A DNA stretch of 64,000 nt from Teretinema zuelzerae (GTDB lineage: Bacteria > Spirochaetota > Spirochaetia > Treponematales > Treponemataceae): assembly GCF_021021555.1 (NCBI RefSeq), contig NZ_JAINWA010000001.1, positions 744,001-808,000 of the forward strand, in the 5' to 3' direction. The notes beneath the pieces are model-generated. The model was not told where the DNA came from. It saw only the letters and a program-made list of their open reading frames with translations, and searched no databases. The translations under genes were made by a program, and so were the position numbers. Shown here in pieces: positions 1 through 64,000 of the stretch. Numbering within the stretch: position 1 is the first letter of the stretch; every line of letters starts with the position of its first letter.

Positions 1-1237
1 CTCCAATGGTGGTTACGTTGATGGCGGCCATTCCGTTGCTCACGCTCGTCGAAGCCTCCGAATCACCCCAGTATTCTCCCTGACCTAAACGCCATGAGGC
101 CGCGTCATTTTCAGCAATCACAGAACTCGTAGGAAAATCTCCATCCTTGATCAGATTCGCGGTACCTTCTCCAGACACCAAAGCAAACTTAGCCGTAACC
201 GAACGATTTTCACTCATACTGACGGTGGTGGAAGTAGCGGAACCAGTGGCATCGCCATCCCAGCCAATAAACCTCCAACCTGTATTCGGAGTTGCCGTCA
301 GTTCTACAGATGTATTGGGTGCATAGGAGCTTTTATCTGGAGTTTTGGTTACGGATCCCGCACCCGAGGGTGAAACATTTGATATCAGACTGAGTTCATC
401 CACTGTGGTACTTCCACCAAAAGTCAAAAGATTTTTGGTCACTTTTGCAGATCCGTTCCCTTTTCCTCGACCTGTATTATCTTTACCCGAATAGGATTCT
501 ACTTTCATGGCCACTTCGTACAGGGGGCAATCCATCATTTTCATGCCTGCTTTATCCCAGGCCTCGAAGTGTTTGGATACAGAAACTTTTCCACTTTGTC
601 TATGGCTACTCGTGTTTTTGGGAACACTAAAATACTGTTTAAAATTACCTTTCCCAGTCAGCATCGCCTCGTTTAGCCTGTCGGCCACCCAGAACTCATA
701 TTCAATCCCGTCAATCGTTCCACTACCATAGCGCTTTGCGTTTCGGCCACCTGAAGCGGGATTAAAAGAGCCACGGTCCTGAATGATATAGTATTCAATC
801 TGATTGGAAAACGTGGCATTTTCATTCTTTTCTGTTTTTTTCGGTTTACTTCTCGCAGGGTAATAGGCCCATCCATAGATGCCAAGCATTTTGACATCAT
901 CCGTGGAACTCCACGTTGCCGCAAAATCAACGGTGATTTTCCCCACATCCCTAGGAGTGGTAGTACTGGAAGCCCCCCATTTTTTGCCCGCTCGAAACAG
1001 AACGTTAATGGTCCCATTCCACTGGGCCTCGAATGTGCCGCCGTTTGGATCGGAACTGCCACCCGTGATTTTCATGATAGAAGTACCCACGTTGTCTTGG
1101 TTCCACAGTTCGTAGTCTATGCCATTGCAATTTCTAATAGTACTGGAAGTCCAAGTGCTGTAATCTTGCCCCCATGTGAGCGAAGCTCCCAATGCCACAC
1201 CTGCAAGTGCCGTGAATAGACATTTTTTGATACTCAT
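1..1237 (-). CDS. GH11 endo-1,4-beta-xylanase with InlB-type repeat and CBM-like tail (C-terminus off the left edge)
   Basis: Translating the minus strand from the ATG at 1237 gives an open frame that leaves the window. A signal peptide (MSIKKCLFTALAGVALG) comes first, then a GH11 jelly-roll catalytic domain at about residues 25-285. The nucleophile Glu lies in NQIEYYIIQDRGSFNP and the acid/base Glu in MKVESYSG. Further GH11 signatures are YEFWVADRLNEA, FKQYFSVPK and HFEAWDKAGM. A divergent InlB/bacterial-repeat domain follows (GWRFIGWDGDATGSATSTT), then the start of a carbohydrate-binding-like module (NLIKDGDFPTS...ASWRLGQGEYWG). It would be exported and would cut xylan. The domain order and style resemble Fibrobacter xylanases, and the base composition is visibly lower in GC than the rest of the window, so recent acquisition is likely. 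A RBS is weak. Confidence 0.9.
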   Translation of the reverse strand, partial: MSIKKCLFTALAGVALGASLTWGQDYSTWTSSTIRNCNGIDYELWNQDNVGTSIMKITGGSSDPNGGTFEAQWNGTINVLFRAGKKWGASSTTTPRDVGKITVDFAATWSSTDDVKMLGIYGWAYYPARSKPKKTEKNENATFSNQIEYYIIQDRGSFNPASGGRNAKRYGSGTIDGIEYEFWVADRLNEAMLTGKGNFKQYFSVPKNTSSHRQSGKVSVSKHFEAWDKAGMKMMDCPLYEVAMKVESYSGKDNTGRGKGNGSAKVTKNLLTFGGSTTVDELSLISNVSPSGAGSVTKTPDKSSYAPNTSVELTATPNTGWRFIGWDGDATGSATSTTVSMSENRSVTAKFALVSGEGTANLIKDGDFPTSSVIAENDAASWRLGQGEYWGDSEASTSVSNGMAAINVTTIG

Positions 1238-1374
1238 ACAAATCCCTTTAAAAAGTTTGAATTAAATATTTAACTGGAGGGAAACAAGTTTTACCAGTGC
1301 TTTAATTGCACCTTTAGTGTGGATAAAAGCATACCCACACCCAAATGTACCCATTCAATCCAATACATCGAGAA

Positions 1375-1476
1375 CTAGCTCTTAGTCGATACAGAGCCCT
1401 TTCCCGGCTTGCCTTGCGACTCAATCAGTTCCTTTGCCGCTTCGTCCATGGGGTTAAACCCTGTTGCCTTCGTCAT
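1375..1476 (-). CDS. Small 33-residue ORF of unknown function
   Basis: The minus-strand frame from ATG 1476 to TAG 1375-1377 encodes a hydrophilic 33-residue peptide beginning MTKATGFNPMDEAAKELIES. A very strong Shine-Dalgarno (aaaggagg) sits 6 bases before the ATG, which is the main reason to call it. There is no signal peptide or membrane segment. It could be a stand-alone small protein or the N-terminal stub of a gene truncated when the neighbouring xylanase region was inserted. No family is recognised. Confidence 0.45.
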   Translation of the reverse strand: MTKATGFNPMDEAAKELIESQGKPGKGSVSTKS

Positions 1477-1638
1477 AGAGCCTCCTTTCCGCCTGCGTTG
1501 ACTTTCGGACGGAGATTATCCGTATCGTTTAATCGGTTTCGCCTTTCCGGATTGTAGAGATGACAAACATCATCAGTACGCTGTTAATACGCCCGAGTAT
1601 CTGCTAGCGATCCTCGCGCTCGTACTCATCGCACTGTA

Positions 1639-1667
1639 TGTATATTACTGCAATTGCACTATTGCAA
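1639..1667 (-). promoter_or_regulatory. Predicted sigma70 promoter with overlapping TTGCA-N4-TGCAA palindrome
   Basis: On the minus strand TTGCAA (1662-1667) and TATACA (1639-1644) are separated by 17 bases, pointing toward the small ORF at 1476 with a leader of about 155 bases. The -35 is embedded in TTGCACTATTGCAA (1654-1667). This matches exactly the TTGCA-N4-TGCAA motif found around the sigma54 cluster at 47-51 kb. No sigma54 promoter is visible here, so the shared motif may be coincidental. Confidence 0.45.
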
Positions 1668-1823
1668 GCACAATGATGAATAGACCGCAAAAAAAACAAT
1701 ATCCAGAATTGTAGACCCCTTTATCATAAGAGATACTGTTTGTCGGGTAGAGGATTCGCCTGAAAGAGGGATGCAGTCAGGCGGTGTGCGGATGAAGGGG
1801 GAGGCCGCAACCGTGTGCGGCCG

Positions 1824-1846
1824 GGGGGGAAGGCATTCCCCCCTTT
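1824..1846 (+). terminator. Hairpin with short T tract
   Basis: GGGGGGAA and TTCCCCCC form an 8-bp perfect stem around a GGCA loop, followed by TTTAT. It has terminator form on the plus strand, but no intact plus-strand gene ends here. It may be left from a lost gene. Confidence 0.4.
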
Positions 1847-1944
1847 ATATGCCGAAGTCGTTATTCATTGAGCAAGCGGCTTGATATTCTACTATAATAA
1901 CCACTGTTATTTTCGATGGAAAGGACCGCTATCGGGGAGTGCAT

Positions 1945-2158
1945 ATGAATATACGTTTCATCATTCATGAGTCATGCGAGGCGCCCGGCGCCTGTCTCAA
2001 CTGGGCGGACGGCAGGGGCCACGAGGCGCGCTTCGTCAGGGTCTACCACGACGAACGTGCAGAGCGAGGACGAACTGCTCGCCATGGAACACGCAGAAAG
2101 GAACAACGCGCTCTGCGGCTTTCTTGATCGATTAACAGCGGAATATCTCTCGAAATAG
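1945..2158 (+). pseudogene. Remnant of a class I glutamine amidotransferase (GMP-synthase-like)
   Basis: The ATG at 1945 opens with MNIRFIIHESCEAPGACLNW...RFVRVYHDE, which reads like the N-terminus of stand-alone GMP-synthase-type amidotransferases. A second frame then ends ...NVQSEDELLAMEHAERNNALCGFLDRL, which reads like the C-terminus of the same family. Both ends lie within about 210 bases in different frames, whereas the family is about 230-240 residues. The middle, including the catalytic Cys and His-Glu, is missing. This is best read as one gene with a large internal deletion. A TATAAT box still lies upstream, around 1890. Confidence 0.6.
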
Positions 2159-2168
2159 ACAGATTCTA

Positions 2169-2218
2169 TTGACAATTCACTTTTTCGGCAGTAAAGTTAG
2201 TTATCATTCACTAACTAA
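2169..2218 (+). promoter_or_regulatory. tetR promoter with overlapping operator
   Basis: TTGACA (2169-2174) and TAAAGT (2192-2197) are 17 bases apart. The -10 runs into TTAGTTA-N8-TAACTAA (2197-2218), a perfect 7-bp inverted repeat. The same half-site recurs at 2866-2887 before the exporter gene. This supports autoregulation by the TetR protein encoded at 2231. Confidence 0.75.
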
Positions 2219-2230
2219 GAGAAGAACCAG

Positions 2231-2818
2231 ATGGAACCGACAGAGAGACAGAAAGAGATTATTAGAGCGGCTTTCACCCTGATCGCTGATAAGGGCATCC
2301 AGGATTTAACGATAAAAAATCTGGGAAAGGCGATCGGCGTGAGCGAACCGGCGATTTACAGACATTTTGCCTCCAAGTCGGAAATTCTTTCGGGGATAGT
2401 GGATGAAATATACGCCATAAAAAAAAGAACTACCGCGCATTCATTCGAGTCGGGCGCGGATTCCCCTACGAGGCTTCGACGGTTTTTCTCGCACCAGGCG
2501 GCGGAATTCGAGGCGTTTCCGCCATTGAGCATCGTGCTGACTCCGGAGGATCTGTTTAGAAGCGACAGGGAGCTGCTGGCTCGAGTTCGCGCGCTGATGG
2601 CGGAAACGCGAGCGGCCGTCACTGCACTGCTGGCGGAGACAGGCAGCGGAAGAGCTTCAAGCGCTTCCATCGATCCTGAGACAGGCAGCCTGATGATGCT
2701 GGGAGGTTTCAGAATGCTTGTATCCACCTGGCGAATGGAACGGGAGCTGGGCCATGATGTTCGGCTGACTGATCTTGCCGAAGCTTTCATTGGCCAGGCC
2801 TTGAAATTGATGGAGTAG
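2231..2818 (+). CDS. TetR/AcrR-family transcriptional repressor
   Basis: This 195-residue protein has an N-terminal TetR helix-turn-helix (residues 5-55; GIQDLTIKNLGKAIGVSEPAIYRHFASKSEIL) and a variable ligand-binding C-terminal half. The length is typical of the family. The start ATG follows AAGAGAAGAACC. It heads an operon with an MMPL exporter, and matching palindromes lie upstream of both genes. It most likely represses the exporter operon and itself, with release by an exported lipid or toxic compound. The ligand cannot be told from sequence. Confidence 0.9.
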   Translation: MEPTERQKEIIRAAFTLIADKGIQDLTIKNLGKAIGVSEPAIYRHFASKSEILSGIVDEIYAIKKRTTAHSFESGADSPTRLRRFFSHQAAEFEAFPPLSIVLTPEDLFRSDRELLARVRALMAETRAAVTALLAETGSGRASSASIDPETGSLMMLGGFRMLVSTWRMERELGHDVRLTDLAEAFIGQALKLME

Positions 2819-2865
2819 CGGACATCGGGAATCATATTCCGGATGGTCTTTTTCGATAGCTGAAA

Positions 2866-2887
2866 GGTTAGTTATTTATAACTAACC
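2866..2887. promoter_or_regulatory. TetR-type operator before the MMPL exporter gene
   Basis: GGTTAGTTATTTATAACTAACC is a perfect 22-base palindrome ending 23 bases before the exporter ATG. Its TTAGTTA/TAACTAA half-sites equal those at 2197-2218, but the gap is 4 rather than 8 bases. It should be bound by the TetR protein encoded just upstream. Confidence 0.75.
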
Positions 2888-2910
2888 TAGTGTATATAAA
2901 GGAGATTCAC

Positions 2911-5205
2911 ATGAAGATTCGCTTAGCGCCGATACTTGCGCACCCATGGCTCGCAGCGGCAATAGTGATGGGACTCACCATTGCTTCCATAATTCCGATC
3001 AAAACCGGATTCCGAATGGAAACAAATCTCGACAGCTACATGCCGGAAAACCATCCGGCGTTCAGCTTTAGCGACGAGGCAGAAGAGCGTTTTCAAATAA
3101 AAGACGGCATATTGATAGCGCTGGAGCATCCAGTATCCATTTTCAATACCGGATCTCTCAAAAAGATGGTCGATATCGAATCGGAATTGCGCTCTATCCC
3201 TGAACTCCGGGACACGCGCATACAGTCGCTTCATACCGGCGACAATATTCTGGGAACGGAAGAAGGGCTGGACGTCAGACCATTTTTCACGGATCCCCCT
3301 GAAACGGAAGAAGAAGCGTTCAGGATCGGCGAACTTGCTTACTCGAATCCGATGATCCGGGGGCGGTTGATATCGGAGGACGGTCGAAGCGCGCTCATTG
3401 TCGTCGAGTTACCCGACAGCGGTTTCTCGAAGGAGCTCTACCAACAGGTAACCGATCTGGCCGCCGCTTACGAAGGCCCGGAAAATGTCTATGTGGCGGG
3501 ACGTCCAATCGTAGAAGGAACATTGGCGGAGCTTGGACCAAAAGACATGGCCCGCATGGGTCCGCTGGTACTGATCGCAATAGCCCTCGTCCTCCTGCTT
3601 ATTTTGAGGAAATTCTCCCGGGTACTGACGACCCTTTTCATTGTAGTCGCCAGCACGCTCTGGTCCTTCGCGCTGATGAGCCTGCTCGGGATTCCGTTAT
3701 ACTCGGTCAGCATCATGCTGCCGGTAATGCTTGTTGCGATCGGAGTCGCCTACGCGATTCATCTGTATGGACAGGTTGATCAGCACCGCAAGGACCATCC
3801 TGAGGAACAAGCGGCGCAGGCTATCGAGCAGGCTGCCCTGGTGATCGGTCCGCCGTCCCTCTACGCCGCGCTCACCACGGTCGCCGGTTTCATCGCCCTG
3901 CTCACATCAAGCGTGTATCCGGTAAAATACTTCGGCCTCTTTACCGCGTTCGGCGTCGCGGTCTCATGGCTGCTTACAATGACCCTTGCCCCGGCAATGC
4001 TCATGATTACGGAAAGAAAAACAAAACCACGGACAGCCGCTGATGCAATGAACGAACCGGAAAGGCTCGGCAAAACAGAGCGCTTCGGAGAGCGCTTCGC
4101 CGACGGCGTCAGCCGCAACCGGTTTGCTGTATACGCCGCTACGGCAGTAGTGATCGCGCTTTCCCTGGTCGGCGTTTCACGGGTGTGGATCAACTCGAGC
4201 TTCCTTTCCAACTTCGAAAAGGACAGCGCCATCGTAAAAACGGACGCCTTCGTTAACCGGTATTTCGGCGGAACGTCTACGGTTAACATTATCCTCGACA
4301 GCAATGAATACGACGCCTTCAAGAATCCCGACGTGCTGCGCTTGATAGACTCCATGCAGGAAAGCGTGGAATCCCGCGCGATGGTCGGGGATTCGTTCTC
4401 TCTGGCTACCTACCTCAAGCAAATGAATTACGCGATGAACGCCGAAAGAGAGGAGTTCCGCACCATACCGGATTCCGCAGAACTGACGGCCCAGTACCTT
4501 CTGCTGTATGAAATGTCGGGCGACCCGGACAACCTGTGGAAGGTGGTGGATCCCGACTTCATGAACGCGAACGTAACGGTTCAGCTTAAAAGCGACGACA
4601 GCAGAACGATCGGCGAGGCGCTGGAGGCTGTCGAACCCTTCCGTGCTCAGTTCGGCGAATACGGAATCGCGGTTAATTTCGCGGGGTCCGGCTACAAGGC
4701 CCTGGTTTTCTCGGACCTGATTCTCTCAGGCCAGCTCAGCAGCCTTCTGCTTTCCGTTGCGATCGTATTTCTTCTGACGACCGTCCTTTTCCGCAGCATC
4801 GTGCTGGGCGCGATTTCCACTATTCCGGTACTTATCTCCATGGCAGTGAATTTCGGGATCATGGGGTTGCTGAACGTGCCGCTGACCACGTCCACCGCGC
4901 TGATATCGAGCATCGCGGTAGGAATCGGGGTCGACTACGCGATTCACTTTATATCCCACTACCGCCAGAGATTGCGGGATACAGGAGACGAAACCGACGC
5001 GGCTCGTTACTCGATGAGCCTCACGGGAAAGGCCGTTCTGCTGAACGCGGTAACCGTAATCTCCGGGTTCATGGTCATGGTATTTTCTGTTTTCCCGCCG
5101 AACCGTCAGGTAGGCTTGTTGGTCTCGCTCAATATGCTGGTCGCTTTTATCTCGACCGTTACTATCATGTTCCTCGTACTGAGGAAGTCGTCACGCAGTT
5201 TGTAA
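2911..5205 (+). CDS. RND superfamily exporter, MMPL/hydrophobe type
   Basis: The ATG at 2911 is preceded by AAAGGAGATTCAC and gives about 764 residues. The architecture is that of MMPL-like exporters: an N-terminal membrane helix, a large extracytoplasmic loop, five clustered helices (about residues 205-370), then the whole unit repeated. Typical signatures include VAIGVAYAIHLYGQ in the first half and IAVGIGVDYAIHFISHYRQ in the second. Such proteins move lipids or hydrophobic molecules by proton motive force and work as a single polypeptide without AcrA. The LolA-like protein and the beta-barrel encoded immediately downstream would complete a route through the periplasm to the outer membrane. 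The substrate is unknown. Confidence 0.9.
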   Translation: MKIRLAPILAHPWLAAAIVMGLTIASIIPIKTGFRMETNLDSYMPENHPAFSFSDEAEERFQIKDGILIALEHPVSIFNTGSLKKMVDIESELRSIPELRDTRIQSLHTGDNILGTEEGLDVRPFFTDPPETEEEAFRIGELAYSNPMIRGRLISEDGRSALIVVELPDSGFSKELYQQVTDLAAAYEGPENVYVAGRPIVEGTLAELGPKDMARMGPLVLIAIALVLLLILRKFSRVLTTLFIVVASTLWSFALMSLLGIPLYSVSIMLPVMLVAIGVAYAIHLYGQVDQHRKDHPEEQAAQAIEQAALVIGPPSLYAALTTVAGFIALLTSSVYPVKYFGLFTAFGVAVSWLLTMTLAPAMLMITERKTKPRTAADAMNEPERLGKTERFGERFADGVSRNRFAVYAATAVVIALSLVGVSRVWINSSFLSNFEKDSAIVKTDAFVNRYFGGTSTVNIILDSNEYDAFKNPDVLRLIDSMQESVESRAMVGDSFSLATYLKQMNYAMNAEREEFRTIPDSAELTAQYLLLYEMSGDPDNLWKVVDPDFMNANVTVQLKSDDSRTIGEALEAVEPFRAQFGEYGIAVNFAGSGYKALVFSDLILSGQLSSLLLSVAIVFLLTTVLFRSIVLGAISTIPVLISMAVNFGIMGLLNVPLTTSTALISSIAVGIGVDYAIHFISHYRQRLRDTGDETDAARYSMSLTGKAVLLNAVTVISGFMVMVFSVFPPNRQVGLLVSLNMLVAFISTVTIMFLVLRKSSRSL

Positions 5206-5217
5206 GGAGAAAGAACT

Positions 5218-6027
5218 ATGAAAAGATCCATTCAATCAACGCGGAGAACAGCCTTGGCGCTCGTTGCCGCGACGCTCGCGTCCCTGTCGGCCGTATACGC
5301 GCAGGGCGCGGAACCGTCGAAAACCGCCGATGAAATCATGACAGACGTGTTCAACCGGCCCCAGCCTGAAAGCATTACAAGCGAACTGAGCATGGTATTG
5401 ACGGATTCCCGCGGACGCGAAAGAACACGCCGGCTCAAGCAGATTTCAGCGACATACTCAGGCGTCGACAAGAAAATAATGGAGTTCGCCGAACCAGCGG
5501 ACGTGAGGGGAACTTCTTTTATGAACTGGAGCTACGGCGACGGTTCGCGAAGCGACGATCAATGGATTTACCTGCCCGCCCTGAAACGGGTCAGACGGAT
5601 TTCATCCGACGGCAAGGGCGACTCCTTCATGGGATCGGATTTCAGCTATGACGACCTGGCTGAACGCCATCCGCAAAAAGATTCGCATGCGATCATCGGA
5701 ACCGAAAACATCGACGGAGAAAGCTGCTGGATCATCGAAAGCGTGAGCCGGGATTCAGGCGAAAGCTACTCGAAAACGATCAGCTGGATATCAAAGCAAC
5801 GTCTCATGGGACTCAAAAGAGAGTACTACGACACATCGGGAAAACTCTTGAAGGTGCTTACGGTGAAAGAAACCCGCGAGGTTGCCGGATATCTGATGAT
5901 AACCCATACCGAAATGCGCAATGTTCAAAAGAACCATCGAACCGAGATGAAGTTCGGCTCGATTACGGCGGACTCCGCGATTCCTGAGGACTCATTCACC
6001 GAGCGCACGCTCGCGAGGGGGTTATGA
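5218..6027 (+). CDS. Outer-membrane lipoprotein-sorting (LolA-like) protein
   Basis: The product has 269 residues with a cleavable signal peptide (TALALVAATLASLSAVYAQG). The LolA-like fold of the PF17131 type is suggested by DEIMTDVFNRPQPES, the repeated beta-strand pattern, and the stretch DDQWIYLPALKRVRRISS. That stretch is the usual signature of the partner protein encoded beside MMPL exporters. The gene starts 12 bases after the exporter stop, with AAGGAGAAAG as the ribosome site. It likely shuttles a lipophilic cargo across the periplasm for the exporter. This is distinct from canonical LolA of the lipoprotein pathway. Confidence 0.85.
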   Translation: MKRSIQSTRRTALALVAATLASLSAVYAQGAEPSKTADEIMTDVFNRPQPESITSELSMVLTDSRGRERTRRLKQISATYSGVDKKIMEFAEPADVRGTSFMNWSYGDGSRSDDQWIYLPALKRVRRISSDGKGDSFMGSDFSYDDLAERHPQKDSHAIIGTENIDGESCWIIESVSRDSGESYSKTISWISKQRLMGLKREYYDTSGKLLKVLTVKETREVAGYLMITHTEMRNVQKNHRTEMKFGSITADSAIPEDSFTERTLARGL

Positions 6028-6028
6028 C

Positions 6029-7275
6029 ATGAGAGGATGCATACTAAAGCGACGAACCCTCGCGTTCGCCGTGTACTTGATTTTGACAGGTGCGGCATTG
6101 CTCTATTCCCAAGGCATGGAAATAACGGGCTTCGGCAGATCGAAGCTAGGCGCTCAAACCGACAACGGCGCGCTGTTCATCAACGATCATACCCTTGAAG
6201 CGGCGTTCAACTGGGAAAGCGACGACGCCGAGCTCCATGGACTTGCGGCGGCGACCTCGGACGGCGAAGGGAATTCCGGGTTCGAGCTGAAAGAACTGTA
6301 CGTTCATTTGTACGGAAATTTTCTCGACCTCAGAGTAGGAAAGCAACAGGTTATCTGGGGAAAAGCAGACGGAATGTTCATAACCGATCTGGTCAGCCCC
6401 AAAAATCTTACGGACTTTCTGACGCGCGATATCAGCGAGCTCAGATTGTCCGTAACAGGAGCGAAAGCGGATTTTTTCCTGGGATCGCACCGGCTCGAAC
6501 TGGTCTATCTGCCCATTTTTACCCCGACTCTTCTTCCCGCTAGCGATTCGATCTGGTACGCCGCCAAGGAATTGCCGGTTGTGCTGACTATGGAAGAAGC
6601 GTCTCTGCCGGAACCGTCGCTTGATAACGCCGAGTACTTTGCCCGATACTCATGGACGGGCTCAATCGCCGACATTCAGCTACTGGGGGATGGTTCTGGA
6701 ACGACACGCCTATTCCGGCTATACGAGACAGGGAAATAACGCCGGGTGTCGGGTTGACAGGCATTACGATCCGTCCAGAATACTACCGGAGCGCGTTTAC
6801 GGGCTTTGCGGTCTCTGCGCCCGCCGGTCCGTTAATGCTGAAAGCAGAAGCGGCGGCGAATATGCACCAAAGGCTGAGCGCCGACATAGGCGTAGAGCCC
6901 GAAGGATGGAGGGAAAAAAATACAATCCTGTACATGGCCGGAGCGGAAGGATCGCTGCTCGGAGCGACGGTCTCAGTTCAGGCGATGCAGGACATCGTCC
7001 TTGACTACGAAGAGTCCCTTTCCAGGGAGGAACTGATTACCACGGCAACCCTTGCCGTGAGCCGTCTTTTTTTTAACGAGACGGTCAAATCCGAAATCTT
7101 GTGGTATGCAGGATTGAACGAGATGGATTCAATGATTAAACCGCAGCTTACCTGGGTGCCGGGAAACGGTTTTCAGGCAGCTGCAGGCGGATGGTTCTTC
7201 CTCGGCGACGAAGGACAGTTCGGCCAGTATTCCGATAACAACGGAATTTTCATGTCTGCTTCGTATTATTTTTAA
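6029..7275 (+). pseudogene. Outer-membrane beta-barrel (DUF1302-like), interrupted by a frameshift
   Basis: The frame from ATG 6029 (signal peptide LTGAALLYSQG) reads barrel-like sequence with ELYVHLYGNFLDLRVGKQQVIWGKADG, a signature of DUF1302-type porins. It stops at 6739. A second frame carries on GGWFWNDTPIPAIRDREITP and ends with the aromatic barrel terminus ASYYF at 7275. The two join if one G is added to the run of five at 6685-6689, giving about 415 residues, a normal length. The defect is a one-base deletion in a homopolymer and could be a sequencing error. It follows the LolA-like gene by one base and is probably the outer-membrane part of the export operon. Confidence 0.75.
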
Positions 7276-7286
7276 GGATTCATTAG

Positions 7287-7937
7287 ATGAGAGTGTCAAA
7301 CAAACACGGGTGGATCAGGATCGCGACTCAAGCGCTGTTTCTGGGGATGTTCGCGTTTCTTCTTTTTGCCGGCAGATTGCAGCTTTGGTTCGGAATCTTC
7401 GCGATCGGGATTGTGCTTTCTCCCCTCCTGGGAAGGGTGTACTGCGGATGGATGTGCCCGATGAACACCCTGTTCAAACCGATCTCCCGGCTGTATGCCG
7501 CCGCAGGCTGGAAACGGCTGCGGATGCCGCGCTTCATAACCGCTCACCCCCTGATCAGAATCGTTCCTCTTGCGGCGTTCATCGCGGGAATGATCGCCAT
7601 GCGCAAGGCAGGAATTTCTGTGCCGATTCTCGCCTTCATGACACTGGCGGCGGTGTTTCTCACGCTTTTCTTTGAAGAAGCCTTTTGGCACAACGCCGTA
7701 TGCCCCTTCGGCACCCTGCTGAGCGTGAGTTCGCGTACTTCAGTTCTGCGGCATCGGATACAGGAAGACAAGTGCATTTCCTGCGGAAAATGCCAGAAGG
7801 TCTGCCCAGTTCATGCGATCGATACTGGAGACGACGGTAAGCGGTCAATTCGCGCCCATGACTGCATTTCCTGCGGAGAATGCGTCAAAGCCTGCCCAAC
7901 GGCCGCAATCGCCTACTCAGGGAAATCCAAGCCTTGA
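7287..7937 (+). CDS. Membrane polyferredoxin, NapH/YccM-like 4Fe-4S protein
   Basis: This 216-residue protein has four hydrophobic segments and the family motif GRVYCGWMCPMNTLF between the first two. A second motif, AVCPFGTLLS, follows. Two tandem 4Fe-4S sites sit near the C-terminus (CISCGKCQKVCP and CISCGECVKACP). Such proteins pass electrons across or along the membrane to periplasmic or membrane reductases. It is the last gene of the exporter operon, 11 bases after the barrel gene. A functional link to lipid export is not obvious, and it may merely be co-transcribed. Confidence 0.85.
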   Translation: MRVSNKHGWIRIATQALFLGMFAFLLFAGRLQLWFGIFAIGIVLSPLLGRVYCGWMCPMNTLFKPISRLYAAAGWKRLRMPRFITAHPLIRIVPLAAFIAGMIAMRKAGISVPILAFMTLAAVFLTLFFEEAFWHNAVCPFGTLLSVSSRTSVLRHRIQEDKCISCGKCQKVCPVHAIDTGDDGKRSIRAHDCISCGECVKACPTAAIAYSGKSKP

Positions 7938-8233
7938 CGGTTGCCGCTAAAAGCTCAGGGAACAGCACCCGAGATCAGGCACCGGCAAGTCAACCGGTAG
8001 AAATACACAAGGCGAGCTGTTTCACGACTACTTTAAGACGGTTGCAAGAATACGCTGGGTGCAATGATTCTTGTTGAAATCACGTAAGCAGTGTCAATAT
8101 CGGTGAAAGACTTCCGCACCCCCACCCCTCTTTTTTGGAAAAAAATCACTGATGCTCAGAGCGCGAGACAGGCTGCTGCACAGGCTGTCTCGTCATGCAG
8201 TAATATTACTCCACGCCACATTAGATGGTACAG
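7938..8233. other. Intergenic stretch with hairpin
   Basis: No gene is supported here. At 8164-8192 CGAGACAG and CTGTCTCG form an 8-bp inverted repeat around 13 bases. It could end transcription of the exporter operon, although it lacks a T tract. It also faces the 3' end of the LRR gene on the other strand. Confidence 0.4.
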
Positions 8234-8956
8234 TTACTCCCCACGATAGTATCTTAAAATATTTTCTGGAATCGGATCCGAATTATTACATATGCAATTT
8301 ATCGTATGTAACTTTTTTAATTCTAGCGGATTGTCGACTATTGGATTATACCGAATGTTGAGTAATGAATATTGCGATAGTAATTTGACATCGACCATGC
8401 TTACTGTACTAATTTGATTATTACTAATATCGAGAAAGGGCTTATTTTTAACATTTACGAACATGGGTACACCGGAATGCCCTTGACATGAAAACCCGAT
8501 AAACTCAATGTTAATCAGTTTACTTAAATCGATTGAAGTATTCTGTATAGACTGTAAAAAACCATTTTGGGGATAAATGCCTAAAAACAAATATTGAAGT
8601 AAAACAAGATCTTCAATAAACTTCAAATCTTGAACAAGACATCCAGTAATGTGTAATCGATTTAGCTTTTTTGCTTTTGACAAAAAAGAATAATCGCTTA
8701 TTCCATCAATATTAATCAATTCCAATCGCTCTAAATTCGGCAGTTCGTCAAGATTCTCAATACTCAGGATTTTATATCCGCTTTGGTCACTCTGGGCAAA
8801 TCCCCACATGGTTACATCTGCCGGAACTCTCTGAATTTTTTTCTCTCCGGAAGTTGTTACTATAATAATATCTACAGTGTCAGAGGCAAAAACGGGAGAA
8901 ACCATAAGGAAAACGTGTAAAATAAAATAACAAATCAGTGATTGACGTTGAAACAT
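8234..8956 (-). CDS. Secreted leucine-rich-repeat-like protein
   Basis: The ATG at 8956 follows AAAGAGGGTATT. It gives about 240 residues with a signal peptide (MFQRQSLICYFILHVFLMVSPVFAS). Several irregular repeats follow with leucine spacing typical of internalin-like LRRs: LDELPNLERLELINIDGISDYSFL, KKLNRLHITG and NIEFIGFSCQG. It is clearly more AT-rich than its neighbours and stands alone, pointing to an accessory or transferred gene. The function is probably protein-protein contact outside the cytoplasm. No enzyme motif is visible. Confidence 0.65.
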   Translation of the reverse strand: MFQRQSLICYFILHVFLMVSPVFASDTVDIIIVTTSGEKKIQRVPADVTMWGFAQSDQSGYKILSIENLDELPNLERLELINIDGISDYSFLSKAKKLNRLHITGCLVQDLKFIEDLVLLQYLFLGIYPQNGFLQSIQNTSIDLSKLINIEFIGFSCQGHSGVPMFVNVKNKPFLDISNNQISTVSMVDVKLLSQYSLLNIRYNPIVDNPLELKKLHTINCICNNSDPIPENILRYYRGE

Positions 8957-9299
8957 AATACCCTCTTTACATAAGTTTAAATTCTTTCTGGACGAAATTT
9001 TCATACGAGGAAGCGCATGTCTGAAGTAATTCAAAGAAACAAGAAACCATCATACTTTTTTTGAATCTGCTTTAAAAAACATGTGTTTTGGTTGAGGCGT
9101 CTTTTTTCCATTAGTATACCATTGAGCGGATGATAAACTATCAGATGAAATTTCACAATACGAACCGCCCCGGGTTCACCGGAGACTCTTATACTTGAGT
9201 CACGCGAATCCCGATTTTTTTTCAATATCCTTCACGTTTTCCGGCATCGACTTCATCTATCCGACTCCAGTGCCGAAGGGCTTTGCGGCATTGAATCAG
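8957..9299. other. Intergenic stretch, AT-rich on the left
   Basis: About 340 bases lie between the LRR gene start and the end of the AlaX-like gene, both on the minus strand. I see no supported gene. A short inverted repeat GAACC-gccc-cGGGTTC lies near 9163-9178 without a T tract. The left half presumably holds the LRR promoter. Confidence 0.4.
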
Positions 9300-9791
9300 C
9301 TATTTCGCGAGCTTGAACCGCACGCGCCAGGTTCCTTCTGTCCAATCGTGGCTGACGATCGAAAAATGTCCGTCCGTCTCGGCGATCTCGCCCGTGCTCG
9401 CTACATGCGCTCCGATGCACGCGCAGGAGTCGTAATCTCCGACGCGCACAATCCTGACGGTTTCAGACGCGTCTTTCGGGAGCTTAGAGAGATCCGCGAT
9501 CGATGCGGCCTCCTCGCGCCTCAGGTAGTCGATTGAGACCGGCAGGTTCGCGTCGATCGCCTCGTTGACGCGGCGCGCAATCTCTGCGACTTCCTCGTCG
9601 GAGGGTTTTCCGGATAGCGAGTAGTCGCATTTGCTTTTCTTCCGCTCGATGTGCGCGCTCCGGGCGCGGCCGCAACCGAACATACGGATCATCGTTTGAT
9701 TCAAAATATGCTCTGTGGTGTGCATCGGCGGGTATTCATCCTTATTGTGCCGATTGAGCTCGGGCGTTTTGTCCATATCGTTCGTTTCCAT
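9300..9791 (-). CDS. Stand-alone AlaX-like tRNA-editing domain protein
   Basis: Starting at ATG 9791 (ribosome site GGGGGAGATAAGA), the 163-residue product shows PPMHTTEHILNQTMIRMFG, which carries the first HxxxH-type metal-binding histidines of the ThrRS/AlaRS second additional domain. A later CACIGAHV supplies the Cys and His pair. Free-standing AlaX proteins hydrolyse mischarged alanyl-tRNA or related aminoacyl-tRNAs. It is the last of four closely spaced minus-strand genes after a lipoprotein, an amino-acid racemase and an acetyltransferase. In that setting it may act in D- or unusual amino-acid handling, which is inference. Confidence 0.8.
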   Translation of the reverse strand: METNDMDKTPELNRHNKDEYPPMHTTEHILNQTMIRMFGCGRARSAHIERKKSKCDYSLSGKPSDEEVAEIARRVNEAIDANLPVSIDYLRREEAASIADLSKLPKDASETVRIVRVGDYDSCACIGAHVASTGEIAETDGHFSIVSHDWTEGTWRVRFKLAK

Positions 9792-9864
9792 TCTTATCTC
9801 CCCCGATTGCGGAGCCGTTTCCGCTTGCGCAACCATGGACAAGGACATAGCACAAAAATCGAAA

Positions 9865-11202
9865 TCAGTCATTCCCGCCGACCGCGTACCCTACCGTTTG
9901 CCCGGAAATCAACATCGGAGAGGCAAAGTTTAATCCGTCAGACGAATCAAGTTCTGCCGGAATACGCAATTCCCGCGATTCGCCGGGAAGCAGATCCTTA
10001 AGAGATGTCAAAGAATGCTCGGATCGGATCGCAGCCCATAACTCGATCGGAACCTTGGCGACTCCCGTGTTCCGGACTACCAGAAGCGTGCTTCTCCCGG
10101 ATACGTCGACATCGACAATTTCCAGAGCATACCCTAAGGCGGCGCCGGCTTCCCCGATCTTCTGCGGAGCATGATATTCGGTTTGCCCGTCAGCAATCGC
10201 GAAGGACAGATTGCACATGCGGGCGGTTTCCGCAAGAGAAAGCCCGTGAGGTCCGTCGGCGGAGAGAGCGGTCTCCTGGTCATGGTCGGTATAATAGCTG
10301 ATCTCCCCGCCGTTAACGCCGGTCGTTCTCCTGCCGGCGAAAAAGTCCCAATTTTCCTTGTTATACTCAGGCCAATCCTCGTTAAGCAAAGAATCATCGA
10401 AAAGCCCAAAGGAAGGACTAGTAGACGGAGCCTCATCCGGATACGGACTAAAGTCTCCGTCGGCGGCGTCGATCGAAATGCCCCAGGGTATTGCGTTGAA
10501 CGATTTTCCGATTTCCTCCAGCATAGACTGCTGATCCGCGCGGGAGGGAAAGAGTTTTCCCAGGGCCGCAGAACTGCTGGTAATCGCCGGATCGGAGAAC
10601 GCGCTCAAATTATCATAATCGATGTGATACTCGGCCCAGAGGCCGAAACCGACCTCAACATAGGCGAGACCGGTTGATTGATCCGGATATCTACTCGCTA
10701 ACTCGGCATAAAATTGCTTTATAAAGGAAGGGATCGCCGGATTGGTCCAATCGGGGAAAGACACCCGCTTTTTTTCGGCGCCCTCTATGCCTTCGTAGTA
10801 ATCGCAGCTGCGTATATTGGTCCACAAGGACTCGGGCAGGCTTCGATCCGATTCTCCGAGTTCAGGATCAGTATCCCGAAACCGTAGTATTCCGTGATGA
10901 GAGCGAGATTTTGCCTTGTTCAGAAATTCGTCGATCGCCGACCAGTCATAGACATAGCCGCCTGAAGAATTATCGCTCGCGACGTCGGAATAGTAAAAAT
11001 AGCTGAACTCCAGTTGAATCGCGTCCGAATACTTTTCGATTGACGGGTTCGTTTGCCACAACGCCAGCCCGCATAAAGGGTTTGGTCCTCCGGTGTTTTT
11101 GGGTTCGATATCCGTAACCGAGTACTGTCCCGATGAGGAGCATGAAACAAAAATGAGCGTTGCCAAAACGCCCGACGCATACCGTTTGAGTGCTGTTATC
11201 AT
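9865..11202 (-). CDS. Secreted lipoprotein, glycosidase-like (DUF4832-type) unknown
   Basis: The ATG at 11202 follows AAGGAGCCGGGGAATT. The 445-residue product has a lipoprotein signal (GVLATLIFVSCSSSGQ) with the lipid-bearing Cys. The mature part contains DAIQLEFSYFYYSDVAS, YVYDWSAIDEFLNKAKSR, FRDTDPELG and VEVGFGLWAEYHIDY, resembling TIM-barrel glycosidase-like proteins of the DUF4832/DUF4874 kind. The C-terminal 100 residues look like a beta-sandwich. It is probably anchored in a membrane facing the periplasm or surface. The substrate is unknown and the family assignment is tentative. Confidence 0.6.
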   Translation of the reverse strand: MITALKRYASGVLATLIFVSCSSSGQYSVTDIEPKNTGGPNPLCGLALWQTNPSIEKYSDAIQLEFSYFYYSDVASDNSSGGYVYDWSAIDEFLNKAKSRSHHGILRFRDTDPELGESDRSLPESLWTNIRSCDYYEGIEGAEKKRVSFPDWTNPAIPSFIKQFYAELASRYPDQSTGLAYVEVGFGLWAEYHIDYDNLSAFSDPAITSSSAALGKLFPSRADQQSMLEEIGKSFNAIPWGISIDAADGDFSPYPDEAPSTSPSFGLFDDSLLNEDWPEYNKENWDFFAGRRTTGVNGGEISYYTDHDQETALSADGPHGLSLAETARMCNLSFAIADGQTEYHAPQKIGEAGAALGYALEIVDVDVSGRSTLLVVRNTGVAKVPIELWAAIRSEHSLTSLKDLLPGESRELRIPAELDSSDGLNFASPMLISGQTVGYAVGGND

Positions 11203-11256
11203 AATTCCCCGGCTCCTTATCGTCATGTTTGAATGCCGATGTTCCTCGACTCTCGT

Positions 11257-12339
11257 TCATTGCTCCGCATTGACTATCCTTTTTTCCACGTACTTTGAGC
11301 TGAGCGCTCGAAGCACTCCCATGTAATCCAGAGAGAAGGCGATGTAGTCGCCTACTTTCAAATCGCCGGGGTTGTTCCCAAGATCAAGAACGCACATATC
11401 CGAGGTAACGCCGGCAATTGAAATTCCATTGAGAACCGGCGTCGCATGAGCCGCCTCTAGTTCGAGAATTCCGGCGTCGACTATAGCGCGGCAGGTCGGC
11501 TCATGGCGAAGCGAATCGTCGAACTGAAATTCCTTTCCTTCCAGATTTTTCGCCATATCCCCGTCCGGAACCGGAGATTTTAAGTTTACCTCGATAATCT
11601 GCGCATACAAAAGAAATACGTCGGTATGCATCCCGGGAAGATGAGAATTATTGTACACGTCGGAGCCAAGAAACAGAGAATCGCCCACCCGAAAGTGGTT
11701 TATTCCCGCAGGAAGAGCACCGGAAAGCATCAGCGGAATAGTTACCGAGGTGCCTCCGGATACAAAGGGAATACGGACTCCGAATTCTTCGGCGAGGCGG
11801 TCGCGTGCGGAAACGAGACGCAACAGCTTTTCCCTGTTCGGCAATACCCCGAAGAGGCAGGAAAGGTTGGTCCCGATTCCTATGATCTCGATATTCGGCA
11901 GCGCTCTGACCGCGTTAAAAAAAGCCGGCAACGCGCCGAGCGGAACTCCTTCGCGCCGTTCTCCCAGCTCTACCATAATAATGACTCTGTGGTTTTTTCC
12001 CTGCTGCACCGCTTCATCCGAAAGCAGTTTTATTGTAGAAACCTGCGTATTCAAGCTGATGTCCGCGCATCGAATTACATTGGGAACCGTTTTCTTGGCC
12101 GGAGGCTTAATGAATACGGTTTCTACGGACGGATCGATTTTTTTGATCGCTTTCAAATTGAGGACGCGGGAGTCGCACACCTGCGATGCGCCGAGAGAAA
12201 GCACCGCCTTCAGATACTCCCTGTTGCCGCACAAAATTTTTGTGACGATCGCCCAGGAAACGCCCCTGCGTTCGAATTCCGTTGAAAGGGTTCGGTAGTT
12301 TTCCTGCAGTTTGGAGAGGTCCATCGTCATGTAGGACAT
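11257..12339 (-). CDS. PLP-dependent alanine/ornithine racemase family protein
   Basis: This 360-residue type III-fold PLP enzyme has the PLP lysine in WAIVTKILCG. It matches the alanine/ornithine racemase (Orr) family rather than biosynthetic Alr in its N-terminus (DLSKLQENYRTLSTEFERRG), in MVELGERREGVP, and in the glycine-rich FVSGGTSVTIPL. It likely interconverts L- and D-forms of a basic or small amino acid. It lies 3 bases downstream of a GNAT gene and upstream of the lipoprotein, so co-transcription is likely. Confidence 0.75.
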   Translation of the reverse strand: MSYMTMDLSKLQENYRTLSTEFERRGVSWAIVTKILCGNREYLKAVLSLGASQVCDSRVLNLKAIKKIDPSVETVFIKPPAKKTVPNVIRCADISLNTQVSTIKLLSDEAVQQGKNHRVIIMVELGERREGVPLGALPAFFNAVRALPNIEIIGIGTNLSCLFGVLPNREKLLRLVSARDRLAEEFGVRIPFVSGGTSVTIPLMLSGALPAGINHFRVGDSLFLGSDVYNNSHLPGMHTDVFLLYAQIIEVNLKSPVPDGDMAKNLEGKEFQFDDSLRHEPTCRAIVDAGILELEAAHATPVLNGISIAGVTSDMCVLDLGNNPGDLKVGDYIAFSLDYMGVLRALSSKYVEKRIVNAEQ

Positions 12340-12342
12340 TGA

Positions 12343-12786
12343 TCAGCCCTCTTTGTACAAACGCATTTCAATATATTTCGAGGAAAAACCGTTTCGTTCA
12401 TATAAACGGCGGGCGGGATTATCCGGTTCGACATGGAGAGCGAGATTTCCCTTCGCCCGGTTTACCGTTTCCTGCAGGAGAGCCGATCCGAGCCCGAGTC
12501 CGCGGGAATTCTGACGTACCGCGATGTAGACGAGAAGATTCTCGGGCACATATTCCGACATTCCGGTCTGGTTCACCACGGAAACGCCGAGAACACCCGA
12601 GTCGTCGCGCATTTCGATTACGAACCCGCCGAAGGATTCGTACTCCCTGAGCGCGAAACCGACGCACTTGCGTATCTGATGCGCCGGGTCGCCGTATTCC
12701 CCGAGCGATTCGACGAGAAAATCCACCAAAGCGTTTATTTTCGCTTCCGTAGGCGTGTGAAACGGATCATATACGACGAATTGCAT
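12343..12786 (-). CDS. GNAT-family N-acetyltransferase
   Basis: The acetyl-CoA binding motif A is clear in VAVRQNSRGLGLGSALLQ-type sequence (seen as IAVRQNSRGLGLGSALL). It is followed by LHVEPDNPARRLYERNGF, the classic motif B end of GNAT domains. The length is about 147 residues from ATG 12786; a second ATG at 12798 is equally possible, and neither has a clear ribosome site. The substrate is unknown. It begins the racemase/lipoprotein/AlaX unit, with 3 bases to the next gene. Confidence 0.8.
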   Translation of the reverse strand: MQFVVYDPFHTPTEAKINALVDFLVESLGEYGDPAHQIRKCVGFALREYESFGGFVIEMRDDSGVLGVSVVNQTGMSEYVPENLLVYIAVRQNSRGLGLGSALLQETVNRAKGNLALHVEPDNPARRLYERNGFSSKYIEMRLYKEG

Positions 12787-13055
12787 GGAAACTCGCATGT
12801 ATCGGAACGTCAACGGCGCGTTGCTGATTCTCGCGAGTTTCCGATACTGCCTCGCAAGTTTGTGCAACTTGAAGAAAAAAATCAGACCCGAACGTTAGAC
12901 CGCGATTCGCACCTGAAGCACACTGGTAAGGATAACACGTAATGTCCAAACAAGCGAACGCAGGGGGGCGCTCCGACAAGAGAAAAAAAACGGCGGATTC
13001 AAGGAATCGGGTGCCTTTTTTTCCATCATGCGATACCATATGACTGGAGGACAAG

Positions 13056-13463
13056 ATGACGCTTGGAGCAACATTATATGTCTCGAACAGCGCGGAAGCG
13101 GCGGCTTTTTACTGCGACGCGTTCGGAATGAAAATAGGCTATTCGGTGAAAAACGACGACGGATCGTATTTGCACGCCGAACTCGAAAAAAACGGAACGG
13201 GAGGATTCGCCGTAAGCGAATCGGGAGACGCAGACGCGAGGGAGGCGATGTTTTCAGCGAAAACCCCGACAATGAGCCTTGGCGTCAATCTGGACAACGA
13301 CGAGGAGCTGCGGCATGCCTTCGCGGTTCTCTCGGAAAGCGGACATGTCATACGGCCGCTCGGCTCGCTGCCGTGGTCGCCGAGCTCGGCCGATCTCGTC
13401 GACAAATACGGAGTGTGCTGGTACATCTACGTATCCCAGCACAAACCCGACGAACCGCGATAA
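13056..13463 (+). CDS. VOC/glyoxalase-superfamily protein (PhnB-like)
   Basis: This 135-residue single-domain protein starts after TGGAGGACAAG. LYVSNSAEAAAFYCDAFGMKIGYS and the C-terminal DLVDKYGVCWYIYVSQ are typical of PhnB-like VOC proteins. The pattern of metal ligands is incomplete, as in many PhnB relatives, so catalytic activity is uncertain. It stands just upstream of a GNAT gene on the same strand. Confidence 0.8.
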   Translation: MTLGATLYVSNSAEAAAFYCDAFGMKIGYSVKNDDGSYLHAELEKNGTGGFAVSESGDADAREAMFSAKTPTMSLGVNLDNDEELRHAFAVLSESGHVIRPLGSLPWSPSSADLVDKYGVCWYIYVSQHKPDEPR

Positions 13464-13515
13464 CAGCGAGACTGTTCCGTCAAATCCGGAAATATCTCAA
13501 AAAAGGAGAAATCGA

Positions 13516-14058
13516 ATGAGTACGAGAGGAGCCGCAAGAGGGCGGATTATTGAAACGGAACGGCTGTATTTACGCGAATTGAAATTTGAGGATGCCGAAC
13601 GGTTGGCCCTCGTCCTTTCCGATCCTGCCGCGATGAGATTCTATCCGGCTCCTTTTTCGCGCGACAAAGTCGAACAGTGGATAGGATGGAATATCGATAA
13701 TTACGCGAGATACGGCTTCGGCTTGTGGGCGGTCGCGCTGCAAACGAATGATGTACTGATCGGAGACTGCGGAATTACGATGCAGGAAATAGAGGGCGAA
13801 CTGGTTCCGGAAATCGGGTATCACATCATCGGGGAATACTGCGGAAAAGGCTATGCGTCGGAAGCGGCGAAGGCGTGCATTTCCTTCGCATTCGAGAAAA
13901 GAGGATTCGACCGGGTGGTGTCCTACATGAAGGAGGACAACGGTCCTTCCCGGCGCGTCGCGGAATAAAACGAGATGAAGTTCGTCAAGTACTTCGACAA
14001 AGTCGTGCAAGGATCGCCGGTTCGCGAGGCCTTGTACGAGATCAGGAAAAATGCCTGA
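13516..14058 (+). pseudogene. RimJ/RimL-type GNAT acetyltransferase with an in-frame stop
   Basis: From ATG 13516 (ribosome site AAAAGGAGAAATC) the frame shows a RimJ/RimL-like GNAT: IIETERLYLRELKFEDAERL, EIGYHIIGEYCGKGYASEAA and SYMKEDNGPSRRVAE. It then meets TAA at 13966-13968. The same frame continues NEMKFVKYFDKVVQGSPVREALYEI to a TGA at 14056-14058, which is exactly the expected family C-terminus. Homologues have a Lys codon at the stop position (RRVAEKNGM), so a single AAA-to-TAA change explains it. The gene is either recently inactivated, read through, or mis-sequenced. Confidence 0.8.
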
Positions 14059-14214
14059 TCAGAGCGCGCCCCTTGAGGTTTCTTTCTTCGCGGGGGCTCC
14101 GCGGATCCCGAGCTCTCCCCGGAGGGCCCGTTCTGCCTCGGTTTTAAAATCAATCCGCTATGTTACGAACGGCTGATCCGGCATTGCGCGAGCGTTAGGC
14201 TTAAGGAGGAATCG

Positions 14215-15078
14215 ATGGGCGAAAGAAGGGCAGTAAAAAAAATCGCGAAGGCGAAGGCTGTCGTCGAGGGAGCCGGGGTGAGGCTCAGAAGGGCGTTCGG
14301 ATTTCAGGATCCGTACGAGTTCGATCCGTTTCTCCTTTTGGACGATTTCCGTTCGGATGCGACGGCGGATTTTATCAAGGGGTTTCCCTGGCATCCGCAT
14401 CGGGGGATCGAGACGATCACCTACGTAACGAGAGGTAGGGTCGCGCACGAGGACAGCATCGGAAATTCCGGCACGATAGGCGCCGGAGACGTGCAGTGGA
14501 TGACGGCCGGGGGAGGCATTTATCATCAGGAGATGCCCGAGGGCGACGCCGACGGGGCGATGTACGGGTTCCAGCTGTGGGCGAATCTGCCGGCTGCCTC
14601 GAAGATGATGAGCCCGCGGTATAGGGAAATTCTCGCTTCCGATATTCCGGTCGTACGGAGAGGAAGCGGGACGGAGATCAAGGTGATAGCGGGGACGGTG
14701 AGCGGAGTTTCGGGGCCGGTGAAGGATGTCGTGATCGAACCGGAGTATCTGGATGTTTCGGCAGGGCCCGGCGCCGAGTTCGTTCATCCGACGAAGAAAG
14801 GAAGCACGGTGTTCGCCTATGTGTACGAGGGAAGCGGCAGCGTCGAGGGAGAAGGAGACCGGATCGCGGTTGCGAACAGGGACCTGGTTCTTTTCGGCGA
14901 CGGAGACGAGGCAGCGCTGCGGGCCGGCGAAAGCGGAATGAAATTCCTGTTGATTTCCGGCATGCCGATTCGCGAGCAAATCGCCTGGTACGGGCCGATC
15001 GTGATGAACACCGAGGAGGAGCTTCAGACCGCGTACGAGGAACTCCAGCGGGGAGATTTCATCAAGACGAAACAATAA
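14215..15078 (+). CDS. Pirin family protein
   Basis: This 287-residue bicupin starts at ATG 14215 after TTAAGGAGGAATCG. The N-terminal cupin carries the metal-binding pirin signature HPHRGIETITYVTRGRVAHEDS, then GDVQWMTAGGGIYHQEMP. The C-terminal cupin is less conserved, as usual. Pirins bind iron, and some have quercetinase activity. It appears monocistronic; the preceding 155 bases hold no gene. Confidence 0.92.
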   Translation: MGERRAVKKIAKAKAVVEGAGVRLRRAFGFQDPYEFDPFLLLDDFRSDATADFIKGFPWHPHRGIETITYVTRGRVAHEDSIGNSGTIGAGDVQWMTAGGGIYHQEMPEGDADGAMYGFQLWANLPAASKMMSPRYREILASDIPVVRRGSGTEIKVIAGTVSGVSGPVKDVVIEPEYLDVSAGPGAEFVHPTKKGSTVFAYVYEGSGSVEGEGDRIAVANRDLVLFGDGDEAALRAGESGMKFLLISGMPIREQIAWYGPIVMNTEEELQTAYEELQRGDFIKTKQ

Positions 15079-15252
15079 AGCACGCGCCGGCTCGGGGAGC
15101 TTCAGACGGAGCGGAGGAAGTCGACGCGGCGAGCTCGGCGACTCCGGCCGGCGGCGGAGAAATCGTGCTCAAGCCGGCAGGTCAGGGCGCGATCGACGGC
15201 TCGGACGGCGAGATGAGGATCGGCCTCGAAGGTGTGGATTCCGCGCTTTTTA

Positions 15253-15261
15253 TGGTAGAAT
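15253..15261 (+). promoter_or_regulatory. Extended -10 promoter
   Basis: TGG-TAGAAT is an extended -10 box about 55 bases before the outer-membrane protein start at 15322. No good -35 is seen. The preceding 170 bases after the pirin gene contain no supported gene. Confidence 0.4.
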
Positions 15262-15321
15262 CGGCGAGTCTTCTTTTAAAATAACACGGCGCTCCCTGCA
15301 GGGCGCTGCGAGGAGAAAGAT

Positions 15322-16329
15322 ATGAAACACCGATGTACTGCCGTGCCGGAGCGGAAGGCGTTTGTCCTTTGCGCGATGTTTGCGTTTTTAGCAATTGCGG
15401 CGGGAGCCGGGGCGGAACCCGCGGCTGAAAATACGAGGAAACCGCTCGCGGGCGGAGCGGTCAATTCCGCGAGCGCGACGCTGATCGTCGCGACGACTCT
15501 TGAAACGAAGATCCGCCTTACGGACACGCTGACGATTCCCGTTTTAAGGGGAAGCGGCGCGCTCGCAAAAGATAATAATCTGAAGCTGAAAGCATTCGCG
15601 GAAGCCTCTCCGGTTTCAGCGAACGCAGGAGCCGAGGCAGTTCTGACGCCGATCGCCTTTTTGCAAATCTTCGCGGGCGGGACTATCGGAACAGGATGGA
15701 ATATTCCGATAGCTGACGGGTTGAGGACGAACGAGCCGGAGCTGGACGCGGAAGGCAACCGGACCGGCGGCGCGACTTTGGAAGACCGCTCGTTCGGCGG
15801 AATCGTGTGGAGCGCGAAGGCCGGCGGAACCTTCCAGTTCGATCTAGGCGCGGTCGTGCCCGGAGACTGGAGCCATGCCGTGTTCCAGACGACTCACTCG
15901 GTCCAGTACCGCGCCTTCACGGGAGCGCAGGCCGGCGAGTCCTGGCTCTACGAGGCAGACGACGGGGAAAACCGGAACGGATGGAATTATTACGGGAGCG
16001 CCTTCCTCGGCTACCGCCCGCCTCCGCGCTCGGTTCCCCTGCTGGAGATGTTCGGCGTGCTCGCGGAAAATGACGCGTACCTGTATGGAACTTCCGGCGG
16101 AGACGAATGGGGAGACGAGATGGGGCGGATAAAGTTCGGCCCGGTGCTCGCTATCAGGGCGAACGACCGTTTCGTTGTTTCCGTGCTCGCCCAATGGCGG
16201 ACGCTGCGCAATTATACCGAGGAAACACAGGACTTCGCGTTTTACCAGGACAGGATTCTCGACTCGGAGAACCCTTCGCGGATCGAATTCTATCGGGCCG
16301 CGGTGAACGCCGTTTGGAAGCTAAAGTAG
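15322..16329 (+). CDS. Predicted outer-membrane beta-barrel protein of unknown function
   Basis: The product has 335 residues with a signal peptide (FVLCAMFAFLAIAAGAGAEP) and a ribosome site GAGGAGAAAG. The mature protein is rich in alternating hydrophobic and aromatic strands (IAFLQIFAGGTIGTGWNIP, AFLGYRPPPRSVPLLEMFG, FVVSVLAQWRTLRNY). It ends in a strand with VNAVWKLK, consistent with a barrel of the type common in treponemes. No enzyme or binding motif is recognised. It is monocistronic. Confidence 0.6.
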   Translation: MKHRCTAVPERKAFVLCAMFAFLAIAAGAGAEPAAENTRKPLAGGAVNSASATLIVATTLETKIRLTDTLTIPVLRGSGALAKDNNLKLKAFAEASPVSANAGAEAVLTPIAFLQIFAGGTIGTGWNIPIADGLRTNEPELDAEGNRTGGATLEDRSFGGIVWSAKAGGTFQFDLGAVVPGDWSHAVFQTTHSVQYRAFTGAQAGESWLYEADDGENRNGWNYYGSAFLGYRPPPRSVPLLEMFGVLAENDAYLYGTSGGDEWGDEMGRIKFGPVLAIRANDRFVVSVLAQWRTLRNYTEETQDFAFYQDRILDSENPSRIEFYRAAVNAVWKLK

Positions 16330-16358
16330 CGATTTCCGGTTGCCGATCGGCGAATCGG

Positions 16359-16793
16359 TCAAATAAAATACATATAGGATTCGTCCGGGTCTACGGTACC
16401 GATTATCGAAGCCAAGGTTATGTTGTCGAGCACGTCTGCGATGCGTGCGTTCAGACGGTCGTATACCGAGGCGCGGATGCAGCGTTGAAGCGGAGATTCA
16501 GTTTCGCCCGGGCGCAGGGGGTCGACGATGAGGATGTCGCCTTCCAGAACCCGGAGAACTTCTCCGATGACGATTTCCGACGGACTTCGATCAAGAGCGT
16601 ATCCTCCGGACGCGCCCTTCACGGATCTGATGTAGCCGGTTCTGCGGAGAAGCACGGCTACCTGCTCGAGGTAGCGCGGAGAGATGGACTGCCGCTCCCC
16701 TATCTGAGCGAGGGGAACATGGCTTTCATCCGCGTGTTCGGCCAAATCTATCAGTAAACGCACGCCGTAGCGGCCGCGGGTGGATATCTTCAT
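16359..16793 (-). CDS. Rrf2-family transcriptional regulator (few cysteines)
   Basis: The 144-residue product from ATG 16793 has the Rrf2 start MKISTRGRYGVRLLIDLAEH, a winged helix with ISPRYLEQVAVLLRRTGYI, and the loop SVKGASGGYALDRSP. It lacks the three-cysteine cluster site of IscR, retaining a single Cys in that region. It may therefore sense through a partner or a metabolite, as CymR does. It overlaps the upstream Rrf2 gene by 4 bases, so the pair is translationally coupled. Confidence 0.88.
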   Translation of the reverse strand: MKISTRGRYGVRLLIDLAEHADESHVPLAQIGERQSISPRYLEQVAVLLRRTGYIRSVKGASGGYALDRSPSEIVIGEVLRVLEGDILIVDPLRPGETESPLQRCIRASVYDRLNARIADVLDNITLASIIGTVDPDESYMYFI

Positions 16794-17221
16794 AGCGCGA
16801 ACTCCGGTTTTTCCTGATTCTGATGCGCGGCCGCGAGATCGGCCAGTGTTATTCCGTCTATACAGGAGCTGATTTCCCGATACAGGCGATCCCAGGTATG
16901 GCGGCTCAGACACTCCGACTCCGAGGGACAGGAGCCCGAAGCTATGCACGCGACCGGCGCCAAACTTCCCTCGACGGATCGAAGAATATCTCCGACGGTG
17001 ATGAGTTCCGGGTCCCTTCCCGGCAGATATCCGCCGGTCGGCCCCCGAATCCCGCGTATAATGCCCGCTTTTTTCAGCGGAATAAACAACTGCTCAAGAT
17101 AGCCGTCAGAAATTCCCGTCTGAGCGGAAATTTCGCGGGTACTGGCGGATCTCCCCTCCGGAAGAAGCGCGAGAAATAATAGTGCCTCGAGGGAATATCT
17201 CCCCCGTGTGGAAATCCGCAT
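16790..17221 (-). CDS. Rrf2-family regulator with IscR-type three-cysteine motif
   Basis: This 143-residue Rrf2 protein (MRISTRGRYSLEALLFLALL; ISDGYLEQLFIPLKKAGII; RGPTGGYLPGRDP) carries CIASGSCPSESEC. That is a C-x5-C-x5-C arrangement identical in spacing to the [2Fe-2S]-binding cysteines of IscR. It should sense Fe-S or redox state. A palindrome-like site lies just upstream (17229-17247), related to one between the divergent sulfur amino-acid genes at 18.46 kb. Confidence 0.9.
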   Translation of the reverse strand: MRISTRGRYSLEALLFLALLPEGRSASTREISAQTGISDGYLEQLFIPLKKAGIIRGIRGPTGGYLPGRDPELITVGDILRSVEGSLAPVACIASGSCPSESECLSRHTWDRLYREISSCIDGITLADLAAAHQNQEKPEFAL

Positions 17222-17228
17222 CGCATCT

Positions 17229-17247
17229 CCTAGTTATCAACTGGTAT
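17229..17247. promoter_or_regulatory. Candidate Rrf2 operator
   Basis: On the minus strand this reads ATACCAGTTGATAACTAGG and ends at the ribosome site of the Rrf2 gene. It matches ATACCATCCTATTAGTAGG at 18456-18474 in 13 of 19 positions, including both ends. The shared motif suggests one regulator controls both places. Confidence 0.5.
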
Positions 17248-17287
17248 TAATCTACTATTGAAACGCGAAAGGGTCAACCAAAGCGGT

Positions 17288-18451
17288 TTAGAAAAGGGCT
17301 TGATCAAGATCCGCGATCAGGTCGTCCGCATGTTCAATTCCGACGGAAAGCCGCATCAGCCGCTCATTTACGCCGGAACGTTCGCGAAGTTCGGAGGGAA
17401 TGGCTTTATGTGTCTGTTCAACCGGATAGGTAATAAGAGTTTCGACCCCTCCAAGGCTTTCCGCGAACAGAATGAGCTTCACCGACTTCAGCATTTTTTC
17501 CGCGTCGTGCGGGTCTTTCAAATAGAAGGAAACCATTCCGCCGAATCCGCGCGATTGGGAAAGAGAAAGCCCATGCTGAGGATGGTCCTCGAACCCGGGA
17601 TAAAAGACGGAGTCTACCTTCGGATGGCCGCGCAGCCATCGGGCGATTTTCAAGGCGTTTTCGCTCTGCCTGTCCATCCGTACGGCGAGAGTTTTCATCC
17701 CCCGCAGGACGAGCCAGGCGTCGAACGGAGAAAGAGAAGCGCCTTCGCTCATCTGGATGTTCCGCAGACTGTCCTCCAGGGAGCCGTCGGAATGTACGAG
17801 AAAGCCGGACAGGGCGTCGTTGTGACCTCCGAGATACTTGGTTCCGCTATGGACGGCGAAATCCGCTCCAAGAGAGAGAGGGTTCTGGAAATACGGCGTC
17901 AGGAAGGTGTTGTCCACGGCCAGATACGCGTCCGGCCGATGAGAATGGATCAAATCCGACATACGACGAATATCGGTAACCTTCATCATCGGATTCGACG
18001 GAGTTTCGATGAACACGCAGCGGGTTTCGGGGGTAAGAGCCGAGCGAACCGAGCCGGGATCGCTTGTATCTACCCAGCTGAAACGCAATCCGTATTTAGC
18101 GTAGTAATCGTTGAACAACCTCCACGTTCCGCCGTAGAGATCGGCGGATACGATAAGATGGTCTCCGGGGGAAAAAAGCTTAATCAGGGCGGAGATGGCG
18201 CCCATTCCTGAAGAGAAAGCCAATCCGTACCGGCCGCGCTCCAACAGGGCTACCGCGCTTTCGAGCGCTGAGCGGGTGGGATTCAGGCCGCGGGAATAAT
18301 CGAAGCCGGTCGTTTCATGCAAGGCCGGATGCCTGAAGGTCGCCGATTGATAGATTGGAACGCTCACTGCCCCTGTCGCCGCGTCATAGGGGATGGAACC
18401 GTGGACAATATCTGTTTCCCGATGTACAGTATGCGAATCATGTTCTGACAT
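17288..18451 (-). CDS. Cys/Met metabolism PLP enzyme (cystathionine gamma-synthase/lyase family)
   Basis: This 387-residue fold-type I PLP enzyme has the PLP lysine in SGTKYLGGHNDALSG. Other family signatures are YSRGLNPTRSALESAVALLE, FSSGMGAIS, DLYGGTWRLF and PSNPMMKVTDI. These place it in the trans-sulfuration family (MetB/MetC/gamma-lyase). Exact substrate preference cannot be read from the motifs. It is divergent from a PatB-like beta-lyase, and a candidate Rrf2 operator lies 5 bases before its ATG, so it is likely under sulfur or Fe-S control. Confidence 0.88.
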   Translation of the reverse strand: MSEHDSHTVHRETDIVHGSIPYDAATGAVSVPIYQSATFRHPALHETTGFDYSRGLNPTRSALESAVALLERGRYGLAFSSGMGAISALIKLFSPGDHLIVSADLYGGTWRLFNDYYAKYGLRFSWVDTSDPGSVRSALTPETRCVFIETPSNPMMKVTDIRRMSDLIHSHRPDAYLAVDNTFLTPYFQNPLSLGADFAVHSGTKYLGGHNDALSGFLVHSDGSLEDSLRNIQMSEGASLSPFDAWLVLRGMKTLAVRMDRQSENALKIARWLRGHPKVDSVFYPGFEDHPQHGLSLSQSRGFGGMVSFYLKDPHDAEKMLKSVKLILFAESLGGVETLITYPVEQTHKAIPSELRERSGVNERLMRLSVGIEHADDLIADLDQALF

Positions 18452-18455
18452 AGTT

Positions 18456-18478
18456 ATACCATCCTATTAGTAGGTTAT
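18456..18478. promoter_or_regulatory. Candidate Rrf2 operator between divergent sulfur genes
   Basis: ATACCATCCTATTAGTAGGTTAT is a quasi-palindrome (17 of 23 positions symmetric) next to the start of the minus-strand PLP gene. It resembles the site before the IscR-like gene at 17229-17247. Its place would let it block one or both divergent genes. Confidence 0.5.
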
Positions 18479-18553
18479 ATCGTAATCGAATTGCTGTCAA
18501 GGAAGGGAGAAAACGGATATAGTTACTCCAATCCATACATACAGGAGAAACAC

Positions 18554-19786
18554 ATGCAGGGCGAGTATTCTTTCGATGAAACGGTCGACCGGCGGAACAC
18601 CGGAGCGATTAAATGGGACGATTCATTCAACGGCGGAGGGAAACCTGACGTCATACCGCTGTGGGTGGCCGACATGGATTTCCCGGCTCCTCCTTCCGTA
18701 GCGGAAGCTCTGCGCAAACGCTTGAATCATCCGGTATTCGGCTACACGAATCCGCCGGCGGATTATCAGGCTGTCGTCGCCGGATGGTATGCGCGAAGAT
18801 ACAAGGCAGAGGTATCCGCGGAAGAAGTTTTGATAGCTCCGGGCATGATTCCGAGCCTGGGAATAGCGGTGAGGTCGCTCACCGAAGCGGGCGCGGGCAT
18901 TCTCGTGACGGCTCCGGTGTATTATCCCTTTTTCGACATCATCCGCGACAACGGCCGGATCGCGGTCAACACGGCTCTCTCAACGGACGGCGAAGGCCGC
19001 TTCCGATTAGATTTCGCCGCGATGGACGAGGCGATTCGAACCGCGGCCCGTGAAGGCGTGAGAACGCAGGCGTTCATGCTCTGTTCGCCCCACAATCCCG
19101 GAGGAAGAATTTGGAGGGAGGACGAGCTGAGGGAAGTTCTCGAGTTCTGCGGCGAGCGCGGCCTTGCGCTTATTTCGGATGAAATCCACGGCGACATCGC
19201 GGTATCCGACGTTCCCTTCGTTTCCCTCGCAGGGATGGAAAGCGACGACTGCAAAAAAATCGCGGTTCTGGGAGCGCCGAATAAAACATTCAATATCGCG
19301 GGTCTTCATATATCCCATTTCGTCGTTCGGGATCATGAAACGCGCGCGGCGATTAAGAAAGGAATCGCGGCCGCGGGATTCAGCCAGCCGAACGTCTTTT
19401 CGATAACGGCGGCGCACGAAGCCTACCGGACTGCCGGGCCGTGGCTTGACGCCCTGAACGCGTATCTGAAAGAGAACATCGGATTCCTCTTGAATTTTTT
19501 CGCGGAGAAAATCCCGGAAGCAAAAGCGGTTCCGCCCGAAGGCGGATATCTCGTCTGGATCGACGCGCGAAAACTTATAGCCGAACTCGGTTTCGCGGAC
19601 GATCTTTCCTTCTCTCTCGCGCTCGCGGAAGAAGGCCGCGTGCGGGTGAATCCGGGAAGCAAATTCGGCCCGGAAGGAAGAGGCTGTCTCAGGATCAACA
19701 CGGCCTGTCCGCGCGGACAGCTCGAAGAAGGGCTGTCCCGATTCTACGGCTGGATCTCGTCTCGCAGAGAAAACGTCCAGCGTTGA
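18554..19786 (+). CDS. PatB/MalY-type cystathionine beta-lyase (aminotransferase class I/II)
   Basis: The ATG at 18554 follows ACAGGAGAAACAC and gives about 410 residues. The MalY/PatB start is recognisable (FDETVDRRNTGAIKWD then IPLWVADMDFPAP). Also present are FGYTNPP, SPHNPGGRIW, SDEIHGDI and the PLP lysine in GAPNKTFNIAG. It should split cystathionine or cysteine S-conjugates into thiol, ammonia and pyruvate. It is divergent from the trans-sulfuration enzyme. Its last 43 bases overlap, tail to tail, the end of the PEP/pyruvate-binding gene. Confidence 0.9.
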   Translation: MQGEYSFDETVDRRNTGAIKWDDSFNGGGKPDVIPLWVADMDFPAPPSVAEALRKRLNHPVFGYTNPPADYQAVVAGWYARRYKAEVSAEEVLIAPGMIPSLGIAVRSLTEAGAGILVTAPVYYPFFDIIRDNGRIAVNTALSTDGEGRFRLDFAAMDEAIRTAAREGVRTQAFMLCSPHNPGGRIWREDELREVLEFCGERGLALISDEIHGDIAVSDVPFVSLAGMESDDCKKIAVLGAPNKTFNIAGLHISHFVVRDHETRAAIKKGIAAAGFSQPNVFSITAAHEAYRTAGPWLDALNAYLKENIGFLLNFFAEKIPEAKAVPPEGGYLVWIDARKLIAELGFADDLSFSLALAEEGRVRVNPGSKFGPEGRGCLRINTACPRGQLEEGLSRFYGWISSRRENVQR

Positions 19787-22218
19787 GACTGGGCGTCCGC
19801 TGCGAGAACCGCGCGCTCGGGCGGAAAATCGACGACATGGATCACGCCATCGAGCTTTTGCGATTCGGCGTCGCCGAGCAGCTCGCAGAGGCGGTTCGGG
19901 AGGGACAATAGACGCTCGGGGAGAAAACGGGCGCCGTCCTTCTCGGGATAAAGGGCCAGATAGAGAATATCGAATTCCACGAGATCGTTGAAAAAATGAG
20001 TGCCGAGCGAAACATCAGGAACGAGGTTGTCTCCCATCTGCACGATTTCGCAAATGCAGGCGGCCCTGCTTATCTCCGAGAACGTGACGGGTATGCCGAG
20101 GAAGACCGTCGTGGTGCCCCACCTGCCGGGCCCGAACAAGGCAGTCTTGCTGCTGTCCGTCGTCAGGTTCACCAGCCTTCCGATGGTGCGCGCCGTTTGA
20201 TGCTTCGCCTGGACCGGCAGCTCGGCGTAGGCCCGCGGCGAAACGTATATGACGCGGTCCGGCGAGAATTCCCGGCTCCGGCCGATCACGGTTCCCGAGA
20301 AGGACGACATCACCGTCGAAGGCGAATCCATCCGCGAAGCGTCGAAGGCGATCGACGAGTCCCGTTTTGCTTCGAAGGGCCGGCACTGGACGATGTTCAC
20401 CCGGTAGCCCCCTCCCATCAAATTCACCGTGAATTCGATGTCCACCGGATAGGTGTAGGCGGCTTCCAGAACTTTCAATACGCGCTTCATAACGGAAGCA
20501 AAATCGGTATCCCGGAAAAAGGAATCGAACGAGATCCAGGAGTCGACGGCAGAACTTGAACTCGAAGCCGAAAAACCGAACCCGTCGGCCGAGGCCAGAA
20601 AAGAGGATGTTCCGCTCTCGGCCAGCCATTTCCGTTCTTCGGGCGAAAGCGCGTCTTTGATGTCGTCGAACTGAACCGTTACAAGCTGATTCGCCTCCAG
20701 GTCCAGCAGATCTACCTCGCGCTGGGCGTACCTCCTGATCTCGTCGATTCCGGTCTCCGGCCTCTTTTCAGGGCAACCGAGGGACGCGATCCTTGTATAG
20801 TCGCTGTCTGAACGGTCGACGGCGCGGGTTCCCATGCCGAATACGATTCTGAGCACTCCCGACTCGGGGTCGATGCACGGGTCCCACACGAAGGGATTGT
20901 ACGAATAGCCGACTCCGGCCGCGGCGGGATAGAATTTTGTTCCGTGCAGATCGCCGGAGACCCGCTGTATAAGCAGGGGCATCTGCTCGTCCTTGTCCAG
21001 AATGCCGAGATGGGCGCGATAGCGGAGGGCTTTTTCGCTCAGGGTGCTCGCGTATATGGTTTTAATCGCGGTCAGAAGGTTTTCCAGGCGGGTTTCGCGC
21101 GAGCCCTGGTTCGGACAAAACACGCTTTCATATTTTCCTGAGAAGGCGTTGCCGAAATTGTCTTCCAGCAGAGAACTGGAGCGGACGATGATCGGAGACT
21201 GGCCGAAGTAGTCCAGCATGTCGGAAAGCTTGTGCACGATGTCCGCGGGAAATTTTCCGGTAAGGATGACTCGCCGGGCGTATTCGGCGACGGACAGAAA
21301 CGCGTTCATGTCCTTCTGCTGATGGCGGATCCACCAGCAGCCGTTGACCACCATATAGGTATAGAACACATCGGCGCCGACGTAGAATGAATCATGGCGT
21401 TCAAGAACGGAAGCAAGTTCGGGAGCGTTTCTGGAAACGATCGATCTTGCGAGAAGCATTCCTGTCGCCTTTCCGCCGATGAGTCCCGTGCCGATCATTC
21501 TGCGTCCGATATCGAGCAAATCCGAAACGGACAAATACTCTTTCGCAAGCAAGCGGATTTTATCGTCCCGCGAAACAGCCATGGAAAGCAAGACGTCCTG
21601 CCAGTGCCTGATTTCCGCCTCGCCGCCCCGGTTCGATTCGCGGCATTCCCTGGCTTCGGAAAAAATACGGTTCCAGCGGTCCATTTCCTCGAAGGCGTCG
21701 TCGCCGCTGCGGAAGGGAGAGAAGGACAGGATGTCTGAATTGACCGCGCTGTTCGTCACCGGCACGTAGTCTTCTCCGCGCTCCTCATGGAGCATGTGCA
21801 TGGTCTGCGAGTAGCGCTGCTGGACTTTCAACGGGTGGATGTAGCGTACGCCGTTGCGGTTGTATGTATCGAGAATGACCTGGGCAGTCGCGTGGATCGG
21901 GTCGAGCGCGTTGCGCGAATGCTCTCCCTTGATCACCGCGAAATACGCCAGCGCTTCCATGTCCAGAAGATAGGGGCAGGTCAGCATAAAGAAGTTGCCG
22001 AGCATCCGGTCGCTGTACCAATGGGAGGTCAATTCCGACAGCAAGTCGAATACGTAGCAGCCGCCGCGCCCGTTCTGCTTTATCGTCGAGTGGATTTCAG
22101 AGATGAAAGACTCGAAGCCGTCGCGCGGATCGAGAGCGCATACGCGGACCCCGGGATGCAGCTTGCCGGAGAGCAGCGGCTCGTGCGAGGCCCTCGAAGG
22201 CACTCTTTCCGGAAGCAT
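19744..22218 (-). CDS. PEP/pyruvate-binding (PPDK N-terminal-like) domain protein
   Basis: This 824-residue protein has a unique N-terminal part (about 1-240) followed by an ATP-grasp-like PEP-synthase/PPDK N-terminal domain. That domain shows IGGKATGMLLARS, a stretch VRSSSLLEDNFGNAFSGKYESVF, and GTRAVDRSDSDYTR. It lacks the phosphohistidine and PEP-binding C-terminal domains, so it is not a complete PEP synthase. Proteins of this build are known as PEP/pyruvate-binding domain proteins without a settled role. ATG 22218 lacks a strong ribosome site; the frame is open for only 15 codons more, up to the stop of the upstream mgtC gene. Confidence 0.75.
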   Translation of the reverse strand: MLPERVPSRASHEPLLSGKLHPGVRVCALDPRDGFESFISEIHSTIKQNGRGGCYVFDLLSELTSHWYSDRMLGNFFMLTCPYLLDMEALAYFAVIKGEHSRNALDPIHATAQVILDTYNRNGVRYIHPLKVQQRYSQTMHMLHEERGEDYVPVTNSAVNSDILSFSPFRSGDDAFEEMDRWNRIFSEARECRESNRGGEAEIRHWQDVLLSMAVSRDDKIRLLAKEYLSVSDLLDIGRRMIGTGLIGGKATGMLLARSIVSRNAPELASVLERHDSFYVGADVFYTYMVVNGCWWIRHQQKDMNAFLSVAEYARRVILTGKFPADIVHKLSDMLDYFGQSPIIVRSSSLLEDNFGNAFSGKYESVFCPNQGSRETRLENLLTAIKTIYASTLSEKALRYRAHLGILDKDEQMPLLIQRVSGDLHGTKFYPAAAGVGYSYNPFVWDPCIDPESGVLRIVFGMGTRAVDRSDSDYTRIASLGCPEKRPETGIDEIRRYAQREVDLLDLEANQLVTVQFDDIKDALSPEERKWLAESGTSSFLASADGFGFSASSSSSAVDSWISFDSFFRDTDFASVMKRVLKVLEAAYTYPVDIEFTVNLMGGGYRVNIVQCRPFEAKRDSSIAFDASRMDSPSTVMSSFSGTVIGRSREFSPDRVIYVSPRAYAELPVQAKHQTARTIGRLVNLTTDSSKTALFGPGRWGTTTVFLGIPVTFSEISRAACICEIVQMGDNLVPDVSLGTHFFNDLVEFDILYLALYPEKDGARFLPERLLSLPNRLCELLGDAESQKLDGVIHVVDFPPERAVLAADAQSQRWTFSLRDEIQP

Positions 22219-22269
22219 GAAACTCGCTCTCAGGCGCTGCGCGTCCGCCGACAGGAAATCCGCCCGTAC

Positions 22270-22968
22270 CTAGAATTTTTCCTTGATATCAAGCTTCTCG
22301 ACCCCGCCGATTTCCTTGATAAGGCTGCACAGTCTGTTCGTGTCAGTTGTAACCGGCACTCCGACCAAAAAGCGCACCTGGGACTCGCCGTTCTTGAGGT
22401 TTTTTTCCATATCGACCGAATGAACCGAAAGGCCCATCTCTTCGATGACGACGCGCGCGGCGTCGGGGAAATTGATCTCGCCGGAATAGGTGACGACGAG
22501 ATGCTTGAGCCGCTCCGCGGGAAAGAACCAGCGTTCGACCGGCTCGAGAACAACCAGGGCGAATAGCGAAAAGAACAGAGCGATCCCCGCGGGAACATAC
22601 ATGCCCGCGCCGATGGCAAGCCCTATAGCCGCGACGAACCAGATGGACGCGGCGGTAGTCAGCCCCTTGATGGTATTGCCCAGGCGGATGATGGAACCCG
22701 CTCCGAGAAAACCGATGCCGGACACGACCTGGGCGGCAATCCTGCCGGGATCTCCCATCTGATTCGCGATATAGCGCGAAGGCAATTCTATTGAAAGAAG
22801 CATGAGAAGGGTCGAACCGAGACAGATGAGAATATGGGTTCTCAACCCCGCGCTCTGTTTCCGGCGGGCCCGTTCGAAGCCGAGAATGCCCCCAGCTGCG
22901 AGCGAGAGGGCCAGGCGGAGAATCGCGACGCCGAACGGCATTGCCGAAGTTGAAAAAAACACATCCAT
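22270..22968 (-). CDS. MgtC/SapB-family membrane protein
   Basis: ATG 22968 is preferred because AAGGAGATCCGTTC precedes it. The product of about 232 residues has the MgtC signature: LRLALSLAAGGILGFERARRKQSAGLRTH, then GDPGRIAAQVVSGIGFLGAGSI and GLTTAASIWFVAAIGLAIGAG. A C-terminal soluble ACT-like domain follows. MgtC proteins are inner-membrane proteins tied to magnesium limitation and modulation of ATP synthase or transporters. It lies between a thioesterase gene and the PEP-binding gene in one minus-strand run. Confidence 0.92.
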   Translation of the reverse strand: MDVFFSTSAMPFGVAILRLALSLAAGGILGFERARRKQSAGLRTHILICLGSTLLMLLSIELPSRYIANQMGDPGRIAAQVVSGIGFLGAGSIIRLGNTIKGLTTAASIWFVAAIGLAIGAGMYVPAGIALFFSLFALVVLEPVERWFFPAERLKHLVVTYSGEINFPDAARVVIEEMGLSVHSVDMEKNLKNGESQVRFLVGVPVTTDTNRLCSLIKEIGGVEKLDIKEKF

Positions 22969-22996
22969 GAACGGATCTCCTTCCATGCGGGCGTAA

Positions 22997-23755
22997 TCAG
23001 AACAGGCGAATCTCGGCGCGGAAGGAAGGCTGCCCGCCGTCCCGATGCCGGCCCTCGAAGGCGTAGAACGAATACTCCGCGCCGTCGTTTCCGGTACGCT
23101 TGCGCTGTCCGCAGAAAAAATCCACCGACGCTCCGGGCTTCACCTCGGATAGATAATTGACGTCGATCCGATATCCGGCGGAGTTCTCCAGAGCTTCGCG
23201 GGGAAGCGCGTCCTGGATCCACTGAACATAACGGGCGTTGTTCACATGCCCGTTGTAATCTATGTCCGAATACGCCGAATCGCGCGATCCGACAGGTTCG
23301 AGATCAGGAAAGGATTCGAGAGAGCCGATTCCGTCCGGTACCGCGTCGCGGCCCTCGTTGAGAGGGATCGAATCGGTGAGGAAACCGGGACGGACGGGGC
23401 GCATTTTCTGCGTGTCCAGCACGATCCACCCGCTTCTTCCCCTGCCGACAATTTCGCTGTCGGAATCGAGGAGTTCGTAGTCGCGCACGGCGAACAGGCG
23501 GTCCGTACCGCGCGGCCAGGTGCGGGCATTCAGGGTTTCTCCCCAGCCGCTCCTGCGAAGGATCACCGCCGTCATCCGGGAGAGTATCCACGCGTGGCCG
23601 GTAGCGGCGAGAGGAGCCTTCCCCACTCCGAGAGCCTCGGCGTGGTTGCCGGCGATCTCCTGAAAATAATTAAAAGCGGCCGCCGCATGCAGCCGTCCCG
23701 TTCTGTCTACGTCCCAGGTTCTCACCGGGAATTCTTCGGTCCAGATATTTTCCAT
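22997..23755 (-). CDS. Acyl-ACP thioesterase (FatA-like)
   Basis: The 252-residue product has two hot-dog domains. The first begins WTEEFPVRTWDVDRTGRLHAAAAFNYFQE. The second contains the plant/bacterial FatA catalytic signature DYNGHVNNARYVQW with the Asn-His pair. It releases free fatty acids from acyl carrier protein. No ribosome site precedes ATG 23755, and a TTGACA/CATACT promoter is spaced so that transcription would begin at the A of the ATG. The mgtC gene follows 28 bases later. Confidence 0.92.
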   Translation of the reverse strand: MENIWTEEFPVRTWDVDRTGRLHAAAAFNYFQEIAGNHAEALGVGKAPLAATGHAWILSRMTAVILRRSGWGETLNARTWPRGTDRLFAVRDYELLDSDSEIVGRGRSGWIVLDTQKMRPVRPGFLTDSIPLNEGRDAVPDGIGSLESFPDLEPVGSRDSAYSDIDYNGHVNNARYVQWIQDALPREALENSAGYRIDVNYLSEVKPGASVDFFCGQRKRTGNDGAEYSFYAFEGRHRDGGQPSFRAEIRLF

Positions 23756-23761
23756 GATGCA

Positions 23762-23792
23762 AGTATGCCCTGCCTTAGCGGTGATCTGTCAA
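23762..23792 (-). promoter_or_regulatory. Promoter predicting a leaderless thioesterase mRNA
   Basis: On the minus strand TTGACA (23787-23792) and CATACT (23762-23767) are 19 bases apart, a little long. The seventh base after the -10 is the A of ATG 23755. No Shine-Dalgarno is present between them. Confidence 0.5.
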
Positions 23793-23796
23793 GTTG

Positions 23797-24603
23797 CTAC
23801 GCGAAAAGAAGAAGACTGGCGGCCATCACCATCATTCCGGCGATGAGGCCGCCGATAGCGAGATGGTGCTCGCCGAATTCCTCCGCCGTGGGAAGAAGTT
23901 CGTCCAGGGAAATGTAGACCATGATCCCCGATACTCCCGCGAAAATGAGGCCGAAGGTGCTTTCAGTAAAAACGGTCCGCAACAGGAAATATCCGATCAA
24001 CGCGCCTAGCGGCTCGGCAAGTCCGGAAAGGAAGGACAGCGTGAAGGCCTTGCGGCGGCTCTTTGTCGCGTAAAATATGGGTGCGGAAACAGCAAGGCCT
24101 TCAGGGATGTTGTGGATTGCGATGGCGACCGCGATGCTGACTCCGAGGGTGGGATTGGTGAGGCCGCTCATGAAAGTCGCGAGTCCTTCCGGAAAGTTGT
24201 GGATTCCGATCGCGAGCGCGGAAAAGGCGCCCATGCGCAGCAGCTTTCTTTTCTCTTTCTCGCTTGCGGATTCGATTTTTTTCGCCACATTGAGCTCATG
24301 CGGGTTTTCGTAGGAAGGGATCACCTTGTCGATGAAGGCGATAACGAAAATGCCTGCGAAAAAGGCAACGACCGTCCAGACGTAGCCCATTTTGGGGCCG
24401 AGGGCGATGCTGAGAGAGTCCTTCGCCTTCGCGAAAATTTCGATCATCGACACATAGATCATAACTCCCGCGGAGAAGCCCAGAGCGACGGTCAAAAGGC
24501 GGGGATTGAATTTCTTGGACAACAGGCCGATCAAACTGCCGATTCCGGTTGAAAGACCTGCAAAAAGAGTCAGGGAGAAGGCAAACCACAGATTACTCGT
24601 CAC
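23797..24603 (-). CDS. zupT: ZIP-family metal transporter (ZupT-like)
   Basis: The start is GTG 24603, directly after AAGGAGGAATTT. The 268-residue product has eight predicted membrane helices. Family metal-binding helices are visible: HNFPEGLATF and HNIPEGLAVSAP, with the matching E in GLAEPLGALIGYF. It should take up zinc and other divalent cations. A 10-bp palindrome (24617-24626) sits next to the ribosome site, possibly a metal-responsive operator. It is divergent from the HD-GYP gene. Confidence 0.92.
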   Translation of the reverse strand: MTSNLWFAFSLTLFAGLSTGIGSLIGLLSKKFNPRLLTVALGFSAGVMIYVSMIEIFAKAKDSLSIALGPKMGYVWTVVAFFAGIFVIAFIDKVIPSYENPHELNVAKKIESASEKEKRKLLRMGAFSALAIGIHNFPEGLATFMSGLTNPTLGVSIAVAIAIHNIPEGLAVSAPIFYATKSRRKAFTLSFLSGLAEPLGALIGYFLLRTVFTESTFGLIFAGVSGIMVYISLDELLPTAEEFGEHHLAIGGLIAGMMVMAASLLLFA

Positions 24604-24614
24604 AAATTCCTCCT

Positions 24615-24628
24615 TAATAGCGCTATCA
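24615..24628. promoter_or_regulatory. Palindrome adjoining the zupT ribosome site
   Basis: TAATAGCGCTATCA contains the perfect palindrome ATAGCGCTAT one to two bases from the AGGAGG of zupT. A repressor bound here would block transcription or translation initiation. The factor is unknown; the Fur-type protein encoded at 39.6 kb is one candidate. Confidence 0.4.
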
Positions 24629-24648
24629 ATAATATACCATCTTTTCGA

Positions 24649-24677
24649 TTGATAATTTCACTATCATATTCTACCAT
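24649..24677 (+). promoter_or_regulatory. Promoter predicting a leaderless HD-GYP mRNA
   Basis: TTGATA (24649-24654) and TACCAT (24672-24677) are 17 bases apart. The seventh base after the -10 is the A of ATG 24684. No ribosome-binding sequence precedes that ATG. Confidence 0.5.
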
Positions 24678-24683
24678 TTAACT

Positions 24684-26294
24684 ATGATATATGCGGATCT
24701 GATCCTGAATCTAGCCCTTCTTATCGCCCTGACGACGCTTTCAGCCTTCATAGACTCCCGACTTTCAAAGTATAAGACGGTCAACGGAATCGTGCAGGGC
24801 TTTGTGTTCGGATCGAGCACCGTGCTCGCGATGATGACTCCGCTTCGCGTCGCAGAGGGGGTTATTTTCGACGGAAGGTCGCTCATGCTCAGTCTGGGCG
24901 CCCTCTTCTTCGGAGGATGGACCGGGGGGATCAGCGCCGCGATGGCGATCGGGTACCGGGTGATGCTCGGAGGTCCGGGAGCATTGACGGGATCGCTTGT
25001 AAGCCTCATGGCGATAACAGTGGGAATCGTTTTCCGCCTTCAGGGTAAAAACAGCGAAAATCCGCCGAATACCCTTACTCTCGCCTTTTTCGGTTTGATC
25101 GTACACGCGCTGATGCTGCTCCTGATGCTGACCCTCCCGAAAACTTTCATTATCGATACGATCCGCGTCATGGCTGTCCCGATTCTGATTCTCTATCCCG
25201 TCGCGACCGTTCTTGCCGGGAAGATTCTATCCGACCAGGTGACGCTCAGGGCCCGCCTGGAGGCGATCGCCGCGAGAGAATGCGAGTTTTCGGAGTCCCT
25301 TGAATTCCTTCCGGCTCCGATCGGCATCGCGCGGACCGACGGCAAGCTGACCTTCCTCAACCACGCCTTCACCGCGACTTACGGCTATGAGCTCGAAGAT
25401 ATTCCGACCATGAACGAGTGGGTGGTTAAAGCCTACCCCGACGCCGACTACCGGAACCGGATGCAGAAAAACTGGGAACAGGACGTAGAGGCCGCATCGC
25501 AGAGAGGCGGTCCGACCCACGCGCGGCTGTATGAAATAACCTGCAAGGACGGATCGGTCAAAAAAGCGCAGATCAGCATGAGGCCGATCAGAAACACCTT
25601 TCTCACCGTATTCGAGGATACGACGGCGCGGCTCAACCTGGAGCATGCCCTCCGCAAAAAGGTGATGGATTTGACAGCGACGCAAGAAGCGACCATCATC
25701 AGCATGGCGATTTTATCGGAATACCGGGATACCGACACCGGAAGCCATATTCAGCGCACGAAGCTCTACGTGAAACTCCTCCTGGAAAGTTTGGGCGACG
25801 AATGCCCCTACGACCAGGACACGAAGGAACTGATCTGGCTGTCGGCGACGCTGCACGATATCGGCAAGGTCGCGATCCCCGATTCGATTCTCCTGAAGCC
25901 GGGAAAGCTCACAGATGCGGAATTCAACCTGATGAAGCAGCATCCCCTGTTCGGCCGCTTCGCGATTCTGAGAACTCAGGAAAGCCTGCCTGAAAATTCC
26001 TTCCTCAACTTCGCGGCCGAGATCGCCGAGTATCATCACGAAAAATGGGATGGAAGCGGCTACCCGCACGGCCTTAAGGGCTCGAGCATTCCGCTCAGCG
26101 CGCGCGTCATGGCGATCGCGGACGTATACGACGCCTGCATTTCTCAGAGGCCGTATAAAAAGCCGCTGTCCCACGAGGAAACAGTGGATATCATACGCAG
26201 GGGATCGGCATCGCACTTCGATCCTGAACTGGTCACGCTTTTTCTGTCGAAAGAAGCCGAATTCAACAAGATCGCGACGCAGTATAAGGAATGA
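24684..26294 (+). CDS. Membrane sensor with 5TM-LYT, PAS and HD-GYP domains (c-di-GMP phosphodiesterase)
   Basis: This 536-residue protein has five to six N-terminal helices resembling 5TMR-LYT sensors (GIVQGFVFGSSTVLAMMTP, GALFFGGWTGGISAAMAIGYR). A PAS domain lies at about 205-320 (LPAPIGIARTDGKLTFLNHAF). A C-terminal HD-GYP domain follows with LHDIGKVAIPD, HPLFG, YHHEKWDGSGYP and IADVYDA. All metal-binding residues of an active HD-GYP are present, so it should hydrolyse cyclic di-GMP in response to a membrane or PAS signal. It appears monocistronic and possibly leaderless. Confidence 0.93.
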   Translation: MIYADLILNLALLIALTTLSAFIDSRLSKYKTVNGIVQGFVFGSSTVLAMMTPLRVAEGVIFDGRSLMLSLGALFFGGWTGGISAAMAIGYRVMLGGPGALTGSLVSLMAITVGIVFRLQGKNSENPPNTLTLAFFGLIVHALMLLLMLTLPKTFIIDTIRVMAVPILILYPVATVLAGKILSDQVTLRARLEAIAARECEFSESLEFLPAPIGIARTDGKLTFLNHAFTATYGYELEDIPTMNEWVVKAYPDADYRNRMQKNWEQDVEAASQRGGPTHARLYEITCKDGSVKKAQISMRPIRNTFLTVFEDTTARLNLEHALRKKVMDLTATQEATIISMAILSEYRDTDTGSHIQRTKLYVKLLLESLGDECPYDQDTKELIWLSATLHDIGKVAIPDSILLKPGKLTDAEFNLMKQHPLFGRFAILRTQESLPENSFLNFAAEIAEYHHEKWDGSGYPHGLKGSSIPLSARVMAIADVYDACISQRPYKKPLSHEETVDIIRRGSASHFDPELVTLFLSKEAEFNKIATQYKE

Positions 26295-26352
26295 GACGGG
26301 CTGAAGCCGTAGACGCCGACAGGCGTATTCGGCGAGCGTACAGCGAAAAAGT

Positions 26353-28347
26353 CTATAAAAAATCCGCGAAGAGCTGAAAAAGGCTCCGCTTTATCTCCTG
26401 CGGCTGGCCGGAAACGATGACCCGGGAAAAATCAAGATCGTCCATGAGGGCGACCGAAATACGCGAGAGCATCGAGATATCCCGCTTTGACGCCGGCTCC
26501 GGCGCTATCATGAACACCCATACATCGGAATTCGCGCTGTTCCTGACCACGCCGAACCGCGGAGAACCCGCCGCGCGCGACCTGCAGTGAAAAAGCCTGA
26601 TGCCGGTATTCTCAAGGACGACGGCTCCGTACGATTCCCGGCGGTCCAGATCGCTTTTCAGCCGCTTCGCGGACAGGCCGTCCCCTGCGGCAAGCCGGGC
26701 GATCTCCCGGGTTTCTCCTCCCGAATGAACAGGAGCGTTCAACCGAGAGAACACGAAACTGCCGATTAGTTCGACGGCCGCGTCGACCAGATCGTCCGGC
26801 TCCGCAGTCTCCTGGTCCTGCGACTTTTTTTCAGTCGATGCCGCATGGCCCGGCATCGGGTTCTCCGCGAGGAACAGCGCGAGAGACCGGCAAAACTCTT
26901 CAGGCTCGAACGGCAGGGGTACGGCGAACTCGCTCAGATGAGGAGACGACGAGGGAAAGGTGGTGATGATGAAATCAGCCTGCTCGGTCGAATAGCCGCC
27001 GCCGTTGGAGCGCCCGCAGGAACGCACGCCGGCTACCGCGAGTTCCGGGAAGCGCGCGGAAATAAGAGACGAAATAAACTGCGCAAGGCAGATTCCTTCG
27101 AAACAGGATATCAAAACCCGAAGAGGCTGCCTGGTTCGGGACGACGCGTCGACCGCTGAATACAGCGTGAGCGAAAACGAGAAGAGGTCTTCAGGATCGA
27201 GAACTGCGCCGAGCTGCCGCTCGATCAGAGGAATCAAATCATCGGCAACGGCATCGTCGAGAATATCCGAGAGCCCTTCCCTTTTCTGCATGGCAGCGGC
27301 AGGCTGCATCGGAAGGCCGAGAATTTTTTTATAAATCTGCGCCGATAAAGTCGACGAGAGAAAGGGCAGCAGGGTCCGGTCGAACAGCAAAGGAACGGCC
27401 ATCCTCTTGTCGAGCGAAGCGATGAAGCGGGTGAGAATATCCGGAATCGCCGGATGGCTGCGGAGCGAATCTCGAAGCTCGCCGCTTTCGAGGGAGGAAA
27501 GAACGCCGGAAAGAAAACGCACTTCGGCTTCGTTCGAAGCGGGAGAAAGACGGGAAAGCAGGGCGGCGGACACCCGGGAGGGAACGGAAAAAACAGTATC
27601 AGCGAACAGGGACGGCGCTTCGTATCCGGCCTCAGTGCGGCGCTGAAGCGCGATCACGAGATAGATCCACAGAAGGCCCTGATCGAACCAGGAAAAATGA
27701 TAGCCGAGATCCAGCTCCGCTTTACGGACGGCGTCGAAGATGCCCGACGGGTTTTCGGCGTAGCCGAGGGTTCTCAGCACCCGGGCGATATCGGTCTGGG
27801 ACGGAGACTGCTGAACCGAGCGCACAATGTCGCGCGGATCCATGAGATGCACCGCGGCGTGAAGAACAGCCGTCCTGACGGCCCACTCTCCGCCTTCAAG
27901 GGAAATGCCGATGCCCTTCATCCGGGAAAGGACGGCGCCGGAAGACCAGCGCGCGAGATTCGCTTCGGCCTCGCGCAAATCCCCGCTCACGCAGGAATCG
28001 CTCACGCCGAACAGCAGAGCCAGCTCGGTGAGCTTGAATACGCGCCGCTCATGTCCCAGATAGCAGACGAGGGCGAAAGCGCGCTGTTCGGCGGTCAGCC
28101 AGGGCAGGCGTCCGGCGAGGGACCGCTCCCTGCCGGGGATGGAGGAAAGATCACCGGAAAGGCGGATGCCGATGCCGCGTTTTTTTTCGATATCTACGCC
28201 GTAGGGCTTCAGGATGTATTCGAGTTCGAGGACGTCCCGGAAGACGGTTCTCACCCCTGCTCCCGCGGCTCGCGCGAGCTCGTGCACCGGAGTCCAGGAG
28301 TCGGAGGAAAGAAGGACATCCAGTATAACCCTGAGCCGCGGCCTCAT
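26353..28347 (-). CDS. PRD-containing PTS-regulated transcriptional activator (MtlR-like)
   Basis: ATG 28347 overlaps the end of ptsI (ATGA). The product of about 664 residues has a DeoR/BglG-type HTH region at the N-terminus (TPVHELARAAGAGVRTVFRDV). Two PTS regulation domains follow at about 180-400, then an EIIB-like segment (LRVLISCFEGICLAQF), then a C-terminal EIIA-2-like domain whose active-site region is poorly conserved. MtlR-type regulators activate hexitol operons when phosphorylated by the PTS. It is the last gene of the PTS operon, so it most likely controls that operon. Confidence 0.85.
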   Translation of the reverse strand: MRPRLRVILDVLLSSDSWTPVHELARAAGAGVRTVFRDVLELEYILKPYGVDIEKKRGIGIRLSGDLSSIPGRERSLAGRLPWLTAEQRAFALVCYLGHERRVFKLTELALLFGVSDSCVSGDLREAEANLARWSSGAVLSRMKGIGISLEGGEWAVRTAVLHAAVHLMDPRDIVRSVQQSPSQTDIARVLRTLGYAENPSGIFDAVRKAELDLGYHFSWFDQGLLWIYLVIALQRRTEAGYEAPSLFADTVFSVPSRVSAALLSRLSPASNEAEVRFLSGVLSSLESGELRDSLRSHPAIPDILTRFIASLDKRMAVPLLFDRTLLPFLSSTLSAQIYKKILGLPMQPAAAMQKREGLSDILDDAVADDLIPLIERQLGAVLDPEDLFSFSLTLYSAVDASSRTRQPLRVLISCFEGICLAQFISSLISARFPELAVAGVRSCGRSNGGGYSTEQADFIITTFPSSSPHLSEFAVPLPFEPEEFCRSLALFLAENPMPGHAASTEKKSQDQETAEPDDLVDAAVELIGSFVFSRLNAPVHSGGETREIARLAAGDGLSAKRLKSDLDRRESYGAVVLENTGIRLFHCRSRAAGSPRFGVVRNSANSDVWVFMIAPEPASKRDISMLSRISVALMDDLDFSRVIVSGQPQEIKRSLFQLFADFL

Positions 28348-30083
28348 ACGCAAAGGGCCTCCCGCGAAATAAAGGCCGCGGTTTCGCCCGCGACGGAAGC
28401 GGAATCGGGAAGCTCGAGAACGCGGGCCAACAGCTCCTGCGCGGCAGAAAGCCGCAGGGATCTTATGAGCGCCTTTGTTTCGAGAATCGCCGAAGGCGAA
28501 ACGCTGAGCTCGTCGAAACCCATGGCCGCCAGCAGAATGGTTCCTTCCGGCCGCGAGGCGAACTCTCCGCATATTCCCGTTTCCATGCCGCACTCGCGGG
28601 CGTCGCGGCAGGCCGAGGCCATCAGGCGGAGAACAGCAGGATGGGTTTCCGCGTAGAGGCCGGACAGAAGAGAATTCTCCCGATCGGCCGCGAGGGTGTA
28701 TTGGGTCAGATCGTTGCTTCCGATGCTGATGAAATCAGAAAGCCCCTTATAGGAGCGGACAGTCAAGGCGGCGGCAGGCGTCTCCACCATCATGCCGAGG
28801 AGGGCCCGTCCTCCCGTTCGCGGAATAATTTCGTCCAGGATTTCCCGGACAGCGCGCATTTCGGAGACGTTCGAAACCATCGGAACCATGATGCGAACCT
28901 CCGCGCCGACGGAGGCTGACGCGAGGAGGAGGGCCTCCAGCTGGCCGCGGAGTATCCCGGGATTGCCAAGCAGGAAGCGGATTCCCCTCCAGCCGAGGAA
29001 GGGATTCGATTCATGAGGATGCGGAGCGTACGGAAGGGGCTTGTCCGCTCCGATGTCCAGGAGGCGGAACACGACGGGCCGCCCTGAAAGAGTTTCAAGA
29101 ACGCGCGCGTAAAAGGCGGTCTGGGTCGGAACATCGGGAAGAGACGGCTGCTCCATGAAAAGGAATTCGGTACGGAACAAGCCGACCCCGTCGGGATGGA
29201 CTGCGCCGAGAAGGGGCAGGTCTTTCATGGAGCCTGCGTTCGCGTAGAGGCCGATTCTGCGGCCGCACAGGGTTTGGGAGGGAAGATCGCGCAGGGCTTC
29301 CAGAGCGATCCGTTTTTCGCGTTCCCGCTCGATCAGGGCGCGAGCGTCCTGTTGAGATGCGGCGTCGGGATGCACGGACAGTTCGTCTTTTTTCAGATTG
29401 AGTATGAGCGTGTCCCCGTCTTTCAGGGAGGCGAGATCCTTCGGACTCACGCGGACGGCGGGAATCGAAAGGGAGCGCGCGAGGATGGCCGCGTGGGAAG
29501 TAGAGCCTCCCGTCGAGACGACGAAGCCCAGCACGTGGGGAAGATGGAAGCACACCGTCTGGGCGGGGCTCAGGGTTTCCGAGCAGACGACGGCAGGATG
29601 CGGTGGATAGAGGCCCTGTTCGCGGCAGGCGCCCGAACGCAGGGACGAAACATGGGAAGCGATGCGCTTGCCGATATCCCGGAAGTCCTCTCCCCGCTCG
29701 CGCAGGTATTCGTCGTCGAGCTCTTCCATCTCGAGCGCGTTTCGTTCGGAGACGGTGCGGGCGGCCCATTCGGCGCAGCGCCCCTCTTCCATGACGACTG
29801 CCTTCATTTCAAGGAAGAAATCCTCGTCGCCGGCGATGTCCGCGTGTCCTTCGAAAATCTCCGCGTTCTCCGCGCCTATTTCGCGGGCGGCCTTTTCCGC
29901 CGTTTCCAGAAGTTCGCGCACGGCGCCTTCCACCGCTGATTTCAGGAGAACCAGCTCGCTCTCCCTGCGCTCGGGTGGGAGGATCTCCGCGGCGGGAATC
30001 TTTTCCCCCTCGTCGTAGACAAGGGCCGGACCGAGGGCCGCTCCGCGGGACAAAGTAACTGCAGAAATCGTACGGGTATTCAT
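28344..30083 (-). CDS. ptsI: PTS enzyme I (phosphoenolpyruvate-protein phosphotransferase)
   Basis: The 579-residue length is normal for EI. The phosphorylated histidine lies in GGSTSHAAILARSL. The PEP-binding domain shows GLFRTEFLFM, GWRGIRFLL, SIGSNDLTQYTLAADRE and the C-terminal GICGEFAS motif with the catalytic Cys. It transfers phosphate from PEP to HPr. It sits 8 bases after ptsH in a hexitol PTS operon and overlaps the regulator gene by 4 bases, so the general PTS enzymes are built into a substrate-specific operon. Confidence 0.96.
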   Translation of the reverse strand: MNTRTISAVTLSRGAALGPALVYDEGEKIPAAEILPPERRESELVLLKSAVEGAVRELLETAEKAAREIGAENAEIFEGHADIAGDEDFFLEMKAVVMEEGRCAEWAARTVSERNALEMEELDDEYLRERGEDFRDIGKRIASHVSSLRSGACREQGLYPPHPAVVCSETLSPAQTVCFHLPHVLGFVVSTGGSTSHAAILARSLSIPAVRVSPKDLASLKDGDTLILNLKKDELSVHPDAASQQDARALIEREREKRIALEALRDLPSQTLCGRRIGLYANAGSMKDLPLLGAVHPDGVGLFRTEFLFMEQPSLPDVPTQTAFYARVLETLSGRPVVFRLLDIGADKPLPYAPHPHESNPFLGWRGIRFLLGNPGILRGQLEALLLASASVGAEVRIMVPMVSNVSEMRAVREILDEIIPRTGGRALLGMMVETPAAALTVRSYKGLSDFISIGSNDLTQYTLAADRENSLLSGLYAETHPAVLRLMASACRDARECGMETGICGEFASRPEGTILLAAMGFDELSVSPSAILETKALIRSLRLSAAQELLARVLELPDSASVAGETAAFISREALCV

Positions 30084-30091
30084 TGATTCCT

Positions 30092-30352
30092 CTATTCGGT
30101 CAAACCGCGGATGAGAGCCGCAATCGATTCCAGCGCGTCGGACTCGTCCGAACCTTCGCAGCTCAGGACGATCTTATTGCCGGAGGTTATGCCGAGCTTC
30201 ATCAGTTTAATGAGATTTTTGGCGCTTTCCTTTTTATCGCCCTTCGAAATGAAAATTTCCGAGCTGTACTTTTTTGAAGCGTCGACTATTTTTTTTGCCG
30301 GCCGGGTGTGAAGGCCGGAGGGATTGGTGACCAGAATTTCAGCTTCTACCAT
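30092..30352 (-). CDS. ptsH: Phosphocarrier protein HPr lacking the regulatory serine
   Basis: The 86-residue product has the active-site histidine in NPSGLHTRPA (residue 15). At the position of Ser46, normally AKSIMGVMSLG, the sequence reads AKNLIKLMKLG. The serine phosphorylated by HPr kinase is therefore Asn. This suggests a carrier dedicated to transport rather than catabolite signalling. The ATG overlaps the stop of the PfkB gene (ATGGTAG), and GAAGGAG precedes it. Confidence 0.95.
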   Translation of the reverse strand: MVEAEILVTNPSGLHTRPAKKIVDASKKYSSEIFISKGDKKESAKNLIKLMKLGITSGNKIVLSCEGSDESDALESIAALIRGLTE

Positions 30353-31281
30353 AGAGTTTCTCCTTCGGCTCCCGGATCGCGTATGGAGCCGGGGCGCAAA
30401 TTAAGCGCGTTAAGGGCGGCGCATCGCCCTCCCTCTGCGAGAGCGAGGGGTACGGAACCGGACGCGAGCCATTCGTGGAGGAAGCCCGCCGTAAAGGAAT
30501 CCCCGCAGCCTATCGCGTTCAATGCGGTTACCGGCGTCACCTTCTGGCGATGCAACTCCCCCCTGTCCGCTGCGAAGGTATCCTTCGAACCGCGGGTTAT
30601 GACGATGAGCGAATCGAGCTCGCGGCTTTTGTCGGCTATCGCCTTCGTCAGTTCAGGTTCGGGAAGAGGGAACGGAAAGCCGAAGGTTCCGCAGAACTCT
30701 TCTTCGTTGATCTTAATGATGTCCGGAACCGCTTTTTCGATCGTCCGGGCCAAATCGGGACCGTGGAAGTCGGCCATTACCAGAAGGCCCTGTTCGCGCG
30801 CGGCGGCGCAGAGATCGGCGCACAAACCGGCCGGCCAGAAGGAGGGCCTGCTGCCCGCGAACACAAAGGCGTCCGCTTCGGCGGCTTCGCGTTTGAGCAT
30901 CGAAAGGAGTTCGGCGGCGAGCGCCGCGTAATCGTCAGAGCCGACAGGCTCGCTCACCACCAGCTCGGTGGCCCGCCCGCTCCCCGGCTCGACCAGGGTG
31001 TAGCAATATCTCACGCGGCCGGTCGTGTAGAGTGGAACCACCGGCAACCCGTCGCGGGCGGCGAGTTCGAGAAAAAAGTCCGCGTTGTCCGAACCCAGCG
31101 GGCACAGATTTTTTACGCAGCCCTTTTCGAGCTGGTCGAGGACGCGGGACGCGTTGACCGCTTTTCCCGAAGCGTCGATGCGGTATCCCTGCGAGCGGTT
31201 CACCGCGTCGACCGTCAGATTTTTGAATGCAATCGTTTTTTGGAGCGTAGGACTCAGGCCTGCCGCCAGAATGCGTCTCAT
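30346..31281 (-). CDS. PfkB-family sugar-phosphate kinase (1-phosphofructokinase-like)
   Basis: The 311-residue product from ATG 31281 has the PfkB ATP/anion-hole motif NAIGCGDSFTAGFLHEW with the catalytic Asp. Its N-terminus, ILAAGLSPTLQKTIAF, fits the FruK/LacC group (AlNPtlD-like start). Together with the upstream dehydrogenase it would phosphorylate a ketose phosphate, possibly fructose 1-phosphate or tagatose 6-phosphate, to a bisphosphate. It overlaps both neighbours by a few bases. Confidence 0.88.
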   Translation of the reverse strand: MRRILAAGLSPTLQKTIAFKNLTVDAVNRSQGYRIDASGKAVNASRVLDQLEKGCVKNLCPLGSDNADFFLELAARDGLPVVPLYTTGRVRYCYTLVEPGSGRATELVVSEPVGSDDYAALAAELLSMLKREAAEADAFVFAGSRPSFWPAGLCADLCAAAREQGLLVMADFHGPDLARTIEKAVPDIIKINEEEFCGTFGFPFPLPEPELTKAIADKSRELDSLIVITRGSKDTFAADRGELHRQKVTPVTALNAIGCGDSFTAGFLHEWLASGSVPLALAEGGRCAALNALNLRPGSIRDPGAEGETLW

Positions 31282-32570
31282 GCTTCTTTCCTCGCGACTG
31301 AAGGATCGCCGCTCACTTCCGGAGCGGTATCGAATACATACTGTTCGGCTTGCACGCACCACATGCCTCCGGCCGCGGCGAGAATCGTCTCGAGCGGCGC
31401 GAACCAGGGGTCCTTTTTCGCAAGCTCGGGCACATCGTCCAGAGCGAACAGGGGGAACTTCTTGTGAGTATAAATGAGCTTCTTGCCTCCGCCCAGAGCG
31501 GGCAGATTGAGAGTCGCAGAGACCGAGGCGTCGAGGCCGCCTACATGAGTCACCAGGGCGCCGGGCTTTAAAAGGCCGCTGTCCATGAGGGCGAGAGCTT
31601 CGCGCTGATCGTCGGTATTTCCTCCGGTCGTGCCGATCACGTGCTTTTCCATATAGTGGACGTCGTAGTAATTGATGCGGGCGTAAAAGTCCGTGGCGAG
31701 GGGGCCGGCGAAAAAGTTGAGGCAGCCGTTGAACGCGAGCAGGGCTTCAGCCATTTCCAGAACCGCGGGAATCGCGACCATCACCAGAATATCGTCGTAG
31801 AGCTCGTTGTCCGAAGCCTCGCGCAAAAGGGCCGCTTCGTCGACGGCTCCGTCGGTGTCCAGTATCCGCAAGGAGACTCCGCGCTCGGCCGCGACGGGAG
31901 CGAATATGCCCAGCGCGCGCGCGACGCGTTTATGGTCCCGGTCGGTCACCACGATCGATGAAGGCTGAACCGGACCGGAGAGGGCGTAGTCGATCGCGGC
32001 GAGGCCCATGGGTCCGCAGCCCCCCAGCACGGCGAGCCTGCCGCCGGCTTTCAGGCCCATCTCGTGCTCATGCTTCGTCCTGCTCGTCCGGAACAGGGAA
32101 TGCATCGCGCCGATGACGCAGGAATACGGTTCGGAAAGAGCGGACTGGAAATAGCCTTCGCCCTTGACTGCGAGCAGGGCGTCCACCAGCATCACCTCGG
32201 GGGGAAGAACGACGTAGGTCGCCTCTCCTCCGCAATAGCGGTAGGAATACCCGGGCGAATCCATCGAGCCCTTGTAGTTGAGCGCCGGCTGGATCGTAAC
32301 ACGCTGGCCCTCGCTCCACTGACCCTTCCACTTCGCGCCGATCTTCGCCAGCCGGCCGGACATTTCATGGCCGACGATTATCGGCCTTTCGGCAATATCG
32401 TTCGGGACGCGCTTGTGGTCCGCGCCGGCCTGAACCGCCTTCCACGAACTCATGCACAGGCTGTCGGCCATCACTTCCATCAATATTTCGTCGTCGCGAA
32501 TCTCCGGCAGGGGAAATTCTTCAAGCCTCAAATCGTTTTTTCCGTAAAGCCGGACCGCTGTTGTTTTCAT
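31278..32570 (-). CDS. Zinc-type MDR dehydrogenase (sorbose-1-phosphate reductase/YggP-like)
   Basis: ATG 32570 is preceded by GTGGAGACGAATAC and gives about 430 residues. The MDR N-terminal domain shows TAVRLYGKNDLRLEEFPLPEI, DSLCMSSWKA with the catalytic-zinc Cys, and IIVGHEMSGRL. The Rossmann motif is AVLGGCGPMGLAAIDYA. It resembles L-sorbose-1-phosphate reductase and E. coli YggP, which sits next to the cryptic mannitol PTS genes cmtAB. It should oxidise the hexitol phosphate made by the PTS to a ketose phosphate. Confidence 0.82.
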   Translation of the reverse strand: MKTTAVRLYGKNDLRLEEFPLPEIRDDEILMEVMADSLCMSSWKAVQAGADHKRVPNDIAERPIIVGHEMSGRLAKIGAKWKGQWSEGQRVTIQPALNYKGSMDSPGYSYRYCGGEATYVVLPPEVMLVDALLAVKGEGYFQSALSEPYSCVIGAMHSLFRTSRTKHEHEMGLKAGGRLAVLGGCGPMGLAAIDYALSGPVQPSSIVVTDRDHKRVARALGIFAPVAAERGVSLRILDTDGAVDEAALLREASDNELYDDILVMVAIPAVLEMAEALLAFNGCLNFFAGPLATDFYARINYYDVHYMEKHVIGTTGGNTDDQREALALMDSGLLKPGALVTHVGGLDASVSATLNLPALGGGKKLIYTHKKFPLFALDDVPELAKKDPWFAPLETILAAAGGMWCVQAEQYVFDTAPEVSGDPSVARKEA

Positions 32571-32592
32571 GTATTCGTCTCCACCGCGCATC

Positions 32593-33066
32593 TCACATGG
32601 GAGCGCATTGTTTTTCCGCCCGCTTAAGAAGGGCTATTACTTCCTCGACTGTTTTCGCGACCCTGAGCTCCATGAGCCAGTCGATATTGTCGCAGAACTC
32701 CGCCACCTGGAGCATCGCTTCCTCGGTGTGCGCCGCCTGGTCTTTGGCGGCCATGAATACGAGCACGTCGACGGGATCGTTTTCGGGATCGCCGAAATTG
32801 ACTCCCGTCCGGAGCGTCACGATTCCGTAGCCGGTTTCGATGACTCCTGTTTCAGGCCGCGCATGGGGCATGGCGAGACCGGGACCGATCACGAAATACG
32901 GACCGTTCCGTTCGCATCCGTCTATCATCGCGTCGATATAGGAACCCCGGCAGCTGCCGGCGGACAATAGAAGAGCGCCGCCCTTTCGGATCGCGTCCCT
33001 CCAGTCTTTCGCATCAAGATTGAGCATGACGGTCCGGTTCTTCAAAATATAGTCAAAAAATCCCAT
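32593..33066 (-). CDS. PTS EIIA component, mannitol/fructose type
   Basis: The 157-residue protein shows the EIIA-2 active-site histidine in GLAMPHARPETGV, with TLRTGVNFGDPENDPVDVLVFMAA and the closing CDNIDWLMELR. It takes phosphate from HPr and gives it to the EIIB domain of the EIICB protein encoded 72 bases upstream. The ribosome site is AGGAGAGCG. Confidence 0.93.
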   Translation of the reverse strand: MGFFDYILKNRTVMLNLDAKDWRDAIRKGGALLLSAGSCRGSYIDAMIDGCERNGPYFVIGPGLAMPHARPETGVIETGYGIVTLRTGVNFGDPENDPVDVLVFMAAKDQAAHTEEAMLQVAEFCDNIDWLMELRVAKTVEEVIALLKRAEKQCAPM

Positions 33067-33138
33067 CGCTCCTCTCCTTCGAATACGTCTGCCCCCGGCG
33101 CGAGAGCCGGAAGCAGACGGATACCAGTATAAATCGAA

Positions 33139-34545
33139 TTACGCCCTGGCGGCCGCTAATTCATCGACGATTTCGCGGTATTCTCCGGCGTTCACCAGAT
33201 TGGAGATGCCGTATACCCGGGAACCGGGGTTCGACGCCTTGACGCGGTCGACGAGGCTCTTCTGGCAGATGACGACGCTGGTTCCCCTGGGAACCTCGTC
33301 CACTGAACAGTGAATCACCTGGATTCCGGTCATTCCTGATTCGCCGAGAAGCTTCTTCAGACGGGTAGCGCCCATGGCGCTGGTCCCCATTCCGGCGTCG
33401 CAGGCGAAGGCGATCGACTCGATTTTACCGAGATTTTTCATATCGCGGACAGAGTCTTTCGCGGTTTCAAGGCTCGCGGCGGCGTCCGATTCGCTCATGC
33501 GGGAGGCGGCGCGCTTTACGAAGGGCATGGCCACGATGAAGCTGACGATGGAAGAAGTAAGAACGCCCGAAAGTACGGGAAGAAGGCCGCCGCGGGGAGC
33601 TACCGCCATGAGGGCGAGTATGCTTCCGGGAGAGGGAGAAGCGACTTCGCCCGCTCCGGTGATCATGAAGGTGAAAACGCCGGTCGCGCCGCCCGCGATT
33701 ACCGCGAGGATCAGAATGGGCTGCATCAGCACATAGGGGAAGTAAATCTCGTGGATTCCGCCGAAGAAGTGGATGATGACCGCGCCGGGTGCGCTGTCTT
33801 TGGCGGTTCCCTTGGAAAAGAGCCAGTACGCGAGGAGGATTCCGAGGCCGGGGCCGGGATTCGCTTCAAGCAGATAGAGGATGGACTTGCCCGCTTCCGT
33901 GACCTGCGAAACCGCGAGGGGCCCCAGAACTCCGTGGTTGATCGCGTTGTTCAAAAAGAGAATCTTTCCCGGTTCGATGAAGAGGGACGCGAGGGGAAGA
34001 AGCTGGCGGTCTACGATCCAGCCGACTGCTCCCTGAAGCACGGTCATCAGTCCGCCTACGACGGGCTGGATGAGAACGAGCGAAACCAGGGCGAGAATCA
34101 TGGAGATGATTCCGGCGGAGAAATTGTTCACCAGCATTTCGAAGCCGCCGGGAATCTTTCCCTCTACCTTGCGGTCGAAGAAACGGATCGCGTAGCCGCC
34201 GATCGGTCCCATCAGCATCGCTCCGATAAACATCGGGATTCCGCTTCCGACGATGACGCCCATCGTCGCGACGGCTCCGACTACGCCTCCGCGGATGCCC
34301 CACACCATGCGGCCTCCGGTAAAACCGATCAACAGAGGCAATAAATACGTGATCATCGGACCGACGAGGCTCGCGAGCCTCTCATTAGGAAGCCATCCTG
34401 TCGGGATAAAAAGGGCTGTGATCAAACCCCAGGCGATGAAGGCTCCGAGATTCGGCATAACCATGCCGCTCAAAAACCGCCCGAATTGCTGGATGCGCAC
34501 CCGGCCCGATGTTTCGACGCCGGCAGCCTTTACTGCATCATTCAT
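33139..34545 (-). CDS. mtlA: PTS mannitol-type EIICB permease
   Basis: This 468-residue protein has an N-terminal EIIC membrane domain with MtlA signatures: RFLSGMVMPNLGAFIAWGLITALF, GPIGGYAIRFFDRKVEG, LNNAINHGVLGPL and FFGGIHEIYFPYVLM. A C-terminal EIIB domain holds the phosphorylated Cys in IAFACDAGMGTSAMGA. The EIIA is encoded separately. It imports and phosphorylates a hexitol, probably mannitol or a close relative. It is the first gene of the seven-gene operon running to the MtlR-like regulator. The ribosome site is AAGGAGGAACGT. Confidence 0.93.
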   Translation of the reverse strand: MNDAVKAAGVETSGRVRIQQFGRFLSGMVMPNLGAFIAWGLITALFIPTGWLPNERLASLVGPMITYLLPLLIGFTGGRMVWGIRGGVVGAVATMGVIVGSGIPMFIGAMLMGPIGGYAIRFFDRKVEGKIPGGFEMLVNNFSAGIISMILALVSLVLIQPVVGGLMTVLQGAVGWIVDRQLLPLASLFIEPGKILFLNNAINHGVLGPLAVSQVTEAGKSILYLLEANPGPGLGILLAYWLFSKGTAKDSAPGAVIIHFFGGIHEIYFPYVLMQPILILAVIAGGATGVFTFMITGAGEVASPSPGSILALMAVAPRGGLLPVLSGVLTSSIVSFIVAMPFVKRAASRMSESDAAASLETAKDSVRDMKNLGKIESIAFACDAGMGTSAMGATRLKKLLGESGMTGIQVIHCSVDEVPRGTSVVICQKSLVDRVKASNPGSRVYGISNLVNAGEYREIVDELAAARA

Positions 34546-34577
34546 ACGTTCCTCCTTAAGGACTTATGTCTGGGCTT

Positions 34578-34597
34578 ATTGAACCATTGGTTTCCAA
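34578..34597. promoter_or_regulatory. Quasi-palindrome upstream of the PTS operon
   Basis: ATTGAACCATTGGTTTCCAA contains the palindrome AACCATTGGTT, about 35-45 bases before the mtlA ATG. It may be the binding site of the PRD regulator or overlap the operon promoter. The region 34598-34761 holds no gene. Confidence 0.35.
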
Positions 34598-34761
34598 AAA
34601 GGAACAAGGAAAAGTAGTTTTATTATGGCAGGAGTCGAAGAGCACGTTTTTTGGCAGGAACGCCGGGCAGCCATCGAGGCTATTCGGAGAAAGCGCGCTT
34701 GTAAACGGAGGAAAAGACGAATACACTGATAGAATAACGCACTAGACAAGCGGAGGGATGA

Positions 34762-35403
34762 ATGACAACGACTGAAATTTGGCATGCCCGCACGGTGGGA
34801 GAAGCAACCTGCGCCGCGCTCAAGAAGAACGGCTTCGACGCGCGGTTCGTGGAAACCGCTGAACAGGCGGCGGATTATATCGAATCCGTCGTCACAGCCG
34901 GAGCAAGCGTCGGTTTGGGCGGATCGATGACCATACGCGCGCTTGAATTAAAGGACAGGCTCGAAAACAAGGGAGCCCGCCTCCTCGATCATTCCGCCCA
35001 GGGGCTTTCTGCGGAACAAAAAATGGACGTGATGCGTGCACAGCTCTCCTGCGACGTGTTTCTCTCGAGCTCGAACGCGATAACGATGAAAGGCGAACTC
35101 TATAACATCGACGGAAACGGAAACCGGGTCGCCGCCATCACCTTCGGACCGAAGAAAACGATAGTGGTAGCCGGCTTCAATAAAATCGTCCGCGACCTGG
35201 AAGAAGCAGAAGCGAGGCTCGAAGGCATCGCCTCTCCCATGAACAACCAGCGCCTCGGCACGGGAAACCCCTGCACGAACTCAGGCGTCTGCATGGACTG
35301 CAAATCCGAAACGCGCATCTGCCGAATATATTCGGTCATGAAGCGGCGCCCCTCGCGCAGCGATTTCACCGTCATCATCGTCGGCGAGCGGCTCGGCTAC
35401 TGA
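34762..35403 (+). CDS. LUD-domain (LutC/YkgG-like) protein
   Basis: This 213-residue protein starts after GCGGAGGGATGA. The LUD fold is shown by ATCAALKKNGFDARFVETAEQAADYI, VGLGGSMTIRAL and CDVFLSSSNAITMKGELYNIDGNGNRVAAI. The four-cysteine motif near the end (CTNSGVCMDC, then CRI) is typical of the DUF1121/LUD group in anaerobes. LUD proteins take part in lactate use or related redox steps, but this gene stands alone without LutA/LutB. The molecular role is undefined. Confidence 0.85.
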   Translation: MTTTEIWHARTVGEATCAALKKNGFDARFVETAEQAADYIESVVTAGASVGLGGSMTIRALELKDRLENKGARLLDHSAQGLSAEQKMDVMRAQLSCDVFLSSSNAITMKGELYNIDGNGNRVAAITFGPKKTIVVAGFNKIVRDLEEAEARLEGIASPMNNQRLGTGNPCTNSGVCMDCKSETRICRIYSVMKRRPSRSDFTVIIVGERLGY

Positions 35404-35413
35404 GCCTGCGGAC

Positions 35414-37216
35414 TCAAATCCAGGCTACCGCGACCGCTCCTATGCCGGCGTGAAGCGCCACGATGGGAGAGATTTCCATCACGTATTCGGGCTCCGTTCC
35501 CAGAACGGAGCTCATTTTTTCTGCCATGTCGGCCGCTCGTTCGGGCGCCGCCGCGTGTACCACAGCCCACCTGCGTATCCCGCTTTTCGAGGTTTTCGCT
35601 TCCTTGAGAATTTTCGCCGCGCTTCCGTCAGCGCTGAACGAGGCTCCCCAGGCGACGCCCTTTCCGGCCGCGTCCAGAGAAACGACGGGCTTCAAGCGGG
35701 TAAGAGCCGCGATCAACCCCTTCAGGGCGCTCACCCGCCCGCCCCTCACCATGTATTTGAAGGTAGCAACGCTCACATAAATCTTCGCGTTTTCTATCGT
35801 CTTCTCGAGACGCTTGAGTATCTCGTCGTGGGGGATTCCTTCGGCGGCGTCGCGAGCAGCTGAAAGAACCGCCAATCCCTGGGCAGCCGAGTTGAGGCGG
35901 GAGTCTACGACATCGATCGTGAAGCCCCTCTTCTTGAACTCCCGAGCGGCCGAACTCATCACCTGCCAGGTCGCGCTTTGCGCCTTCGCGACGGGAACGG
36001 CAATCACCGAATCGTAGTGCGAAGACAGCCAGGAGAACACCTGATTCACGCGCGCGGGATCAGGCGCCGAGCTTCCCGGATAATCGGGGCTCGCGTCCAG
36101 ATACGGCAGCATGGTTCTGCTGGTGATCGTCACCCGATCGAGATACTCGTCCTCGCCCCAGCGGATTTTCTGGGGTATCACGTGTATTTGATATTGGTCG
36201 GCAAGGTCTCCGGGAATGTCGGCTATAGAATCCGTGACCACTGCAATCCGGGAAACGGGACGATGCACGCAGTTATACTGGTGCTTCATGTCGTCGACCT
36301 TCTGCTCTTCTTTTTTGCCGTATCCGCGCAGGGTCAAAAACAGGGCGGACGGATCGTTCGTATGGATGTGAATGCGCGTCCGTTCCCGGCCGTTGCTGAT
36401 GATCAGCGAATCGCCCATCTCCTTGAGCGCTTCGTGAAGATGCTCCGGGAAGGCTTCTCCTCCCGCGGGTCGGCGGATCAGCGCTTCCGTGCAATAGCGA
36501 TGCGCGATATTTTCCGGGCTGACGACGTGTTCGTCGCCTGTCGATTCGAATGCCATAGGCTCGGCTTCGGGCCGGGAGGGAACCACTCCGGAAGCTATCA
36601 TGAGGGCGATGCCTTCGAGAAACGATACAAAGCCCGAAGCGCCGGCGTCCACGACCCGGGCGGATCGCAGTTCTTCGAGCATGTCCCGGGTTTCCGCCAA
36701 AGCTTCCCGCGCGCGTTCCATGCTCCCGAGAAATAAATCCTTGAAATCGCCTATCGCATGGGACAAGCGGTACATTTCGCCGGTCCATACGTCGAGAAGC
36801 GTGATGAGCGTACCCTCGCGCGGATTCTCCACGGCGTTTCGCGTTCCGGCCGCGGCCTTTTTCAGGGCTTCGGCAAATTCGATCGTGGACATGGCGGCTT
36901 CGTCGGGACAGGCCTCCGCAAGTCCGTTCAAAAACTGGGCGAGTATGATGCCGGAATTTCCCCGGGCTCCGGACAGGGCGCGGTCTGCGATCTGCCCCAA
37001 CGTTCCGGAAAGCGAATGAGAAGAGGGAGGCTCGCGGATGGCCGTGTAGAGAGTGGAAACCATATTGCTTCCGGTGTCTCCGTCGGGAACGGGAAATACG
37101 TTTATCGCATCCAGATGCACCCGTTCAGCGGCCAGCTTTTCATAGCCTGAAAGAAAACTGTTGTAGACCACAGTCCCGTTTATCGATCTCAGCTCTTTGA
37201 TGCCCGATCCAGTCAT
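35414..37216 (-). CDS. DAK2-DegV fusion: fatty acid kinase-like protein
   Basis: The 600-residue protein joins a DhaL/DAK2 kinase domain (about 10-205; NVFPVPDGDTGSNMVSTLY, GARGNSGIILAQFL, EGTLITLLD) to a linker and a C-terminal DegV domain (about 325-600; VVTDSIADIPGDL and VSVATFKYMVRGGRVSALKG). In other bacteria FakA (DAK2) and FakB (DegV) are separate and together make acyl-phosphate from free fatty acid. Here they are one chain. The gene lies 16 bases after plsY, whose product uses acyl-phosphate, which strongly supports the role. Confidence 0.88.
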   Translation of the reverse strand: MTGSGIKELRSINGTVVYNSFLSGYEKLAAERVHLDAINVFPVPDGDTGSNMVSTLYTAIREPPSSHSLSGTLGQIADRALSGARGNSGIILAQFLNGLAEACPDEAAMSTIEFAEALKKAAAGTRNAVENPREGTLITLLDVWTGEMYRLSHAIGDFKDLFLGSMERAREALAETRDMLEELRSARVVDAGASGFVSFLEGIALMIASGVVPSRPEAEPMAFESTGDEHVVSPENIAHRYCTEALIRRPAGGEAFPEHLHEALKEMGDSLIISNGRERTRIHIHTNDPSALFLTLRGYGKKEEQKVDDMKHQYNCVHRPVSRIAVVTDSIADIPGDLADQYQIHVIPQKIRWGEDEYLDRVTITSRTMLPYLDASPDYPGSSAPDPARVNQVFSWLSSHYDSVIAVPVAKAQSATWQVMSSAAREFKKRGFTIDVVDSRLNSAAQGLAVLSAARDAAEGIPHDEILKRLEKTIENAKIYVSVATFKYMVRGGRVSALKGLIAALTRLKPVVSLDAAGKGVAWGASFSADGSAAKILKEAKTSKSGIRRWAVVHAAAPERAADMAEKMSSVLGTEPEYVMEISPIVALHAGIGAVAVAWI

Positions 37217-37232
37217 ACGCTCTCCTGGTATT

Positions 37233-37862
37233 TTAAAAAAGTGGGGCTTCGAGCCCCTGTATCAGTTTACTAATATTTCCCCTATGACGGAGAAACACTC
37301 CCAGCGAAATTGCTGATCCGAAGACGAAAACCGCGTAGTCGGGCGTTTCTCCGAGCATGCGCGGCAAAACAAACAGAGAAACCGGCAGCGCTACGGCCGC
37401 CGAAAGGGACGCCAGGGACATGCGCCGCGACAGGCCGAGCACGGCAGAAAAAACGAGGGCGCAGACGATCGCCGAAGGCGGCGAAAGGGCGGTAAACATT
37501 CCCGCCCCGGTCGCCACGCCCTTCCCTCCGCGGAATCTCATCCACGGAGAAAAAACGTGGCCGAGAACCGAGGCGGTTCCGGCGGCGAGCGCAACGGTTG
37601 AAGAACTCAAATTCCAAAAGCGCGGAAGCATGCCCGAGGAGGCGAGAAACACGGGAAGAAAACCCTTCATGAAGTCGACAAGGAACACCGGAAGAGCGGC
37701 CTTCCAGCCGGCGACGCGAAACACGTTGGTCGCGCCGGGATTGCCGCTCCCCAGTTCGGAAATATTCTGTCCCTTCAGCAGGCGCACCGCTATCCAGGCG
37801 GACGGAATGCTTCCGGCAAGAAACGAAGCAAGAAGCAAAACCGGAAAGGACAGAAAACTCAT
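37233..37862 (-). CDS. plsY: Acyl-phosphate:glycerol-3-phosphate acyltransferase PlsY
   Basis: This 209-residue membrane protein shows the PlsY motifs FLAGSIPSAWIAVRLLKG, GSGNPGATNVFRVAG, the VLGHVFSPWMRFRGGKGVATGAG loop, and the last loop HRGNISKLIQG. It catalyses the first acylation of glycerol-3-phosphate with acyl-phosphate as donor. It starts 3 bases after the DUF1295 stop, with AAGGAG as ribosome site, and precedes the fused fatty-acid kinase gene. Confidence 0.96.
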   Translation of the reverse strand: MSFLSFPVLLLASFLAGSIPSAWIAVRLLKGQNISELGSGNPGATNVFRVAGWKAALPVFLVDFMKGFLPVFLASSGMLPRFWNLSSSTVALAAGTASVLGHVFSPWMRFRGGKGVATGAGMFTALSPPSAIVCALVFSAVLGLSRRMSLASLSAAVALPVSLFVLPRMLGETPDYAVFVFGSAISLGVFLRHRGNISKLIQGLEAPLF

Positions 37863-37865
37863 ACA

Positions 37866-38636
37866 TTACTCCTTGGCCGGAGGAAGCGGGAAAAACAGGG
37901 ACGTTCTCCGCTTGTAGCTCAGCCAGTCGGGATCCGAGCCCCATTTCTTTTCGGCGGAATTTTCCAAAAGAGGTATGCCGCTGACGAAGAGGATGAGCAC
38001 TGTGATCGCGACCGGTCCGATGAAGGCGAGAAGCTCGGCGCCGCGGAACAGGAATATTCCGGGAATCGAAAGAGCCCACCAAAACACGATCTCTCCGAAA
38101 TAGTTCGGATGCCGCGAATACTTCCACAGCCCGGTGCGCATGAACGAATCTTTTCCTTCCGGGCTGAATTTGAAGCGTGACTTCTGGGCGTCAGCAACCG
38201 TTTCGAAAAGGAGGGCCGCCAGGGCGAGCGGAAAGGCTATCCAGGCTGCAGGGGGCAGTTCGGCCGCGAGGGGATCGGCAAGGATTCCGCGGATCGGAAG
38301 CATCACGAGCCACACGGTCACGGCTTGCAGCAGCCAGAAGGATCCGAAGCGTATGAAGCTGTCCCGCTTGTCGTCGAAGCGATGGTCGACCTTCATCCTG
38401 AGAATCCGCGAAAAGAGGTAGGCGCCGAGGCGAAGGCCCCAGAGAACCACCAGAACCGCGGTCAGAACTTGGGGAAGGGAGGCGTTGCCCGACGAAAAGA
38501 ATACAATCGCCGTCAGCACTACGAAGGTCATGCTGTAGGTGATATCCGTGAACACATCGGTCTTGAGGGCCAGGGCCAGGATGAAAAACAATCCGTTAGC
38601 GGCCAGGCTTGTCATAAGCATTTGTAGTACTGTCAT
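37866..38636 (-). CDS. DUF1295 / steroid 5-alpha-reductase-like membrane protein
   Basis: ATG 38636 gives about 256 residues with six or more helices. DUF1295 signatures are [46 protein letters not shown] and [20 protein letters not shown], the last being the NADPH-binding end of isoprenylcysteine methyltransferase/steroid reductase folds. It likely reduces or modifies a lipid. No Shine-Dalgarno is present, and the promoter is spaced for a leaderless start. It is first in a lipid operon with plsY and the fused kinase. Confidence 0.85.
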
Positions 38637-38642
38637 ACACCC

Positions 38643-38672
38643 ACTATAATGACCGCAAATTAACCTTGTCAA
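38643..38672 (-). promoter_or_regulatory. Strong promoter predicting a leaderless DUF1295-plsY mRNA
   Basis: On the minus strand TTGACA (38667-38672) and TATAGT (38643-38648) are 18 bases apart. The seventh base after the -10 is the A of ATG 38636. Only GGGTGT lies between, so no ribosome site fits. Confidence 0.65.
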
Positions 38673-38677
38673 ACAAT

Positions 38678-39589
38678 TTAACGGGAACGTATTCCGATAT
38701 GCACGGCGACCGGCCGCTCAATGCCGGAAAAATGAAACTGGACGGGAGAATTGACGAGGCTGACGCCGGAGCGATCCCTGCGGACGGCCAGAGCGGACGA
38801 CCCGCCGCCGTCGAGCATGAGCGCGTCCTCGGCGCCGAAGGCGAGAAGCCAGAGCGCTGTTTCATGGAAGGTAAGCCCGACAGAAAAGGCCGCGTTTTTT
38901 CCGTCTGCGACGAACGCGTAGAAATACCTGCCGCCGGCCGAGGTCGCCGCGGCGGTTCGCGCGGAACGTCCGCGGTCGTAGCCGGAAGCGTAGTGTTCGG
39001 GAACGGGAAAGCCGAGCCGGAGCAGAAGCGAAAAACCTCCCGCCGCGTCGTCGCCGGGAGAAGGAACCCAGACGGAAGCCTCGGCGGGGGAAAGGATGTG
39101 CGCGAAGCCGTCTTGTGGAATAACGAGGGCCGCGTATTTGGATCGCGCCGGCGAAAGAATGGTTCCGCCGGCCGCCCACAAGCCGGAAGGAGTTGCGGGA
39201 ACGCCCGATCGATAGGACTCCGAATAAAAAGGAGTCGCGTTCACGGCCGCGGCGAGAGAGAGCCGCTCGGCAAAGACTGATGTTCTTTCCAGAAGCGCGG
39301 CCGCGCCTTCCGCATCGGGCGAGCGAGGCGGAGTCGCAAGGAGAGAGACCCCGGGCTCGGAGAGATCCGCTCGCAGGCAATACAGGGCGAGCGGCAGGCC
39401 CTCCACTTCCACGCGATGCGAGGAAAGCGCCACTCCGGGAGCGATCTCTTCCCAGGCCGGTTCAAAAGAAGCCGGGGGAAGGAGAAGGATATCGGGCGGA
39501 ACTGCCGGTTGGGTGGCGCAGGAAACACAGAAAAAGACAAAAAAAAGCGGAAGGATCAGCAAGACCGCGCCGCCTTGCAACCGGGGCAT
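38678..39589 (-). CDS. Lipoprotein with phosphodiester glycosidase (NAGPA) domain
   Basis: This 303-residue protein has a lipoprotein signal ([18 protein letters not shown]). The NAGPA/phosphodiester glycosidase domain follows, with [36 protein letters not shown] and the hallmark [17 protein letters not shown]. Such enzymes cleave sugar phosphodiester links such as those in wall or surface glycans. It overlaps the end of the Fur gene by 34 bases and is the last gene of the zinc-transport operon. Confidence 0.88.
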
Positions 39590-39960
39590 AAACCGGAAAG
39601 ATGCAAAGTATGTCCCGTCACCACGACTTCATATTCCCGTTCGAGTCCGGTTAAAAGAGGTTCCAGGCGGCAGTTTCCCATATCGAGAAAGCAGTGGCAC
39701 TGTTCGCAATGAAACCAGTGATGATGGGGAAGCGCCTCTCCGGACTCCGAGACGAGGGCCGTCCAGTAGCGCTCGGTGCCGTGGGCTTCGCAGTGCAGAA
39801 CAAAGGAAGCGGCATAGCCGTGTTCCTCAAGGTAATGGAGCGTCCGATACACGGTTGCCGGATCCATCGACGCGCCGGTGATTTTTCCCACTTCCGCTGC
39901 GGTCAAGGGCGCAGGCGCCGACTGGAGAACGAGGAGCACGGCGGAACGCGAGCGCGTCAT
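39556..39960 (-). CDS. Fur-family metal regulator (probably Zur)
   Basis: The 134-residue product has the winged helix with DPATVYRTLHYLEEHGYAA. The dimerisation domain carries the metal site HHHWFHCEQCHCFLDM and the C-terminal CPGC structural zinc pair. Genomic placement directly after znuB (4-base overlap) indicates zinc sensing. It would repress the transporter operon and possibly zupT. No clear Zur box is seen upstream of the operon. Confidence 0.9.
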   Translation of the reverse strand: MTRSRSAVLLVLQSAPAPLTAAEVGKITGASMDPATVYRTLHYLEEHGYAASFVLHCEAHGTERYWTALVSESGEALPHHHWFHCEQCHCFLDMGNCRLEPLLTGLEREYEVVVTGHTLHLSGLCPGCKAARSC

Positions 39961-40826
39961 TTGCGCGCATCCTTTTTTCGCGCGCGTTTAACGATGAGCT
40001 GGATCGCGGCCTGCAGAAGGAAGACCGTACCGGCGATGACGACTACCAGAGCCCCGGAGGGCGCGTCGAGCGACCAGCTGAGGGCGAGGCCCGATACGGT
40101 GAATATAATAGAAAAAAGCGTTCCGAAGAACATCATGCCGGCGAGGTTGCGGGCGAACGCTCCGGCGGTTCCGGCTGGAAGAGTCAGCATGGCGATGACC
40201 ATTACAAGGCCGACGAAGGTTTGCAGAAGCACCACCGCGACGGCGGTCACGGACAGCAGCGCGAGAAACACTGCGTCGGTCCTGATCCCCCTCACCCGGG
40301 CGAATTCCTCGTCGAAGGAAGAAGCCTCGAGCTGGGGATAAAAGAAGACGACCGCAAGAATGACGAGGACGTCGAGTATTCCCAATAGCCACAAATCGCC
40401 GCTTGAAACAAGGAGTATGTTTCCGAAGAGATAACTGTTCGGATCGATGTAGCCCGGGGTCTTGGCCATGAACAAAACGCCGACGCTCATGCCCACTGCC
40501 CAGATCGCGTTAATCACGGTGTCTTCGCGCTGTTTCGAGCGCAGCGTCACCAACCCGATGATGAAGGCGGCGAGCACCGCGAAAATGATCGCGCCGGTCA
40601 TGGGACGCATCCCGGGGACAAGGCCCGAGGCGGAAAGATACAAGGCCATTCCGATTCCGCCGAGAACGGCGTGGGAGATGGCGCCGGCAAGCCCGGCGAT
40701 GCGCTTGACGGTCACGATAGAGCCGAGAACGCCGAACAAAACGGACGAGAGCAAACCGGCGAGCAGGGCGTTTCTCAAGAAACTGTTCGCGGGATCGGTC
40801 AACGCGGAAAAAAATGCGGCAATCAT
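39957..40826 (-). CDS. znuB: Zinc/manganese ABC transporter permease
   Basis: ATG 40826 gives about 289 residues with seven to eight helices. It shows the ABC-3 family pattern LSSVLFGVLGSIVTVKRIAGLAGAISHAVLGGIGMA, and later VGLVMVIAMLTLPAGTAGAFARNL. It pairs with the ATPase encoded just upstream (4-base overlap). No periplasmic metal-binding protein of the ZnuA type is in the window. Confidence 0.93.
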   Translation of the reverse strand: MIAAFFSALTDPANSFLRNALLAGLLSSVLFGVLGSIVTVKRIAGLAGAISHAVLGGIGMALYLSASGLVPGMRPMTGAIIFAVLAAFIIGLVTLRSKQREDTVINAIWAVGMSVGVLFMAKTPGYIDPNSYLFGNILLVSSGDLWLLGILDVLVILAVVFFYPQLEASSFDEEFARVRGIRTDAVFLALLSVTAVAVVLLQTFVGLVMVIAMLTLPAGTAGAFARNLAGMMFFGTLFSIIFTVSGLALSWSLDAPSGALVVVIAGTVFLLQAAIQLIVKRARKKDARK

Positions 40827-41638
40827 GAATGATCCCCCTTGCAGCACCAGGAATCGGGAAGGTTTTCGTCGTGGCGGACGCGCACGGCCTTCCCGCCGTA
40901 CAATTCCGGAGGAAGGCCCGCGACCGGTTCCGTTCTGTGGCGGACAACCGTGCGGCCTTTTTCGGCGGAACTCCTGTCGCCTACGCAGAGGACGACGTCT
41001 GTCAGGGACGAAACAAAGCCGCTGTCGTGGGTGACGATCAGCACGGTGGTGTTTCCCTTGAGAGCGCCGAGGGTCGCGAAGAGGCGCTCCTCGCTTTCGG
41101 AATCCATATTCGCGGTAGGCTCGTCGAGGATCAGCATTTTCGGCCGGGAGGCAAGCGCGCGCGCGACAAGAACGCGCCGGCGCTGGCCCCCTGAAAGGGC
41201 CGAATACGAGCGGTCCGCCAGATCGGCGATCTCGACCCGTTCGAGCGCTTCCTGAACGCAGAGCTCGTCTTCACGGCTTCTCCTGAAGCCGAAGGGACGA
41301 ATCCTTCCCATGCGCACGACCTCCCGGACCTGCACCGGAAAGGCAGGATCGTAGCTCGCGTGCTGGGGAACGTATCCGATGAGGGGAAGTCCGGCTCGCT
41401 GAGGCCTGCCGAACAATTCGATGGTTCCCGACCGGGGGCGTTCAAGCCCGAGGAGGAGCTTGAGCACCGTGGTTTTTCCCGCGCCGTTCGGGCCTACAAG
41501 GGCGACGAATTCGCTTTCATGCACATGGAAGGATACCGAGCTGAGCACGGGAACGGGCCCGTAGGAAAAATCCACATCGGAAAACCGGACCGCCACCGGA
41601 CCCTGGCGAACCGGGGATGTGTCCCCGGCGGCGCTCAC
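40823..41638 (-). CDS. znuC: Zinc/manganese ABC transporter ATPase
   Basis: This 271-residue ABC protein has Walker A GPNGAGKTTVLKL, a Q-loop in YVPQHASYDPAFP, the signature ALSGGQRRRVLVARAL, and Walker B MLILDEPTANMD. HDSGF is the switch His. The sequence class is that of ZnuC/MntB transporters. The C-terminal tail of about 50 residues is charged and Cys/His-bearing. It overlaps the genes on both sides by 4 bases. Confidence 0.95.
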   Translation of the reverse strand: MSAAGDTSPVRQGPVAVRFSDVDFSYGPVPVLSSVSFHVHESEFVALVGPNGAGKTTVLKLLLGLERPRSGTIELFGRPQRAGLPLIGYVPQHASYDPAFPVQVREVVRMGRIRPFGFRRSREDELCVQEALERVEIADLADRSYSALSGGQRRRVLVARALASRPKMLILDEPTANMDSESEERLFATLGALKGNTTVLIVTHDSGFVSSLTDVVLCVGDRSSAEKGRTVVRHRTEPVAGLPPELYGGKAVRVRHDENLPDSWCCKGDHS

Positions 41639-42831
41639 TTTCCGAAATCCTTCAGAACGTCTTCGGCAAGGCGGGTAATACCCGCGTCGTGCTCGACATA
41701 GCCGACCTGCTGAAGAGCGGGCTTCACCAGCGGGTTTTTGGTGGCTCCGGCGCTCTGCACCAGCTGTTTGACGAGTATCTTGTCCCGGGCGGTATTGCCC
41801 CGGACCTTCTGCATTTCATTAAAGCGTGCAAGATTCTCCGCGATGAACCTGGCGGCAGGATCGCTGCCGTTTACGCCGAGGGCGGCGTACGCGTTCAGGG
41901 TTTCGTTGAGCGACCCGTCGTCCTTTTTATCGGCCTTGACCACTTCGATAAGAACGGCGGCGTTTTCCGGGTTCTTGTCCTGAAGTTTCGCGAGAGCAGC
42001 CATCGCGGCAAGGCGGAGCCGCGAAAGAGCGGCCTTTCCGGCGAGATCGGGAGGAAGGCGGTCAATTCCCAGGCGCAGGGCGCGGGCGGCGACGGCGGCT
42101 TTTTTATCGACGGGAGCCTTCGACGCGAGGCAGGTTTCCAGAGCCGCCTGCTTGACCTCGGTGTCGGGATGGGTGTCGAGAATTTTCAACAGGCTGTCGG
42201 AAGGATCGTCGACCATTTCGACGACGGCGGCGCGTGCGGCTGTCTTCACCGGAGACGCGGCTGAATACCAGCCGATCGAGGCGAGAAACACCGCCTCATA
42301 GCCTTCTGCGACCCGCATGGAGGCGAGGCTGCGGACAAGGCCGGCGGCGATTATCTCCTGGTTTTTCGCGATCGACGGTATGGGCGAAAGATTGATGGAT
42401 ATTAAATCCGAGGCCAGGTAGCCGGCGAAATCGACAGCTTGCATCTTCCCGAGGGAAAAAGCCGCTTCGCCCTTCAACACCGGCTCCTCGACTTCCGTGT
42501 ATACGCGGTACACCAGAGAATCGGCCTCGAGGGCCTTCAGGTTTCCGAGTTCGCCGACGAGAATGCGGGCCAGCTGGTTGCGGGCGTACTGTTCCTTCGC
42601 GTTCCCCGATTCGATCTTCGCGGCGGCGAGATTTTCCAGGGCCTCGACCAAAACCGGCGTAAACTCGCTATCCTTGAATTCAGTTATCTTGCGGACGACT
42701 TCCAGACGCTGTTCGTCGGTCTCCGCGATGCGATACATATTTTCCCACACTACGACATCCTCGTTCAGCGCGAACAGAGGAAGCGCGGATACAGCGCAGA
42801 CGACCAAGAGAAACATCAAAGATTTCTTCAT
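41635..42831 (-). CDS. Periplasmic HEAT-repeat protein
   Basis: The 398-residue protein has a signal peptide (SLMFLLVVCAVSALPLFAL) followed by helical repeats of HEAT type: EFTPVLVEALENLAAAKIES, AEGYEAVFLASIGWYSAA, and VKQAALETCLASKAP. Such proteins are common scaffolds in treponemes. It is the first gene of the zinc-transport operon, with AGGGAG as ribosome site, where a solute-binding protein would be expected. A role in metal capture or envelope assembly is only a guess. Confidence 0.75.
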   Translation of the reverse strand: MKKSLMFLLVVCAVSALPLFALNEDVVVWENMYRIAETDEQRLEVVRKITEFKDSEFTPVLVEALENLAAAKIESGNAKEQYARNQLARILVGELGNLKALEADSLVYRVYTEVEEPVLKGEAAFSLGKMQAVDFAGYLASDLISINLSPIPSIAKNQEIIAAGLVRSLASMRVAEGYEAVFLASIGWYSAASPVKTAARAAVVEMVDDPSDSLLKILDTHPDTEVKQAALETCLASKAPVDKKAAVAARALRLGIDRLPPDLAGKAALSRLRLAAMAALAKLQDKNPENAAVLIEVVKADKKDDGSLNETLNAYAALGVNGSDPAARFIAENLARFNEMQKVRGNTARDKILVKQLVQSAGATKNPLVKPALQQVGYVEHDAGITRLAEDVLKDFGK

Positions 42832-42879
42832 ATTATAAACTCCCTACCTAAAACCTGTTACAACGATGGCGCTTTGAAT

Positions 42880-43752
42880 CTATTCGATCGCGACACGGCG
42901 AACAAAGGACCGCCACGCGGTTCTCCGAACTTCCTTCACCCGGTCGGCTCTGTCGCGGTGCGTCGATTCGATCTGGTTTCCCTCCGAGTCATACGCATAA
43001 GAAACGCTCGACAGGCGCGACCCGGAAGCGTTCTGCCGCGTTTCCTTAACGACGCGGCCGTTTTCGGTTGCGAATACAATAACCGCCGCAAGCCGGTCTT
43101 TCAAGCCGAATTCGCGCTCTTCGCGCACATTGCCCGCCGAATCGTACGTCCGCTCGAAGCGCTTCAACACCTGGCCGGCGGCATCTTTCACGAAGATGGT
43201 TTTCAAGACGGCTCCGTCGTACGCATATTCAGTGGATATGGACCCGCCGGAAGCTGTTTCCGCCGTGAAGGACCTCTTTCTCCCCAGTTCGTCCAGGACG
43301 GTGAGCTCCTTCGATTTCACCTCGCCGGAAGGAGAGTACTGAACGTCTTCTATCGTTCCCGAATCCTTCCTGATGCTCACTGTGCGGTGCTGGAGCCGCC
43401 CGGCTCCGTCCCAGGATTCGGTTTCCGTCCGGTCGTCTGCCGGATACGTCCAGGCCTTCCGCGAAAGCACCTTGCCGCCCGAATCGAGGGTTTCCTCTGA
43501 CAGGGCGCGCCCGGTATCGTCGCGCAGTATGCGTACGACGGATGAAAGCGCGCCGTCGGAAGAATAGGATTCAAGGAGCTCGGGAAGCCAAACCGTCTCC
43601 TCCCGAAACCGGGGCTCGATTTCCGGCGCTTCGGCGACGGGCGCTTCGTTCTCGCCGGAAGGCTGTTCTACCGGAGCGGGAGATCCCGCGCACGAAAAAA
43701 ACGCGATAGAACACGAGAGCGCTACTGAAAGAGCGGGAATCAGTCTTTTCAT
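42880..43752 (-). CDS. Lipoprotein with YD/RHS-like repeats
   Basis: The 290-residue product has a lipoprotein signal (SVALSCSIAFFSCAGSP). A Pro/Glu-rich linker follows, then repeats of YD/RHS style (SWDGAGRLQHRTVS, YAYDGAVLKTIFVKDAAGQVLKRFERTYDSAGNVREERE, YAYDSEGNQIESTHRD). It is anchored in a membrane and probably forms a beta-rich surface or periplasmic structure. The downstream HEAT gene begins 48 bases later and may be co-transcribed. Confidence 0.75.
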   Translation of the reverse strand: MKRLIPALSVALSCSIAFFSCAGSPAPVEQPSGENEAPVAEAPEIEPRFREETVWLPELLESYSSDGALSSVVRILRDDTGRALSEETLDSGGKVLSRKAWTYPADDRTETESWDGAGRLQHRTVSIRKDSGTIEDVQYSPSGEVKSKELTVLDELGRKRSFTAETASGGSISTEYAYDGAVLKTIFVKDAAGQVLKRFERTYDSAGNVREEREFGLKDRLAAVIVFATENGRVVKETRQNASGSRLSSVSYAYDSEGNQIESTHRDRADRVKEVRRTAWRSFVRRVAIE

Positions 43753-43814
43753 ATATTCCTCCCATCCTTTTCTAATAATACGGAGAGCGCCTTCGGGAAT
43801 CCATACCCAAAGTT

Positions 43815-43849
43815 AAAAAAAAGGCCATTCCCCGAAAAGGGAACGGCCT
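43815..43849 (-). terminator. Rho-independent terminator after the RSH-like gene
   Basis: On the minus strand AGGCC-x-TTCCC and GGGAA-x-GGCCT form a stem with one mismatch and a short loop, followed by eight T. It sits 60 bases after the stop of the gene at 43913-45394. Confidence 0.85.
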
Positions 43850-43912
43850 GACTTTTCTGAAGAATATCCTGCCTCGTCCGATATGTCAAGGATCTCCAAC
43901 CTGGAATAAGGG

Positions 43913-45394
43913 CTAGCAATACAAACGGGACTGATCCTCGCGGAGGCCCTTCATCTGGTCGGAGGGAAAGCCTGCAAGGGGAGAAAAAAGGCGCTGCAAA
44001 ATCTGCAGGTATTGCCGGCACTTATACGCTTCGTGGTGCGATTCGCCCCGGAGCTCGGATTTCTCCCAGCTTTCGAGGTCCGAAAGGCGAAGCTCGACGG
44101 GAAGCGTATGCTGGCTCGTATATACCGCCGTTCCCGCCGCCGGGGGGAAGTCGTCGCCGGAAACAAGAACGTGGCCGCTCTCCGCCGCGTGAACGACCGG
44201 GACCGAAAAATGGAGCTTGCACTGGATCTTGCGGTGGGAATCCGATGAATGAGGGTTAAGGCCGCGGTCGGTCGTCAAACTCCGATAAAACGAGACGGCG
44301 TTGCGCCGCACCGAATCAGCGGAGGCCCCGGTCCGAACTCCCTCCCGGATCGCGAGAGCGTCCATCAAACCCTGCACCGCTTTCTCCATATCCTCGGGGG
44401 AATCGTAGAGGGTTTGGGTGATGGAAGCGGAGGCGGTATTCTCCTGCAGAATGACGCCCTGCTTCTGGAGGGCGTGGAAAAGGGTCAGGGAGTCGTCCCG
44501 GCGCTTGAGAAGGAAGGTCACCGCGACCACATCGCGGATCGACCAGGATTCGCCGGACTCGTCCTTGCCGAGCTTCGCGAACATGCTGGCGGGACTCTTG
44601 AGCCGAGCCTTTATATCGACGAGTTCTACCCGTACGCCGTCGCCGCTGTTGAAAAAAAGAGAGCCGTCCTTTTCCCGCGTTACCGAGGCGCCGAGCTTCG
44701 CGAAAAAGGACGCGCACTGCACATAGGCGCACCGGGCTCCCTCGTCGGCGGGAACCGAGGAGGCAGAGGTCCAGTCATGCCCGAAAAGCCGGGACAGGGG
44801 AATGTTTTTTTCCCGGAAGAAAAAACCGAGAACCGCGAAATTCCGGATATCCTGGCTATCCTCTTCCAGCGACTTCACCAGATGGGAAGCCTTTAAAAGA
44901 GAACAGGCGGCGAACCGCCAGCGGGGCGGAATTGATTCGGGAAAGCCGGAATCTCCCCGGAACAGATCGGGGTACTTGGCTGAAGAGGCGAGAAGAAAGA
45001 GGTTTCTCGGATCGCGTTCGGCGGCTTCCCGGAAAGGGCCGGAGGCGAATAGAGCCCGCAGTTCCGAAAGCCGGGAGAGGGTTTCGCGATAGAGGAGCGT
45101 TCTGGGAGAGTCGATCGACAACAACGGTTGAAGGGAGGAACGCAAATCGGGGATGAAGGACGACAAAATCCAGCTCAGGGCCTGCCTCACATAGGCAGAC
45201 GCCCGTTCCAGTTCTCCGGGAGCGGGCTCGCCCTGTTCAAGGCGGAAGCCCCGGTTTCCCATCATCAGGGAAGCGCCGCGGAGAGCCGCTTCGTAGTCCG
45301 GGCAGCCGCGCAGCAAATACGGAGTCAGTTCAGTCCTGTCCAGGACTGAACCGAAAATATCGTGAAATAGTTCCTGCCCCTCTTCTTCGCCCAT
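43913..45394 (-). CDS. Unknown protein with RelA/SpoT-synthetase-like C-terminal half
   Basis: This 493-residue cytoplasmic protein starts after GGGAGGAATCT. Residues 1-240 are helical and unrecognised. Residues 255-460 follow the order of RSH synthetase motifs. ARLKSPASMFAKL (R264, K266) matches RVKSxxSIxxKL. SIRDVVAVTFLL (D288) matches DDIAGIRI. SDSHRKIQCKLHF (about 385-397) sits where GYRSLHxxV is expected, but the guanine-stacking Tyr is absent. LPVELRLSDLESWEKSE (E434) with HHEAYK matches VEIQIRTxxxxWAxxEHxxxYK. It may therefore be a nucleotidyltransferase-fold relative, active or not. It is monocistronic with its own terminator. Confidence 0.6.
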   Translation of the reverse strand: MGEEEGQELFHDIFGSVLDRTELTPYLLRGCPDYEAALRGASLMMGNRGFRLEQGEPAPGELERASAYVRQALSWILSSFIPDLRSSLQPLLSIDSPRTLLYRETLSRLSELRALFASGPFREAAERDPRNLFLLASSAKYPDLFRGDSGFPESIPPRWRFAACSLLKASHLVKSLEEDSQDIRNFAVLGFFFREKNIPLSRLFGHDWTSASSVPADEGARCAYVQCASFFAKLGASVTREKDGSLFFNSGDGVRVELVDIKARLKSPASMFAKLGKDESGESWSIRDVVAVTFLLKRRDDSLTLFHALQKQGVILQENTASASITQTLYDSPEDMEKAVQGLMDALAIREGVRTGASADSVRRNAVSFYRSLTTDRGLNPHSSDSHRKIQCKLHFSVPVVHAAESGHVLVSGDDFPPAAGTAVYTSQHTLPVELRLSDLESWEKSELRGESHHEAYKCRQYLQILQRLFSPLAGFPSDQMKGLREDQSRLYC

Positions 45395-45445
45395 AGATTC
45401 CTCCCGCGGGCGCCTTTACCCTTCGGGAGTCATATTACTACGCGT

Positions 45446-45471
45446 AAAAAAAAGGGGCAACCGAAACCGGC
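45446..45471 (-). terminator. Possible terminator of the NifX/Mrp operon
   Basis: A weak GC-rich inverted repeat (GCCGGTTTCGGTTGC on the minus strand) is followed by eight T, just after the stop of the NifX-like gene at 45482. The stem is short, so the call is tentative. Confidence 0.4.
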
Positions 45472-45481
45472 ATGAAAAAGA

Positions 45482-45817
45482 TCAGTGATCGCAGGCGTTC
45501 GCTCCGGTAATCAGCATGCCGGAAAGGAACTGGTTCACGATCTCGTCGGAGGCTCCCGGCTGGGCTCCGGTTATGACGACGATGCCGCGTTCGGTGAACA
45601 GGTCGCGCGCCCGATTTCCCATGCCGCCTGCGATAATGTGGGTGATGCCCTTTTCTCCCAGAAAGCGGGGCAAAAGACCCGGCTCATGGGGAGGGGCTTC
45701 AATATAGCTTTTCCCCGACGCTTTCTTGTCCGCGGAAACTTCGAACACATCGAAACCGGCGCAATGGCCGAAATGAAGATTTAATCGGCCCTCGGCCACT
45801 GGTACAGCTATTCTCAT
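45482..45817 (-). CDS. NifX/ORP-fold protein (MTH1175-like)
   Basis: The 111-residue protein of the dinitrogenase Fe-Mo cofactor-binding superfamily starts MRIAVPVAEGRLNLHFGHCAGFDVFEV. It ends EIVNQFLSGMLITGANACDH, which is typical of the MTH1175/ORP group. These bind metal clusters and work with Mrp-type ATPases rather than nitrogenase here. The start overlaps the mrp stop by 4 bases, showing a tight pair. The operon has a sigma54 promoter at 47.07 kb. Confidence 0.88.
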   Translation of the reverse strand: MRIAVPVAEGRLNLHFGHCAGFDVFEVSADKKASGKSYIEAPPHEPGLLPRFLGEKGITHIIAGGMGNRARDLFTERGIVVITGAQPGASDEIVNQFLSGMLITGANACDH

Positions 45818-46593
45818 ACAAGACTCCTTGTTATTGTTTCATAGACAGCGCTCACCGGCGAGTCCTTGAATTGAGTTACATAGGGAATTCCCGAGTCCCC
45901 GGCTTCTCCGACCGCGGGATCGAGGGGGAGAGCGCCCAGGAAGGGAACTCCGTATTTTTCCGCAAGGCGCTTTCCGCCGCCTTCCTTGAATATGTAGGTA
46001 ATTTTCTTGCACTCGGGGCAGACGAATCCCGACATATTCTCGATGATTCCCGTTACCGGGAGATTCAACTGCTTACAGAAGTTGATGGACTTGCTGACGT
46101 CGACGGAGGCCACATTCTGCGGAGTCGTTACGATGATCGCGCCGTCCGAATTCCCGATGAGCTGGATGACCGAAAGGGGCTCGTCTCCGGTCCCGGGAGG
46201 ACAGTCCACCACGAGGCAGTCGAGCTCTCCCCAGTCTACGTCTTCCAGAAACTGGCGGATTACTCCGTTTTTCATCGGACCCCGCCAGATCACCGGAGCG
46301 TCTTCTGCCTGCAGCATAAAGCCGATGGACATCACCTTGAGATTCGGAATCGAAGGAATCTCCACCGGGAAAATCCGCTCTCCGTCCCCGACTAACCGCT
46401 CATCGCCGAGGCCCAGCATCGTCGGAACGCTCGGTCCGTGAATATCCACGTCCAGAAGTCCCACCTTCTTACCCTGAAGGGCGAGACTCGCCGCAAAGTT
46501 CACCGCGACGGTGCTTTTTCCCACACCGCCCTTTCCTGACATCACGATGTATTTTTTCGCCACGTGATCCATTTTTACCGTTTCAATTGCCAT
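45814..46593 (-). CDS. mrp: Mrp/NBP35-type Fe-S carrier P-loop ATPase
   Basis: This 259-residue ParA/MinD-superfamily ATPase has the deviant Walker A VMSGKGGVGKSTVAVNFA and the switch regions GLLDVDIHGPS and LVVDCPPGTGDEPLS. The cluster-ligating Cys pair is in SGFVCPECKK. It binds and transfers Fe-S clusters. The ribosome site is GGGGAGATAGA. It lies between two NifX-fold genes in the ORP-like cluster, the arrangement known from the Desulfovibrio ORP system. Confidence 0.93.
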   Translation of the reverse strand: MAIETVKMDHVAKKYIVMSGKGGVGKSTVAVNFAASLALQGKKVGLLDVDIHGPSVPTMLGLGDERLVGDGERIFPVEIPSIPNLKVMSIGFMLQAEDAPVIWRGPMKNGVIRQFLEDVDWGELDCLVVDCPPGTGDEPLSVIQLIGNSDGAIIVTTPQNVASVDVSKSINFCKQLNLPVTGIIENMSGFVCPECKKITYIFKEGGGKRLAEKYGVPFLGALPLDPAVGEAGDSGIPYVTQFKDSPVSAVYETITRSLV

Positions 46594-46661
46594 TCTATCT
46601 CCCCAGCCGAATAATCGGCCTTATGTAATCGTGCACAATAAGCAGTAATAACTGCCTTCGC

Positions 46662-47063
46662 TCACTGCGTGCCCCGCAACGCCGGACCAAGACGGTTACC
46701 CTGGCCGCGCCTCCTGCACCGTCTGCGGGGGCAGCCGCATCCGGGCATCGAGAACAGCTCCTGTTCCAAAGTGCCGGCCTTCAGCGCTTCCAGAATCCTG
46801 GCCACCGGCCCCGCCGCGAAGGAAAGCGCTTCTATTCCCTGATCGAGGAGAGCGTCCTCGTATTCGCGCGACAAAGCGCCGCACACCAGATGGGTCACCC
46901 CCCGGCCCGAAAGAAACCGAGCCCGATCATCGGCGTCGAACGAGGGAAAGAGGTCGGGTTCGGGAAGAGGTCCTTCCAATCCGCCTGAAAAAATGAGACA
47001 CCGTTCGGAAACATCGAACACCGGGGCGATTCGCCCGTTCCACACTGATAACGCCAGGGTCAT
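46662..47063 (-). CDS. NifX/ORP-fold protein with Cys/Arg-rich tail
   Basis: The 133-residue product from ATG 47063 starts MTLALSVWNGRIAPVFDVSERCLIF, the standard NifX-fold beginning. It ends MPGCGCPRRRCRRRGQG, the Cys/Arg tail typical of a subset of ORP-cluster proteins. The upstream sigma54 promoter (47074-47089) predicts transcription beginning at the first base of the ATG, consistent with the lack of a Shine-Dalgarno. It is the first gene of an operon that continues to mrp. Confidence 0.82.
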   Translation of the reverse strand: MTLALSVWNGRIAPVFDVSERCLIFSGGLEGPLPEPDLFPSFDADDRARFLSGRGVTHLVCGALSREYEDALLDQGIEALSFAAGPVARILEALKAGTLEQELFSMPGCGCPRRRCRRRGQGNRLGPALRGTQ

Positions 47064-47073
47064 ACTCTGATAT

Positions 47074-47089
47074 AGCAAATACCGTGCCA
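47074..47089 (-). promoter_or_regulatory. Sigma54 (-24/-12) promoter of the NifX-Mrp operon
   Basis: The minus strand reads TGGCACGGTATTTGCT, which meets every conserved position of TGGCACG-N4-TTGCW. The predicted start of transcription is 47063, the A of the start codon. A TTGCA-N4-TGCAA-like site is centred 83.5 bases upstream. Confidence 0.85.
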
Positions 47090-47139
47090 TGCGTGCGGCA
47101 TGGAACAGGAAGAGAAAACCATCTCTATAAGAGGAAGGA

Positions 47140-47153
47140 TTGCACGACTGGAA
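47140..47153. promoter_or_regulatory. Predicted activator site (UAS) for the NifX-Mrp sigma54 promoter
   Basis: TTGCACGACTGGAA matches TTGCA-N4-TGCAA in 9 of 10 positions. It is centred at -83.5 from the predicted start. The same distance is seen at the other sigma54 promoter (51333-51346). Confidence 0.6.
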
Positions 47154-47193
47154 GGAAATTGATTGCAATAACGCACGATCAATGAACTCTTTA

Positions 47194-47207
47194 TTGCATC
47201 TCTGCAA
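47194..47207. promoter_or_regulatory. Perfect TTGCA-N4-TGCAA operator between divergent genes
   Basis: TTGCATCTCTGCAA is a perfect copy of the palindrome found beside the sigma54 activator gene. It lies between the divergent NifX-Mrp operon and the C_GCAxxG_C_C gene and could serve both. Confidence 0.7.
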
Positions 47208-47216
47208 TTAACGCTC

Positions 47217-47232
47217 AGGACGCTGTATTGCA
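47217..47232 (+). promoter_or_regulatory. Probable weaker sigma54 promoter of the C_GCAxxG_C_C gene
   Basis: AGGACGCTGTATTGCA keeps the invariant GG-N10-GC spacing and TTGCA, but departs from consensus between. The predicted start is about 47243, 33 bases before ATG 47276. Confidence 0.45.
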
Positions 47233-47275
47233 GAACGGGCGCCGGCTGTTATAAGGTACGAAAAAGGACACACAT

Positions 47276-47734
47276 ATGAACCACGGAGAAAAAGCGGTAG
47301 ATTTCTTTTGCAGGGGCTTTAACTGCGCCCAGTCGACGGCTGCGGCATTCGCCGAAGAGGCCGGAATGGATGAAAAAACAATCTGCACGATGATGGCGGG
47401 TTTCGGCGGAGGAGTCGGAGGATCGCGCGAAATGTGCGGCGCGGCGACCGGCATGGTATGGGCGCTGGGATTGTTTTTCGGAGACTACGATCCTCACGAC
47501 ACGGAAGCTAAAACGCGGCTCTATCGGACGGTCCGCGAAGGAATCCACGAGTTCACTGAACTGTTCGGAACAACCTGCTGCAGGGAGCTGCTCGCGAAGG
47601 CCGGATGCCTGCCCAAGCCCGATCCGTCGGTGCGGAACGCAGAATACTATTCAAAACGTCCCTGCGCGCACTTTGTACAGGCCGCCGCGGAAATCGCCGA
47701 CAGGTTGAAAAGAGAGCAGATCACGGCCGGTTGA
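47276..47734 (+). CDS. C_GCAxxG_C_C family redox protein
   Basis: The 152-residue protein has the family signature spread over [11 protein letters not shown], then [25 protein letters not shown] and [12 protein letters not shown]. All the named Cys positions are present. These proteins, frequent in anaerobes, are thought to bind a redox cofactor or Fe-S cluster. It is divergent from the NifX-Mrp operon and shares its operator region. Its last 14 bases overlap the 3' end of the sigma54 activator gene on the other strand. Confidence 0.9.
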
Positions 47735-49070
47735 TGCCGTACTTTTTCATTTTTCGCCAGAGGGTTGCCTTGTCGATGTCGAGGGCCTGGGCGGTACGGG
47801 CGCGGTTCCATCCGAAGTTGTCCAGGGCCGCGAGAATGCAGTCCCGTTCGGCTTCATCGCGGACCCGCAGGACTCCTGCTCCCGCCTCGCCTGAAAGGGC
47901 GTCCTTCGCGCAGACGACCGGAGACTGAAGCTCCGGCGGAAGCAGATCCTTGTCGATCTCCGGCGCCTTGGCGAGAACGACCATCCGCTCGACCACGTTC
48001 TCGAGTTCGCGGATGTTGCCCGGCCACGAATACGCGTAAAAGCGCGAGAAGACCTCGGGTGAAAACCCGTCTATCGTACGGTTCATCCTGACCGCGAACG
48101 TATTCAGAAAACCCGCGGCGAGATCCGGAATGTCCTCTCTCCTCTCCCTCAGCGGGGGAAGAACGAGGCTGATCACGTTTATCCGGTAATATAAGTCGCG
48201 GCGGAAGCTTCCATCGTTCGCCATGTTCGCAAGATCGCGGTTCGTAGCCGTTACGAGCCGAACGTCCGTGCGAACCGGTTTGGTTCCGCCCAGGGGCTCG
48301 TACTCGCGCTCCTGCAAAACGCGCAGGAGCTTCACCTGCAACGAGGCGGGAATATCGCCGATTTCATCGAGAAACAGAGTGCCTCCTTCGGCCAGAGCGA
48401 AGCGGCCGGGTTTATCCCGGTCGGCTCCGGTGAAGGCTCCCTTGCGGAAGCCGAATAATTCGGATTCAAGAAGGCTTTCGGGAATGGCGCTGCAGTTCAC
48501 CGCCACGAAGGGGCCGTCCCTGCGGGGGCTGAGCGAATGAAGAGTCCGGGCCAAGACTTCCTTTCCGGTTCCCGTCTCTCCCTGAATCAGCACTGACGCG
48601 GTCGACTCGGCGACGGCGGGAAGCATTCCGAGAAGCGGTTCCATCGAAGGGCTTTTGCTCCGGAACAGGGGATTCGGACCGCGGCTCGCCAGCTCCTTGC
48701 GGAGATCCTCGAGCTCGCTCAAATCGCGGAAGGTTTCCGCCCCTCCGATCACCGCCCCGGAGGCGTCGGTCAGCAGGGCGGTCGAAACGCTGATGGGGAC
48801 CCGCTTTCCTTTTTTGGTGACGCAGTATCCCGTACGGTCGATGAGCGGCTTGCCCGTCTTCATGGTCCGCTTAAGCGGGCAGGCCGATTCGCACATATTC
48901 GAACGGAATACTTCAAAGCAGTATCGGCCGACCGCCTGGCCGCGGGGCACGCCGGTGATCCGCTCGGCGGCCCGGTTGAAAGAGCTGATCTTCCACTCTT
49001 CGTCCACCGTGAACACGCCGTCGGATATGCTTTCCAGAATCCGGGCTGTAAAAGCTTCGTCTGCAATCAT
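47721..49070 (-). CDS. Sigma54-dependent transcriptional activator (PAS-AAA+-Fis)
   Basis: ATG 49070 gives about 449 residues. An N-terminal PAS domain ([20 protein letters not shown]) contains a [16 protein letters not shown] segment with a CxxxC pair, which suits redox or metal sensing. The AAA+ domain has Walker [14 protein letters not shown], the sigma54-contact loop [10 protein letters not shown], Walker [14 protein letters not shown], and an arginine-finger region. The C-terminus is a Fis-type HTH ([27 protein letters not shown]). It lies inside the ORP-like cluster. Two TTGCA-N4-TGCAA motifs cover its promoter, so autoregulation is likely. In Desulfovibrio an equivalent regulator controls the ORP operons. 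Confidence 0.93.
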
Positions 49071-49072
49071 AA

Positions 49073-49106
49073 TTGCAATATTACAACGTCTATTGCAATT
49101 CTGCAA
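49073..49106. promoter_or_regulatory. Tandem operators over the activator gene promoter
   Basis: TTGCAATATTACAA (49073-49086, 9/10) and TTGCAATTCTGCAA (49093-49106, perfect) are 20 bases apart, about two helical turns. The minus-strand extended -10 TGT-AATATT (49077-49085) lies inside the first site and would start transcription at ATG 49070, which has no ribosome site. Binding here should repress the activator's own gene. Confidence 0.65.
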
Positions 49107-49992
49107 CCAACACGTCCCACAACGAGGCCGCCGCCTGCGAGGCCGGACACGAGGGATTGTATTCGATGATGCTTTTTCCCGCGATCTGTGCGCGCGTAAC
49201 AGACGGATCCCAGGGCATCGTACCGAGGAAGGGAACCGAGTTCCGGCCGCACCACGAGCGTATTTCGTCGCTTTGAGCGGGGTTGATGTCCGCCTTGTTC
49301 ACCGCGACGAAAAATCTGACGCCCAGATGCTTCGCGAGAGACGCGACCCGCTCAAGATCGTGGAGGCCCGATACAGTCGGCTCGGTTACGACGAGGGCCG
49401 CGTCGGCTCCCGTGATCGAAGCGATTACCGGACAGCCTGTTCCCGGAGATCCGTCGACGATGATCCAGTCTGCGTTTTTCTCTCCGGCGATCCGCTTCGC
49501 ATCCTTGCGCACCGAGGTGACGAGCTTGCCCGAATTCTCGGCGCGTATGTCGAGTGCGGCATGGACGAGCACGCCGAAGCGGGTGTTCGACACATACTGT
49601 TCGCCGCATCTGCGGTCCGGAAAATCGATCGCGTGAGCGGGGCAAAAGCGCACGCAGACGCCGCAGCCTTCGCAGGAGCCTTCCTCGACTACGCAGCCGG
49701 CGGCTGCTGAAAGCGAAATGGCGTCGAATCGGCAAAGCGCGGCGCAATCGGCGCATCCGCCGTCCTGGCCGGTCGAAATGCACTTGAGCGGATCGATCCG
49801 CGCTACATGGCCGCTGATGAACTCGCGCTTTTCCTGCACCTCGGGATTAAAGAGAAGATGCAAATCCGCCGCATCCACATCGCAGTCCGCAAACACGGCA
49901 GACCCGGATCGGGACGCGAGAGACGCGATTGCGGCGGTCATGCTCGTTTTTCCGGTGCCGCCCTTGCCGCTGATGATTATCAATTCTTTCAT
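49090..49992 (-). CDS. MinD-type ATPase with inserted ferredoxin domain (ORP complex type), second copy
   Basis: The product of about 300 residues has the P-loop [18 protein letters not shown]. Two 4Fe-4S motifs are inserted at about residues 60-120 (the first Cys-rich with CADCAALC, then [12 protein letters not shown]). The switch region is [18 protein letters not shown]. This MinD/ferredoxin fusion is characteristic of Orp ATPases and MinD-like Fe-S proteins of strict anaerobes. It overlaps the sister gene upstream by 4 bases, and the regulator gene begins 20 bases downstream. Confidence 0.9.
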
Positions 49993-50882
49993 TGTACTCC
50001 TCCGGATGCCGGCCGCGCACTGGTTTTCATGCGCACAGCCAAAGCGGAAAACACGCTCCGGTATTCGGGCGCCGACTCGACCAGGGGTTGCCCGCGCGAA
50101 TAGCCTTCCGCGATGCGGCGGTCTTCCGGGATTTGAAGCAGCAAATCGATGCCTTCCCGTCCGCAATACCGCACGACGCGGTCGTCGCCTGAATCGCTCC
50201 GGTTCACGATTACGCCGAAGGGAATGCCCATTTTGCGCACCGTCTTCACCGCGAGATCCAGATCGTGAAGGCCGAAGGGAGTCGGTTCGGTCACCAGTAC
50301 TACATAGTCGGCGCCGGTTACCGCGGTTCCCATCGGACAAGAAGTTCCCGGCGGCGAATCGATGATTTCAAAAACATCCACAGCGCCGGCTTCCTGTTCG
50401 GCGGCCGAACGGTCTTTTACCGCGCGGATGACCGGAGGGGACATCGCGTTTCCAATGGACAGAAGGCCCTGAATGATCCGGAGGGAACTTTCCCCTGCGC
50501 GCGAAACGGAGGCGCAGGCAAGCGTTCCGATTGCGACCGGTTCTTCGCGGATCGCGTCGACCGGGCATACGAGGGCGCAGCCGCCGCAGGAATGGCACAA
50601 CTCCGGGAACACCATCACGGTCGTGCCGATGTGGACGATCGCGTTGAATTCGCAAAACCGAGCGCACTCGCCGCAGGAAGTACACGCGCTTTCATCGATT
50701 ACCGGCACGGGAACCGTAACCGCGGATTCCTCGATTCCGTTCAGTTTCAGAAAAAGGGCGGCGTTCGGCTCTTCGACATCGCAGTCGAGAAGGGCCGCAC
50801 GGCCCGGAGCGGAGAGGGCAAGAGAGACGGCGACGGTTGTCTTTCCCGTCCCGCCCTTGCCCGAAGCGACAGCTATTCTCAT
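49989..50882 (-). CDS. MinD-type ATPase with inserted ferredoxin domain (ORP complex type), first copy
   Basis: The 297-residue product from ATG 50882 has the P-loop [18 protein letters not shown], then two 4Fe-4S motifs (CTSCGECARFCEF and CHSCGGCALVCP) between the P-loop and the nucleotide switch IIDSPPGTSCPMGTAV. It is a paralogue of the next gene, and the two probably form a heterodimer. It overlaps the NifX-like gene upstream (ATGA). The three genes are driven by the sigma54 promoter at 51266-51281. Confidence 0.9.
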   Translation of the reverse strand: MRIAVASGKGGTGKTTVAVSLALSAPGRAALLDCDVEEPNAALFLKLNGIEESAVTVPVPVIDESACTSCGECARFCEFNAIVHIGTTVMVFPELCHSCGGCALVCPVDAIREEPVAIGTLACASVSRAGESSLRIIQGLLSIGNAMSPPVIRAVKDRSAAEQEAGAVDVFEIIDSPPGTSCPMGTAVTGADYVVLVTEPTPFGLHDLDLAVKTVRKMGIPFGVIVNRSDSGDDRVVRYCGREGIDLLLQIPEDRRIAEGYSRGQPLVESAPEYRSVFSALAVRMKTSARPASGGVQ

Positions 50883-51241
50883 ACCCAGTGGCCCTCGACG
50901 TCGGCGTCGCTGATCTGCTTGAGCTCGCCCTTCTTCCATGCCTGATAAACGTCGGCCACCGTTCCTCCGGGGGCAAGATAGACGGGAACTCCCGCGGCCG
51001 AAAGCACCTTGAAAGCCTTCGGTCCGGTATGTCCCGAGACGCAAGCCCGGGCTCCGGCGTTCACAACGTGCTGAGCCGCCTGGATTCCGGCGCCCTGGGC
51101 CGCTTCCAGGTTCTGGGTATTGTCCAGGGCGGTGAACGAATCGTCCTCCGTGTCGAACACGATAAAAGCGGCGGCGCGGCCGAACCGAGAATCCATTTGA
51201 GAATCAGGAATTTTTCCCGAAGAGGTAATAGCGATTTTCAT
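50879..51241 (-). CDS. NifX/ORP-fold protein, first gene of the ATPase operon
   Basis: The 120-residue product from ATG 51241 follows TTGGAGGCTTTT. It starts MKIAITSSGKIPDSQMDSRFGRAAAFIVFD and shows GARACVSGHTGPKAFKVL, a standard NifX/ORP fold that can bind a metal cluster. It is the third such protein in the cluster. The predicted sigma54 start (51255) gives a 14-base leader. Confidence 0.88.
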   Translation of the reverse strand: MKIAITSSGKIPDSQMDSRFGRAAAFIVFDTEDDSFTALDNTQNLEAAQGAGIQAAQHVVNAGARACVSGHTGPKAFKVLSAAGVPVYLAPGGTVADVYQAWKKGELKQISDADVEGHWV

Positions 51242-51265
51242 AAAAGCCTCCAACACAAGTACTCT

Positions 51266-51281
51266 AGCAAGATTCATGCCA
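51266..51281 (-). promoter_or_regulatory. Sigma54 promoter of the NifX-ATPase operon
   Basis: The minus strand reads TGGCATGAATCTTGCT, matching TGGCAYG-N4-TTGCW at every conserved base. The predicted start is about 51255. A candidate activator site is centred 84.5 bases upstream. Confidence 0.88.
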
Positions 51282-51291
51282 TTCAAAACCC

Positions 51292-51333
51292 GTGACAAAT
51301 ATCACAGACGAAGCGTTCATAATTCGCTAGACT
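51292..51333 (+). promoter_or_regulatory. CRP/FNR-type palindrome and permease promoter
   Basis: GTGACAAATATCAC (51292-51305) has the GTGA-N6-TCAC form of CRP/FNR/HcpR-family sites. A -10-like TAGACT at 51328-51333 would start transcription at about 51340. That centres the palindrome at -41.5, the usual class II activator position. It points to the permease genes. Confidence 0.5.
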
Positions 51334-51346
51334 TGCATCAGTTGAA
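51333..51346. promoter_or_regulatory. Predicted activator site for the NifX-ATPase sigma54 promoter
   Basis: TTGCATCAGTTGAA matches TTGCA-N4-TGCAA in 8 of 10 positions and is centred at -84.5 from the predicted sigma54 start. The distance equals that at 47140-47153 within one base. Confidence 0.5.
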
Positions 51347-51363
51347 GAAGAGAGGGGGACCCG

Positions 51364-51846
51364 ATGGACACTATTTTTCTATACGGCATCGCATTGCTGC
51401 TTTTTATCCTGTCTTTCGCCGCGGACCGGCAGAAGACGAAAAAAGCGTTCAGCAAGGGATTGAAAGCATTGGAGGGAATACTGCCGCAATTCATCGCGGT
51501 AGTCGCGCTGATTGCGATCATGCTCTCCCTTCTCGAACCGCAAACCATTTCACGCTTCATCGGCAGCGACTCCGGTCCCCTCGGCGTAATCCTTGCGGGC
51601 CTCATCGGGTCGATCACCCTGATTCCCGGCTTCGTCGCTTTTCCCCTCGCGGGAGAACTGCTGAAAAATGGTGCGGGAACGCTTCAGATCGCAACCTTTG
51701 TTTCCGCTCTGATGATGGTGGGAGTCATCACGCTGCCGGTGGAAATCTCGTACTTCGGCAAGCGCGCGGCAGTGTTGAGAAACCTGCTCGCCCTCGCGTT
51801 TTCCTTCGCGGCGGCCTTTTTCATCGCATGGGCGGCGGGAATATGA
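51364..51846 (+). CDS. Half-size predicted permease (ArsP/DUF318-like), first of pair
   Basis: The 160-residue protein starts after AGAGGGGGACCCG. It has four to five helices. The recurring permease motif is SRFIGSDSGPLGVILAGLIGS followed by ITLIPGFVAFPLAGELLKNG. It resembles half of the PF03773 permease family. The stop overlaps the start of the second permease (ATGA), so the two probably assemble as one transporter. It is divergent from the sigma54-driven ATPase operon. The substrate is unknown. Confidence 0.75.
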   Translation: MDTIFLYGIALLLFILSFAADRQKTKKAFSKGLKALEGILPQFIAVVALIAIMLSLLEPQTISRFIGSDSGPLGVILAGLIGSITLIPGFVAFPLAGELLKNGAGTLQIATFVSALMMVGVITLPVEISYFGKRAAVLRNLLALAFSFAAAFFIAWAAGI

Positions 51847-52388
51847 AAAAGAAAACGCCTTTGCAGCGATATATCCCGGCCATCGTTTCCCTTGCCGCCC
51901 TGGGAGCGCTCTCCCTGATCATGCCTGAAATCGCGCCCCGGGCGGGCAAAGCCTTCGTCGACCAGCTTACCTCCATCGCCCTCGTGGTCCCGCCGATTTT
52001 CATGCTTCTGGGACTTCTCGACGTATGGGTTCCACGCGATACGATGATCCGATTCATGGGGCCGGACTCAGGAATCCGCGGTCCCGTGCTCGCATTCCTT
52101 CTGGGATCGGCCGCCGCGGGCCCCCTCTACGGAGCCTTTCCGGTTGCCGGCGTGCTCATGAAAAAGGGAGCCTCGTTCCACAACATTCTGATTTTCATCG
52201 GCGCGTGGTCGACGACCAAGGTGCCCATGTTCCTCTTCGAGATGCAGGCCCTCGGCAAGCGTTTCGCCCTGTCCCGCCTGGCGATCGACCTGGTCGGCAT
52301 AACAGTCATCGCCTTCGCAATAGAAATAGCGGTTCCGAAAAAAGAAGTGGAACGCATCTACGCCCTCGCGGCAGAAGAGGAAAACTGA
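51843..52388 (+). CDS. Half-size predicted permease (ArsP/DUF318-like), second of pair
   Basis: The 181-residue protein begins at ATG 51843, overlapping its partner's stop. The motif RFMGPDSGIRGPVLAFLLGSAAAGPLYGAFPVAGVLMKKG mirrors that of the first permease, in inverted topological phase. IFIGAWSTTKVPMFLFE follows. A heteromeric pair with the preceding gene is likely. Nearby redox and metal-cluster genes suggest export or import of a metalloid, sulfur compound or cofactor piece. Confidence 0.75.
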   Translation: MKKKTPLQRYIPAIVSLAALGALSLIMPEIAPRAGKAFVDQLTSIALVVPPIFMLLGLLDVWVPRDTMIRFMGPDSGIRGPVLAFLLGSAAAGPLYGAFPVAGVLMKKGASFHNILIFIGAWSTTKVPMFLFEMQALGKRFALSRLAIDLVGITVIAFAIEIAVPKKEVERIYALAAEEEN

Positions 52389-52484
52389 CACTGGCGGCGG
52401 ACCGCTCCCGCCGACTTGCAGAAACGCTTCCGCCGACATCCGACTGTCGGCTGCAAGAGCCCCAGCTCCGCGACGCCGGCGATT

Positions 52485-53759
52485 CTACCAGTCCAACAGA
52501 CGGCGCTGGCCCTCCAGCGAACGCAGGGATGTAGCGTCCATGCTCATCTCGAGCGTTCCGAGGTAGGCGCCGGAGTCGTCGTATAGAGGCTTGTAGGAAA
52601 TAAAGATGAAGTGGCCGTTCATCTCGATCCAGAAGTCGGCCGCGTCCTTTTCCTTGTTCCTGAACGCCTCGATGATTTTTTCCACGATATGCACGCTCTT
52701 CGGGGGATGGCAGTTCGCTACGTCCCGGCCGATGATTCCCGGACTCCGCGGAAAAACGCGGTGGGGGGAGTCTGAATAATAGCGAACCTTGTTGTCGGCG
52801 TCGACGAACGAAATATCGCAGGGAAGAACAGTGAGAATCCGGTTGAGCCAGTCGAGCGGGAGGCTTCCGGTGGAAAGCGGAATATCGGTCATTGCGGAGA
52901 CGGCCGGAGATCCCTCGTCAGTTCCCGCCGGAACGTAGACTCCGGGCTCGGGAACGCCGCCGGCCGTACCGCTCCGCGCGCCGCCGTAATCGGGAGCACC
53001 AGAGCGGACCAGTTCGGGAAGGGCCGGATCCCATTCCGAACCCGGGCGCACCCAGGCGAAGCCGATGGCGTCCTCTCCCCTGCGCACCGAAACCCAATCC
53101 GCCTCGCTGAGCCGCTTCAGCGAATTCGGAAACAGAATGCGCTCTTCCATGAAAATCATCATCCTGATTTTTTTTACCAGCGAGCGGGCGATCCGTCCGG
53201 CCGAGCGGCTGTCCATGCGCTCGACGGCGTCGTCGAGTTCGCGGAAGGCCGCGCGGATCTCGTCGTGTTTGCCCCACATAACCTTCGACGGACCGGTAAA
53301 ACCGGTGCGTTCCAGAAACGGAAACAGCTGATTCTCCTTCCGCTCGTAATGAACGATGACGGCGCGCAAATCCTCCGCTGCTTCGCGGATGCGCTCCGCG
53401 TTTCTAAAAGACCATAGGAAAAGCCGCGTCGACCTTCGCCGCGCCTCCCTGTTTTCCGCCATGTAGGTATGCACGGGATGGCCGCTCATGCGCTCTGCTT
53501 TGACGCCCTTCTCGAGCCCGGCGCGGAACACTTCGGCGTGCACCTCGCAGAGCCGCTGAACCTCCTCCACCGGCATGCCGTTTTCTATCAGCGATTGCTC
53601 CAGGGCTGCCACCTCGACCGCGTCCGAACCCTTGATGAGCGCGTGAAATTCTTTCTTTACCGACGAGGCGCTTTCGCCCGCGGCAAGCCTGTCGATGATT
53701 TGATGGAGGCGCTCGGCCCGTTCGGGATCCTGCCCTTTTTCGCCAAAAAATTCGCTCAT
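52485..53759 (-). CDS. DUF438-hemerythrin-PAS sensor protein
   Basis: The product of about 424 residues from ATG 53759 follows AAAAGGAGAAGCCGA. A DUF438 domain occupies about 15-85 (LHQIIDRLAAGESASSVKKEFHAL). A hemerythrin-like domain follows at about 95-240, with di-iron ligands in HPVHTY, VHYERKENQLFPFLE, GKHDEIR and FMEERILFP. A C-terminal PAS domain has the characteristic IIGRDVANCHPPKSVHIV. It probably senses or scavenges oxygen or nitric oxide. Its place beside the ORP-like cluster and a CRP/FNR-type site fits a redox-stress role. Confidence 0.88.
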   Translation of the reverse strand: MSEFFGEKGQDPERAERLHQIIDRLAAGESASSVKKEFHALIKGSDAVEVAALEQSLIENGMPVEEVQRLCEVHAEVFRAGLEKGVKAERMSGHPVHTYMAENREARRRSTRLFLWSFRNAERIREAAEDLRAVIVHYERKENQLFPFLERTGFTGPSKVMWGKHDEIRAAFRELDDAVERMDSRSAGRIARSLVKKIRMMIFMEERILFPNSLKRLSEADWVSVRRGEDAIGFAWVRPGSEWDPALPELVRSGAPDYGGARSGTAGGVPEPGVYVPAGTDEGSPAVSAMTDIPLSTGSLPLDWLNRILTVLPCDISFVDADNKVRYYSDSPHRVFPRSPGIIGRDVANCHPPKSVHIVEKIIEAFRNKEKDAADFWIEMNGHFIFISYKPLYDDSGAYLGTLEMSMDATSLRSLEGQRRLLDW

Positions 53760-53815
53760 TCGGCTTCTCCTTTTTTTTCGCGGAATCTCTTTGAAAGAAG
53801 TATAAACGGTTTTCC

Positions 53816-53848
53816 TTGACAATGCCGGAAAACATTGCAAAACTGCAT
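53816..53848 (+). promoter_or_regulatory. Promoter-like elements with a TTGCA-N4-TGCAT motif
   Basis: TTGACA (53816-53821) lies 17 bases before AAAACT (53839-53844), whose seventh following base is the A of ATG 53851. TTGCAAAACTGCAT (53835-53848) matches the sigma54 regulon palindrome in 9 of 10 positions. No ribosome site precedes the ATG. The -10 is weak. Confidence 0.4.
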
Positions 53849-53850
53849 CA

Positions 53851-54279
53851 ATGACTGAAAAGACGAACGACGACTGCCCGGGCGACCGCTTCTACACCGA
53901 ACGGCGCCTCTGGATTAAAAAGATGCAAAGCGGCGCGGCCGCGGCATACGAAGCGGGACTCGCTCCGCAGGCCTTCGCGGCATTCGGAGCGCCCCTCTAT
54001 CTTGAAACTCCCGGCGCGGGAAAAACGGTTCCCGAAAACCGAACGCTCATCCTCTTCGAGTCCGCCAAAACCGTCGCGGAAATCCCAGCCCCCTTCGAGC
54101 TCACAATAACCGACATACACGAAGCCCTCGTCGACGAACCCAAAAACGCCGCCGGGGATCCCTGGAACTCCTGGCTCTTCCGCTTCACCGCAGACGAGAA
54201 TGCCGTGGAAAACGCCCGTAAAAACGGCGCCCTTCTCGACGCGGAAACCTTCGCCCGCGCCATAAGGAATCGCGCATGA
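53851..54279 (+). CDS. GcvH-like lipoyl carrier protein
   Basis: The 142-residue protein has the H-protein fold: RFYTERRLWIKKMQSG, FGAPLYLETPGAGKTVPEN, then ILFESAKTVAEIPAPF, where the Lys takes the place of the lipoylated Lys of ESVKAVSDLYSPV. DEPKNAAGDPWNSWLFRF closes the fold. It diverges well away from housekeeping GcvH and is followed, with 4-base overlaps, by lipoate ligase and dihydrolipoamide dehydrogenase. No GcvP or GcvT gene is in the window. It is likely a lipoyl carrier for another redox process. Confidence 0.8.
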   Translation: MTEKTNDDCPGDRFYTERRLWIKKMQSGAAAAYEAGLAPQAFAAFGAPLYLETPGAGKTVPENRTLILFESAKTVAEIPAPFELTITDIHEALVDEPKNAAGDPWNSWLFRFTADENAVENARKNGALLDAETFARAIRNRA

Positions 54280-55079
54280 CCGGCTTCTTCGAATGCCGCG
54301 GCATCGATCTGCCGTGGAACAACTTCGCGCGAGAAAGCCTCTACATGGACCGGGTCCGCCTGGGCGAAACCATCCTCTCGGTGTGGAGAAATCCTCCCGC
54401 CGTCGTCGTCGGCAGAAACCAGGAAGCCCGAACGGAATGCCGGATCGCCGAACTCGAAGCCGCAGGCGGAATTCTCGCGCGCAGGATGAGCGGCGGCGGC
54501 GCGGTCTACCACGACGAAGGCACCCTCAATTTTTCATTCGTCACCCGCGGTTCGGGAGAGGACTCAAAAACGCACATCGACATAGTTCGGGAAAGTTTGA
54601 AATCGGTCGGGATCGAATGCCGAACCGCTGGACGGAACGATTTAGTCGCCGCCGCTGGCGCGGAAGAACGTAAAATAGCCGGCACCGCTTACCATTCCCG
54701 GAACGGCTCGTTCCTGTTCCACGGTTGCGTTCTGGTCTCCACCGACATGGAAAAGCTCGAACGATACCTCAGCCCCTCGGAGGCGAAGCTCCGGAAAAAC
54801 GCGATCGCCTCCGTCCGCAGCCGCGTCGCGAATCTGACTGACCTTAATCCGGAGATCGGAGTCGACGCGCTCTCCCGCGCGCTCGAAGCGGCCTTCGCCT
54901 CTTTCTGCGCAAGGTCCGGCGGAACAGTCTCCCCGATCGACCCGCTCGGCGAGAAACTCGTACGTGCGGAAGCCGAGCGTTTTTCCGATCCCGAGTGGCG
55001 ATACGGAAGCGGAATTCTCAGCATAGAAGAGAAAGACGGCCGCATCGTCCGCTCGCGGCTCTACACGGACGCCCTATGA
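54276..55079 (+). CDS. lplA: Lipoate-protein ligase A
   Basis: The 267-residue protein shows the LplA/BPL catalytic fold: NFARESLYMDR, VVVGRNQEARTECR, ARRMSGGGAVYHDEGTLNFSFV, and the lysine motif ERKIAGTAYHSRNGSFLFHGCVLV. It attaches lipoate through lipoyl-AMP. ATG 54276 overlaps the stop of the GcvH-like gene, and its end overlaps the dehydrogenase start. This strongly implies that it lipoylates the neighbouring carrier. Confidence 0.93.
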   Translation: MTGFFECRGIDLPWNNFARESLYMDRVRLGETILSVWRNPPAVVVGRNQEARTECRIAELEAAGGILARRMSGGGAVYHDEGTLNFSFVTRGSGEDSKTHIDIVRESLKSVGIECRTAGRNDLVAAAGAEERKIAGTAYHSRNGSFLFHGCVLVSTDMEKLERYLSPSEAKLRKNAIASVRSRVANLTDLNPEIGVDALSRALEAAFASFCARSGGTVSPIDPLGEKLVRAEAERFSDPEWRYGSGILSIEEKDGRIVRSRLYTDAL

Positions 55080-56632
55080 AAAACCTGGTTGCGGATCTGG
55101 CGATCATCGGCTCGGGGCCCGCGGGCTTCGAAGCGGCTCTGAGCGCGGCGGCGGAAGGCCTCTCTGTAGCGGTGATCGAAAAAGGCCGCTGGGGCGGCGT
55201 CTGCCTCAACTGGGGCTGCGTCCCCTTCAAGGCCTTTCTGGACATCGCCCATCGTACGGCCGAATCCCCCGCTCGCCGGGCCATGCCGCCCGGCGAAGAA
55301 GTCCCCGCGCAACTTCCAGCGCAGCCGGAAATGCCGGCGCAAACAGCTCAACCAGTGCAAACAGCTCAACCAGTGCAAACAGCTCAACCGGCGCAAACAG
55401 CTCAACCGGCGCAAACAGCGCAAACAGCTCAACCGGCGCGTTCAGGCGGCGAAAACATCGCCGAGGAAATCAGGAGGCGGTGCGCCGAACTCGTAGCCGC
55501 GGGCCGGGCCGACATTCTCGCCGCCTTCGAAAGAAGCGGCATACTCGCGATCCAGGGACGTGCCTCGATCGCCGGAGCGGGTCTATTGGAAATCGACTAT
55601 GCGGACGGCAGCCGCGCCGAATTGAAGGCGAAGGCCGTCCTCATCGCCGCGGGGAGGGGAATTCCGGAAGCGTCGCCCGGACTTCTCAGAGCGGAACAGT
55701 TTCCGCTCTCCCTCGCCGCTATCCCGGAATCCGCGACCATCCTGGGAGGAGGAGCGACCGGCCTTGAATGCGCGGACGCGCTCGCCTCGCTGGGCGCGCG
55801 AGTCGTCGTCATGGAAAAAGAAGAACGCATTTTGCCGGGCGCCGATGCCTTTCTGTCGCGACGGCTTAAAAAAAGCCTCGAGAAAAAGGGCATCGTCTTT
55901 CTCGCCGGACGCGCTGCGCCGCTCGAGCCTCTTCCCCAAACCGACATCACGCTCGACGCCCGCGGCTCGGCGCCAAACTACCGAAGCCTTTTCGCGGAAA
56001 GCTCATGGACGCGCGGAAACATCCCTCCCGGCGCAAGGGACGGCGAGGAATCCCTGTTCGACAGCGACGGACGCTTCGCGGTTGACGGTTCGGGCAGGAC
56101 GGCGGTACGAGGCCTCTACGCCGCGGGCGATTGCACGGCCGGCCCCTGTCTCGCGACCCGCGCCTCGGCACAGGGCCGCGCCGTCGGTAAAACGATCGCG
56201 CGCGATCTGGCGGAAGGCCGGGCGAGCGGAACCGGGGCGCAGAAAAGCCGATTCCCCTTCTGCGTCTATACAAAGCCCCAGGCCGCGTGGACAGGAACGA
56301 CCGAACAGGACGCAGAGGCAGCCGGTATTACTATAATAGAAGGAAGATCGTGGGCAGCGGGAAACGCCGTGGCGCGCATCGGAGGAAGCCAAGACGGATT
56401 CGTTCGTCTTTTTTTCAGGGCGGGCGAACATAATCAGGCGGGAAAACTCCTCGGCGCGCAGATTCTCTGCGACGGAGCCGCCGAACTCGTCGCCCTCGCC
56501 GAGGCGGCGATAACGTCGGAACTAGGAGCGGAAGAGCTTTCTCGGCTGAACGCGCCTCATCCGTCCTATGCGGAACTCATCCCCGCGGCCGCGCGGAACG
56601 CCCTCGAGGCCGCAAGGCGCCCGGTTCTATAA
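55076..56632 (+). CDS. lpdA: Dihydrolipoamide dehydrogenase with a repeat insertion
   Basis: The product of about 518 residues from ATG 55076 has the FAD motif DLAIIGSGPAGFEAALSAAAEG and the redox disulfide GGVCLNWGCVPFKAF. The NAD motif is TILGGGATGLECADALASLGARVVVMEKEE, with the FAD-binding GLYAAGDCTAGP. The C-terminal catalytic His-Glu pair is APHPSYAEL. An insertion at about residues 70-125, rich in Gln-Thr-Ala-Pro repeats, separates the disulfide helix from IAEEIRRRCAEL; typical enzymes lack it. It would reoxidise the lipoyl group of the carrier encoded two genes upstream. Confidence 0.9.
   Translation: MKNLVADLAIIGSGPAGFEAALSAAAEGLSVAVIEKGRWGGVCLNWGCVPFKAFLDIAHRTAESPARRAMPPGEEVPAQLPAQPEMPAQTAQPVQTAQPVQTAQPAQTAQPAQTAQTAQPARSGGENIAEEIRRRCAELVAAGRADILAAFERSGILAIQGRASIAGAGLLEIDYADGSRAELKAKAVLIAAGRGIPEASPGLLRAEQFPLSLAAIPESATILGGGATGLECADALASLGARVVVMEKEERILPGADAFLSRRLKKSLEKKGIVFLAGRAAPLEPLPQTDITLDARGSAPNYRSLFAESSWTRGNIPPGARDGEESLFDSDGRFAVDGSGRTAVRGLYAAGDCTAGPCLATRASAQGRAVGKTIARDLAEGRASGTGAQKSRFPFCVYTKPQAAWTGTTEQDAEAAGITIIEGRSWAAGNAVARIGGSQDGFVRLFFRAGEHNQAGKLLGAQILCDGAAELVALAEAAITSELGAEELSRLNAPHPSYAELIPAAARNALEAARRPVL
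55340..55438 (+). repeat. Tandem 18-bp repeat inside the dihydrolipoamide dehydrogenase gene
   Basis: Five full copies of CAAACAGCTCAACC(A/G)(G)(T/C)G plus one half copy encode the hexapeptide Gln-Thr-Ala-Gln-Pro-Val/Ala. The first two copies are identical, as are the next two. The length is a multiple of three, so gain or loss of a unit keeps the frame and changes a flexible linker. Confidence 0.95.
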
Positions 56633-56643
56633 GCCGACTGTTT

Positions 56644-57870
56644 CTATAACGCGATCGATCCGGACAGGTACATGATCGCGCCCAGTGCGAGAAAGAGAAC
56701 TCCCATGACTGCCTTCGACGCCGCGAGATTCCGGGAAAAAAACGAACGGATGGAATCCTGGCTGATTCCGCCAAGAACCATGACAAGGATGGCGGACAGC
56801 GGCAGGATGAAGGCGGCGTTGTAGAGAAGAAGCCAGAGAATCGGTGCAGAGCCGGTTCCGGATGCCTGGACCATGTACGCGAGGGCGGGAAAGTACACCT
56901 GGCCGGTGCAGGCCAGCTCCAGCACGGAAACGACCGCTCCCGTACAGAAAAACGAAATCGCCAGGACGGGAAGGCCTCCGGATGTGCGCGTTCCGCGAAT
57001 GCGCTTGTGCGTCAGTTTTTTCAGAAAATCAGGCAGCTGCAACGCCATTCCTTCGGGGTTTCCCTTCCGCGCCCGAACGGCGTCCCGGAACGATAAAACG
57101 GCAAAAAGCAGGGCCAGAGCCGGAAAGAACCAGCGGAAGAACGCGCGCAGGCCGCGGCTGAAGGAAGCCGCGCGGAGAACGCCGGAAAGGCCGTAGCCCG
57201 TAGCCGTGTACGCGGCGAAAACTCCCGCGATAAAGGCGAGGCCCATGCCCAGGACGCGCGTACGCGATCCGCCTTTCAGGCTAATCCACGAAAGAAAAAA
57301 GAGCATGGTCGCGAAGGCGCACGGATTTATTCCGTCCACAAGCCCCGCCGCCGCGACCGGCCAAAAGGAAAGCACGAAGGGACTCCCCGCCTGAGCCCCG
57401 TCCGAGGTGCCGATGCCTGATTTTTCAGAGGCGGATCGATCGGTTTTGGACGAAGCGAGCTTGGCGCGCCACGAACCGTGTTCAGCGAAATGCAGCAGTT
57501 CGGGAATCAGGTTTTCTTCGATCGCAGCGTTGCCCTGATACACGTTGTTCCCCGCGATCAGCACCGGAAAAACGGAAAAAGACTCGCCTCTCAGGGAGAG
57601 CTCCCGTTCGCACCGGCTGAAGCCCTCTGCGGAAAGAATATCGAAATACGCCGCTTCGACCTTCAAGCCGCTTGCGCGCTCGGCGGCGGGCAAGTCCTTT
57701 TCAGCGAAGAGGTCGCAATGGGCGCAGCCGATTTCTCCGTAATACTCGATCCGGACCGGAGGCTCAGCGTCCAGTGCGAACGCGCCGGCAGGCAGAGAGA
57801 AGGTTGCGATAAGAGCGATAAAGCGCGCGAAACGGAAAAAAGTACGCATAGGGGGCATGATACCACGCAT
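56644..57870 (-). CDS. Thioredoxin-like/CcdA (DsbD-type) fusion membrane protein
   Basis: The product of about 408 residues has a signal/anchor (FIALIATFSLPAGAFAL). A periplasmic thioredoxin-like domain follows with the redox pair GEIGCAHCDLF. A charged linker leads to a CcdA-like domain of about seven helices (GINPCAFATMLFFLSWISL, SFFCTGAVVSVLELACTGQVYFPAL) containing the membrane Cys residues. It would carry reducing power across the membrane to periplasmic thiols. Start choice among ATG 57870, 57858 and 57849 is uncertain; AAGG before 57870 favours it. Confidence 0.82.
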   Translation of the reverse strand: MRGIMPPMRTFFRFARFIALIATFSLPAGAFALDAEPPVRIEYYGEIGCAHCDLFAEKDLPAAERASGLKVEAAYFDILSAEGFSRCERELSLRGESFSVFPVLIAGNNVYQGNAAIEENLIPELLHFAEHGSWRAKLASSKTDRSASEKSGIGTSDGAQAGSPFVLSFWPVAAAGLVDGINPCAFATMLFFLSWISLKGGSRTRVLGMGLAFIAGVFAAYTATGYGLSGVLRAASFSRGLRAFFRWFFPALALLFAVLSFRDAVRARKGNPEGMALQLPDFLKKLTHKRIRGTRTSGGLPVLAISFFCTGAVVSVLELACTGQVYFPALAYMVQASGTGSAPILWLLLYNAAFILPLSAILVMVLGGISQDSIRSFFSRNLAASKAVMGVLFLALGAIMYLSGSIAL

Positions 57871-57998
57871 TTTTTACCTTGTCCCCGGTGAAACCGCCTC
57901 TTTTCGGCGAATCCTTCCGCCGGATGATTAGCATAATTTTCAAAAAACTGATATAGTCGCACAGGATTAGTTTATTTCTTAAGGGAGCCTTGGGACCA

Positions 57999-59162
57999 AT
58001 GGAAGAAAACAAGAATAACGGGAACGCGCAGGATTTCGCGTCCCTTTTTGAAAAAAGCCTTGCGAAGATGGACAAGCTGCAGCCGGGACAGCAGATCGAA
58101 ACTGAAATCGTCTCGATTTCCGGAGATTCCGTCTTTTTACAGCTGAGCGGCAAAAGCGAAGGAATTCTCGACACTGCCGAGATCATGGACAAAGACGGCA
58201 AATTCACCGCCAAGGAAGGGGACGTCATCAAGGTGTTCTTCCTGCAGGCAAAAAACGGCGAAATGCGCTTCACGACCCGCATCGGCGGAGAGAAGGCCGA
58301 ACCTTCTATGATTGAAAACGCCTATCACAATCGCATTCCGGTTGAAGGCGTCGTCGAGAAAGAAATCAAGGGCGGTTACGAGATCAAACTCGGCGGAGCC
58401 CGCGCGTTCTGCCCCTACTCCCAGATGGGACTCAAAAAATCAGAGAACGCGGCTGAACAGATCGGAAAGAAACTGTCGTTCCGCATCACCGAATATAAAA
58501 ACGGCGGACGCAACATCCTCGTTTCCCAGCGGGCGCTGATGGAAGAAGCACGTTCCGATCAGATCGAAAAACTGAAAGGAACCCTCGCAAAGGGCCAGAA
58601 GGTAACGGGAACGATCGTGTCTATCCAGGAGTACGGTGCCTTCGTCGATATCGGCGGATTCCAGGCCCTCCTTCCCGTCTCCGAAATCGGCAGAAGCCGC
58701 GTTGAAGACATCAACGCCGTTCTGACCGTCGGACAGGAGATCGAAGCCGAAATTCTTAAAATCGACTGGAAGACCGAACGCATATCGCTGAGCACGAAGG
58801 CCCTGCTCGCCGATCCCTGGGAAGGCGCGAAAGACCGTTACCCCCTCGATTCCCGCCATGAGGGAACCGTAGTCCGCGTAACCGATTTCGGCGCATTTGT
58901 TTCGCTGGAAAGCGGCGTCGACGGACTCATCCACATCTCCGAGCTCAAAGGCGACGGCACCCGTGACAATCCGAGGGAGAAACTGGCAGTCGGACAGAAA
59001 CTCAAGGTGCAGATCATGGAAGTGAACGAAGATAAGAAGAGAATATCCCTGAAAACCGCATCTGCGGCGGATCAGGATTCGGACACCAGAAAATATCTGG
59101 ACAACAACCGGGATACCGATACCTACAATCCCTTCGCGGCCCTTCTTTCCAAAAAGAAATAA
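57999..59162 (+). CDS. Protein with four S1 RNA-binding domains
   Basis: The 387-residue protein starts after AAGGGAGCCTTGGGACCA. Four S1 motifs are visible at about 30-95, 105-170, 190-260 and 280-345. The third and fourth are most canonical (GTIVSIQEYGAFVDIGGFQALLPVSEI; GTVVRVTDFGAFVSLESGVDGLIHISEL). It is shorter than ribosomal protein S1 but of the same kind, probably acting in translation or RNA binding. It has its own terminator downstream. Confidence 0.88.
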   Translation: MEENKNNGNAQDFASLFEKSLAKMDKLQPGQQIETEIVSISGDSVFLQLSGKSEGILDTAEIMDKDGKFTAKEGDVIKVFFLQAKNGEMRFTTRIGGEKAEPSMIENAYHNRIPVEGVVEKEIKGGYEIKLGGARAFCPYSQMGLKKSENAAEQIGKKLSFRITEYKNGGRNILVSQRALMEEARSDQIEKLKGTLAKGQKVTGTIVSIQEYGAFVDIGGFQALLPVSEIGRSRVEDINAVLTVGQEIEAEILKIDWKTERISLSTKALLADPWEGAKDRYPLDSRHEGTVVRVTDFGAFVSLESGVDGLIHISELKGDGTRDNPREKLAVGQKLKVQIMEVNEDKKRISLKTASAADQDSDTRKYLDNNRDTDTYNPFAALLSKKK

Positions 59163-59183
59163 GACCCGCCGTTTCGCGCATAA

Positions 59184-59222
59184 AAGCCCGCGTTCCTTCA
59201 GAGGACAGCGGGCTTTTTTTTC
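59184..59222 (+). terminator. Rho-independent terminator of the S1-domain gene
   Basis: AAGCCCGC and GCGGGCTT form an 8-bp stem with a further TCCT/AGGA pairing inside, followed by eight T. It lies 22 bases after the stop codon. Confidence 0.92.
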
Positions 59223-59363
59223 GCGCGGCGAGCCTGCCGACCGACCGGCTGACAAGCACACCGACCGGCGGGCGGCGAACAGACACGTATTCGAGAGGTC
59301 AGACCGCTTGAATCTTGGCAAACAGACCGCGACAGCCGCGGCGGCGGTCAACCGGCGCGGGCA

Positions 59364-59400
59364 TAAAAAAAGGGTCTACCCGGCATTGCCGAATAGACCC
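59364..59400 (-). terminator. Rho-independent terminator of the RRM gene
   Basis: On the minus strand GGGTCTA and TAGACCC pair around an inner CGGC/GCCG stem and are followed by seven T. It lies 22 bases after the RRM stop. Confidence 0.92.
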
Positions 59401-59421
59401 GATTCACTCAGAAACTATTGA

Positions 59422-59688
59422 TTAATAGCGGTCCGGGCGGGGCTTATCGATGGATTCATTCACCTTGATCTGGCGTCCGTCGAGATTTACGCCGTTGAGG
59501 GCGGAAATCGCTGAGCGGGCTTCATCTTCGGTGGACATTTCCACGAACGCAAAACCCTTGGAGCGTCCGGTGTCGCGATCTACGATTGTGCGTGCTGAAA
59601 GCACAGTTCCGTGTGCGGAAAAAGCTTCGGCGAGACCAGCATCGCTGGTGTCATAGCTAAGGTTTCCTACATAAATTTTCTTGCCCAT
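59422..59688 (-). CDS. RRM-type RNA-binding protein
   Basis: The 88-residue single RRM has RNP2 KIYVGNLSY and RNP1 RSKGFAFVEM, followed by the usual ARSAISALNGVNLDGRQIKVN. The start ATG follows AAAGGATGCC. Small RRM proteins of this type are found in cyanobacteria and spirochaetes and are often cold- or stress-induced. It is monocistronic with its own terminator and about 215 bases of non-coding DNA upstream. Confidence 0.95.
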   Translation of the reverse strand: MGKKIYVGNLSYDTSDAGLAEAFSAHGTVLSARTIVDRDTGRSKGFAFVEMSTEDEARSAISALNGVNLDGRQIKVNESIDKPRPDRY

Positions 59689-59905
59689 TTTGGCATCCTT
59701 TATCCGATATGTTCGACCGGATTGCAAAAAAACGTGTCCGCCCAAAGGCGAACGAAAGGGATTCGTTTCCTGTGTATCCGGTTACAGCATACAGGATGAA
59801 ATACCAATCGAGGACATATTATCACGTTGTAAAACTTTAGTCGCCTGCCTAATGACGAATTTTGTCAAAAAAATACTGTTTTCGCTCATTAATCCGCAAA
59901 TACTA

Positions 59906-60895
59906 TTACAGTAACGACCTCAACCGGATGCCGTTCAGCTCCTCCGCCGTGAACACCCCTTCCCGATAGAGGCTGAGGTACTCTTCGCTCAGGCTGGCGT
60001 CGAAGACGATGCGGTCGTCGGTATTGATGGTGACCGGAACTCCCGCCTTCGAGAGGGCGGATACCGGATGGGAAGCAATGGATGGAGCGCGGCCGAGACG
60101 GACGTTGCTCGTGGGGCACACGTTCAGGACGGTGCCCCTGGCTGCGAGAAATTCCATCACGGAGGGATCTTCGGCGGCGCTGATCCCGTGCTGGACGGCG
60201 TCGAGCTCGAATAGCTCGACCGAACGGCGAACCGAGGAAGCGCCCCGGAGTTCGCCCGCGTGGGCCTTCAGACGGAGCCCTCTTTCCCGGGCCATGCTGT
60301 AGAAGGGAACGTAGTCCGCGTCGTCGCCTACCCGCTCGTCTCCATAGAGATCGATGGATTTAAATATGCCGGTGGAAAGGGCGGCGGGAACCCAGCTTTC
60401 CAGAAGAGCCAGGGGAATGCCCTTTGCCATGCCGAGTTCGGGACGCACATCCAGAACCGCAGACGGGCGGGCCGCGGCAGTCTCGGCGATTATCCTGTTA
60501 ATTTCTTCGGCCATCAGAACCGCGTCTCCGCCGAAAATATCGACGACCGAGGAATCGATGCTCGGCTCTATGACGGTCACTCCGTCCGCGATGGCGTTTT
60601 CAAGGGTGTTTCTGAAAAAAAACGCAAAGAATTTCCATAGATCCGCGCCCTCGCAGCCGGAGTACGGGCGGGCGAGAGTCACCAGCAGATAATGGTCGAA
60701 ATCAGTAAAATCGGGGAACACCCGGGGAGGCGGGGGCAGGGTTTGACCGCACCAGGCCATGTAGTCTTTGCGCGTACCGCCGCACAGTCCGTGAACATGG
60801 AGATCTCCCTTGGGCGCCGCCGAAACAAGAGCGCCGTCCCCGGCCTCAAGGCCCCGGATAAAACAGGCGGAATCAGCGTCGTCGGTGTGAATCAC
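59906..60895 (-). CDS. Adenosine deaminase family protein
   Basis: The start is taken as GTG 60895, because GAGGAGGC lies 6 bases before it and homology begins soon after. The 329-residue product has the metal site DLHVHGLCGG, the catalytic HAGEL, QHGIS, and the Asp motif NTDDRIVFD, all as in adenosine/AMP deaminases. It would deaminate adenosine or a related purine. The first 30 residues are not typical and may hold a different start. Confidence 0.88.
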   Translation of the reverse strand: MIHTDDADSACFIRGLEAGDGALVSAAPKGDLHVHGLCGGTRKDYMAWCGQTLPPPPRVFPDFTDFDHYLLVTLARPYSGCEGADLWKFFAFFFRNTLENAIADGVTVIEPSIDSSVVDIFGGDAVLMAEEINRIIAETAAARPSAVLDVRPELGMAKGIPLALLESWVPAALSTGIFKSIDLYGDERVGDDADYVPFYSMARERGLRLKAHAGELRGASSVRRSVELFELDAVQHGISAAEDPSVMEFLAARGTVLNVCPTSNVRLGRAPSIASHPVSALSKAGVPVTINTDDRIVFDASLSEEYLSLYREGVFTAEELNGIRLRSLL

Positions 60896-61202
60896 TGCAA
60901 AGCCTCCTCTCGGGTTTCGCGTCGCGCGTCGCGCCGCATAAGCAGCAGAAACTATGCCAGAATCATCCCTGCGAAACAAGACAGGGGCCTGCGCGAAAAA
61001 AGCGAAATATCCACATATGCATAGAGGATCAGGCAGGTTTGCACTGTGTCGCAGGAACCAGAGAACGCATACTGAAAGAAGATCGAGAAGATACTGGAAC
61101 GGACTATAAATGAAGCTGTGCAAATGAAGGTAATCGGAACGGCGAAAGAGCAAAAGGGATCACGATTTCTTGTTAAGCCGGCCCGAATGATATGCCTTCC
61201 GG
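60896..61202. other. Intergenic stretch without a supported gene
   Basis: About 300 bases separate the end of the radical SAM gene from the deaminase start, both on the minus strand. I see no gene or clear riboswitch. It must contain the deaminase promoter or leader. Confidence 0.4.
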
Positions 61203-62443
61203 TCAGCCTTTGACGATTTTCAAGGAAGGATAGTCGAAATAGCGGCCGCCTTCGAGAATCTCCCGGCCGAGGGATTCGAGCCGCGCGTTGCCGAGAAAGG
61301 AGGGCGCTCCGGAGGCGGCAAGCGAAGCTGAAAGCCGGTCGCGCAAGCGTTCGGCGAGAATCCGGGTGATCGGGAAGGGGTCGGAGGAGAGGATGGGGAT
61401 GCGCTTTCTTCTGAGGGAAGTGCGTTCTTCCGCGAGCCAGGCGGCGTAGCGGTCGGTCGCGGCCTTCAGGGGGCGGGTATCGATGCCGCGGTACGAATAC
61501 AGGGTTTGCATGTGGCAGAACAGAACGAAGAGGGCGTCCGGAGGAGAAAGCAGATCCCGGTAGATCCGGTGGGGAATCATCTGGGAAAGGCCGCGGCCGC
61601 GCACCTTGGCGTCGAGGCGGGAATGAAACCCGCCGGAGAGCGAAGCGAGGGGCATGCCGGACGGGCGGTTTTCCCGGTAGAGTTCTTCGTAGAGCGGGCG
61701 CAGGGACGGGTAGCTTCGGTCCAATAGCTCGAAGAAGCCGTCTTTCTGGCAGCCGGGACGAAGGGTGAGGCCGCCCGGATAGGCGAACTCCGCTCCGGCG
61801 GCGAGGGCCGCGTCCAAAAGGGAATCGAGCGATTCGTCGGAGTCCGATATGCCGGGACACAAGGGCATCGCCATGATTCCGGAGGAAAAACCCGCCTCGC
61901 GCGCGCGGGCGACGGCGGCAAGCCTGTCCGCGGGGGAGAGGCGCCTGGTTCAAGACGGGCGGCATCGGCCGCGTTAATGGTGGTCGCGGTGAAAATGACG
62001 ACCGCCTTCGGAAAGCGGGAGATGACGTCGAAATCGCGCTGGATGAGATCGCTCTTGGTCAGAATCACCAGGGGAAGGCCGGTTTCGGAGAGGATTTCGA
62101 GGGTCTTGCGCGTCAGACCGAGCTCAGCCTCGACGCCCTGATACACGTCCGTGACCCCGGAGCCGATGCAAATCGCACCGAACTCGCGCGCGCCGACTCC
62201 GGCGGACACATCGCGCGCGATGATTTCCGGCAGATTTTCCCGCACGGAAATATCCCGGGCAAAGTCCCCCTCCACGTAATATTTCTCGGCCCGCCCGTCG
62301 CAGTAGATGCAGCCGTGCGCGCAGCCCCGATACGGCGCGAGAGCGCGATAGAGAGACACAAGAAACGCTTCCGGAAGCCTCGCGCGCGCGAGTCCCGTTT
62401 TCGCTTCTATCGGATGAATTGAAACTGCGGATGAAAGCGGCAT
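61203..62443 (-). pseudogene. SPL-like radical SAM protein with a frameshift
   Basis: From ATG 62443 the frame reads SIHPIEAKTGLARARLPEAF, the radical SAM cluster site YRGCAHGCIYCDGR (CxxxCxxC) and VILTKSDLIQRDFDVI, as in spore-photoproduct-lyase-like proteins. Near 61936 it leaves the expected frame. The true continuation (ADRLAAVARAREAGF, then MAMPLCPGISDSDESL) lies in another frame and runs to 61203. Adding one base to the run of five G at 61932-61936 restores about 413 residues. The break is like that at 6685-6689 and may be a sequence error. Confidence 0.8.
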
Positions 62444-62449
62444 GAAGGA

Positions 62450-62458
62450 ATGATAGCA
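62450..62458 (-). promoter_or_regulatory. Extended -10 predicting a leaderless radical SAM mRNA
   Basis: The minus strand reads TGC-TATCAT. The seventh base after TATCAT is the A of ATG 62443. No ribosome site is present and no strong -35 is seen. Confidence 0.45.
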
Positions 62459-62515
62459 CAGAACGCGCAAGAGCAAAAACCGGACACTGAGCCCGCACGC
62501 CTGACCGGATTTAAA

Positions 62516-62545
62516 TTGACAATTCTAATACTCCACTTGTAGAAT
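62516..62545 (+). promoter_or_regulatory. padR promoter with overlapping inverted repeat
   Basis: TTGACA (62516-62521) and TAGAAT (62540-62545) are 18 bases apart. ATTCTA-N12-TAGAAT (62522-62545) spans the spacer and the -10, a likely site for autoregulation by the PadR protein. Confidence 0.55.
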
Positions 62546-62563
62546 ACTACTCATGAGGACTAT

Positions 62564-63103
62564 ATGTCGTTGAAACATGGATTGCTGGGGCTTCTGGACT
62601 ACGGATCGATGACAGGCTACGACCTGTGCAAGGCCTTCGACGATTCGCTCGCGTTTTTCTGGCAGGCGACCAGGAGCCAGGTGTACCGGGAACTCACCGC
62701 GATGGAAAAAAACAAATGGCTCGAGTCGGATCTCGTCATTCAAACGGGAAAGCCGAATCGCAAGGTGTACAAACTGACGAAAGAAGGGCGGGAGGAGCTC
62801 GACAGATGGCTTGCGACGCCGGCGGGAATGGAGGATCTGGAAAGCCGCAGCGCCTTCCTCATGCGTCTTTTTTTTTCTTCCCGGCTGAATCCGCGGCAGA
62901 CTATGGAGAATCTCGGCCGCTACCGCGAACTCTGCAAGGGAGCGCTGAGAACCCTGGAAGAGGGAGACGAAATCGAAGAATACTCGAAGGAAGTCTCGGA
63001 CCCCCGCGCCGCCCTGTACTGGAAGCTGACCCAGGACTTCGGAAAGGAGTACTACGGCATGTGCGTCCGCTGGGCGGAAGAATCGATACGAATACTGCAA
63101 TAG
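62564..63103 (+). CDS. PadR-family transcriptional regulator
   Basis: The 179-residue protein has the PadR winged helix (KHGLLGLLDYGSMTGYDLCKAF, then QVYRELTAMEKNKWL and KVYKLTKEGREELDRWLA). A Vir-like C-terminal helical domain follows. ATG 62564 follows GAGGACTAT. It precedes a flavodoxin-type reductase gene by 25 bases and probably controls it. Confidence 0.93.
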   Translation: MSLKHGLLGLLDYGSMTGYDLCKAFDDSLAFFWQATRSQVYRELTAMEKNKWLESDLVIQTGKPNRKVYKLTKEGREELDRWLATPAGMEDLESRSAFLMRLFFSSRLNPRQTMENLGRYRELCKGALRTLEEGDEIEEYSKEVSDPRAALYWKLTQDFGKEYYGMCVRWAEESIRILQ

Positions 63104-63128
63104 CCGAACCATCGGAAAGGAAATACTC

Positions 63129-64000
63129 ATGAAAGTGCTGGTATTGAACGGAAGCCCCCGGGGGCAAAAGAGCAACACGCTCAGAATAACGGAAGCGTTT
63201 CTGGAAGGCCTTGAAGCGGCGGGAAAACAAGAGATAACGAGGATCGACGTCCGCGAGAAAAAAATCGAGCCCTGCCTCGGATGCTTCGCCTGCTGGAAGG
63301 ATACGCCGGGAAAATGCGTAATCAAAGACGACATGGAGGCGATTCTCCCCCTGCTCGTAGAATCCGACCTCGTGCTCTGGAGCTTCCCCCTCTATTATTT
63401 TTCGATGCCTTCCAAGATCAAAGCCCTCATGGACAGGATGCTCCCGCTTAATCTCCCGTTCATGGAGGAACGGCCGGACGGAGGTGCAAGCCATCCGTCC
63501 CGGTACGACCTTTCGCATCAGCGGACCGTCGTCGTTTCGAGCTGCGGTTTTTTTTCCGCCACGAACAACTACGAAGCGCTGGACGCCCAGTTTTCCATCG
63601 CGTTCGGCAAGAACAACGTCGAAAAAATATTCTGCCCCCAGGGGGAAATACTGCAGGTGAAAGAACTTAAAGCCAGAACCGACGAATACCTGTCCATCGT
63701 GCGGAAGGCGGGAACCGAGTACGCGGAAAATTTCGCCGTTTCGCAGAGCACAAAAGCGGAACTGGAGCGGCCGATGCTGAGCGAACAGATTTACGCCCAG
63801 GTAGCGGACGCCAGCTGGGGAATCGAAAAACCCGCCTCGAGCGCGGCGGGGGCGGGCTCCGTCGGGCCGGGATCGGGAGAGTCCGCGCTCGCCGGCGCGA
63901 ATGGAGAGGACGCGGTATTCATCCGGCAGATGACGGCATTCTATAATCCTGAAGCCCTTTCCGGCGCCGAAGCGGTGCTGGAAATATCTTTCACGGACCT
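63129..64000 (+). CDS. Iron-sulfur flavoprotein-like NAD(P)H:FMN reductase (C-terminus off the right edge)
   Basis: From ATG 63129 (AAAGGAAATACTC) the frame is open to the edge, at least 290 residues. The flavodoxin-like FMN fold starts MKVLVLNGSPRGQKSNT. The C-x2-C-x2-C-x6-C motif CLGCFACWKDTPGKC is typical of iron-sulfur flavoproteins. LWSFPLYYFSMPSKIKALMDR follows. After about residue 235 a Gly/Ala/Ser-rich linker leads into a further domain, of which only TAFYNPEALSGAEAVLEIS is seen; a lipid-binding SCP2-like module is one guess. It is probably in one operon with padR. Confidence 0.85.
   Translation, partial: MKVLVLNGSPRGQKSNTLRITEAFLEGLEAAGKQEITRIDVREKKIEPCLGCFACWKDTPGKCVIKDDMEAILPLLVESDLVLWSFPLYYFSMPSKIKALMDRMLPLNLPFMEERPDGGASHPSRYDLSHQRTVVVSSCGFFSATNNYEALDAQFSIAFGKNNVEKIFCPQGEILQVKELKARTDEYLSIVRKAGTEYAENFAVSQSTKAELERPMLSEQIYAQVADASWGIEKPASSAAGAGSVGPGSGESALAGANGEDAVFIRQMTAFYNPEALSGAEAVLEISFTD

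Follow-up and report, generated by a model that had tools for sequence, protein, structure and literature searches.

The 2011 census of RelA/SpoT-type (RSH) enzymes names only long RSHs, small alarmone synthetases (SASs) and SAHs (PMC3153485). In the synthetase RelP of S. aureus (SaRelP), R78 and R112 stack on the adenine, K80, S84, K88 and R91 hold the phosphates, D107 and E174 bind Mg, and Y151 of the G-loop is critical for guanosine binding, as in all ppGpp synthetases (PMC5794853). Furthermore, non-canonical acceptors are known in the toxSAS/CapRel/FaRel2 group (PMC11559606). Nitrogen has been tied to these enzymes through the ordinary members: NtrC drives relA (PMC4066584) and PTSNtr acts on SpoT (PMC4848567), both being precedents for control of ppGpp by N stress.

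The gene analyzed here is chromosomal in Teretinema zuelzerae (contig C1) and lies in a 64,000-nucleotide stretch of that genome, hereafter the window. Its reading frame, first called from the letters alone at the correct coordinates, is a minus-strand ORF of 493 amino acids starting with ATG (Table 1). Directly upstream and co-directional with it, positions 45482-47207 of the minus strand encode a PF02579 (Nitro_FeMo-Co) protein and an Mrp/NUBPL ATPase whose frames overlap by 4 bases, and this pair is itself preceded by a 181-aa ORF to which no family was given. Elsewhere in the window, a PAS/sigma-54 activator (47721-49106) adjoins two overlapping minus-strand ORFs whose products are MinD-type ATPases carrying ferredoxin-domain insertions (49090-51044), and positions 51364-51846 of the plus strand encode a weakly ArsP_1-like permease, with a long ORF behind it in the same orientation (region to 52388).

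Table 1. Features of the gene and its product, in window coordinates.
Feature	Position	Strand	Basis
Gene for the 493-aa RSH-fold protein	43913..45394	minus	ORF, ATG start; orthologues found
GGAGG, Shine-Dalgarno-like, 5 bases ahead of the ATG	45400..45404	minus	sequence
N-terminal helical domain, residues 1-215, common to TIGR04552	44750..45394	minus	model; hhalign
RSH-type synthetase (nucleotidyltransferase-fold) domain, residues 216-493	43916..44749	minus	model, Foldseek, VIA-align, profiles
R264-L-K266-S-P-A-S270-M-F-A-K274, counterpart of SaRelP R78/K80/S84/K88 (ATP adenine, phosphates)	44573..44605	minus	49/49; hhalign register
I-R-D288-V-V-A-V-T293, Mg Asp (SaRelP D107) kept, R112 replaced by Thr	44516..44539	minus	alignment, conservation
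Helical stretch, residues 312-386, invariant S322, Q327, T328, N380	44237..44461	minus	model, conservation
H387-R-K389-I-Q391-C392-K393, G-loop strand (full motif H-R-K-I-Q-C-K-L-H-F)	44216..44236	minus	alignment, conservation
V-E434-L-R436-L-S-D439, E434 = Mg Glu (SaRelP E174)	44078..44098	minus	alignment, conservation
H453-H454-E-A-Y457-K458-x-R460-Q461, counterpart of Rel 'SHWxYK' with family-specific R-Q	44012..44038	minus	alignment

A first-pass annotation had proposed that the protein is a remote RelA/SpoT-type nucleotidyltransferase, and this proposal is supported both by the predicted fold and by independent sequence evidence. A model devoid of the RSH synthetase fold had been set beforehand as the refuting test; the AlphaFold2 model built from 49 family sequences (pLDDT 85.3, pTM 0.81) has that fold. 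Using Foldseek against the PDB, the first 21 matches were all RSH/SAS synthetases (E 0.02-0.6 for the whole chain), many of them at a probability of 0.97-1.00 and the small synthetases at 0.84-1.0, and unrelated proteins appeared only from E 1.4 on. VIA-align ranked SAS1/RelQ of B. subtilis highest (Z 8.5 over 168 residues at 3.7 A), followed by SAS2, RelSeq, RelA and Rel, so that the structures matched best are RelQ and RelP (SAS1 and SAS2; Z 8.5 to 8.0). DNA polymerase beta, which shares the wider fold class, came lower with a Z of about 6, as did CapRel (Z 5.8). For a predicted chain of 493 residues compared through one of its domains, a Z of about 8 is, as expected, middling when taken alone, and the fold claim consequently rests on the uniform list of matches and its accord with the sequence evidence, not on Z alone.

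Since the 493-aa protein has zero matches in a Pfam scan, TGS and ACT domains being likewise absent, its link to RSHs runs via its family and the TIGR04552 family. PF04607 (RelA_SpoT) matches 45 of the 49 family members below its threshold (best E 4.5e-5), and a PDB sequence search with either the protein or its alignment returned nothing meaningful. Profile-profile comparison was also put forward with the initial proposal: hhalign matched the family domain to a spirochaete SAS profile at E 1.4e-4 and TIGR04552 to Rel at E 5.8e-8, and a profile combining the two families matched both Rel and SAS at E 7e-7 to 2e-6, whereas reversed decoys reached only E 0.19 to 0.58. With Rel as the sole target, the family alignment gave a weak match (E 0.007), yet in the right register, and this was resolved by the SAS and TIGR04552 profiles. 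The TIGR04552 model, run over 198 genomes of the spirochaete phylum, also found proteins that translate as ordinary Rel. Altogether, these data demonstrate that the 493-aa family shares descent with the RSH superfamily and has its synthetase fold.

This analysis also refines the initial proposal: rather than standing alone as a remote homologue, the protein falls into one clade with TIGR04552/TIGR04562, two families of unknown function. Both NCBIfam models match residues 227-470 at E 6e-16, and hhalign aligns the family with TIGR04552 at E 4.6e-16 over 305 columns, N-terminal domain included. Common to these families and ours are K266, S270, K274, D288, N380, E434, D439, H454, Y457-K458 and R460-Q461. 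Because the curated cut-offs of TIGR04552 and TIGR04562 are not met (58.7 versus 125 and 58.6 versus 140 bits, respectively), we consider the 493-aa family as their sister and not as a member. Proteins of the two curated families are shorter, with about 350 aa versus 493 aa, and in TIGR04552 the G-loop Tyr, the E-x-Q and an Arg at Asp+5 are retained, whereas R264 has no counterpart. A tree of the catalytic region, used for separation only because its branches are long, groups the family with TIGR04552 in one clade apart from Rel and SAS. At the level of sequence, the 493-aa family and TIGR04552/TIGR04562 thereby form a clade separate from long RSHs and small alarmone synthetases. TIGR04552 is present in 90 of 140 Myxococcota genomes (e.g. 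L129-L158), nearly always in single copy, as an RSH homologue that is uncharacterized as well.

The motifs quoted in the first-pass annotation all occur in the protein in the order given there, and R-x-K-x3-S-x3-K followed by D and then E has the order and spacing of RSH enzymes, with roles as described for SaRelP (PMC5794853). The equivalents of SaRelP R78, K80, S84, K88, D107 and E174 are R264, K266, S270, K274, D288 and E434, each found in 49/49 members, so that the phosphate motif, the Mg Asp and the Mg Glu of RelQ and RelP are all conserved. These equivalences derive from alignment and spacing only, without residue-level structural superposition. The whole invariant set comprises R264, K266, S270, K274, D288, K389, Q391, K393, E434, R436, D439, W443, H454 and Y457 and, as the aligned members (n=49, mean column identity 67%) share only 41-58% identity with the 493-aa protein, it is not due to chance. 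W443 follows V-E434-L-R-L-S-D439 and precedes H453-H-E-A-Y-K458, a motif resembling the 'SHxxYK' found after the catalytic Glu of long RSHs, to which the sub-threshold PF04607 matches also point.

The base-binding residues, in contrast to the metal and phosphate ones, are altered. The annotation had claimed that the guanine-stacking Tyr is lost, and the position of SaRelP Y151 is indeed occupied by His (H387) in 47/49 members and by Gln in 2/49. It had missed that the second adenine-stacking Arg (SaRelP R112, at Asp+5) is an invariant Thr293 (49/49); furthermore, the Gln found in RSHs at Glu+2 is Arg436 in 49/49. With respect to RelQ and RelP, the family thus has Thr for the second adenine Arg and His for the guanine Tyr, and it adds an N-terminal domain as well as a helical stretch ahead of the G-loop strand. 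Located after the second strand and ahead of the G-loop strand, this stretch (residues 312-386) takes the place of the R-x-K-D-Y-I..P-K segment that leads to the G-loop in RSHs. Judging from the residues kept and replaced, the handling of phosphate and metal seems intact and both base pockets seem altered. With two of the residues by which ppGpp synthetases bind the bases substituted, the acceptor or substrate cannot be named, and since neither the presence of both adenine Arg residues nor that of the G-loop Tyr is fulfilled, the name 'ppGpp synthetase' is unsuitable. The substrate likely differs from that of ppGpp synthetases, although no substrate or activity data are available.

As regards the N-terminal domain, the annotation had stated that it is not an HD hydrolase, and this candidate is ruled out at the sequence level: Pfam detects no HD family in the N-terminal domains of the 49 members, and hhalign yields no meaningful match between the domain and the Rel HD region (E 0.27, 8 columns). 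The domain is shared instead with TIGR04552 (E 1.4e-7). Lack of an HD signature and of Pfam TGS/ACT domains distinguishes the family from long RSHs, canonical Rel being encoded by a separate gene. The isolated domain was modelled as helical with a pLDDT of 83 and found no significant structural match, the best Foldseek E (1.1) and the best VIA Z (6.8, ZapD) being at noise level for helical models. Weak TPR_17 matches in 19/49 members (best E 2e-4) were not accepted as a domain.

Full-length relatives are found in 7 of the 59 genomes of the order of T. zuelzerae, this species being counted, and in few spirochaetes outside it. Altogether, 53 loci were located in named genomes of Spirochaetales, Nitrospirota, Methylococcaceae, Syntrophobacterales, Myxococcales, Deferribacteres and one Fibrobacter MAG. 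A defense, toxin-antitoxin or mobile origin is unsupported: PADLOC gave no match for the 493-aa protein, and searches of a plasmid collection and of viral contigs returned no relatives of the family. No conserved partner gene adjoins the family loci either, although all these absences are not proof against a toxSAS/CapRel role.

The occurrence of the gene is linked to nitrogen fixation in two phyla. In the spirochaete sample, nifH (above its curated cut-off) is present in 6/7 gene-bearing versus 5/52 other genomes (Fisher p 7e-5), and in Nitrospirota (threshold E <= 1e-60) in 13/16 versus 61/229 (Fisher p 2e-5). These p values ignore shared ancestry, without phylogenetic correction, and most of the genomes are incomplete MAGs; in the genus of T. 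zuelzerae alone, the comparison (5/6 versus 2-3/6) is not significant. Of 50 gene-bearing genomes, nifH passes its cut-off in 29 and is represented by fragments in another three, leaving about a third without detected nifH, two records designated as chromosomes among them.

Gene neighborhoods point in the same direction. Near the gene, tblastn detects amtB, glnK, glnA, glnD or nif genes at 14/53 loci (13 clear ones and a weak GlnA-like match at L024) versus 1/60 control stretches drawn from gene-bearing genomes (p 1e-4); the names of these neighbors come from sequence and were confirmed between loci with tblastn and without a family scan. Within 6 kb of the gene, amtB, mostly with glnK, is present at L019, L021, L026, L044, L049, L050, L053, L061, L062 and L064, glnA lies upstream on the same strand at L062 (80 bases) and L044, nifI1-nifI2 occur with nitrogenase genes at L018, L020 and L050, and glnD is found at L033. 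As arrangements vary from locus to locus (upstream, downstream, differing partners), this neighborhood is not one inherited block. In T. zuelzerae itself, neither nif nor glnK adjoins the gene; contig C3 carries nifH together with its two adjacent PII genes as well as all other PII genes. The linkage, which is new to this work, could reflect lifestyle instead of function.

The reading that in our opinion best accommodates these observations, and to which we give somewhat better than even credence, is a chromosomal, nitrogen-status-linked pyrophosphokinase of RSH fold with a non-canonical acceptor, its activity, substrate and role all being inferred. Pyrophosphate would be moved from ATP (or another NTP) onto an acceptor bound unlike GDP/GTP in ppGpp synthetases, which may be a different nucleotide or the end of a macromolecule. 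The N-terminal domain would gate this activity, and the enzyme would be used upon the switch to nitrogen fixation or under nitrogen limitation, working alongside the ordinary Rel stringent response encoded by the same genomes. Given the nif and ammonium-uptake neighbors in many bacteria, the protein possibly serves as an alarm enzyme specific to nitrogen.

The presence of glnK, nifI1/nifI2, glnA and glnD among the neighbors would also fit an enzyme that modifies a macromolecule of the nitrogen circuit, either by tRNA pyrophosphorylation (cf. FaRel2/CapRel) or by modification of PII or glutamine synthetase analogous to that by GlnD/GlnE. RSH-fold enzymes acting on tRNA are known (PMC11559606), and the altered pocket for a nucleotide acceptor is compatible with this possibility, which we nevertheless hold to be unlikely: RSH chemistry transfers PPi and not NMP, the second Asp of the D-x-D nucleotidyltransferase motif is missing, there is no direct evidence of a protein target, and no antitoxin-like partner, defense match, or plasmid or viral spread is seen. 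The family has the same fold as toxSAS/CapRel/FaRel2 and differs from this group in being chromosomal and nitrogen-linked, with no conserved partner and no PADLOC, plasmid or viral-contig match; the context points to nitrogen metabolism over immunity or toxin-antitoxin use of the CapRel/toxSAS type.

An ordinary (p)ppGpp synthetase, with ATP as donor, GDP/GTP as acceptor, His387 in place of the stacking Tyr and R436 in place of the adenine Arg, appears less probable still. Every phosphate- and metal-binding residue is kept, a His is able to stack on bases, and the loss of an Arg at Asp+5 with the gain of one at Glu+2 has the appearance of an exchange between neighboring strands, although compensation by R436 is only an inference. 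However, the R..KDYI..PK..GY approach to the G-loop is gone, with a helical stretch in its place in the model, and the missing Tyr is the one termed critical for guanosine in all ppGpp synthetases (PMC5794853). Moreover, T. zuelzerae also has genes for a long Rel and for a second RSH bearing PF04607, as do nearly all the relatives, so that the 493-aa protein is an addition; genomes that already own Rel, and usually a second RSH too, argue against another enzyme of this kind. The second RSH (about 440 aa, RelA_SpoT domain, TPR-like C-terminus; G000:C1:123043-123417, L010, and relatives) is conserved in nearly all sampled spirochaetes.

Least plausible of all is a catalytically inactive RSH-fold sensor that would bind a nucleotide and regulate partners via its N-terminal domain, for although the base-contacting residues are changed and the N-terminal domain is large, conserved and of unknown fold, R264, K266, S270, K274, D288 and E434 are invariant in 49/49 members across several phyla, and the metal-binding pair is usually lost in dead paralogues.

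Our literature search found no paper linking TIGR04552/TIGR04562 or the 493-aa family to RSHs or to nif, but its coverage is incomplete and priority remains uncertain; the one mention of TIGR04552 found was incidental, a small indel in an evolved Bdellovibrio line with no function given. Beyond the nitrogen-linked pyrophosphokinase proposed above, we tentatively suggest, without considering it the likelier outcome, that the family represents a third RelA/SpoT-type pyrophosphokinase branch, in Nitrospirota, Spirochaetota and methanotrophs, that would make an unknown nucleotide, or modify a macromolecule of the nitrogen circuit, as a dedicated signal of nitrogen limitation and fixation. Two uncharacterized and widespread protein families now have an assigned fold and active site and a chemistry that can be tested, which broadens the RSH superfamily past ppGpp synthetases and toxSAS. 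Should the nitrogen link hold, nitrogen fixation would be tied to growth control by a dedicated RSH-type signal.

Follow-up and report, generated by a model that had tools for sequence, protein, structure and literature searches.

ArsP proteins (ArsP_1, PF03773; TC 2.A.119) are organoarsenical and metal permeases. In the excerpts of the literature available to us, the full-length family is described as consisting of two repeats (PMC7176098), and a C(S/T)C motif is reported for all ArsP proteins surveyed (PMC4435449); in canonical ArsP, a single chain holds both repeats and the motif lies in the membrane. Two other described systems bear on the locus analysed here. Among CRP/FNR proteins, the residues of the recognition helix are reported to correlate with the DNA site (PMC1274295), and a rule given for HcpR1 associates R-E-R at helix positions 1, 2 and 6 with TGTGA-N6-TCACA (PMC5701242). 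Furthermore, the orange protein (ORP) operons of Desulfovibrio vulgaris are reported to comprise NifX-like proteins, two MinD/ferredoxin ATPases, Mrp and a sigma-54 activator with sigma-54 promoters (PMC6345978, PMC3897727).

We analysed a 64,000-nucleotide stretch of Teretinema zuelzerae DNA (hereafter the window) in which two small genes, A and B, encode half-size permeases of the same Pfam family as ArsP and are divergent from an operon with parts like those of the ORP operons (Table 1). The best explanation of this locus, to which we give a probability of about 0.6, is a two-subunit, Cys-less stress exporter of the ArsP_1 superfamily that is activated here by a CRP/FNR-family protein from a class II site, the ORP-like operon being a mere neighbour. 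A literature search at title and abstract level found no paper on half-size ArsP pairs.

Table 1. Features at and around the half-permease pair (positions refer to the window)
Feature	Position	Strand	Remarks
Enhancer-binding protein of the ORP-like cluster	47721..49106	-	PAS, sigma-54 activator and Fis-type HTH domains
ORP-like MinD2	49090..49995	-	MinD-type ATPase with 4Fe-4S ferredoxin domains
ORP-like MinD1	49989..50882	-	MinD-type ATPase with 4Fe-4S ferredoxin domains
NifX1, NifX-like (Nitro_FeMo-Co) protein	50879..51241	-	Opens the divergent ORP-like stretch; Pfam match
Sigma-54-type promoter match TGGCATGAATCTTGCT	51266..51281	-	Before the divergent NifX1 operon; one mismatch
Palindrome GTGACAAATATCAC, candidate CRP/HcpR1-type operator	51292..51305	.	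GTGA-N6-TCAC
Predicted -10 hexamer TAGACT	51328..51333	+	22 nt past the palindrome; implies a start at ~51340 and a site at -41.5
Half-permease A	51364..51846	+	160 aa; N-half-like subunit, ArsP_1 superfamily; no cysteine
Half-permease B	51843..52388	+	181 aa; C-half-like subunit; no cysteine; ATGA overlap with A
DUF438-hemerythrin-PAS protein	52485..53840	-	Convergent with B
TTGCA-N4-TGCAA palindromes	47140-47153, 47194-47207, 49073-49086, 49093-49106, 53835-53848		Clustered at the gene of the sigma-54 activator and ahead of both the NifX2 promoter and the DUF438 gene

Window B matches ArsP_1 above the curated Pfam cut-off (E = 3.2e-10, 40.1 bits against 32.3), which places it in the superfamily; the match of window A lies below the cut-off (E = 3.2e-4, 20.4 bits), and the A protein of another pair reaches 49.5 bits. 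Profile-profile comparison shows homology between A and B across 158 columns (E = 8e-13), nearly their whole length. The motifs SRFIGSDSG of A and RFMGPDSG of B, which a first-pass annotation of this DNA had described as mirrored motifs of two overlapping short permease genes, are therefore part of a shared repeat, and the two reading frames themselves are present as described. An assignment of A and B to the Gate/nucleoside-recognition permeases (PF07670) was rejected, none of the four PF07670 matches in the genome being at the pair. The 3.62-Mb host genome also encodes one full-length ArsP, about 350 kb from the pair.

Scanning public genomes with B gave 309 relatives, the best 80 of which were kept, so that the pairing figures cover the closest ones. 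In all 80 of these loci, A lies directly 5' of B on the same strand and the two are separate chains of ~160 and ~180 aa, with no fused A-B form among them; the gap is at most 120 nt in 79 loci and ~163 nt in the 80th (L094), and 50 of the 80 scored junctions show the 4-nt overlap. More distant relatives come from a phylum search, which detected B in 40 of 392 genomes and from which 40 loci were added; in the wider set, A is found within 300 nt of B in 120/120 loci. The pair is present in spirochaetes, clostridia and Desulfobulbaceae, and within the sampled relatives A and B are an obligate two-gene unit. Alignments were made from 73/80 and 72/79 complete relatives plus the window, near-duplicates and short or tailed forms being omitted; elsewhere in the analysis, one A gene situated too close to the end of its contig was passed over.

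For comparison, alignments were built of two groups of full-length ArsP whose genes lie close to pairs. With hhalign, A aligns with the N-half in both groups, at a probability of only 28% for one of them, and for B the counterpart is the C-half in one group (E = 3e-7), while its weak match in the other (E = 3.1e-4) falls on the N-half. All 162 half-proteins lack the C(S/T)C motif, whereas it occurs in 39/39 of the full-length ArsP encoded near pairs, which served as positive control; its place is taken by IPGFVAFPxA in most A proteins and by GPLYGAFPVA in most B proteins. Judged from sequence, the pair is thus a Cys-less, two-chain variant of the ArsP superfamily and not a canonical ArsP. Because the membrane Cys-(Ser/Thr)-Cys site is missing, binding of a substrate by paired thiols is improbable, and loss of the site implies a substrate that differs from that of ArsP.

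The genomic surroundings of the pairs could nevertheless be read as those of an exporter of arsenicals or thiophilic metalloids that works like ArsP and is merely split. When the 120 loci were merged into 115 distinct pairs, genes found within 5 kb included those for ArsR (45 pairs), full-length ArsP (38), thioredoxin_3 (35), ACR3 (25), DGC (23) and DsbD-type proteins (17). At least one of ArsR, ArsP, thioredoxin_3, ACR3 and DGC accompanies 56/115 pairs and at least two accompany 43, with none in the remaining 59, and the density of these neighbours, ~4-8 per 100 kb in the first 1.5 kb, is down to 0.16-0.32 at a distance of 5-10 kb. Membership in the ArsP superfamily points the same way. Against a conserved ArsP mechanism, however, stands the complete lack of the Cys motif in the half-proteins; moreover, a motif-bearing full-length ArsP often lies beside the pair, which is hence no simple substitute for it, and the 64-kb window contains no ars-type neighbours. 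We consider this reading somewhat unlikely. In the window, the region beyond the pair (53851-57870) encodes GcvH-like, lipoate ligase, dihydrolipoamide-dehydrogenase-like and DsbD-like proteins, and homologs of all four occur near the pair in another locus (L035). The DUF438 gene convergent with B also has counterparts within 5 kb of 4/115 other pairs.

The proposal of the first-pass annotation that the two permeases form a two-part transporter with inverted-repeat symmetry gains from the constant adjacency of the separate genes, from the predicted structures and from the distribution of charges. The AlphaFold2 single-chain models are confident (pLDDT 89.3 for A and 92.9 for B) and have a common order of helices: a first helix, a long second one, a short one, a series of short and broken ones and finally another long one. 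A sequence search of solved structures found no relative of B, Foldseek with both models gave no match at E<=0.001, and VIA-align with B reached a best Z of 5.4, with no solved relative among the families compared. The mean number of Lys and Arg residues is 0.03 in A versus 3.61 in B at the N-terminus, 7.11 versus 2.31 in the first loop and 1.00 versus 3.26 in the second loop. This pattern fits opposite membrane orientations and suggests that A has its N-terminus outside and B inside; the two subunits would probably assemble in the membrane as a heterodimer of oppositely oriented chains.

A CRP/FNR-type site at -41.5 had also been proposed ahead of A. Within the window, the exact pattern GTGA-N6-TCAC occurs three times versus 0.45 expected, whereas the relaxed pattern TGTGA-N6-TCACA with two mismatches is at chance level (11 observed versus 10.3 expected). 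Over the whole genome, TGTGA-N6-TCACA with at most one mismatch occurs 27 times versus 13 for a reversed-pattern control, an excess of only twofold, so that most copies are uninformative. The comparison of upstream regions is more telling. Once regions shorter than 150 nt were omitted, 113/116 regions upstream of A could be used, that of the window included; the exact palindrome is present in six of them, versus 0.29 expected from simple base shuffles, and absent in 107. Five of the six (the window, L091, L116, L229 and L233) lie at -68 to -73 before A and represent four lineages, L091 and L116 belonging to a single one; the three lineages besides that of the window are likewise spirochaetal. 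All five have a hexamer with A at position 2 and T at position 6 (TAGACT, TATCTT, TATCTT, CATAAT and TATGTT) 22 nt past the palindrome, the only offset common to them among 0 to 39. This is the offset expected of a class II site at -41.5, and the spacing recurs in all four lineages. The recurrent position and spacing lend comparative support to the operator and to its predicted distance from the start; on the other hand, no promoter turned up in a scan for the sigma-70 consensus, TAGACT is a weak hexamer, and the start itself is a prediction.

Elsewhere in the genome, a very similar candidate operator, CGTGACATCTGTCACA (L140, G000:C1:327547-327562), precedes a hemerythrin gene, and TATTCT follows it at 22 nt, as the hexamer does in the pair operator. 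This operator is a lead only, because of the 22 genome sites inspected out of 27, 19 have no A2/T6 hexamer at 22-nt spacing on either strand.

CRP/FNR genes are also among the recurrent neighbours of the pairs: across the 120 loci, ten lie within 1.5 kb, four at 1.5-5 kb and one at 5-10 kb, a count that leaves out one overlapping-frame match (L112). In L229 and L233, the CRP/FNR gene lies directly 3' of B and has the recognition helix CSREALSR; in L215, L220, L224 and L210, a convergent CRP/FNR gene (LARETLSR) has TGTGATTTSAATCACA, of the TGTGA-N6-TCACA type, at its own start. In all six loci, a regulator with an R-E-x3-R recognition helix therefore adjoins the pair. No CRP/FNR gene adjoins the pair in the host genome, which encodes two unlinked CRP-type proteins with R-E helices, L129 (AREVVSR) and L130 (TRETVNK, with K at the last position). 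We propose that a CRP/FNR-family, HcpR1-like protein of the host probably exerts class II activation from the palindrome before A.

In the available text of PMC1274295, genes of anaerobes under HcpR or other CRP/FNR control are described and half-permeases are not among them; the pairs likewise lie beside or under CRP/FNR regulators. Five loci encode a B protein with a C-terminal Fe-S tail, recognized as PF04060 (L048, L229), as Fer4_13 (second pair of L109) or by a cysteine motif only (L227, L233), and all five have a CRP/FNR gene nearby; window B has no such tail. The B protein of L109 combines ArsP_1 with Fer4_13, its CRP/FNR gene being divergent and ~0.5 kb upstream, and we infer that CTC0897-0898, predicted to be under HcpR control (PMC1274295), are a pair whose B has this build. 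A Prismane (hybrid-cluster) fragment is encoded upstream of the pair in L229. A different palindrome, TTGCA-N2-TGCAA, occurs between CRP/FNR and ferredoxin genes (L131, ~2147-2158) and ~60 nt before hcp (L152, ~3125-3136), which suggests a separate HcpR-like regulon.

The palindrome before A might instead have arisen by chance, or it might be bound by Rex or by the enhancer-binding protein of the ORP-like cluster. The chance-level frequency of the relaxed pattern in the window speaks for such a reading, as does the presence, immediately ahead of a Rex-like gene of the same genome (L137, G000:C1:1246188-1246269), of two perfect TGTGA-N6-TCACA sites, which probably serve Rex autoregulation. However, the position of the palindrome and its spacing to the -10 hexamer recur in three other lineages, two of which have a CRP/FNR gene in the operon, and the inner CAAATA of the window site is unlike the core of the two sites before the Rex-like gene, which is AA...TT. 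The enhancer-binding protein, for its part, has a better candidate in TTGCA-N4-TGCAA, which is found at its own start and ahead of the ORP operons of relatives, and the pair palindrome was rejected as its site. Taken together, we judge it unlikely that the palindrome is anything other than a CRP/FNR operator of the pair.

Another possibility is that the pair transports a metal or sulfide species that NifX-like carriers deliver or receive, independently of the ORP ATPases. Nine of the 115 pairs have a NifX-like gene at most 1.5 kb away, in the arrangements DUF134-NifX-A-B, A-B-NifX and ArsR-NifX-A-B, and such genes have a density of 2.76 per 100 kb at this distance versus 0.64 at 5-10 kb, as counted with a NifX model built partly from the same pair loci. 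However, such a gene is missing from the vicinity of ~90% of pairs, and the nine cases include several close relatives, so that fewer of them are independent. We find a role of this kind improbable.

The first-pass annotation had further suggested that the transporter feeds or drains the metal-cluster pathway of the ORP-like ATPases next to it. The pair is indeed divergent from NifX1-MinD1-MinD2, with a gap of 122 nt, the lone NifX-like genes in their several arrangements near other pairs could be taken in its favour, and two genomes of the same genus have the pair and an ORP cluster on one contig, albeit ~26 kb (G034) and ~66 kb (G044) apart. MinD1 matches are commoner in genomes with the pair (26/40 versus 46/352 without; odds ratio 12.4), but the anaerobe control gene hcp co-occurs with it as well (28/40 versus 94/352; odds ratio 6.4), and both ratios ignore kinship, so that shared ancestry and anaerobic life are not separated in them. 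At the level of the locus, on the other hand, the association fails: the ORP ATPases MinD1 and MinD2 (at least 100 bits) are found within 10 kb of 0/115 pairs and Mrp within 5 kb of two, and the pair is beside none of the 13 ORP loci of relatives, a set that includes several short contig ends. A conserved ORP-permease cluster was thus rejected. The outcome is the one that the first-pass annotation had named as refuting its proposal, namely permeases that co-occur in relatives with other genes but not with ORP clusters, as far as the locus is concerned. Likewise, the ORP proteins that PMC6345978 and PMC3897727 name for D. vulgaris, in the portions available to us, do not include the pair.

In the 13 relatives' loci, NifX2, NifX1, MinD1, MinD2, Mrp and NifX3 are mostly together, with a sigma-54-type promoter in 9/13 and TTGCA-N4-TGCAA palindromes in 6/13. 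Unlike these, the window has the activator, a C_GCAxxG gene and NifX2-Mrp-NifX3 split from NifX1-MinD1-MinD2 (45482-51241). The ORP run is broken up here, and the adjacency of the pair therefore looks like the result of a local rearrangement. Furthermore, the sigma-54-type match before NifX1 and a second, perfect one at 47074-47089 are the two best in the window, and TTGCA-N4-TGCAA (at most one mismatch) occurs six times versus 1.1 expected and is likely the site of the ORP sigma-54 activator. The ORP-like operon would accordingly have a promoter of its own and be controlled separately from the pair. With this evidence, service of the pair to the ORP pathway appears very unlikely.

Returning to the stress exporter that we favour, A and B would be the counterparts of the N-half and the C-half of full-length ArsP and would act, as oppositely oriented subunits that each require the other, in a secondary transporter. 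Its most likely cargo would be a small, toxic species, inorganic or metalloid in nature, or else a product that arises when metal centres are damaged, exported under stress when the HcpR1-like protein activates the pair. In a more specific and quite doubtful version, the two-chain, Cys-less transporter with its opposite-facing subunits might belong to an anaerobic response to nitrosative or metal-centre damage, in which an HcpR-like CRP/FNR switch operates alongside hemerythrin-type proteins, and might export a damaged Fe-S or metal-sulfur product delivered by NifX-like proteins or by the Fe-S tails of B.

The pair is a natural case of two transporter repeats that exist as separate proteins, probably in opposite orientations, and as such it bears on the origin of inverted-repeat transporters. 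Furthermore, the candidate CRP/FNR operator opens the role of the pair in the stress response to direct test.
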